Part shown: in pieces, positions 1-25,164 of the stretch | Layout: each line of letters opens with the position of its first letter | Position numbering within the stretch: the stretch's first letter is position 1 | IMG/VR virus record: IMGVR_UViG_3300042395_000142 | Coordinates: 1-25,164 of that record | DNA: 25,164 bases | From: a virus | Reading direction: 5' to 3' (one strand) | Notes under the pieces: model-generated | The model's database searches: none | Seen by the model: the letters and a program-made list of their open reading frames with translations, nothing else | What the model was told of the DNA's origin: nothing | Position numbers and translations under genes: made by a program

Positions 1-1074
1 ACTAATCAATTTCTAGCCAATCCACAATGTGTGCAAGAGATTGCCACAGGTGCGGGTAAAACATTGATTACAGCAGCATTAAGTCATAGTTGTGAGGCAT
101 TTGGTAGGACTTTGGTTATTGTCCCAAACAAGTCATTAGTAACACAAACTGAAGAAGATTATAAGAATTTAAACTTAGATGTTGGTGTATATTTTGGAGA
201 CAGAAAAGAATTAGGACGCACACATACTATTGTTACTTGGCAAAGCTTAAACAATATTATTAAAAATACTCAAGATGGTGTTGGTGACATTACGATACAA
301 GAATTTATTGAAGATGTGGTAGCATTGATTATTGATGAATGCCATATGGCTAAAGCAGATGTGCTTAAATCAATGTTAAGTGGGTCTATGTCTAAAATAG
401 CTATACGATGGGGATTAACAGGAACAGTACCAAAAGAAAAGTTTGCGTCAGAGGCATTGTTAACTTGTATTGGACCTGTTATTAATAAGCTAGCTGCAAC
501 TGATTTACAAGATCGTGGGGTATTGGCAAACTGCCATGTGCACGTAGTACAATTACAAGATCATTCACTGTTTAAGAATTATCAAAGTGAATTGAAATAT
601 TTACTAGAACAAGATAATAGGTTGGATGAAATTGCCAATATTATTGACAAAATAAAGGAAAGTGGTAATACTCTTATATTGGTAGATCGTATTACAGCAG
701 GAAAAGAGTTAGTAAAACGTTTACCTAATTCAGTATTTGTCAGTGGTACAACTAGCAATAAAAAACGTAAAGAAGAATATGCAGAGGTTGCGGTGCAAGA
801 TGAGAAAATTATTGTTGCAACCTATGGTGTAGCAGCAGTAGGTATTAACATACCAAGAATTTTTAATTTAGTCTTTATCGAGCCAGGTAAGAGTTTCGTA
901 CGTGTAATACAAAGTATTGGGCGTGGATTGCGCAAAGCTGAAGATAAAGATTTTGTGCAAATATGGGATATTACTTCAAGTTGTAAATTTTCTAAACGTC
1001 ATTTGACACAGCGAAAAGCATTTTACAAAGAAGCGAATTATCCTTTTACAATGGAAAAGTTGAACTATAAATGA
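1..1074 (+). CDS. uvsW: UvsW-like superfamily 2 helicase, 5' end missing
   Basis: The frame is open to the left edge, so the amino end is missing; 357 residues are visible. Helicase motifs appear in order: Walker A ATGAGKT at residues 15-21, DECH (motif II) at about 112-115, GLTGT (motif III) at about 138-142, and QSIGRGLRK (motif VI) at about 304-312. In T4, UvsW is a 3'-5' DNA/RNA helicase that unwinds R-loops and branched recombination intermediates and helps switch replication from origin-dependent to recombination-dependent mode. Motif order, the DECH box and the short C-terminal part after motif VI fit UvsW better than a type I or III restriction subunit. The stop overlaps the next start (ATGA), so the genes are probably translationally coupled. 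Family assignment is from remembered motifs; the missing amino end is an edge effect, not a mutation. Confidence 0.88.
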   Translation, partial: TNQFLANPQCVQEIATGAGKTLITAALSHSCEAFGRTLVIVPNKSLVTQTEEDYKNLNLDVGVYFGDRKELGRTHTIVTWQSLNNIIKNTQDGVGDITIQEFIEDVVALIIDECHMAKADVLKSMLSGSMSKIAIRWGLTGTVPKEKFASEALLTCIGPVINKLAATDLQDRGVLANCHVHVVQLQDHSLFKNYQSELKYLLEQDNRLDEIANIIDKIKESGNTLILVDRITAGKELVKRLPNSVFVSGTTSNKKRKEEYAEVAVQDEKIIVATYGVAAVGINIPRIFNLVFIEPGKSFVRVIQSIGRGLRKAEDKDFVQIWDITSSCKFSKRHLTQRKAFYKEANYPFTMEKLNYK

Positions 1075-1571
1075 ACATACTATTATTGGATGATGTTAAA
1101 TTTAATCTAGAAAATTTACCCGAAGAAATTGATGATCTACGGTTTGCTATACTAGACAATAGCAATCCTACCGCAGTCGATTATTTTTTTATTCCGTTAA
1201 TCTTTTTAGAATCATTCAACAGTCCTGCGCTTGTATTGCGCATTGATGATATAACAATTAAGATGCCCTTAGATTGGCAAATATTGATTGGCGAACCTGA
1301 GTTTGGTGATCTTGAAACTGTACCACTAACAAGCATTAATGATCGTGGATTTAAAGCATTTCAATTTAATCCTATTAGTGGGTTTAGACCAACCTTTCTT
1401 GACATTGAAATTATTGATATATATCATGATGTTACTTGGTTTGCACCAAGGTTAAAGAACGGTCAATTTCTTTGTGTACCAATAGATGATGGGGAAAAAC
1501 CACGTTGTATATACTTTGTTAAAGAAATTAGTCGTAATAGTGAAATTGTAGATTATAAACAGGCATTTTAA
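1071..1571 (+). CDS. Unknown phage protein, 166 aa
   Basis: I do not recognise a characterised family. The product is acidic and rich in hydrophobic and aromatic residues, with no signal peptide or membrane segment. A hydrophobic stretch (FFIPLIFLESF, about residues 39-49) is followed by beta-rich sequence and a region that looks conserved in style (PLTSINDRGF, about 115-124). It may be a small soluble virus-specific domain. The start overlaps the uvsW stop by four bases (ATGA) and the stop abuts the next gene, so it belongs to the uvsW transcription unit and is probably made with recombination and replication proteins. No catalytic signature is visible. Confidence 0.72.
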   Translation: MNILLLDDVKFNLENLPEEIDDLRFAILDNSNPTAVDYFFIPLIFLESFNSPALVLRIDDITIKMPLDWQILIGEPEFGDLETVPLTSINDRGFKAFQFNPISGFRPTFLDIEIIDIYHDVTWFAPRLKNGQFLCVPIDDGEKPRCIYFVKEISRNSEIVDYKQAF

Positions 1572-1822
1572 TGTTTGAACTTCCTAGACATGAATATCAT
1601 AGGATTAAAAAAGACTTTGAGATAGCATGCATAGATGATCCTAACCTCATTTTAGTTTGTAAAACTACAAGAGATTGGTATAAACAAAAAACAGGTAAAA
1701 CAATCGTTACTACTTTTAGGGTGACTCAAGATATGTACTTAGAAACATTTTATTATGTGGTCAGTAACGAGGAAGAAATGACATTACTAACATTATCATT
1801 AGGCTCAAATGAAGGATTCTGA
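1571..1822 (+). CDS. Unknown small protein, 83 aa
   Basis: A short soluble, slightly charged protein with no recognised domain. The ATG shares one base with the previous stop, and an AGG sits about eight bases upstream as a modest ribosome site. The 3' end overlaps the next gene by 14 bases. Its presence between tightly packed genes in the same orientation and frame-coherent overlaps on both sides support it as a real gene. Function unknown; the operon context suggests replication or recombination support. Confidence 0.62.
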   Translation: MFELPRHEYHRIKKDFEIACIDDPNLILVCKTTRDWYKQKTGKTIVTTFRVTQDMYLETFYYVVSNEEEMTLLTLSLGSNEGF

Positions 1823-2384
1823 TTTAAAATTACAAAATGTTGACTTTGATCTATTTGCCGCACTCGACGCATTAGATCGCAAAGACTACGGATATTTTGA
1901 TAGCTTAACTGAGGAACAACAAAAGAAGTTTGTACCCTACATGATGTTGCATTGGGTTAGTTCAATCAAAAAACAGGGTGAGGTTGGTAAGTATTACGTA
2001 CTAGCAACTGAAGAATTTGCCAATAAGCATGTGTTTAATGAGTATGTACAACGTCATCCAAAATTGCAGTGGTTAATGTTATGTATAGTTAGTCCTGATA
2101 TGGGTAAACAATTTCACCAATGGATACCACAATTAAGCAATAAAATTAGTGAATTAAAAACCAATAGTAAATCAAAAGATTTTTCGGATTATTTGAGTAA
2201 AATATATAATACTGCAGATACTGTGTCTATTCGTGAGTTAAGTACACAATTATCTACTGAGCAAAATAAGAAGTATCGATTAGCACAATTATTTCCATCA
2301 ATGAAATTAATTGATATTGAAATTTTATCTAAACATGTTACTGATGAGGAATTAGCAGAGTATGAGCAACAGTGTGGCAAATAA
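1809..2384 (+). CDS. Possible gp62-like clamp-loader small subunit, divergent
   Basis: A 191-residue soluble protein that appears mainly helical. Residues 14-55 contain DLFAALDALDRKDY and then KKFVPYMMLHWVSS; later there is HPKLQWLMLC and HQWI. This order (DLF, a charged stretch, F/Y-VP, LQ, then a tryptophan-isoleucine near the middle) resembles the small phage clamp-loader subunit family (T4 gp62), whose members help the ATPase subunit gp44 open the sliding clamp. The C-terminal VTDEELAEY pattern also recalls the helical end of that family. This is a weak, memory-based match and the protein is longer than the short marine-phage versions, so 'conserved unknown' is the fallback. It overlaps the genes on both sides, in a replication-flavoured chain. 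Confidence 0.45.
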   Translation: MKDSDLKLQNVDFDLFAALDALDRKDYGYFDSLTEEQQKKFVPYMMLHWVSSIKKQGEVGKYYVLATEEFANKHVFNEYVQRHPKLQWLMLCIVSPDMGKQFHQWIPQLSNKISELKTNSKSKDFSDYLSKIYNTADTVSIRELSTQLSTEQNKKYRLAQLFPSMKLIDIEILSKHVTDEELAEYEQQCGK

Positions 2385-3051
2385 TACATGTGAATTTTGT
2401 AATAAAGTTTTTGTCAGAGAAAAATTATTCATTAAGCATCTTTGTGAACCAAAACGTAGGTGGTTAGAACGTGACATGCAAGTAAATCGTTATGCGCATG
2501 GTGCGTGGAAATTTTATTTCACCAAACATCACCCATCAACTAAAAAGACAGATTATATTGATTTTACACGTAGCCCATACTATATGGCATTCATGCAGTT
2601 TGCTACCTACTGTTTAAACACTAACGTCATTAACATTCATTACTTTATTGATTATCTCATTTCACATAAAGTGCCAATTAATTTATGGTGTAGTGATAAG
2701 GAATATTCTAAGTTTTTAATCGATTATTTAAAAACCGAAGATGTTGATGATGCCACAAATCGTAGTTTGGGCACATTAGAAGAAATGTGTCGTGATGAAA
2801 ATATACAAATTAAAGACGCATTTAAGTTTTTAAATGAAAATCGTCTATGTCAAAAAATATATCAAGGTATGATCAGTCCATGGGTATTGTATAATTCTGA
2901 TACTGCCATTGATTTTTTGTCACGGTTAAATGATGATCAAGTTAAGATTATCTACGATTATATTAACCCTGATATATGGAAAATAAAAGTATATCGTGAA
3001 AAAGCCACTAATAATAAAATTAAAAGCACATTAGTACAGCACCAATTATGA
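2362..3051 (+). CDS. Unknown protein with N-terminal C2HC zinc finger, 229 aa
   Basis: The amino end carries C10-x2-C13-x12-H26-x-C28, a compact C2HC zinc-knuckle-like motif, followed by a basic patch (PKRRW). The remaining 200 residues are aromatic-rich and probably helical, with no known domain; two striking segments are SPYYMAFMQFATYC (about residues 71-84) and ISPWVLYN (about 171-178). The motif suggests nucleic-acid or protein binding. The ATG overlaps the upstream gene by 23 bases, with a GAGGA about 11 bases before it; the stop overlaps the next start (ATGA). Placement between a possible clamp-loader subunit and a polymerase-like protein suggests a DNA-transaction role, but that is inference. 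Confidence 0.7.
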   Translation: MSNSVANNTCEFCNKVFVREKLFIKHLCEPKRRWLERDMQVNRYAHGAWKFYFTKHHPSTKKTDYIDFTRSPYYMAFMQFATYCLNTNVINIHYFIDYLISHKVPINLWCSDKEYSKFLIDYLKTEDVDDATNRSLGTLEEMCRDENIQIKDAFKFLNENRLCQKIYQGMISPWVLYNSDTAIDFLSRLNDDQVKIIYDYINPDIWKIKVYREKATNNKIKSTLVQHQL

Positions 3052-3671
3052 AATTCAAAAGTGATATTGATATAGATTTTGCAAATCGTGATGATATATT
3101 GCAACATATTAGACACGTTTCTGCACACCTTAAATCAAACAATAAACTACGTAAGCATCCTACAGGCGTATACGTAACCGAGATACCTTATGATCCTATT
3201 AATGATTGGAGCGCACTAAATTATCATGAAGCAGAAAATCGTGGTTATGTTAAACTAGATTTTTTAAATGTATGGATTTACAAATATGTACGTGATGAAG
3301 AACATTTAACTGAATTAATGCGTGATCCACAATGGAGTAGATTAAAGGAAAAAGAATTCTTCCAAAAACTAATTCATATTGGGGATCATTATGACAGTAT
3401 GCTTAAAATGCCACAAGAGATTGATTCAATCCCTAGAATGGCAATGTTTTTATCGGTGATACGGCCTGGGAAGCGGCATTTGATTGGTAAATCATGGGCA
3501 GATGTTGCGCTAACTGTATGGGACCAAGGTAATGACGGATATTCATTTAAGAAATCCCATAGTATTGCATATGCACATTTAGTTATAGTGCATATGAATT
3601 TGCTTGATGAGTTGGGATTACATGCGCTTGACGAGAGTGATACTTCGTCGCTTGATGCGTCTTTTGGTTAA
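3048..3671 (+). CDS. Miniature C-family (DnaE/PolC-like) polymerase-related protein
   Basis: 207 residues. The sequence repeats, in order, the landmarks of the bacterial DNA polymerase III alpha polymerase domain: SDIDIDFANR (5-14) like the DnaE PDxDxDF box with its two catalytic aspartates; KHPTGVYV (36-43) like the DnaE rHaaGvvi segment; GYVKLDFLN (66-74) like the KFDFLGL box carrying the third catalytic aspartate; VIRPGKRH (137-144) like LyRPG; and GYSFKKSHSIAYA (164-176) like GYGFNKSHSAAYA. All three aspartates (D6, D8, D71) appear kept, while the thumb and most of the fingers are too short or absent, because the DnaE polymerase region spans several hundred residues. It may be a stripped polymerase, a nucleotide- or DNA-binding relic, or a regulator. 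ATGA overlap links it to the zinc-finger gene. The last 17 codons overlap a convergent gene. Confidence 0.62.
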   Translation: MKFKSDIDIDFANRDDILQHIRHVSAHLKSNNKLRKHPTGVYVTEIPYDPINDWSALNYHEAENRGYVKLDFLNVWIYKYVRDEEHLTELMRDPQWSRLKEKEFFQKLIHIGDHYDSMLKMPQEIDSIPRMAMFLSVIRPGKRHLIGKSWADVALTVWDQGNDGYSFKKSHSIAYAHLVIVHMNLLDELGLHALDESDTSSLDASFG

Positions 3672-3992
3672 TTCACTTATACTAGTGGCAGGACCATGTA
3701 TTATTGTTAATGATTTATTATTAAAGGTTTTAAGATAGGGTTTAAATGGCGACCATTCATCTTTAAGAAATATGTTAATGGGTATAAGTCGATTACTTTC
3801 CCACCACCATACATCACCAAGTTCTAAAAATAATTTTTTTAGTTCTTGTTCTATGATTGCTCCGTAATCATAAAAAGTAGTTACATCATCGTCACGATTT
3901 TGTATGACACCAATGTATTCTTGTCCTGCATATGCGCAAACAGTTATGAATGGATGGTTTGCACTCAATTTTTTTAAGAAATCTGATGACAT
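3618..3992 (-). CDS. Unknown minus-strand protein, 124 aa
   Basis: The frame reads as a genuine protein, not an antisense shadow: it covers about 320 bases where no plus-strand gene exists, begins with ATG, and has normal composition. Notable segments are a tryptophan-rich GDVWWWESNR (about residues 58-67), the following PINIFLKDEW, and a basic C-terminus rich in Arg and Lys. The start of the chain (CAYAGQEYIGVIQN) looks like a small beta-barrel, but no family is recognised. It is divergent from the structural gene at 4019 and convergent with the polymerase-like gene, whose 3' end it overlaps by 54 bases. An exact TATAAATA late element on the minus strand (4050-4043) lies about 50 bases upstream, so late expression is likely. 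Confidence 0.7.
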   Translation of the reverse strand: MSSDFLKKLSANHPFITVCAYAGQEYIGVIQNRDDDVTTFYDYGAIIEQELKKLFLELGDVWWWESNRLIPINIFLKDEWSPFKPYLKTFNNKSLTIIHGPATSISELTKRRIKRRSITLVKRM

Positions 3993-3997
3993 AAATA
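3990..3997 (+). promoter_or_regulatory. Late promoter element CATAAATA
   Basis: Matches the T4 late consensus TATAAATA at seven of eight positions. It ends 21 bases before the GTG at 4019, with the AAAGGA ribosome site between. It overlaps the start codon of the minus-strand gene (3990-3992). Confidence 0.55.
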
Positions 3998-4000
3998 TAC

Positions 4001-4016
4001 TATAAAGGAACCTTTA
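4001..4016. promoter_or_regulatory. Palindrome carrying ribosome sites on both strands
   Basis: The bases TAAAGG at 4003-4008 and CCTTTA at 4011-4016 are inverted repeats around AA. The left arm supplies AAAGGA nine bases before the GTG at 4019; read from the other strand the right arm gives AAAGG, but 18 bases from the minus-strand ATG, which is too far to be sure. Confidence 0.4.
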
Positions 4017-4018
4017 AC

Positions 4019-4900
4019 GTGGCTGCATATCAAACGCAAATGTATTTATATAATCAAAGACAATATGTAGTTTTATTAAGTTCTGCAGGATCTATTGCAA
4101 CAAGGAGATATAGTACAGTGTATGCTAAACAACTAATGTTAAATCGTGGTGTTGATAATGTGCTTGAATTTGCATTTATTAATCAAGACCAAAAACCAAT
4201 CAATTTGGCAGGAAAGTATTTGTATTTTCGTGTTCTAAACAATAATGGCACTGAGCTATTATTAACCAAACAATTAACTCCTAACTTGCCCGTTACAGGT
4301 ATTTTTAATTTAGAATTATCAATATCTGAAGTAAATCAAGTACCCCCACAATATTGCTACTATACGATTGAATTAACCAATACACCGTGGGTTAATACGG
4401 ATACCGCAGGATCTGCAGTATTTACTAATGCAAGTGGTATTGCACGTGGAGATTTGGTTATTACTGATAGCATATTCCCCGCTGTTCTTCCATCATTAGA
4501 TGTAACTATTCCTACCCATCCTAGACCAACACAGGGTAATGCAATGCAAGGTGGCAATAGTACACAGCCACAACCAAAGACTTATTATAGTAGTGAAATA
4601 AAGAATGAAGATGCGCAAATGCTTACCCTTCAATATCGCATTGAAGAATTTTGTGGTAACATTACTATAGAAGGTAGCAATATTGCAGACTTTTCACGTG
4701 CTTATAGTATTGGTAACACTGTTGTTTATGGCAATGCCAATGCCTTACCTTATCCTACAGGCGTAACTCAAACAGTTGGCGAGACTATCACAGGATATCA
4801 TCCATATGTTAGACTAGCGATTCAAAATTACGGTAGTGGACCACCTGAAACAAATCAGCAGTACTTAAAAGGTGATGTTGTTAAAATTCTTGCTAGATAA
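4019..4900 (+). CDS. Putative virion structural protein, 293 aa
   Basis: The start is GTG, chosen because an AAAGGA ribosome site lies nine bases upstream and no ATG fits better. The amino third (KQLMLNRGVDNVLEFAFINQDQ region, residues about 39-60) resembles beta-sandwich domains of phage tail or baseplate accessory proteins, in which the chain is written in terms of 'disturbances' over a linear fit of Ig-like strands. A proline/glutamine/asparagine-rich linker (about residues 163-190) separates it from a second beta-rich domain starting near YYSSEIKN. No membrane segment. A CATAAATA late-promoter element lies just upstream and the gene stands between convergent and early blocks, so late expression as a virion component is likely. 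The exact position in the particle is unknown. Confidence 0.6.
   Translation: MAAYQTQMYLYNQRQYVVLLSSAGSIATRRYSTVYAKQLMLNRGVDNVLEFAFINQDQKPINLAGKYLYFRVLNNNGTELLLTKQLTPNLPVTGIFNLELSISEVNQVPPQYCYYTIELTNTPWVNTDTAGSAVFTNASGIARGDLVITDSIFPAVLPSLDVTIPTHPRPTQGNAMQGGNSTQPQPKTYYSSEIKNEDAQMLTLQYRIEEFCGNITIEGSNIADFSRAYSIGNTVVYGNANALPYPTGVTQTVGETITGYHPYVRLAIQNYGSGPPETNQQYLKGDVVKILAR
4043..4050 (-). promoter_or_regulatory. Late promoter element TATAAATA, minus strand
   Basis: Exact T4 late consensus read leftward. It would start a transcript near 4037, about 45 bases ahead of the minus-strand ATG at 3992. It lies inside the first codons of the divergent structural gene. Confidence 0.5.
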
Positions 4901-4910
4901 TCCTAAGTAG

Positions 4911-4939
4911 TTGAATACGTAAGTGTTTTGTGTCATAAT
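4911..4939 (+). promoter_or_regulatory. Sigma70-like promoter before primase
   Basis: TTGAAT (4911-4916), 17-base spacer, CATAAT (4934-4939). The predicted transcript start (about 4946) falls at the primase ATG (4948), so the message would have essentially no leader. Confidence 0.6.
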
Positions 4940-4947
4940 TGTGGCGC

Positions 4948-5928
4948 ATGAATACGATCATTAATCAGACCTTACAATTTTGGTCACAACGTAAGACCAA
5001 GCGTACATCAGGTGGATGGGTATCTGCCAATGCGGTATGCTGTCATCATCGTGGTCATCGACCTGATACAAGGATGCGTGGAGGTTTAATTCATACTGAA
5101 GAAAAGTTAACCTATTCATGCTTTAATTGTAATTTCAAATGTGGCTATGCAGCAGGTAAATTATTTTCCTCGCATTTTAAATTATTCTTATCATGGATTG
5201 GCATGGGCGATGATGAGATACAGCATCTTGCCATAGAAGCGATGAAATTGCGTGATACAACGCAACTTATTCAAAAACGTGAAATACGTGAGATTGTATT
5301 TAAAGATATACCTTTACCCAAAGATGCTATTCCTATAGATCCAACGATAGGTACACATCAACCATATGTAGATTTTTTGAACAACCGTGGGTTTACACCA
5401 CAAGACTATGATTTTTATATTACCCCACATGCAGAAGGTAGGGATCGTGATAGAGTAATTATACCGTATTATCTTAATAATAGAATGGTGGGGTATACTA
5501 GTAGATATTACGATAATCGTAAACCTAAGTATATTTCTGAGCAGCAATCAGGATATGTGTTTAATATGGACGCACAACATCCAACGTGGCAAGTATGTAT
5601 TCTAGTAGAAGGGCAATTTGACGCTTTAGCTATTGGTGGATGTGCTATAATGTCCAATCAAGTATCCGAAAAACAATCATGGTTACTTGCAAAGTTGGAA
5701 CGAAGAATAATTTTTGTGCCTGATCGAGATGAAGCAGGTATGAGTGGTATTGATTCAGCATTAAAACTTGGTTATTCAGTTAGTATTCCTCCTTATTGGG
5801 ATAAGACTGTTAAAGATGTAAATGATGCTGTTATTAAATATGGTCGTTTTCCAACATTATTAAGTATTATTCAACATGCAACAACAAGTGCCGCAAAGAT
5901 AAAAATTTATAAAGATAAAATACTATAA
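4948..5928 (+). CDS. 61: DNA primase, gp61-like
   Basis: 326 residues from the ATG at 4948; an upstream in-frame TTG is less likely because it would overlap the -10 box. The amino end has a zinc-binding region with CCHH (31-34) and CFNC (58-61), as in bacterial-type primases. The TOPRIM catalytic core follows: ILVEGQFDA with Glu221, and VPDRDEAG with Asp259 and Asp261, which bind metal for RNA primer synthesis. T4 gp61 works with the gp41 helicase to prime lagging-strand synthesis, and the helicase gene starts one base into this stop, matching that partnership. A sigma70-like promoter ends only eight bases before the ATG and there is no ribosome site, so the message may be leaderless. Confidence 0.92.
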   Translation: MNTIINQTLQFWSQRKTKRTSGGWVSANAVCCHHRGHRPDTRMRGGLIHTEEKLTYSCFNCNFKCGYAAGKLFSSHFKLFLSWIGMGDDEIQHLAIEAMKLRDTTQLIQKREIREIVFKDIPLPKDAIPIDPTIGTHQPYVDFLNNRGFTPQDYDFYITPHAEGRDRDRVIIPYYLNNRMVGYTSRYYDNRKPKYISEQQSGYVFNMDAQHPTWQVCILVEGQFDALAIGGCAIMSNQVSEKQSWLLAKLERRIIFVPDRDEAGMSGIDSALKLGYSVSIPPYWDKTVKDVNDAVIKYGRFPTLLSIIQHATTSAAKIKIYKDKIL

Positions 5929-7313
5929 TGGAATATACAACAGACGTACAGAAATTCTTCCTATCAATGATGATCACTGAGCCTAACTTATTTGTTCGTG
6001 TTCAGAATATATTGAATCCTGAAAACTTTGACCGTAAATTAAAAGACACGGTAAAGTTTATGATTGATTTTTCAAATAAGTATCATGTCATACCTGATGT
6101 AGAAAAGATTAAATTAACAACGTCCGTTGAGTTAACACGTATTGCAGACTTGCGTGAACAAGATACAGAATGGTTTTTTGATGAGTTTGAAAAGTTCACA
6201 CGTAAACAAGAACTAGAACGTGCTATTTTAAAGAGCGCAGAGTTACTTGAAAAGGGTAACTATGATCCTGTTGAGAAAATTATTAAAGATGCAGTACAGA
6301 TTAGTTTAACTAAAGACTTAGGTACAGATTATTTTGATGACCCAAAAGGACGTTTATTAGCGATTAAACAAAACAATGGACAGATGAGTACGGGATGGCC
6401 TGTGCTTGATAATAAGCTATATGGTGGGTTTAATCGTGGTGAATTACAGTTATTTTTGGGTGGAAGTGGTTCAGGTAAATCATTATTCATGCAAAATTTA
6501 GCAGTTAATTGGGTACGTGAAGGTTTAAATGGTGTATATATAACCTTAGAACTTAGTGAAAACCTATGTTCATGGCGTATAGATAGTATGATGACTGACA
6601 TTGCTACCAAGGAAATATTTAAAAATATTGACGATGTAGAGTTAAAGATTAAGATGGCACAGAAAAAGTCAGGTCGCTTGTTTGTCAAATACTTACCTGC
6701 ACAAAGTAATATTAATGATATTAGATCATATTGTAGAGAGTTACAGGTACAAACTGAAAAGAAACTAGACTTTATGTGTATTGATTATATGGATTTATTA
6801 ATGCCTGTATCTGTTAAAATCAGTGCAAGTGATTTGTTTACAAAGGATAAATTTGTATCTGAAGAATTGCGTAATTTTGCTAAAGAATTAAATGTATTAT
6901 TTGTAACAGCTAGTCAATTAAACCGTAGTGCTGTTGAAGAAGTTGAGTTTGATCATAGTCATATCAGTGGTGGTATTAGTAAAATTAACACTGCTGACAA
7001 TGTTTTTGGTATTTTTACTAGTAGAAACATGCGTGAGCGTGGTCAATATCAAGTACAATTAATGAAAACACGTAGTAGTAGTGGGGTTGGACAAAAAGTG
7101 AACCTAAGATTTAATGTTGATACGTTGAGAATTTATGATGATGAATCAGACAATGATGTTCAACAAACTACAACATCCAATATTTTAGATCAAATTAAGG
7201 TAGGTAGTAACGTTATTGAGAGCAAAGTTGAAGAATCTGTAAAAGTACCTACGGCAAGTATGAGTACCAATCTAAAGGCTAAGCTAGCGCAAATAAAGGG
7301 TATTTCTTCATGA
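5928..7313 (+). CDS. 41: Replicative DNA helicase, gp41/DnaB family
   Basis: 461 residues, close to T4 gp41 (475). The amino domain (about 1-130) is helical, as in DnaB N-domains that bind primase. The RecA-like domain carries Walker A GGSGSGKS (178-185), the catalytic glutamate in TLE (206-208), Walker B with MCIDYMD (283-289), and a downstream TASQLNR (327-333), typical of DnaB-type H3. It would form the hexameric 5'-3' helicase of the fork. A low-complexity Val/Lys/Ser-rich tail follows the core (about residue 405 on). The start shares one base with the primase stop (taATG), so coupling is expected. No ribosome site precedes the ATG. Confidence 0.94.
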   Translation: MEYTTDVQKFFLSMMITEPNLFVRVQNILNPENFDRKLKDTVKFMIDFSNKYHVIPDVEKIKLTTSVELTRIADLREQDTEWFFDEFEKFTRKQELERAILKSAELLEKGNYDPVEKIIKDAVQISLTKDLGTDYFDDPKGRLLAIKQNNGQMSTGWPVLDNKLYGGFNRGELQLFLGGSGSGKSLFMQNLAVNWVREGLNGVYITLELSENLCSWRIDSMMTDIATKEIFKNIDDVELKIKMAQKKSGRLFVKYLPAQSNINDIRSYCRELQVQTEKKLDFMCIDYMDLLMPVSVKISASDLFTKDKFVSEELRNFAKELNVLFVTASQLNRSAVEEVEFDHSHISGGISKINTADNVFGIFTSRNMRERGQYQVQLMKTRSSSGVGQKVNLRFNVDTLRIYDDESDNDVQQTTTSNILDQIKVGSNVIESKVEESVKVPTASMSTNLKAKLAQIKGISS

Positions 7314-7328
7314 TACTGTAATATTTTA

Positions 7329-7336
7329 GATAAATA
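7329..7336 (+). promoter_or_regulatory. Late promoter element GATAAATA
   Basis: Followed by CTAC, close to the extended T4 late form TATAAATACTATT. It lies seven bases before the ATG at 7344, so transcription would start at or next to the start codon. Confidence 0.55.
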
Positions 7337-7343
7337 CTACATC

Positions 7344-7589
7344 ATGGAAAAAAAGACTCGCAGTTTATTAGAAGAATTAGAAGCGTTAAGTCGCACACGT
7401 GATACTAAGCACATTATTGAAAGTCGTGCCAACAGTATTATTACAAGTGCTATACATTTATTAGAAGTGATTGAACGCAATTACACTCCTGAACAAGCTG
7501 AAATATTAGAGCGTAAATTGCTTGTTGCCATTAAAAATCGTGATAGCGATAAATTTGCAAAGAGTTTAAAGAAGAATTCTGATGAATAA
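7344..7589 (+). CDS. Unknown small helical protein, 81 aa
   Basis: A highly charged, almost entirely helical small protein with a likely coiled coil (IESRANSIITSAIHLLEVIE, residues about 25-44) and a second helix ending in a Lys-rich tail. No known domain. A GATAAATA late element ends only seven bases before the ATG, and there is no ribosome site, so a very short or absent leader is predicted. The stop overlaps the next gene by eight bases, linking the two. It could be a small head or DNA-binding accessory protein, but nothing in the sequence decides this. Confidence 0.68.
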   Translation: MEKKTRSLLEELEALSRTRDTKHIIESRANSIITSAIHLLEVIERNYTPEQAEILERKLLVAIKNRDSDKFAKSLKKNSDE

Positions 7590-8517
7590 TTTTGTACTAG
7601 AAGATTTGGATCAAGTTTTTAGTGCAATTAGACAACAACTTGATCGCAGAGATCCGTCTAAAATTCAAACGGACAATGCAGCTATTAGTGCAAAAATCAA
7701 AGCTACACTACAAGCATATCCTACATGGGCACAACAAACACGTGAATTAGCGGGATATCAACCTCCTACTACGGTTGATCAACCAACTAGTTATCAAATG
7801 GGTGTGGGACCAAAAAAGATAGCACAAACCACTGCACAACAGCGTCAAGTCCAACAAAAAACTAAGCAGGATATGTTGCCTACACCTAATTTAAAGGCAG
7901 CACCTACATCTATAGCAGGATATGATGCTAAACGTGCTGCGGCAGCTACTAGAGCACAAGCTGATATGAGGCGTGGTAAACCACCTGATTATACAACACC
8001 TATGCCAACCTTAGTGCGTCAACGACAAGCACGTGGTATGACTGAAGGTAAGTTTAGTGATTTATATGCTTTATTAGAGTCTGCCATACTTGAACAACAA
8101 CAAGACCCAGGTAGCTTTACTAATTACCTAAAAACCATTGTAAAATTTGATCCAAGTAAAAGTGATCCTGTTTATAAACAACAGATTCAAATGATTGAAA
8201 AATTATACAATGAGAATAAAAAAGATGAAGCAGAAAGAGAAGCAGCACAAATATTAGAGCTAATTTATAAGCAACAATTATTAAAAAGTAGAACAGGCTC
8301 AGCAACAAGTGATGTAGGTTCGTTTGATGACTATGATAAAACCAACGTAAATAAGTTTTTAACTAATGTACGTGCTAATTATTATAATGAAGATGAACTT
8401 ACAAACATTGTTTTATATTCTTTGCTCAAGTTAAAAACAAAATATCCACAGCAGTTTAACCAAATAACTGCGGATATTGACAGTACTTTAGCCAACTATC
8501 AAAAACAAATTACCTAA
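7582..8517 (+). CDS. Unknown Gln/Thr-rich protein, 311 aa
   Basis: The chain falls in three parts: an amino helix region (1-60), a glutamine-, threonine-, alanine- and proline-rich, probably disordered middle (about 60-150, including repeated QQ and TT runs), and a helical charged carboxy half with EGKFSDLYALLES (about 155-167) and a KKDEAEREAAQILELIY helix (about 213-229). No known family. Disordered middle plus helical ends is common in phage scaffold, head-accessory and ejected proteins, so a virion or assembly role is plausible. It overlaps the preceding gene by eight bases and is followed by the 8540 late promoter. Confidence 0.65.
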   Translation: MNNFVLEDLDQVFSAIRQQLDRRDPSKIQTDNAAISAKIKATLQAYPTWAQQTRELAGYQPPTTVDQPTSYQMGVGPKKIAQTTAQQRQVQQKTKQDMLPTPNLKAAPTSIAGYDAKRAAAATRAQADMRRGKPPDYTTPMPTLVRQRQARGMTEGKFSDLYALLESAILEQQQDPGSFTNYLKTIVKFDPSKSDPVYKQQIQMIEKLYNENKKDEAEREAAQILELIYKQQLLKSRTGSATSDVGSFDDYDKTNVNKFLTNVRANYYNEDELTNIVLYSLLKLKTKYPQQFNQITADIDSTLANYQKQIT

Positions 8518-8539
8518 AAACCGATTTTTTTTCAACTTT

Positions 8540-8547
8540 GATAAATA
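8540..8547 (+). promoter_or_regulatory. Late promoter element GATAAATA for the small virion gene
   Basis: Placed in a 70-base intergenic gap, 40 bases before the ATG at 8588. The leader contains an AAGGAG ribosome site and the gene ends at a terminator, so this looks like a complete single-gene late unit. Confidence 0.62.
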
Positions 8548-8587
8548 AATGTAGAGCTTATGGCTTTTAAAAATAAGGAGATTTAAA

Positions 8588-8986
8588 ATGGCAGGTTTTA
8601 CAAGAGTTAATGGTGATTTTCTACCCGTAGCAGTATATGATGACGATACAGGTAATGCTTATACTAATAGTGCTAACGTCAATGCAATGACAAGTGGTGT
8701 ACCCGTACAGCCACAAGGTCCTGCTCTTGAGTTTTTCACAGTCACAGGTAATGGTTCACAGATTGCTGACTATGCAACAGCAGTATTTCAGTCAATCGAG
8801 CAATTAGCTACCATTCATTTGTATCAGTACACAAATGCTACAGATGACACATTAGCAATTGCTGTTTATCCTGTACGTGCATGGACAACAGCTACATTAG
8901 ACACAGCTATCACCAATGGTATTCAAGCAGCTAATAGCAGCTTCACAGCAAATATCGCTGTATCAAATGGTGCAACATTTAGCTAA
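8588..8986 (+). CDS. Putative abundant small virion protein, 132 aa
   Basis: A small, acidic, Thr/Ala/Asn-rich protein with no charge clusters, no signal peptide and strongly beta-leaning sequence; a central segment PQGPALEFFTVTG (about residues 43-55) stands out. It is the only gene here with its own late-promoter element (8540-8547), an excellent AAGGAG ribosome site seven bases from the ATG, and an immediately following rho-independent terminator. Such a self-contained unit is typical of proteins needed in high copy, such as capsid decoration or tail-tube-like proteins. I do not recognise the fold, so decoration protein is an inference from context and composition only. Confidence 0.7.
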   Translation: MAGFTRVNGDFLPVAVYDDDTGNAYTNSANVNAMTSGVPVQPQGPALEFFTVTGNGSQIADYATAVFQSIEQLATIHLYQYTNATDDTLAIAVYPVRAWTTATLDTAITNGIQAANSSFTANIAVSNGATFS

Positions 8987-9018
8987 ACCATAATATATAA
9001 TAATATATTATACATACT

Positions 9019-9045
9019 AGCCCCGATTTTTTCGGGGCTTTTTTA
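9019..9045 (+). terminator. Rho-independent terminator
   Basis: An 8-base-pair stem, AGCCCCGA (9019-9026) with TCGGGGCT (9032-9039), a five-T loop, and a T-run from 9039 to 9044. It is the strongest hairpin in the window and lies 32 bases after the small virion gene. Confidence 0.93.
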
Positions 9046-9063
9046 TTGGCGTTAAATATCCTT

Positions 9064-9495
9064 ATGAAGATAAGGTGCGTAACGCTATACGATATAACTC
9101 AAACAGGAATAAATCATCGTAGAGCAAAATTAGATAGAAAAGATGATCTTGGTATAAAAGGTAGCCAACAATCAAACTTTGAAACCATACTACAATGTAT
9201 AAACATACGTGCCCAACCTGAGGAAATTTCTTCACCTATTAAAGAACACAAAAAATTATCAAACCTTTTTGGTAACAAATATAAGAACAGTGGTATGGTA
9301 CCCATGTGGTCATTTACCTTTAATGTACTACAAAATGGTGTGTTTCAAGTGGGTGAGAATGAGTTAGAAGGACTATATACTGATTGTGAAGCAGTACCTA
9401 TGATTAAAGGTTTAGAAGAAATAGGTATACTTTCAGGTACATTGAACACTTCTAAAGAATATAAAAATATACACTTTGAAATAATTGATGCGTAA
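9064..9495 (+). CDS. Unknown protein, 143 aa
   Basis: The ATG at 9064 is chosen over an in-frame TTG at 9046 that lies inside the terminator tail. The product is soluble, with NFETILQ and PMWSFTFNV (residues 43-49 and about 90-98) as the more distinctive segments, and an acidic C-terminal half. No known family. It starts a run of four overlapping or adjacent genes leading to the likely scaffold protein, so a head-assembly role is possible. There is no ribosome site; a GTTAAATA sequence five bases before the ATG may be a weak late element. Confidence 0.68.
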   Translation: MKIRCVTLYDITQTGINHRRAKLDRKDDLGIKGSQQSNFETILQCINIRAQPEEISSPIKEHKKLSNLFGNKYKNSGMVPMWSFTFNVLQNGVFQVGENELEGLYTDCEAVPMIKGLEEIGILSGTLNTSKEYKNIHFEIIDA

Positions 9496-9967
9496 AATAC
9501 CCTATGACAAGTTAGCAGATATTGCTGAAATCGTACTACCAAAAGTTTTAAATCGAATTATTGTTGATACGGATGGTGGCTATCTACTTTTTAATGAATA
9601 CTTTATCAAAAAAAGAACTGATAATTATTACCTAATTAGGCGTGGTGATGAAAAAGAATTTGTGTTTGTTAAATTAAGACATGCAATAACTTATGCTATT
9701 TTGCATAAAAATTTTAAGATGTATGAAGCTAGTAGGGTACATGAGTTAGACAACTTACTTGATGGATTATCATTGGAACAAAAATTGTATCAAAAGTACA
9801 AGAAGAAGAAAAAGTTAGATGAATATATATTACATTGGATTAAGTTACAAAATGTGTTTGACAAACATAGTAAATTTACAGATGAATTAGATAAATACAT
9901 TATAGTTGCTAAAGACTGCCAACAAAAAGGATTTGAACATGAGATTAACAGAACTAAACGAAAGTAA
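9488..9967 (+). CDS. Unknown basic protein, 159 aa
   Basis: The start is the ATG at 9488, which overlaps the preceding stop by eight bases; a TTG one codon earlier is the alternative. The chain is lysine-rich (a KYKKKKKL run near residue 103) with a beta-leaning first half (GGYLLFNEYFIKKR) and a helical, charged second half. No known domain. The 3' end overlaps the likely scaffold gene by 29 bases and contains its putative late promoter (9890-9897). Basicity would suit nucleic-acid or scaffold contact, which is inference only. Confidence 0.68.
   Translation: MRKIPYDKLADIAEIVLPKVLNRIIVDTDGGYLLFNEYFIKKRTDNYYLIRRGDEKEFVFVKLRHAITYAILHKNFKMYEASRVHELDNLLDGLSLEQKLYQKYKKKKKLDEYILHWIKLQNVFDKHSKFTDELDKYIIVAKDCQQKGFEHEINRTKRK
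9890..9897 (+). promoter_or_regulatory. Internal late promoter element GATAAATA
   Basis: Inside the 3' end of the preceding gene, 41 bases before the ATG of the scaffold-like gene, which has a good ribosome site. It would allow that gene to be expressed separately. Confidence 0.5.
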
Positions 9968-10649
9968 AGCTAGCAAAGTTGCTAATCGTGCGCTTAAAGA
10001 GCACTACAACATGCAATATGATTTAGATAAGCTAGATTTTCGTACAACGAAAACAATGCTTGACAAAGTACGTACTTTATTGCAAGGTGTTCGTTCAACA
10101 AGCAAGTTACATGAAAGTCACAAAGATAGTTCATATTTAAAACTATTGATGATGGAACAGATGTTATCTAATCATTTTTCTGACTTAAATGTTAAACCAA
10201 ATATTGTTGTAGAAGATGAAACAGTTACTTCTGCAGCTAATGTTATGGCAGCAGAAAATATGATTCAAGAGTTGCAGAAAATGGTTGAGCGTGTTAGTGA
10301 TATGCGTGTAAAAGATCTTGCAGCCATTGAAGAACAAATGCGTCAAACTGAGCAAAGTGCACAAGGTGCAGATCAGTTTAGCCAAAGTGCTAGCGAAGCA
10401 TTAACACAATTACAAGATGCAATTGCGCAAGCTAAGTCATCGATTGTAGGCGCACAAGATGTATTGTTAGGACGTGCAGCATCAGCAGGGTTTGATGCAG
10501 CAGGAGCAGCAGCACCTGTTAGTGACGAACCTGCAATGGCAGCACCTGCAGCAGAATTAGGCGCAGACATGGACGCAGCAGAAGAAATTCCTGAACTTCC
10601 CGCACCTGATGAGGAAGAAGTAGGTGGAGCAGGTAGAGAGTTGCGTTAA
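9939..10649 (+). CDS. Putative prohead core / scaffold protein, 236 aa
   Basis: The ATG at 9939 is chosen because AAAGGA lies about seven bases upstream; an upstream TTG would only extend into the previous gene. The first 150 residues are almost all helix with heptad-like spacing (for example ENMIQELQKMVERVSDM), then a Gln/Ser/Ala helix, and residues from about 185 form an Ala/Pro/Glu/Asp-rich, strongly acidic, low-complexity tail. A helical, acidic, Met/Gln-rich protein of this size among presumed head genes fits the core or scaffold proteins of T4-like proheads. An internal late element sits 42 bases before the start. The tail is richer in G and C than its surroundings, as expected from Ala and Pro codons. 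Function is inferred from composition, not from a motif. Confidence 0.58.
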   Translation: MRLTELNESKASKVANRALKEHYNMQYDLDKLDFRTTKTMLDKVRTLLQGVRSTSKLHESHKDSSYLKLLMMEQMLSNHFSDLNVKPNIVVEDETVTSAANVMAAENMIQELQKMVERVSDMRVKDLAAIEEQMRQTEQSAQGADQFSQSASEALTQLQDAIAQAKSSIVGAQDVLLGRAASAGFDAAGAAAPVSDEPAMAAPAAELGADMDAAEEIPELPAPDEEEVGGAGRELR

Positions 10650-10651
10650 TC

Positions 10652-10996
10652 GTGCGATTTCGTGAATTTGTCAAAGAAGATACTGAGCAGGATGATCCTC
10701 TACGTGTGAGGATCACCTCTATTCTTAGTCAATTACGTGCACGACAAGAAGATAGCGGTGCAAAGAAAAATTATAGCGTTGATTCAGTACTAAATATTTT
10801 GGGTAAAGATGGTATTCATATCAGTAAAGATGACCTTTATGACATAATCCAAGATGATCCTATTAAAAATATTATTTCGGACTTTGATAAAGGAGTTTCT
10901 TTTAAGGGTCTTGATAAAGGCAGTGACGCATTACCTACCGATGATAGTGCGAAAATTGTTAAAGATAAAGCGATAAAAGCAACAAAATCAATGTAA
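10652..10996 (+). CDS. Unknown charged protein, 114 aa
   Basis: Starts with GTG, two bases after the scaffold-like gene's stop, with no better ATG. The product begins MRFREFVKED and contains a helix-rich central part (YSVDSVLNILGKDGIHISKDDLYD region, about residues 41-64) that may be a small winged-helix-like unit, then an Asp/Lys-rich tail. No characterised family recognised. Close spacing to its neighbours suggests the same late transcript as the scaffold-like protein. Confidence 0.65.
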   Translation: MRFREFVKEDTEQDDPLRVRITSILSQLRARQEDSGAKKNYSVDSVLNILGKDGIHISKDDLYDIIQDDPIKNIISDFDKGVSFKGLDKGSDALPTDDSAKIVKDKAIKATKSM

Positions 10997-10998
10997 GC

Positions 10999-11319
10999 AT
11001 GATTAGGTTAACTGAAGTAGCAGCAAACAAAGTTAAAACATTATTAGAAAACCGTGGGCGTGGAATAGGAATCGCAGTCGGTGTAAAAACCACAGGCTGC
11101 AGTGGTTTAGCATATACCCTAGAATATGTTGACCAAGTTCAAATTGGTATGACTATACATGAATCATATGGTGTACACGTTTATACAAAACCTGAGCACC
11201 ATGTATATCTCAATGAATTAGAAGTAGATTATCAGAAAAAAGGATTAAACGAAGGATTTGAGTTCATCAATCCACTCGAAAAAAGTCGTTGTGGTTGTGG
11301 CGAAAGTTTTACTGTTTAG
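10999..11319 (+). CDS. iscA: A-type iron-sulfur cluster carrier (IscA/SufA/HesB family)
   Basis: 106 residues, the usual length of the family (E. coli IscA 107). All three cluster-binding cysteines are present in their normal setting: C34 in TTGCSGLAY, and C98 and C100 in CGCGESF at the C-terminus. The GLNEGFEFINP segment also matches IscA closely. The protein passes [2Fe-2S] or [4Fe-4S] clusters to target enzymes. In this phage it could support Fe-dependent host functions, or phage enzymes that need iron during infection, including the iron-dependent ribonucleotide reductase. It lies just downstream of virion genes and just before an early-type promoter. Marine T4-like phages are known to carry such genes as host-derived auxiliary genes. 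Whether it is isc- or suf-type cannot be told. Confidence 0.9.
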   Translation: MIRLTEVAANKVKTLLENRGRGIGIAVGVKTTGCSGLAYTLEYVDQVQIGMTIHESYGVHVYTKPEHHVYLNELEVDYQKKGLNEGFEFINPLEKSRCGCGESFTV

Positions 11320-11333
11320 TTTATCCTAATTGG

Positions 11334-11362
11334 TTGACATTCTTAATAAATTATTATAAAAT
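11334..11362 (+). promoter_or_regulatory. Sigma70-like promoter before exonuclease
   Basis: Perfect TTGACA (11334-11339), 17-base spacer, TAAAAT (11357-11362). The predicted start lies one to four bases before the ATG at 11373, again giving a nearly leaderless message. Confidence 0.72.
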
Positions 11363-11372
11363 CTAAAACATA

Positions 11373-12083
11373 ATGTACAACCCAAAATTTAACTATACCA
11401 CTTTTAATCGTGTCAACATTGATGGCAAAAGACACTATGATACACCTGCAGGTAAGCTACCTTCAGTAACAACCATACTTGATGCTACTAAACCTGAAGA
11501 AGAAAAACGTGCATTATTTGAATGGAAAAAACGTGTAGGTGCAGAAAAAGCACAGCAAATTACTACGGAAGCTGCAAATCGTGGTACTAAAATGCACACT
11601 TATCTAGAACGATATATTAAAGATGGTGTACAACCACCTAAGTCATCTAATTTCATGCACCATGATAGTTGGCACATGGCAGAACAAGTTATACATGGTG
11701 GATTAAATCATTGTCAAGAATTTTGGGGTGTAGAGGTGCCATTATATTATCCACAATTATATGCAGGTACTACTGATTGTGTTGGTGTACATAAAGGTAT
11801 TCCTAGTATTATTGACTTTAAACAATCTAATAAACCTAAAAAACGTGAATATATTGATGGGTATTTTCTTCAGTTAGTATTTTATGCTAATGCACATAAT
11901 GAAGTACATGGGACTAATATTAGTCAAGGTGTTATTATGATGTGTGTTAAACCTGATAACAACCAAACACCATTATATCAAGAATTTATTTTACAAGGTG
12001 ATGAATGGAAACGATTCAACAGAATGATGTGGGATCGTTTAGAACAATACTTTGAGGAAAAACAAACCCTACACGTTGCATAA
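11373..12083 (+). CDS. PD-(D/E)XK exonuclease
   Basis: 236 residues with the core of the RecB/Cas4-like nuclease superfamily: R70-G-T-K-M-H75 before the core, Glu121, Asp135 in GTTDCV, then D148-F-K150 (the DxK box), and Gln167 with Tyr171 (QLVFY). These coordinate metal and cut DNA, and similar short proteins are known as exonucleases in marine T4-like phages and as mitochondrial MGME1. A role in end processing or host-DNA degradation is likely. A TTGACA-N17-TAAAAT promoter ends ten bases before the ATG, with no ribosome site, so the message may be leaderless. No Cys cluster is seen, so it is not an Fe-S Cas4. Confidence 0.85.
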   Translation: MYNPKFNYTTFNRVNIDGKRHYDTPAGKLPSVTTILDATKPEEEKRALFEWKKRVGAEKAQQITTEAANRGTKMHTYLERYIKDGVQPPKSSNFMHHDSWHMAEQVIHGGLNHCQEFWGVEVPLYYPQLYAGTTDCVGVHKGIPSIIDFKQSNKPKKREYIDGYFLQLVFYANAHNEVHGTNISQGVIMMCVKPDNNQTPLYQEFILQGDEWKRFNRMMWDRLEQYFEEKQTLHVA

Positions 12084-12086
12084 TTG

Positions 12087-12094
12087 AATAAATA
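12087..12094 (+). promoter_or_regulatory. Late promoter element AATAAATA before tail fibre
   Basis: It ends 25 bases before the ATG at 12120 in a 36-base intergenic gap and differs from the T4 late consensus only in the first base. Confidence 0.5.
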
Positions 12095-12119
12095 AGTATA
12101 TCACTATAAAAGATATACT
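12095..12119. repeat. Inverted repeat touching the tail-fibre start codon
   Basis: AGTATATC (12095-12102) and GATATACT (12112-12119) are perfect inverted copies around a nine-base loop. The right arm ends at the base before the ATG. If transcription starts near 12100, only part of it is in the RNA, so a DNA role or chance is as likely as an RNA hairpin. Confidence 0.45.
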
Positions 12120-14771
12120 ATGTCAATTATCCAAATAAGTAAAATCCAAGTAAGGACAGGTAACTTAATTGATTTGCCTCAATTAAGTGCGGGTGAGTTC
12201 GGTTGGGCAGACGATGAGCGCAGATTGTTTATTGGAAATGATTCCAATCGTGTAGGGGACCCTGACCCAAACAATACCGAAATTCTTACCAAATATAGCC
12301 CCATTGAGTTAAGTGGTAATGTTACCATTGCTAATGTAGAAAACTTACACGTAGGTGGGGGCAACAACGGATACTTTTTACAAACTAATGGTAATGGTAC
12401 ATTGGTTTGGAGTGCCATCCCAGGTGGCTCAACAAGCAACATTGCAGGATCAACAGGACAAATACAATTCAATACCGCAGGTGGTTTTGATGCTAGCGCA
12501 AATTTAACCTTTGATAAAGCTAATAGTACATTAGATGTTAATGGTCATATTAAGAGTGCCAATTTAACAGTCAATACTAATTCAGAATTTTCTAATGCAA
12601 TATTTACAGGTAATTTACGTGTTTCTAATACAGATCAAAACACTTTTGTAGTTTTTGCTGATGCTAATAGCATTGTATCAATTGGTAGTGGACAAGTATT
12701 TGCTAATCGCTTAAATGCTAATCAAGCAAATATTGCAGGTAACATTATTTCAAATACAATTACTGCAAACTTGTTTATTCGTGCAGCTTCAACCTTACTT
12801 GTAAATGATGGTTCTAATTCAAATATCGCAGGTAATCTTATTGTTGGTAACAATAACGTATGGGCAAATTCAGATGGTATTGCTCTAACAGGTAATCTTA
12901 CTGCACAAGGTTATATTTCAGGTGAAAGTGTCACCGCAAATTCTATTACAATCAACACAAGCGCAAACATTAATGGTGTCAATCTAGATAGTTCTACGGT
13001 TACAGCAGCAAACTTCACCTCTAATACAGGTGTGTTCACAGGTAATGGTAGCGGATTAAGCGCATTAAACGCAAGTAATCTATCAAGTGGTACGATTCCA
13101 TCAGCAAGATTGTCAGGATCTTATTCTATTGACGTTGATGATGCAACAACCGCAGGTACAGTAACAACTAATGCTCAACCTAATATTACAAGTGTTGGTA
13201 CATTAACATCATTAAGCGTAGGTGATATAACATCTACAGGTAATTTATCAGCACAAAATGTCATTGCAGCTAATGGTGCCAATGTCATAGGTGCGTTAGG
13301 TGTGGTTGGATCAGGTAATATTTCAGCTAACTTAACAGTTGGTGGTAATATTACAGCATCAGGAGCAACGTTTGGAAATACAGTAACAGCTACAACCTTT
13401 GTTGGAAATGTCACTACACCGACAATTATTGAAGGTAATAGCAATGTTTTAATTTATTCAAATGGTAAGATTGGTATTACTAGTTACGGACAAGCAGATG
13501 TTTTAAGTATACAATCAGATGGAACATCAGCGAATTCAACCTTTGCAAATAATGTAACGGTAGTTGGTAATCTTACTGCAGGTTCATTACACGGTCCGTT
13601 ATCAAATGGTACAAGTAATGTTACAGTAGCTAATGATGCAAACATTGTTTTAACGGTTGATGGTAATAATATTGCTAACTTTACAGCGACTACAGCTAAT
13701 GTATTTGGTAATTTAGTTGTAAGTTCACATGTAATTGCACCTAATTTTGTTGGTGCATTGGCAAATGGTAATAGTAGCGTTAATATTCCTGCAGTCAATG
13801 GTAACGTTAACATTAGCGCAATTGGTACGCCCAATGTGGTTGTAGTGGCTAATACAGGTGCTATTATTAATGGTACGTTAACAGCCAATGGTAATATAGT
13901 AGCTAATAATGTCAATGGTGGAAACTTAGTTACAGCTAATTTCTTCAGTGGTGTTATTACAACTGCTGCCCAACCTAACATTACTTCGATTGGAACTTTA
14001 GCAGATTTAAATATCTCCAATTCAATGACAGTTGGTGCTAATATTGATGCCAATGTTGTTATTGCTGCTAATGGTTTATACGGGCAATTACAAACCGCTA
14101 ATCAAACTGTAATTACTCAAGTTGGTCAACTAACCAATCTTACCGTTGGTAGTGGACTAATAGTCTCTGAATTTTTCCCTAATGGTGATTTTGTAACTTC
14201 TAATGCAGTAGTAAGTGGATCATTAACTGTTGGTGGTAATGTTCTCATTACTAATTTAAATTTAGATAGTGGATTTACCGCAAATGGAAACATTACTGCT
14301 AATTATTTCTTAGGAAATGGTTCACAATTAACAGGGCTTAATGGTCCATTGTTTAGAGCAGTTAATAGCGTGTCACAATCGTTGACAACAGGCACTACTA
14401 ATTTAATTTATGCTGCTACCACCGATAATATTGGAACATATTATAACACTGTTAATGGTAGATTTACACCACTTGTTGGGGGATATTATCAAATTAATGT
14501 TTCATTATTACCTCAGCTTGTTTCAGGCGTAGCTAGTGGATCGTTTAGTATAGCTTTATATAAGAATGGATCATTGATAGCTCAAGGACCTACTGTTGCT
14601 ATCACACCAACATGGGGATTACTTGGATATAGTAATCTATCTACTTTATTATACTTAGATGGTGTAAGTGATTATATTAGTATCGGTGCAATTAGTTCTG
14701 TAATAAGTGGTACATGGCAAAGTACAGCGTCAGTGCTTAATTATTTTCAGGCAGCTTGGATAAGAGAATAA
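12120..14771 (+). CDS. Tail fibre / receptor-binding protein with C1q-like tip
   Basis: 883 residues. The amino end (2-45: IQISKIQVRTG, AGEFGWADDERRLFIGND) matches the short N-terminal domain of Mtd-type phage fibres that docks to the virion. Residues about 65-740 are Asn/Thr/Ser/Ala/Gly-rich, built from imperfect units such as GNLTA, NITANG and two copies of a QPNITS-V/I-GTL block (about 352-362 and 616-626), typical of a fibrous trimeric stalk. The last 135 residues (VNGRFTPLVGGYYQINVSLL; GSFSIALYKNGS) have the pattern of a C1q/TNF-like jelly-roll head, the usual receptor-binding tip. A late element lies 25 bases upstream; there is no ribosome site, and an 8-base inverted repeat abuts the ATG. 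Host specificity cannot be inferred. Confidence 0.85.
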   Translation: MSIIQISKIQVRTGNLIDLPQLSAGEFGWADDERRLFIGNDSNRVGDPDPNNTEILTKYSPIELSGNVTIANVENLHVGGGNNGYFLQTNGNGTLVWSAIPGGSTSNIAGSTGQIQFNTAGGFDASANLTFDKANSTLDVNGHIKSANLTVNTNSEFSNAIFTGNLRVSNTDQNTFVVFADANSIVSIGSGQVFANRLNANQANIAGNIISNTITANLFIRAASTLLVNDGSNSNIAGNLIVGNNNVWANSDGIALTGNLTAQGYISGESVTANSITINTSANINGVNLDSSTVTAANFTSNTGVFTGNGSGLSALNASNLSSGTIPSARLSGSYSIDVDDATTAGTVTTNAQPNITSVGTLTSLSVGDITSTGNLSAQNVIAANGANVIGALGVVGSGNISANLTVGGNITASGATFGNTVTATTFVGNVTTPTIIEGNSNVLIYSNGKIGITSYGQADVLSIQSDGTSANSTFANNVTVVGNLTAGSLHGPLSNGTSNVTVANDANIVLTVDGNNIANFTATTANVFGNLVVSSHVIAPNFVGALANGNSSVNIPAVNGNVNISAIGTPNVVVVANTGAIINGTLTANGNIVANNVNGGNLVTANFFSGVITTAAQPNITSIGTLADLNISNSMTVGANIDANVVIAANGLYGQLQTANQTVITQVGQLTNLTVGSGLIVSEFFPNGDFVTSNAVVSGSLTVGGNVLITNLNLDSGFTANGNITANYFLGNGSQLTGLNGPLFRAVNSVSQSLTTGTTNLIYAATTDNIGTYYNTVNGRFTPLVGGYYQINVSLLPQLVSGVASGSFSIALYKNGSLIAQGPTVAITPTWGLLGYSNLSTLLYLDGVSDYISIGAISSVISGTWQSTASVLNYFQAAWIRE

Positions 14772-14783
14772 CTATTAAATGTT

Positions 14784-15221
14784 ATGAACATTTTCCAATG
14801 CTCTTTTGAACAACGTTTACGGGATTGGAAAGATTTAAGAAGTAAAATATCCGACTATTCTATTCCCGATAAATGTATTGCTATTGATGCGTGGTGGCAG
14901 ATGGCACCATTAGTAACCTATCATTTACATCCATTAGATCAAGGAAGTTGGCCTGATCCTTGGACTTTATTATCTGAAAATATGTATTGCCTATTGACTA
15001 GAGCATTGGGAATTGTATACACTTTGGAGATGAGCAAAATCAGTGATATAAGTCTTGTAATCGCAGATGATAAACAAGGTACAGAATGCCCTTTAGTCTT
15101 AGTCGATAGCGCAAAATATGTACTTAATTATTGGCCTAACACTGTGTTAAATAATTGTCTCAAAGATTTCAAGATTAAAAAACAACTTTCACTAGACTCA
15201 GCAAAAAGAAAAATAAAGTAG
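14784..15221 (+). CDS. Unknown protein, 145 aa
   Basis: A soluble protein with a tryptophan-rich middle (AIDAWWQMAP, about residues 33-42, then GSWPDPWTLLSENMYC, about 53-68) and a short Lys-rich end. The composition and motif order suggest a conserved phage protein, but no function is known to me. It lies between the tail fibre and nrdA with 12 and 9 base gaps, so it may be read through from either side. The absence of a clear ribosome site is noted; the gene's role in virion or nucleotide metabolism is undecided. Confidence 0.68.
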   Translation: MNIFQCSFEQRLRDWKDLRSKISDYSIPDKCIAIDAWWQMAPLVTYHLHPLDQGSWPDPWTLLSENMYCLLTRALGIVYTLEMSKISDISLVIADDKQGTECPLVLVDSAKYVLNYWPNTVLNNCLKDFKIKKQLSLDSAKRKIK

Positions 15222-15230
15222 GATTTATAT

Positions 15231-17555
15231 ATGACAATACACGTAATTAAGCGAGATGGATCTCGTGTTCCCTTAGATATCGCAAAAATACAGCGTCAGG
15301 TACAGAATGGATGCCGTGGTATCGATAATGTTAGCCCAAGTATGGTTGAAATTAGAGCACAAATTCAATTTACCGATGGCATGACAACCGAAACCATTGA
15401 TAAACTATTGCTCAAGGCAATGGTTGATTTGATTGATGAAACTGAAAACCCTGAAACTAACCATGTTAACTACCAATATGTAGCAGGTCGCCAACGTGTT
15501 TCTATGTTGCGCAAAGAAGTCTATGGAAAATATGAACCACCACGTTTATACGATATTATAAAACGTAATGTTGAGTTAAGTATGTATACCCCTGATTTGT
15601 TGGAGTGGTATAGTGAACAAGAATGGGATACGATTGAGTTATTTTTAGATCATGATAAAGATCAAAAATACACCTATAGTGCGATTGAACAGCTATGTGA
15701 AAAGTATCTTGTACAAAATCGTGCTACAGGTAAAATTTATGAAACTCCACAAATAAGATATGCTATTGCAGCAGCTACAGCATTTCACAATGAACCAAAA
15801 GATACTAGATTAAAGTTAGTAAAGGAATATTATGAGTGCGCTTCAGATGGTCATTTCACTCTTGCCACCCCTGTGCTTGCTGGGCTTGGGACTACTACTA
15901 AACAGTTCAGTTCTTGCGTTCTTATCAGTAGTGATGATACCCTTGATAGCATATTTGCTGCAGGAGAAATGATGGCAAAGTATGCGAGTAAACGTGCAGG
16001 TATTGGGTTAGAAATCGGTAGAATTCGTCCATTAGGTGCACCTATTCGCAATGGTGAAATTAAACATACAGGATTAGTACCATTTTTAAAGAAATGGTTT
16101 GCTGACCTTCGTTCATGCTCACAAGGTGGTATTCGTAATGCAAGTTGTACGGTTACACTTCCTATATGGCATGCACAATTTGAAGATTTTATTGTACTAA
16201 AAAATAATCAAGGTACCGAAGAAACACGTGTACGACAAATGGATTATAGCATTGTTGTAAGTAAACTATTTTGGCGCAGATATAAAAACAATGAAAATAT
16301 CACATTGTTTGACCCACATGAAGTACCTGATTTATACGAAGCTTATTACAGAGATATAGTTGAATTTGAGAAATTGTATGTTAAATATGAACATGCAAAG
16401 AATATCAAGAAAAAAGTTATCTCTGCTGAAGAAATATTTAAAAATGGTATATTAAAAGAAAGAACAGATACAGGAAGAATATATTTTGTCAACATTGATA
16501 ACGTTATTAAACAAAGCTCTTTTGATACTAAAACAGATCCTATATACCAAAGTAATCTTTGTCAAGAAATACTACTACCAACTCGTCCGTTCCAAAGAAT
16601 TGATGACCCTAATGGCAGGATTGCCCTATGCACATTAGGTAGTATTAATTGGGGTGCATTTAAAACACCACAGGATATGCGCAAGGCATGTCGTGTGCTT
16701 GTACGTAGTTTAAGTAATTTACTAAGTTACCAAGATTTTCTTAGTGTACAAAGTGCACTAGCTAATAGCGAGTTCGAACCATTAGGAGTTGGTGTTACCA
16801 ATCTTGCTTATTGGCATGCACGTAGAAATTATTCTTATGGTGCACCTGATGCACTTGCTGAAGTAAAACGTTGGATGGAACATCAAGCATTTTATTTAAC
16901 AGAAATGAGTGTAGAACTAGCACAAGAGCGTGGCTCATGCCACCGTAGCCAATATACTTATTATGGCAAAGGTGTTTTTCCATGGGAGCGTAGAGCAGAA
17001 GGTGTCAATGATTTAACTGATTTTACACCAAGTATTGATTGGGAACCATTACGTGCAAAAATGAAACAATATGGCATTCGTAACGCAACGTTAATGGCTA
17101 TTGCACCTGTTGAGTCTAGCTCAGTAGTACTGAATAGTACAAATGGTATTGAAATGCCTATGGAATTGATCAGTGTTAAGGAAAGCAAAGCAGGTAGTTT
17201 TGTGCAGGTAGTTCCTGAGTACAAACGATTAAAAGGTCGTTATCAACTCATGTGGGAACAAACAGATTGTGTGGATTATTTAAAAACTGCAGCAGTTTTA
17301 GCAGCATATATTGATCAAAGCATAAGTACGAACACGTTTTACAATCCTGCACATTATGAAGGAGGTAAGGTACCTGCTACCATAGTTGCTAAAAATTTGA
17401 TGTTAGGCATACATTGGGGGCTTAAGACATATTATTACTCATTGATTAATAAGATGGGCGCAAAGGCAGCATTAAAAGATGACAATGTTATTCCATTTAC
17501 GCCACCCATTGAAGAAGAATTTTTAGAAGAAGATTGTGAAGCTTGCAAATTATAG
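15231..17555 (+). CDS. nrdA: Class Ia ribonucleotide reductase, large (alpha) subunit
   Basis: 774 residues, like E. coli NrdA (761). An N-terminal ATP-cone is present (HVIKRDGSRVPLDIAKIQ). Active-site residues are visible: C229 (SSC) and C467 (LCTLG) as the redox pair, and N442, C444, E446 in SNLCQEI for radical chemistry. The radical-transfer tyrosines are in TYYYS near 734-736. The C-terminal shuttle pair is C769 and C772 (CEAC), spaced by two residues instead of the four in E. coli. With NrdB it makes deoxyribonucleoside diphosphates for phage DNA. An AGGA ribosome site precedes the ATG, and nrdB follows after two tiny genes. Confidence 0.96.
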   Translation: MTIHVIKRDGSRVPLDIAKIQRQVQNGCRGIDNVSPSMVEIRAQIQFTDGMTTETIDKLLLKAMVDLIDETENPETNHVNYQYVAGRQRVSMLRKEVYGKYEPPRLYDIIKRNVELSMYTPDLLEWYSEQEWDTIELFLDHDKDQKYTYSAIEQLCEKYLVQNRATGKIYETPQIRYAIAAATAFHNEPKDTRLKLVKEYYECASDGHFTLATPVLAGLGTTTKQFSSCVLISSDDTLDSIFAAGEMMAKYASKRAGIGLEIGRIRPLGAPIRNGEIKHTGLVPFLKKWFADLRSCSQGGIRNASCTVTLPIWHAQFEDFIVLKNNQGTEETRVRQMDYSIVVSKLFWRRYKNNENITLFDPHEVPDLYEAYYRDIVEFEKLYVKYEHAKNIKKKVISAEEIFKNGILKERTDTGRIYFVNIDNVIKQSSFDTKTDPIYQSNLCQEILLPTRPFQRIDDPNGRIALCTLGSINWGAFKTPQDMRKACRVLVRSLSNLLSYQDFLSVQSALANSEFEPLGVGVTNLAYWHARRNYSYGAPDALAEVKRWMEHQAFYLTEMSVELAQERGSCHRSQYTYYGKGVFPWERRAEGVNDLTDFTPSIDWEPLRAKMKQYGIRNATLMAIAPVESSSVVLNSTNGIEMPMELISVKESKAGSFVQVVPEYKRLKGRYQLMWEQTDCVDYLKTAAVLAAYIDQSISTNTFYNPAHYEGGKVPATIVAKNLMLGIHWGLKTYYYSLINKMGAKAALKDDNVIPFTPPIEEEFLEEDCEACKL

Positions 17556-17563
17556 GATATTAA

Positions 17564-17770
17564 ATGAAAGAAAAATTAATTAGTGTGTCAATCGCACATT
17601 TTGAGTCACACATTAGAAAGCATTGTATGAATATTGAAGTTATGTTGAATAACCCAATAGCCATACCTGAACACACAGATATTATGGACGCAATTGAAAA
17701 AGAATTGGCATTAATTGCAGATTATGAAGATAAACTTTCCGTTCTTAAAAAATATTTTAGAGGTGAGTAA
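17564..17770 (+). CDS. Unknown tiny protein between nrdA and nrdB, 68 aa
   Basis: A small helical protein with a conserved-looking segment MLNNPIAIPEHTDIMDAIEK (about residues 27-46) and a coiled-coil-like tail (LIADYEDKLSVLKK). No known family. AGGA sits about seven bases before the ATG, and the stop shares one base with the next start (taATG). Position inside the reductase operon suggests a small partner or regulator of nucleotide metabolism, but that is inference from location only. Confidence 0.65.
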   Translation: MKEKLISVSIAHFESHIRKHCMNIEVMLNNPIAIPEHTDIMDAIEKELALIADYEDKLSVLKKYFRGE

Positions 17771-17964
17771 TGAAAGAATCAGCAGTTGAAGCATTAGTAG
17801 TTACGCTAAAATCTGAGGTTGATGATATTAATGCTTTAATATCAAAATTATATGCACAATATGGTGTTGATGTGTTATTAAATTTTGATCATAACAATGG
17901 TTTAGGTATTGCACCAAAATTAAGTGTTATGAGAATTACACAAACAGTGGATTATACAAAATGA
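17770..17964 (+). CDS. Unknown tiny protein before nrdB, 64 aa
   Basis: An acidic small protein beginning with a helix (EALVVTLKSEVDDINALISK, about residues 7-26) and ending with a glycine-containing beta-like part. It has a good ribosome site (AGAGGTGAG) and overlaps the previous and next genes by one and four bases, which supports genuine expression. Not recognised. Like its neighbour it may be an accessory of the reductase or just carried in the operon. Confidence 0.6.
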   Translation: MKESAVEALVVTLKSEVDDINALISKLYAQYGVDVLLNFDHNNGLGIAPKLSVMRITQTVDYTK

Positions 17965-19067
17965 GTAAAGAACAATATAACTTAAAAACAAAAGTAGATT
18001 ACTTAAACCGTCATATGTTTTTGGATGGTGCAATTACTGTACAAAGATTCGAAGAAGTCAAATATCCAAAGATTGCAAAGTTTGAAGAAACTGCACGTGG
18101 ATTTTTTTGGGTACCTGAAGAAGTTACACTAACCAAAGATAAAATGGATATGAAAGATGCTAGTGAAGCCATTAAACATATCTTTACTAGTAACTTGTTA
18201 CGACAAACTGCACTTGATAGTATACAAGGTCGTGCACCATCACAAGTGTTTACTCCTGTAGTAAGTTTGCCTGAACTAGAAGCACTAGTAAACAATTGGT
18301 CATTCTTTGAAACCAATATTCATAGTAAAAGCTATAGTCATATTATACGTAATATTTACGGTGTACCAAAAGATGTATTCAATACTATTCACGATACACA
18401 AGAAATTATTGATATGGCATCTAGTGTGGGCAAATACTACGATGAGTTACATAAGCTAAATTGTTTGAAAGAAACTTCTGAAGCTCCTTATATTCCTTTC
18501 CTTGAATCAACACATATTAAAGCAATTTGGTTAGCACTTAACGCAAGTTATGCATTAGAAGCATTTCGTTTTATGGTATCATTTGCTACAAGTTTAGCGA
18601 TGGTAGAGAACAAGATCTTTATTGGTAATGGTAATATTATTAGTTTGATATTGCAAGATGAATTATTACATACTGAATGGACAGCATGGATGATTAATCA
18701 AGTAGTCAAAGAAGATCCACGTTTTGCAAAAGCTAAGGTTGAATGTGAACAAGAAGTATACGCACTGTATGAAGATGTTATACGTGAAGAAAAATTATGG
18801 GCAGATTATTTGTTTAAGAAGGGACCTGTTATTGGTTTAAATGCTGATATATTAAAAGATTTTGTGGATTACACTGCTTTTTCTAAGCTTAAGGATATCG
18901 GTATTAAATATCAGGGCAGTCATCCTAAGAGCAATCCTATTCCTTGGTTTAACAAGCATTTAAACGTTAACAAGAAACAGGCAGCTTTACAAGAAACAGA
19001 AAGCACAAGTTATGTTATTGGCGTAATGAGTGATACAGTTGAAAAGGAATTACTGCCTGAACTATAA
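17961..19067 (+). CDS. nrdB: Class Ia ribonucleotide reductase, small (beta) subunit
   Basis: 368 residues (E. coli NrdB 376). Di-iron ligands and the radical tyrosine are all visible: D86 (LDSIQGR), E117 and H121 (FFETNIH), Y125 (SKSY), E200 (ALEAF), and E234 and H237 (DELLH). It generates the tyrosyl radical passed to NrdA. One oddity: E117 and H121 are four apart, where E. coli has ETIH with three, so one residue is inserted in the ligand pair, while H121 to Y125 keeps the normal spacing of four. It overlaps the previous gene by ATGA, so coupling with the small gene is likely. The stop is followed after eight bases by the next gene. Confidence 0.95.
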   Translation: MSKEQYNLKTKVDYLNRHMFLDGAITVQRFEEVKYPKIAKFEETARGFFWVPEEVTLTKDKMDMKDASEAIKHIFTSNLLRQTALDSIQGRAPSQVFTPVVSLPELEALVNNWSFFETNIHSKSYSHIIRNIYGVPKDVFNTIHDTQEIIDMASSVGKYYDELHKLNCLKETSEAPYIPFLESTHIKAIWLALNASYALEAFRFMVSFATSLAMVENKIFIGNGNIISLILQDELLHTEWTAWMINQVVKEDPRFAKAKVECEQEVYALYEDVIREEKLWADYLFKKGPVIGLNADILKDFVDYTAFSKLKDIGIKYQGSHPKSNPIPWFNKHLNVNKKQAALQETESTSYVIGVMSDTVEKELLPEL

Positions 19068-19075
19068 GGCATATA

Positions 19076-19474
19076 ATGGATTTAAAACTTGCTAAAAAGA
19101 TACTTAATAGTATTAAGTGGAGCATGAATAGAAACAAAATAAGTCAAAGACCTGTCAAAGATATTATATTAAGCCCACAAGATATTATAGAGATTTATAA
19201 CAAGCAGGAAGGAAAATGTTATTGGACTAATGTCAATTTGGATACAAAGTATAATTATATTGCGTATCACCCACTTGCAATTAGTGCAGACAGAAGAGAT
19301 AATACGCAACCATATGTGAAAGATAATATTGTATTAACAATGAGAATATTAAATTTAGGTAGACGTGAGTTTCCTGAAAATGAGTTTCCCAAAGTTATTG
19401 ATCATTTGATGGAAAATTTCGCAGTACAATACTTGAATAAAAAGGAAAAAAATGAAAGCAATTGTATGGAGTAA
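19076..19474 (+). CDS. HNH-like endonuclease, putative
   Basis: 132 residues. The central region has the order of HNH-type nucleases seen in phage homing enzymes: GKCYWTN (46-52), then HPLAIS (65-70), a DRRDN (72-76) corresponding to the usual DRiD, YVKDNI (80-85), and later RILNLGR (90-96). The family normally shows a His before the DR, here H65. The typical zinc cysteines are absent, so activity is uncertain. It sits between nrdB and glutaredoxin, a locus type where phage homing endonucleases are often found. AAGG precedes the ATG. A homing or regulatory role is inferred; it may be degenerate. Confidence 0.58.
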   Translation: MDLKLAKKILNSIKWSMNRNKISQRPVKDIILSPQDIIEIYNKQEGKCYWTNVNLDTKYNYIAYHPLAISADRRDNTQPYVKDNIVLTMRILNLGRREFPENEFPKVIDHLMENFAVQYLNKKEKNESNCME

Positions 19475-19673
19475 GTACCATTGTCAATATTGTGAACAAG
19501 CAAAATCATTATTAAAACAAAAAGGTATTGAGTTTGAAGAACGTAAAATTGGTGATGGATGGACTAAAGAAGATTTATTGGAAGTAGTTCCAACAGCTAG
19601 AACAGTTCCTATAATTTTTCTTAATGATGAATACGTAGGTGGATTTGAACAACTTAAACAGAGGTTAATGTGA
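19452..19673 (+). CDS. grx: Glutaredoxin
   Basis: 73 residues, a minimal glutaredoxin. Active-site C11-Q-Y-C14, the cis-proline P53 in TVPIIF, and the GGFEQL glutathione-binding turn (63-68) are all present. It would reduce the C-terminal cysteine pair of the phage ribonucleotide reductase, using glutathione. The AAGGA ribosome site and the 23-base overlap with the HNH-like gene place it in the same operon. T4 nrdC is a comparable protein in a related setting. Confidence 0.9.
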   Translation: MKAIVWSKYHCQYCEQAKSLLKQKGIEFEERKIGDGWTKEDLLEVVPTARTVPIIFLNDEYVGGFEQLKQRLM

Positions 19674-19972
19674 ATATTGAATTAGATGAGATTTATACGT
19701 TTAAAATGAATAGTGGCGAGGAAATTGTCGCTAAAGTAATACAACTGCAAGACAATAAGGTTATCGTCAAAGATCCTGTAAGTATTGCCCCAGGACCACA
19801 AGGCATGGGATTAATTCCAAGTTTATTTACTGCGGATCATGAGAAAAATATTACACTAAATACTAATAACGTTGCGTTATATGGTGAAACTGATACAGCT
19901 ATACGATCAAAGTATATTGAAGCTACTACAGGTATTGCCACACCAACACAAAAGAAGGTTATTTTAGGATAA
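19670..19972 (+). CDS. Unknown beta-barrel-like protein, 100 aa
   Basis: Starts with GTG that overlaps the glutaredoxin stop (atGTGa). Residues 7-45 (IYTFKMNSGEEIVAKVIQ, then a DP segment) resemble a short Sm/SH3-like strand pattern, and PQGMGLIPSLF (about 43-53) is distinctive. The rest is Thr/Asn-rich. No function is known to me. It lies between glutaredoxin and the PAAR tip, so it could be an assembly or accessory protein of the tail spike, or belong with the RNR genes. Spacing of 4 bases to the PAAR gene suggests one transcript. Confidence 0.62.
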   Translation: MNIELDEIYTFKMNSGEEIVAKVIQLQDNKVIVKDPVSIAPGPQGMGLIPSLFTADHEKNITLNTNNVALYGETDTAIRSKYIEATTGIATPTQKKVILG

Positions 19973-19976
19973 TATT

Positions 19977-20246
19977 ATGGCAGCATTAAGCAGAAAAGGG
20001 GACAAAAATCAAGCAGGTGGAGCAATCATGCGTGGTGCAGGTACCGTTTTCTGCAATGGAATACCTGTAGGATTACATGTTAGTCCAATTACACCACACC
20101 CTAAAGGTTCTAAGCACAAAAAAGCTAAAACTACATCTGCTAGCCCTACAGTAATTTGTGAAGGTGCGCCTGTTTTAAAAGTTGGTAGCGGTAATAGTTG
20201 TGGTCATAGTATCGTACAAGGTAGTAATAACGTTTTTGTCCCATGA
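19977..20246 (+). CDS. PAAR-domain tail-spike tip
   Basis: 89 residues, glycine-rich, with the PAAR repeat pattern: a GGAIMRGAGTVFCNGIPV start, a middle GAPVLKVGSG, and SCGHSIVQGS near the end. Likely metal-binding residues are H34, H41, C75 and H77, which fit the usual three His and one Cys at the sharp tip. In T4 the equivalent gp5.4 sits on the baseplate spike and helps pierce the outer membrane. The AGGA ribosome site precedes the ATG, and the stop overlaps the start of the next structural gene (ATGA), linking tip and large structural protein. Confidence 0.85.
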   Translation: MAALSRKGDKNQAGGAIMRGAGTVFCNGIPVGLHVSPITPHPKGSKHKKAKTTSASPTVICEGAPVLKVGSGNSCGHSIVQGSNNVFVP

Positions 20247-22963
20247 GTTATAATGGTAAATTTACACCACTTCAACTCAATGCGTTAAGTGGTTTGCTTA
20301 ACAGTGTGGGATTGTGTATTAATCCACTAGTACGATCATTACAAGGAACATATGATCCTACCGTATCTCCACGATATGTACAAGGTACTGTTACAAGTAC
20401 AACCGTGTTACATGATTTGACTGCAGCCTTACCCTTAGTTAAAGGTATTGTACAGTATACAACATTTCGTGGTTTAATTAATATTGGTACAGGTACGATT
20501 CCTGCATTAGGTAATCGTAGACCTGAAACGTTTGCGAGAACTTATCCTGGAGAGCATGATCCATACCCACCACAAGAACCTGCTAATCTAAAATATCCAC
20601 AATATCCTAGCCCATATGTATCACCACATAGTCCTATAGCAGCTATGGATAATTATGCTTGGCTAACAGGTTGGACTAAAGATGAATATACCTATGCTAC
20701 ATTATTCAATCCTAGCGCATATAGTGATGCTGATGAATATTTTAAGTATGGATATATTGCTTGTCACGCTAGAGAAGCATATTATGAATTTTGGAACTTA
20801 AAAGACGAAGCCAAACCTAACCATTATATTCGTTTATGTCGTAGTATTAGTCAACACAAAGGTTGGCGAGATGTTACTAATCAAACAATCGCTAGTTTTA
20901 AAAATACAAAAGGTTTTTTAGATAACGCATATTCTAATATCAATGATTTAACTACTGCTGATATTGCAGGTTTAAGTTTGTCATTTAGGTTATTTGGTAA
21001 TGATTTAATTGCCTTAGGTAACACAGTAAATTTAGCTGATATTGAATTTTTTGGTCAAGCAGATAAATTTTTATTACAATTACAAAGCGTCAATGCTGTT
21101 ACTAATGCGTTAAAGTTAGCAATGTTATCGCAAGGATTAAGCACTGACGAAATTAATGCCATATTAAATGCTAAGATACCTGCAACATTTACACAAATGA
21201 AGAAAATTTATGATGCAATGTTGCTTATACAAGGTCCTGATTTAGATGAAATTAAAGTAATTACCAATTGCCAAACACGTAATTTAACCTCATTAGCTGA
21301 TTTATTGAACATTCAAAAAATGTTCCCTAATTCATATCGTAGTCTTACTGTACCACGTTATAGTTTAGATACCATAGCCGTTAAAATTTATGATTTTTTG
21401 TACGTCGATGGTGGCGTAAATTCACGCATACAAAATCATAGTGAGTATCTTGGTAACACAGTACCACCTGAAATTGCTATACCTGCTGCTGCATTTTCTT
21501 ATGCCATGCAACAGGTAAAATATATTAAGCAAATGAATTTCCAAAAATTTGCACAAGCTGTAGCTCAACTTGAAGTCACTAATAAAGAGTTGCCATTAGT
21601 TAATAATAACGAAGGGGTCCCAGGCTCACGTGTAGCAGCAGACGAAGCACTATATCTAACTGCATTAGGTAGTGGTAATAGTGGTACTTACACCATGGTA
21701 GATTTTATGGGTAATATTAGTGGTGACCAATATAACCCAATATATTTGGGAATTATTCCATTAATTCGTTCGTTGCAAACTCAATTATTATTTTACATTT
21801 ATCATTGTATCTATGCTATGGCACAAAGTATAGTTACTTATGGTTTAAATTTAACTCGTACCACACGTAATGATCCTCCATTTCCTGATCCACCTTATCC
21901 ACCACAATCAGGTACTTCAATTATTATGGCTGATACGTCAGGTGTAGCATGCGGACAATTTGCTTATGGTAGTGGTATAGGTAGTGGAACAATCATTATG
22001 AGTGTCAGTGGTTCTACCGTTGTTTTTAATCAGTCAGTGGGACCATTACCATCAAGCACACCTATCGAATTTCGTAATGAAGAAGGTTTGATTCAAAAAA
22101 CTGCTGAAGCTAATGATGAAATTGCACGTATCGCAACCTACGGTGGTGCTACGATGGATCGATTGAATTATTTATGGGATGTGCTTGGTAGAATGTTATC
22201 ATTGCAACAACGTGCGATACCATTTAGTGCACCCACACCACAACAAATTAGTCAAGGTACTAATCGTGTCGATTTGTATGAGTTTGTTCGACAATTAGAA
22301 ATATGGGCAAATGACACACAATATAAAGAAATTGCTAGATCTATTGAAAACATATCAGATTTGACAACGTTAGCAGGACAAAGTATAGTAGCATTAATGC
22401 GTGAAGCACGTAATGCAACACGTGTAGGTACTGCAGGTGGTGTATTTGACAATGATGTAAATGATAGTATTAAAACCATGGCTGCTAGTGCAAGAGCAAC
22501 AGTAACCAATGGTAAAGTAACAAGTGTTGAATTACTTAATGGTGGATCAGGTTATGATCCTGAAAACCCACCGCAAATTTATGTTAATGGGGTAATACCA
22601 CCAAGTGGAATCGCTCCTGTGTTAGAACCTGTATTGTCACAAGTTGGACAAAGACCAACAAGTGCAGCATTAGGTAACGCCCTCATGAACCCAGGTGCCT
22701 CTATCGTAGACATAAACATTAAGCACCCAGGCGCCAACCTACCCAACACTAATCCCGATGGAGAAGGAGGAATCGACTTAGTAATTCAAGATCCACCTGC
22801 ACCTAGTCGTAAAGGTTACCCCCTTACCCCAGGTGTTATCCCTAACTACGATGTGATAAATACTATACCACCTGAGTTAGTTAGTGAACCAACCTCAAGC
22901 TACACAGAAGATGAAGCTATTGAGGATGTCACAATTTGCAACTGTGAATGTTGGATAGTATAA
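20243..22963 (+). CDS. Large virion structural protein, probably tail/baseplate
   Basis: 906 residues. Most of the first 550 are helical, with a Tyr/Pro-rich section (about 110-135, YPPQEP and YPQYPSP). Then two small beta modules follow: TSGVACGQFAYGSGIGSGT (about 569-587) and GGSGYDPENPPQIYVNG (about 769-785), types I associate with phage tail proteins. The C-terminus ends in C899-x-C901-x-C903 just before the final hydrophobic residues. The gene begins inside the PAAR stop codon, so the two are coupled and may form one spike complex. From about 22670 to 22850 the codon use shifts toward C-ending codons. No membrane span. The exact virion position is unknown. Confidence 0.62.
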   Translation: MSYNGKFTPLQLNALSGLLNSVGLCINPLVRSLQGTYDPTVSPRYVQGTVTSTTVLHDLTAALPLVKGIVQYTTFRGLINIGTGTIPALGNRRPETFARTYPGEHDPYPPQEPANLKYPQYPSPYVSPHSPIAAMDNYAWLTGWTKDEYTYATLFNPSAYSDADEYFKYGYIACHAREAYYEFWNLKDEAKPNHYIRLCRSISQHKGWRDVTNQTIASFKNTKGFLDNAYSNINDLTTADIAGLSLSFRLFGNDLIALGNTVNLADIEFFGQADKFLLQLQSVNAVTNALKLAMLSQGLSTDEINAILNAKIPATFTQMKKIYDAMLLIQGPDLDEIKVITNCQTRNLTSLADLLNIQKMFPNSYRSLTVPRYSLDTIAVKIYDFLYVDGGVNSRIQNHSEYLGNTVPPEIAIPAAAFSYAMQQVKYIKQMNFQKFAQAVAQLEVTNKELPLVNNNEGVPGSRVAADEALYLTALGSGNSGTYTMVDFMGNISGDQYNPIYLGIIPLIRSLQTQLLFYIYHCIYAMAQSIVTYGLNLTRTTRNDPPFPDPPYPPQSGTSIIMADTSGVACGQFAYGSGIGSGTIIMSVSGSTVVFNQSVGPLPSSTPIEFRNEEGLIQKTAEANDEIARIATYGGATMDRLNYLWDVLGRMLSLQQRAIPFSAPTPQQISQGTNRVDLYEFVRQLEIWANDTQYKEIARSIENISDLTTLAGQSIVALMREARNATRVGTAGGVFDNDVNDSIKTMAASARATVTNGKVTSVELLNGGSGYDPENPPQIYVNGVIPPSGIAPVLEPVLSQVGQRPTSAALGNALMNPGASIVDINIKHPGANLPNTNPDGEGGIDLVIQDPPAPSRKGYPLTPGVIPNYDVINTIPPELVSEPTSSYTEDEAIEDVTICNCECWIV
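22855..22862 (+). promoter_or_regulatory. Possible late promoter element GATAAATA in coding sequence
   Basis: Followed by CTATA, the best match in the window to the extended T4 late form. It lies in the last codons of the structural gene, 159 bases before the hydrolase ATG, and could drive the lysis genes late. Confidence 0.42.
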
Positions 22964-22964
22964 T
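22936..22964 (+). promoter_or_regulatory. Sigma70-like promoter before the lysis unit
   Basis: TTGCAA (22936-22941), 17-base spacer, perfect TATAAT (22959-22964), the latter overlapping the stop codon of the upstream gene. It gives a leader of about 50 bases with a hairpin and an AAAGGAG ribosome site. Confidence 0.62.
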
Positions 22965-22979
22965 ATAGTTGCAGTTTAA

Positions 22980-23001
22980 GAAAATCTAGCTGTAGATTTT
23001 C
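22980..23001 (+). repeat. Leader hairpin before hydrolase gene
   Basis: GAAAATCTA (22980-22988) and TAGATTTTC (22993-23001) are perfect nine-base arms with a GCTG loop. No T-run follows, so it is not a standard terminator; it lies in the predicted leader, seven bases before the ribosome site, and could protect or tune the message. Confidence 0.6.
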
Positions 23002-23021
23002 AGTAAGAAAGGAGTGAATAA

Positions 23022-23672
23022 ATGCTTATAATAAGCAATATAAGACTAATTTCCTTATTGATACCGTTAGCACTAGCTTTACAGTTGTATCAACCGAAAT
23101 TATTACTAAATTCTCCACTTGTGGATGAATCTGTTGAACATGTAGCTACTGAAATTGCCCAAACAGTTCAGGAAGTTACAAAGGTTGTAAAGAATAATCC
23201 TGTTATTAAAACAATAACACAGGATCAAATTCGATGCCTAGCTACAAATATTTACTATGAAGCAGGTAATGAACCTTATCAAGGTAAGGTGGCTGTTGCA
23301 CGTGTTGTTATTAATCGTGTACTACATGGCTATGGAAGTACACCATGTAAGGTAGTTTATGCACAGCATAATGTACCTGACCCTACTCAACCTGAATTTT
23401 ACAAGAAGTTATGTCAGTTTAGTTGGGTGTGTGAAGGTAAATCTACACCTAATGTGAATAGCGTATCTTACAAAAATGCAGAAGAAATTGCACGTAAAGT
23501 TCTTACAGAAAATTATGGACATGATATTATTCCAAATAACGTTCTATATTTTCATGCGGTTTATGTAAATCCACAGTGGACCTATCATAAATTAAAACGT
23601 ATTGGTAACCATATCTTTTACACTAAGGGTAAGGAAAAAAAGATTGAGAATAGCACCACTAAGGAGATTTAA
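23022..23672 (+). CDS. SleB/CwlJ-type cell-wall hydrolase, putative endolysin
   Basis: 216 residues. A hydrophobic N-terminal segment (LISLLIPLALALQ, about residues 9-21) is a signal-arrest or signal peptide, followed by a helical linker and the Hydrolase_2 domain (about 68-205): NIYYEAGNE (76-84) carries the likely catalytic Glu80, QGKVAVARVVINRV follows, and CQFSWVC (131-137) with C72 and C109 could form disulfides. These enzymes cut peptidoglycan glycan strands. With the small two-span membrane gene right after it, it fits a lysis cassette. It has its own sigma70-like promoter, an internal hairpin leader and an AAAGGAG ribosome site. Spore-type SleB domains in phages are known as lysins. 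Actual signal type is unknown. Confidence 0.82.
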   Translation: MLIISNIRLISLLIPLALALQLYQPKLLLNSPLVDESVEHVATEIAQTVQEVTKVVKNNPVIKTITQDQIRCLATNIYYEAGNEPYQGKVAVARVVINRVLHGYGSTPCKVVYAQHNVPDPTQPEFYKKLCQFSWVCEGKSTPNVNSVSYKNAEEIARKVLTENYGHDIIPNNVLYFHAVYVNPQWTYHKLKRIGNHIFYTKGKEKKIENSTTKEI

Positions 23673-23673
23673 T

Positions 23674-23910
23674 ATGAGACAGCTTAACACAAACGTTATT
23701 GTGGGTTTAGTTGGTATGGGTTTTATATTAGCTGTAATTATTGCATCACCATTTGCACTAATGTGGTCATGGAATGTTTTGTTTAATAAATTGTTGGTAC
23801 TTGAATATACCTTTGAAAATTGGGTAGCAGTATCTATTTTTATGTGGGCTTTTGGATTATTAAAATTAGACTTTACCCATATAAATAATAAACATGGAAC
23901 CTTCCGTTAA
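23674..23910 (+). CDS. Small two-span membrane protein, possible holin
   Basis: 78 residues from the ATG at 23674, picked because AAGGAG is seven bases upstream; an upstream TTG frame would only overlap the hydrolase gene. Two hydrophobic segments are clear: VIVGLVGMGFILAVIIAS (about 8-25) and WVAVSIFMWAFGLLKL (about 50-65), with charged ends. The size and position straight after a cell-wall hydrolase suggest a holin or another lysis-associated membrane protein. No holin family motif can be named, so this is from topology and context. A TATAAATA late element for the next gene lies in its last codons. Confidence 0.68.
   Translation: MRQLNTNVIVGLVGMGFILAVIIASPFALMWSWNVLFNKLLVLEYTFENWVAVSIFMWAFGLLKLDFTHINNKHGTFR
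23880..23887 (+). promoter_or_regulatory. Late promoter element TATAAATA
   Basis: Exact T4 late consensus, in the last codons of the small membrane gene and six bases before the ATG at 23894, so the transcript would begin at about the start codon. Confidence 0.5.
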
Positions 23911-24289
23911 ACATAATTTAGAGCATGATATAATAAAGTCACCTTGGTTTCTAGAAAAATTAGAAAACAGGGTGTATGCTCAAAATTTGTATGCTGCAAT
24001 ATGTAATAACAGGTTTTTTAAACTAGACGATACATTTTCTATTTTAAAAGATGAGTCTAACTGGACTGCATCATGGAGAAGCGCAGGTGAGATTGTAGCT
24101 AGATTACGTAATCGTAAAGAAGATTATCTAGACTACTATTGTAGTGGCATCAATGATGTTGGTACATTCTCTAATTGGAATGAATTTGAAAAAGCTGTTG
24201 TTTCAGGATTTGTTGAGGAAAGTGTAGTAACCGATGAAATCAGAGCAGATTTAGAAAAAATTGGTTGGATAGTTAAATCGTACGATTAA
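23894..24289 (+). CDS. Unknown protein, 131 aa
   Basis: A soluble, acidic protein. FSILKDESNWTASWRSAG (about residues 48-65) and DYLDYYCSGI (about 77-86) are its most distinctive segments, and the C-terminal part is ADLEKIGWIV (about 118-127). The pattern of conserved W, C and G residues suggests a real conserved phage protein, but I cannot name its function. The ATG overlaps the previous gene by 17 bases and lies six bases after an exact TATAAATA, so its message may be almost leaderless. It ends convergently with the PP-loop gene, overlapping by four bases. Confidence 0.68.
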   Translation: MEPSVKHNLEHDIIKSPWFLEKLENRVYAQNLYAAICNNRFFKLDDTFSILKDESNWTASWRSAGEIVARLRNRKEDYLDYYCSGINDVGTFSNWNEFEKAVVSGFVEESVVTDEIRADLEKIGWIVKSYD

Positions 24290-25164
24290 AATATATCATT
24301 GGTACCAACTTCTCCATCAATAAGCTTAGCAAAGTTATTATTCCATTTAATCACAGACTTGTATTCACCATACTTTTCAACTAAATCACGATTGAGTTTT
24401 TTAGGATTCCATAATAGTAATTCTAAATTTTCCCACCCATAGCTTCGTTTTCTAATATCTAAGTAACCATATCCTAAATCAATTGCCATATTATGTTTTA
24501 AAATAGGTATTTTTCTAAACGTACCATCAGCAACATCATGCTCATATATCCTATGATGTGATTCTATAAAGAACTTACAACTTTCTGTACTATGACCTAA
24601 CATATTCCCAATACCATGAATACCTTTGTCCTTCATATATAAGTCATAACAATTATAATTGTATCGTTGTGGACTATATATTTTCTTTTCAATCCAAGGC
24701 CAAAAATAATCACCACCAAGTACAGGAAATCCACTTAATTGTTCCACTAACCAAAAATGTGTGGCAACGTGAAACTGTGAAATTCCGTATGGGTCCAAAT
24801 AATCAGCATATTGAATTTCAAAAAACTTTTCTATATCTAAATCAATGATAGTATGATTTATTTTATTTTTACGACAAAATTTCTCGCTATAGTATAAATC
24901 ATGTGTGTTGATAGGATAACTGTTTAATAAAAACCGTAACGTATATGCACGTAAGGGTACATTTTGTTTTTTCAAACTAATGATAGTCATTTCACTATCT
25001 ACCCCACCGCTATATAATATATCAACATACTTAGTTTGTTTCTGTGACACATGATCAGCTAACACCTCATGAATCGTTTGATATTGGGTTTGCTCAACAT
25101 CAAGTAATTCTAAGGTAAAAGTGTGTGTATCATAATCAAGCGTTGCGTAGCGATAATTATTTTT
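24286..25164 (-). CDS. PP-loop ATPase, asparagine-synthase-like, 5' end missing
   Basis: The frame stays open from the stop at 24286 to the right edge, so the amino end is beyond the window; a GTG at 25065 is only an internal candidate. 292 residues are visible. The ATP-binding PP-loop SGGVDS lies at nucleotides 25011-24994, followed by alternating strands and helices and a downstream GGDYFWPW segment. These N-type pyrophosphatases adenylate a substrate, as in asparagine synthetase, QueC or tRNA-modifying enzymes. The closest impression is the asparagine-synthase C-terminal domain, but no substrate can be named. A glutaminase domain could lie outside the window. It is the only long minus-strand gene here and overlaps its convergent neighbour by four bases. 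Confidence 0.78.
   Translation of the reverse strand, partial: KNNYRYATLDYDTHTFTLELLDVEQTQYQTIHEVLADHVSQKQTKYVDILYSGGVDSEMTIISLKKQNVPLRAYTLRFLLNSYPINTHDLYYSEKFCRKNKINHTIIDLDIEKFFEIQYADYLDPYGISQFHVATHFWLVEQLSGFPVLGGDYFWPWIEKKIYSPQRYNYNCYDLYMKDKGIHGIGNMLGHSTESCKFFIESHHRIYEHDVADGTFRKIPILKHNMAIDLGYGYLDIRKRSYGWENLELLLWNPKKLNRDLVEKYGEYKSVIKWNNNFAKLIDGEVGTNDIF

Follow-up and report, generated by a model that had tools for sequence, protein, structure and literature searches.

A phage protein matching the C-terminal half of a predicted split, minimal DnaE-like polymerase, with a separately encoded N-terminal half in its relatives

A phage-specific minimal DNA polymerase III alpha subunit, made as two proteins from distant genes and accompanying a family B polymerase, was predicted for the group 2.2 jumbo phages by Iyer et al. 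in 2021 from jumbo-phage comparative genomics, and the passages of that paper dealing with the enzyme suggest that it aids the synthesis of one strand, or repair (PMC7824862). Another divided replicase, a family B polymerase split and associated with an intein, is described for the phage MIJ3 in the relevant part of its report (PMC6892783); MIJ3 is also among the phages matching both proteins treated here, yet its family B polymerase, likewise in pieces, is intein-related and represents a different split. As for the C-family itself, the sections concerned with the active site describe D401, D403 and D555 (E. coli DnaE numbering) as metal ligands with absolute conservation across the whole family and D405 as conserved in the DnaE groups and replaced by Asn in PolC (PMC3919608), and H760 of E. 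coli Pol III as a proposed steric gate (PMC8485763). The pair of proteins analysed in this study is of the type that Iyer et al. predicted, and its domain content matches that given in those passages; since the split enzyme was predicted there in 2021, no novelty can be claimed for its kind (PMC7824862). What is new relative to that prediction is the set of invariance counts, the constant cut site, the models that tile one chain, the lost segments and the neighbourhood counts, together with the occurrence of the pair in a 141-kb phage, the presence of the family in hundreds of environmental contigs, and the member described here. Among the papers listed by searches of the open-access literature, none was an experimental study of this split Pol III alpha.

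We analysed a window of 25,164 nucleotides, comprising positions 1 to 25,164 of the virus record IMGVR_UViG_3300042395_000142, in which an ORF on the plus strand at 3048-3671, starting with ATG, encodes a protein of 207 residues (hereafter the C-half). As the earlier note had described, five boxes follow one another in DnaE order, namely, SDIDIDF (residues 5-11), GVYV (40-43), KLDFL (69-73), IRPG (138-141) and GYSFKKSHSIAYA (164-176), and their counterparts in E. coli DnaE are PDFDVDF at 400-406 (with D401, D403 and D405), GGVVI from 513, KFDFL(GL) from 553 (with D555), FRPGP from 638 and GYGFNKSHS from 753. The three aspartates proposed as catalytic do correspond to the E. coli ligands in sequence, D6 to D401, D8 to D403 and D71 to D555. 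The codons of D6, I7, D8, I9 and D10 (3063-3077, plus strand) thus cover the first two metal ligands and a DnaE-type third aspartate, and because D10 matches D405 the family is DnaE-like at that site; those of K69-L70-D71 (3252-3260, plus strand) cover the equivalents of K553 and of the third metal ligand, D555; those of R139-P140-G141-K142 (3462-3473, plus strand) form an RPG box aligned with E. coli 639-641; and those of FKKSHSIAYA (3546-3575, plus strand) encode the equivalent of the O helix, where H171 takes the place of H760, the E. coli steric gate. The protein therefore resembles bacterial DnaE1 and PolC in its palm and O-helix boxes, its metal aspartates and its steric-gate histidine. 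E. coli DnaE1 is a single chain of 1,160 residues, whereas in the phage form the palm is cut in two and the PHP domain, most of the thumb and most of the fingers are gone. The observation of a DnaE-like ORF is confirmed as real, and is sharper than could be seen from the single sequence.

The N-terminal half of the enzyme is a separate gene in the relatives, encoding about 170 residues with a GxGRGS box. It falls in phrog_11127, and the window protein in phrog_11778 (E 7.1e-54); both assignments are by direct family membership, and the two families carry the library label 'DNA polymerase', which does not mark them as halves of one enzyme. Among 15 records with a C-half (nine phage records and six of the longer IMG/VR contigs in hand), 14 contain a match to the Pfam domain DNA_pol3_alpha, always in a second small ORF elsewhere in the record (168-185 residues) and at profile positions of about 16-98, the sole miss being a 73-kb fragment; the same domain is matched at E ≤0.01 by all 79 N-halves of an alignment (A6). 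Their end has the consensus WGVGRGSSVASYVLYLIGxHKVNSLxYxLDxxEFLK, with variants such as EFFR and ELSKEM, and most terminate in EFL(K/N), the corresponding E. coli stretch being ERFLN at 389-393. This is the part of DnaE immediately N-terminal of PDFDVDF, where the C-half family starts. The position of the cut is constant: the N-half stop lies 35-37 residues past GxGRG in 120 out of 120 loci, which were chosen by that motif and include a few repeats, and D-x-D-x-D begins at residue 2-30 in all 226 motif-filtered C-half loci (ORFs of 180-219 residues), the motif requirement having removed nine of 235 loci, several of which are the same contig twice. The earlier note had described a strongly shrunken C-family domain; the shrinkage stands, but a single self-contained domain does not, since the GxGRGS part of the palm is a separate gene. 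We accordingly rejected a self-contained mini-polymerase, as the window protein does not hold a complete palm with GxGRGS in one chain. It stands alone as a C-terminal piece comprising palm and template-binding parts and the metal ligands, in agreement with the C-terminal unit as outlined in the passages of Iyer et al. (PMC7824862).

A fused ancestor was likewise looked for and rejected: with the motif filter off, no match to either half exceeded 450 residues between stops among the fetched loci, and no fused form occurred in them. The IMG/VR contig G037 (91 kb) carries a C-half plus an intact, unsplit, PHP-less C-family polymerase of 574 residues (L417:1435-3159, plus strand), which stands shortly after genes named by eye as a DnaB-type helicase and an endonuclease III-like protein, and which may represent a stage on the way from full DnaE to the split enzyme. 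A different route to one chain would be a split intein joining the halves after translation. Split DnaE inteins are known from cyanobacteria and provide a precedent; however, the phage N-halves end, and the C-halves begin, so near the polymerase boundary that little space remains for an intein, and Pfam scans of the halves listed no intein, so that we consider this reading hardly credible.

As a single query, the window protein gave no relevant match in Pfam, NCBIfam or the PDB sequences, and detection therefore required profiles. Using hhalign against an alignment of nine C-family sequences (E. coli and eight fetched loci), we obtained probabilities of 96% for the C-half and 93% for the N-half. 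In E. coli numbering, C-half residues 3-19, 34-141 and 152-183 align with 398-416, 508-641 and 739-772, respectively, in collinear order, and N-half residues 59-168 align with 269-393. The score of the best piece is 75.4 for the C-half against a control maximum of 24.2, and 59.6 for the N-half against 25.7, with 60 controls per half (59 column shuffles and one reversal); a score above all controls, combined with three collinear segments, indicates that the likeness of the C-half to DnaE is more than chance. Profile searches of PDB sequences agree: all nine C-half matches are Pol III alpha (best E 0.013, weak by itself), as are nine of the 19 N-half matches, including the first seven (best E 0.086, also weak by itself). 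The Pfam finger domain of Pol III is matched at E ≤1 by seven of 18 members of the C-half family, the best at 6e-5. The earlier note's call for a profile comparison with Pol III alpha has thus been answered in its favour.

The predicted structures point in the same direction. AlphaFold2 models of the window protein (84 sequences) and of the N-half from the relative G003 (79 sequences) have a mean pLDDT of 91.2 and 90.9, respectively. When compared with the PDB by Foldseek, C-family polymerases occupy ranks 1-11 for the C-half (best E 0.0076) and ranks 1-8 for the N-half (best E 0.079), both E-values being weak. VIA-align, which here is a second look at Foldseek's own matches, superimposes the C-half model on PolC 3f2b with Z 10.1 over 196 residues (rmsd 3.2); its best 15 rows are all C-family with Z 6.2-10.1, and the next row has Z 2.7. 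For the N-half, 11 out of 11 rows are C-family, the best having Z 12.1 over 103 residues (rmsd 3.0), and its first approximately 60 residues have no counterpart in these rows. Although modelled separately, the two halves fit adjoining stretches of one chain, 278-393 and 397-791 in E. coli 2hnh, and 291-455 and 459-849 in Taq 2hpi. The comparison with the C-family palm, which had also been put forward as a check, hence comes out as a match at the level of the predicted fold, and profiles and model together support C-family homology. Among predicted viral proteins, the 21 best C-half matches include 12 with names, all DNA polymerases, and nine nameless ones. Two of the database entries, BFVD A7IYC9 and A7IYD0 of Corynebacterium phage P1201 (476 and 652 residues), are both named putative Pol III alpha; they match weakly and may reflect a separate event in which a C-family polymerase was divided.

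The C-half family is widespread in large phages. By tblastn we found it in 63 phage records, of which 56 of the best 60 exceed 200 kb; the hosts of the gene among the matches listed include the 121Q, RaK2, PA5oct and Paride types, Atu_ph07, SCTP-2, XacN1 and others, and it also occurs in Slicko01, a record of 141 kb termed complete. A scan of IMG/VR with the window protein returned 315 relatives using six seeds, one of which (MKFKSDID) covers D6 and D8, and profile scans returned at least 597 and at least 586, sets that overlap each other and the 315 and were seeded by the pattern FKK..H..Y, so that H171 and Y175 are partly preconditioned; K69 and D71 lay in the seed of no viral scan. A cellular scan of genome contigs gave four relatives out of 20 pattern matches, all in metagenome-assembled genomes; these contigs (L405-L408) are filed under archaeal, Elusimicrobia, Neomarinimicrobiota and gammaproteobacterial genomes, and a cellular origin of the family was set aside, as the four are probably misbinned phage.

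Counting distinct sequences, without a motif filter and only for ORFs at E 1e-10 or better, we found D6, D8, D10, H37, G40, K69 and D71, as well as R139, P140, K142, H171 and Y175, to be invariant in 177 out of 177 alignable complete C-halves (from 180, two were omitted as incomplete, as was L303, whose N-terminal part is in another frame). The three aspartates on which a family alignment had been proposed are thus invariant. In the N-half, R99, E103, G134, G136, R137, G138 and S139 are invariant in 112 out of 112 sequences, two of 114 being omitted as incomplete and GxGRGS being partly preconditioned by a scan seeded mainly with GxGRGSS. The C-half gene has dN/dS values of about 0.10, 0.17 and 0.15 against the relatives L005, L006 and L007, which at the level of sequence indicates purifying selection. 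These results bear on two readings that the earlier note had offered, a relic and a decoy or regulator of host Pol III, both of which fit poorly with the 177/177 catalytic invariance and with the pairing of two genes. A decaying relic of full DnaE would agree with the fragmentary appearance of the protein next to DnaE; the many intact virome copies, the constant cut site, the invariant active site and the purifying selection make it extremely improbable. A non-catalytic regulator or decoy, binding subunits of host Pol III or blocking host replication, would be in keeping with the homology to the host DnaE palm and with the small size of the protein, yet the catalytic residues are invariant in both halves, the dN/dS values are low (about 0.10-0.17), and neither profile nor structure alignments placed a clamp-binding, PHP or OB part in the C-half; we regard this reading as very unlikely.

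Nothing in the phage proteins corresponds to E. coli residues 1-268, 417-507, 642-738 or those past about 795, 417-507 being replaced by about 14 residues and 642-738 by about 10. The first of these segments includes the PHP domain and more, the second is most of the thumb, and the third includes QEQ and R709; the alignments contain no counterpart of the PHP domain, of QEQ/R709, (HhH)2 and the clamp-binding motif, or of the greater part of thumb and fingers. With QEQ, R709 and most of the thumb gone, template-directed synthesis by the split pair is not assured. The halves might instead assemble as a small nucleotidyltransferase that is not template-directed and acts in end-tailing, in filling nicks or gaps, or in modifying nucleotides or nucleic-acid ends. 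The loss of 417-507 and 642-738, the retention of QEQ and R709 in nine out of nine full C-family proteins compared, and a total size of only about 375 residues favour such an activity. On the other hand, the steric-gate H171 (177/177) and the O helix are kept, which suggests selection of dNTPs, and most loci place the two genes in replication neighbourhoods. We consider this alternative unlikely.

As to the pairing of the two genes, in one set of 21 records with an N-half, 14 carry a C-half, including 10 out of 10 of at least 180 kb, and the seven without it measure 88-136 kb. In a set of 13 records with a C-half, nine match the N-half profile, eight with proper N-halves and the ninth with the unsplit 574-residue polymerase of G037; the other four consist of three fragments of 23-28 kb, whose C-half gene is identical to that of the window, and a record of 148 kb, and an N-half is present in all five viral records of this set that reach 178 kb. 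No searched record of 178 kb or more lacked either half. No N-half was found in the 25-kb window, which is a fragment, and G003, whose C-half is 69% identical to that of the window, has one. Compared by hand, 58 of the 60 phage records listed for the C-half are also among the 60 listed for the N-half; the remaining two are Slicko01, where the N-half was found by Pfam search, and W12-3 (109 kb), where it is not among the matches listed. The distance between the halves ranges from about 5 kb to more than 200 kb, with about 34 kb in RaK2 and more than 200 kb in Phosso; in G033, G036, G038, Slicko01 and XacN1 they are only about 5-15 kb apart. A mirror-tree comparison of the halves over the 27 genomes with both gave r 0.88, whereas none of 2,000 permutations exceeded 0.50. 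This correlation reflects co-inheritance, not binding, and any two core phage genes should show one.

The earlier note had expected a family B replicase in such phages, and this is borne out in the relatives. A family B polymerase is present in 12 of 15 records with a C-half and in five of eight in a second set; the records without a match measure 154, 102, 76, 148, 162 and 13 kb, and all 14 of at least 178 kb have one. No family A polymerase was found in any of the 15 records, and the 25-kb window record yielded no family B polymerase.

We then considered the genes around each half, using counts on distinct loci, a recount that replaces an earlier one on loci with repeats (58, 48, 45 and 53 of 60; 81 and 78 of 81); neighbours were detected by tblastn with few query proteins, which may miss some. 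Immediately upstream of the C-half, on the same strand, is a gene for a zinc-finger-like protein (2362-3051, phrog_11058, E 2.9e-47), whose stop overlaps the C-half start by four bases and whose match to the C2H2 model (E 0.046) is below that model's cut-off. Of the 44 distinct C-half loci that extend 3.3 kb or more upstream, 38 contain a relative of this gene. An upstream ORF was found for 107 of 154 nonredundant C-half ORFs, and 91 overlap or lie within 10 bases, where the start was taken as the ATG nearest a four-base overlap, a choice that favours overlaps; only 39 of the 107 have a Cys-His pattern. Downstream, a small convergent ORF on the minus strand (3618-3992, phrog_11637) overlaps the 3' end of the C-half gene; it recurs in 37 of the 39 distinct loci that extend 4.3 kb or more downstream. 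The T4-type replication genes reported for the neighbourhood are present on the plus strand as a gp61-like primase (4939-5928, phrog_47, E 1.5e-39) and a gp41-like, DnaB-type replicative helicase (5928-7313, phrog_19, E 1.1e-69), each found in 29 of the same 39 loci. A clamp-loader subunit, which the earlier note had placed at 1809-2384, found no support, as this stretch gave no similarity to a clamp-loader family in PHROGs, Pfam, NCBIfam or PDB sequences; in the relatives, the clamp-loader gp44 genes adjoin the N-half, not the C-half. The distinct N-half loci that extend 2.9 kb or more downstream number 76; 73 contain the clamp-loader gene gp44 and all 76 a GroES-like gene, which in loci L126-L227 follows the N-half at a distance of about 0.7 kb. 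The annotated records of RaK2, Cassandra and Phosso show the same gene orders. XacN1 is an exception, in that no primase or helicase gene adjoins its C-half; a helicase and a clamp-loader gene do lie near its N-half. Elsewhere in the window we noted an iron-sulphur cluster biosynthesis (Fe-S_biosyn) gene (10999-11319, plus strand, Pfam E 1.4e-15), a cluster of genes for the large and small chains of ribonucleotide reductase and glutaredoxin (15231-17555, 17961-19067 and 19452-19673, plus strand), and an asparagine-synthase-like protein (24286-25164, minus strand), whose Pfam match at E 8.5e-4 falls slightly short of the curated cut-off.

The explanation that we prefer, with a probability of roughly three in four, is that the window ORF encodes the C-terminal subunit of a two-subunit minimal DnaE-like DNA nucleotidyltransferase working beside a family B replicase. 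As judged from sequences and models, the split pair is most likely an active, trans-assembled DNA nucleotidyltransferase, since the halves are homologous to adjacent parts of one chain, their key residues are invariant, the cut is constant, they co-occur in relatives, and both genes lie among replication genes. We infer from this evidence that the halves associate physically and are catalytic, and that the window's phage has an N-half; the role proposed below is of the same standing. The N-half would bring the palm helices together with the GxGRGS loop, a nucleotide-binding motif of the Pol-beta-like fold, and the C-half would bring the strands with the three metal-binding aspartates, K69 and a short O helix with the steric-gate histidine. 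On meeting, the two chains would rebuild one palm and a stub of the fingers, with GxGRGS, the aspartates, K69 and the O helix surrounding a single active site. The retained steric gate argues for dNTPs, and the missing thumb and finger motifs point to a weak grip on DNA and to short synthesis unless a partner helps. The enzyme could thus synthesize short stretches of DNA, for example in extending primers or filling gaps, before the family B enzyme takes over. As the genes stand mostly beside primase and helicase and beside the clamp loader, primer extension or gap filling is the most attractive role, and perhaps the one that the pair performs for the family B replicase. More specifically, a nearly thumbless C-family polymerase assembled in trans might extend RNA primers made by the primase with short DNA and pass them to the family B enzyme, the missing grip being supplied by a partner, e.g., the protein encoded just upstream; we hold this version to be doubtful. 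It would make the pair a phage counterpart of eukaryotic Pol alpha or Gram-positive DnaE, which have a primer-extending role.

If the halves do form an active enzyme, they would reveal which portions of the chief bacterial replicase are dispensable for catalysis, and about 375 residues in two chains would be, to our knowledge, the smallest C-family polymerase core. The split enzyme is directly testable, as RaK2, 121Q, Cassandra and Atu_ph07 are isolated phages for which laboratory hosts exist. An active pair would, moreover, imply the use of two unrelated polymerase families in parallel by a large phage group.
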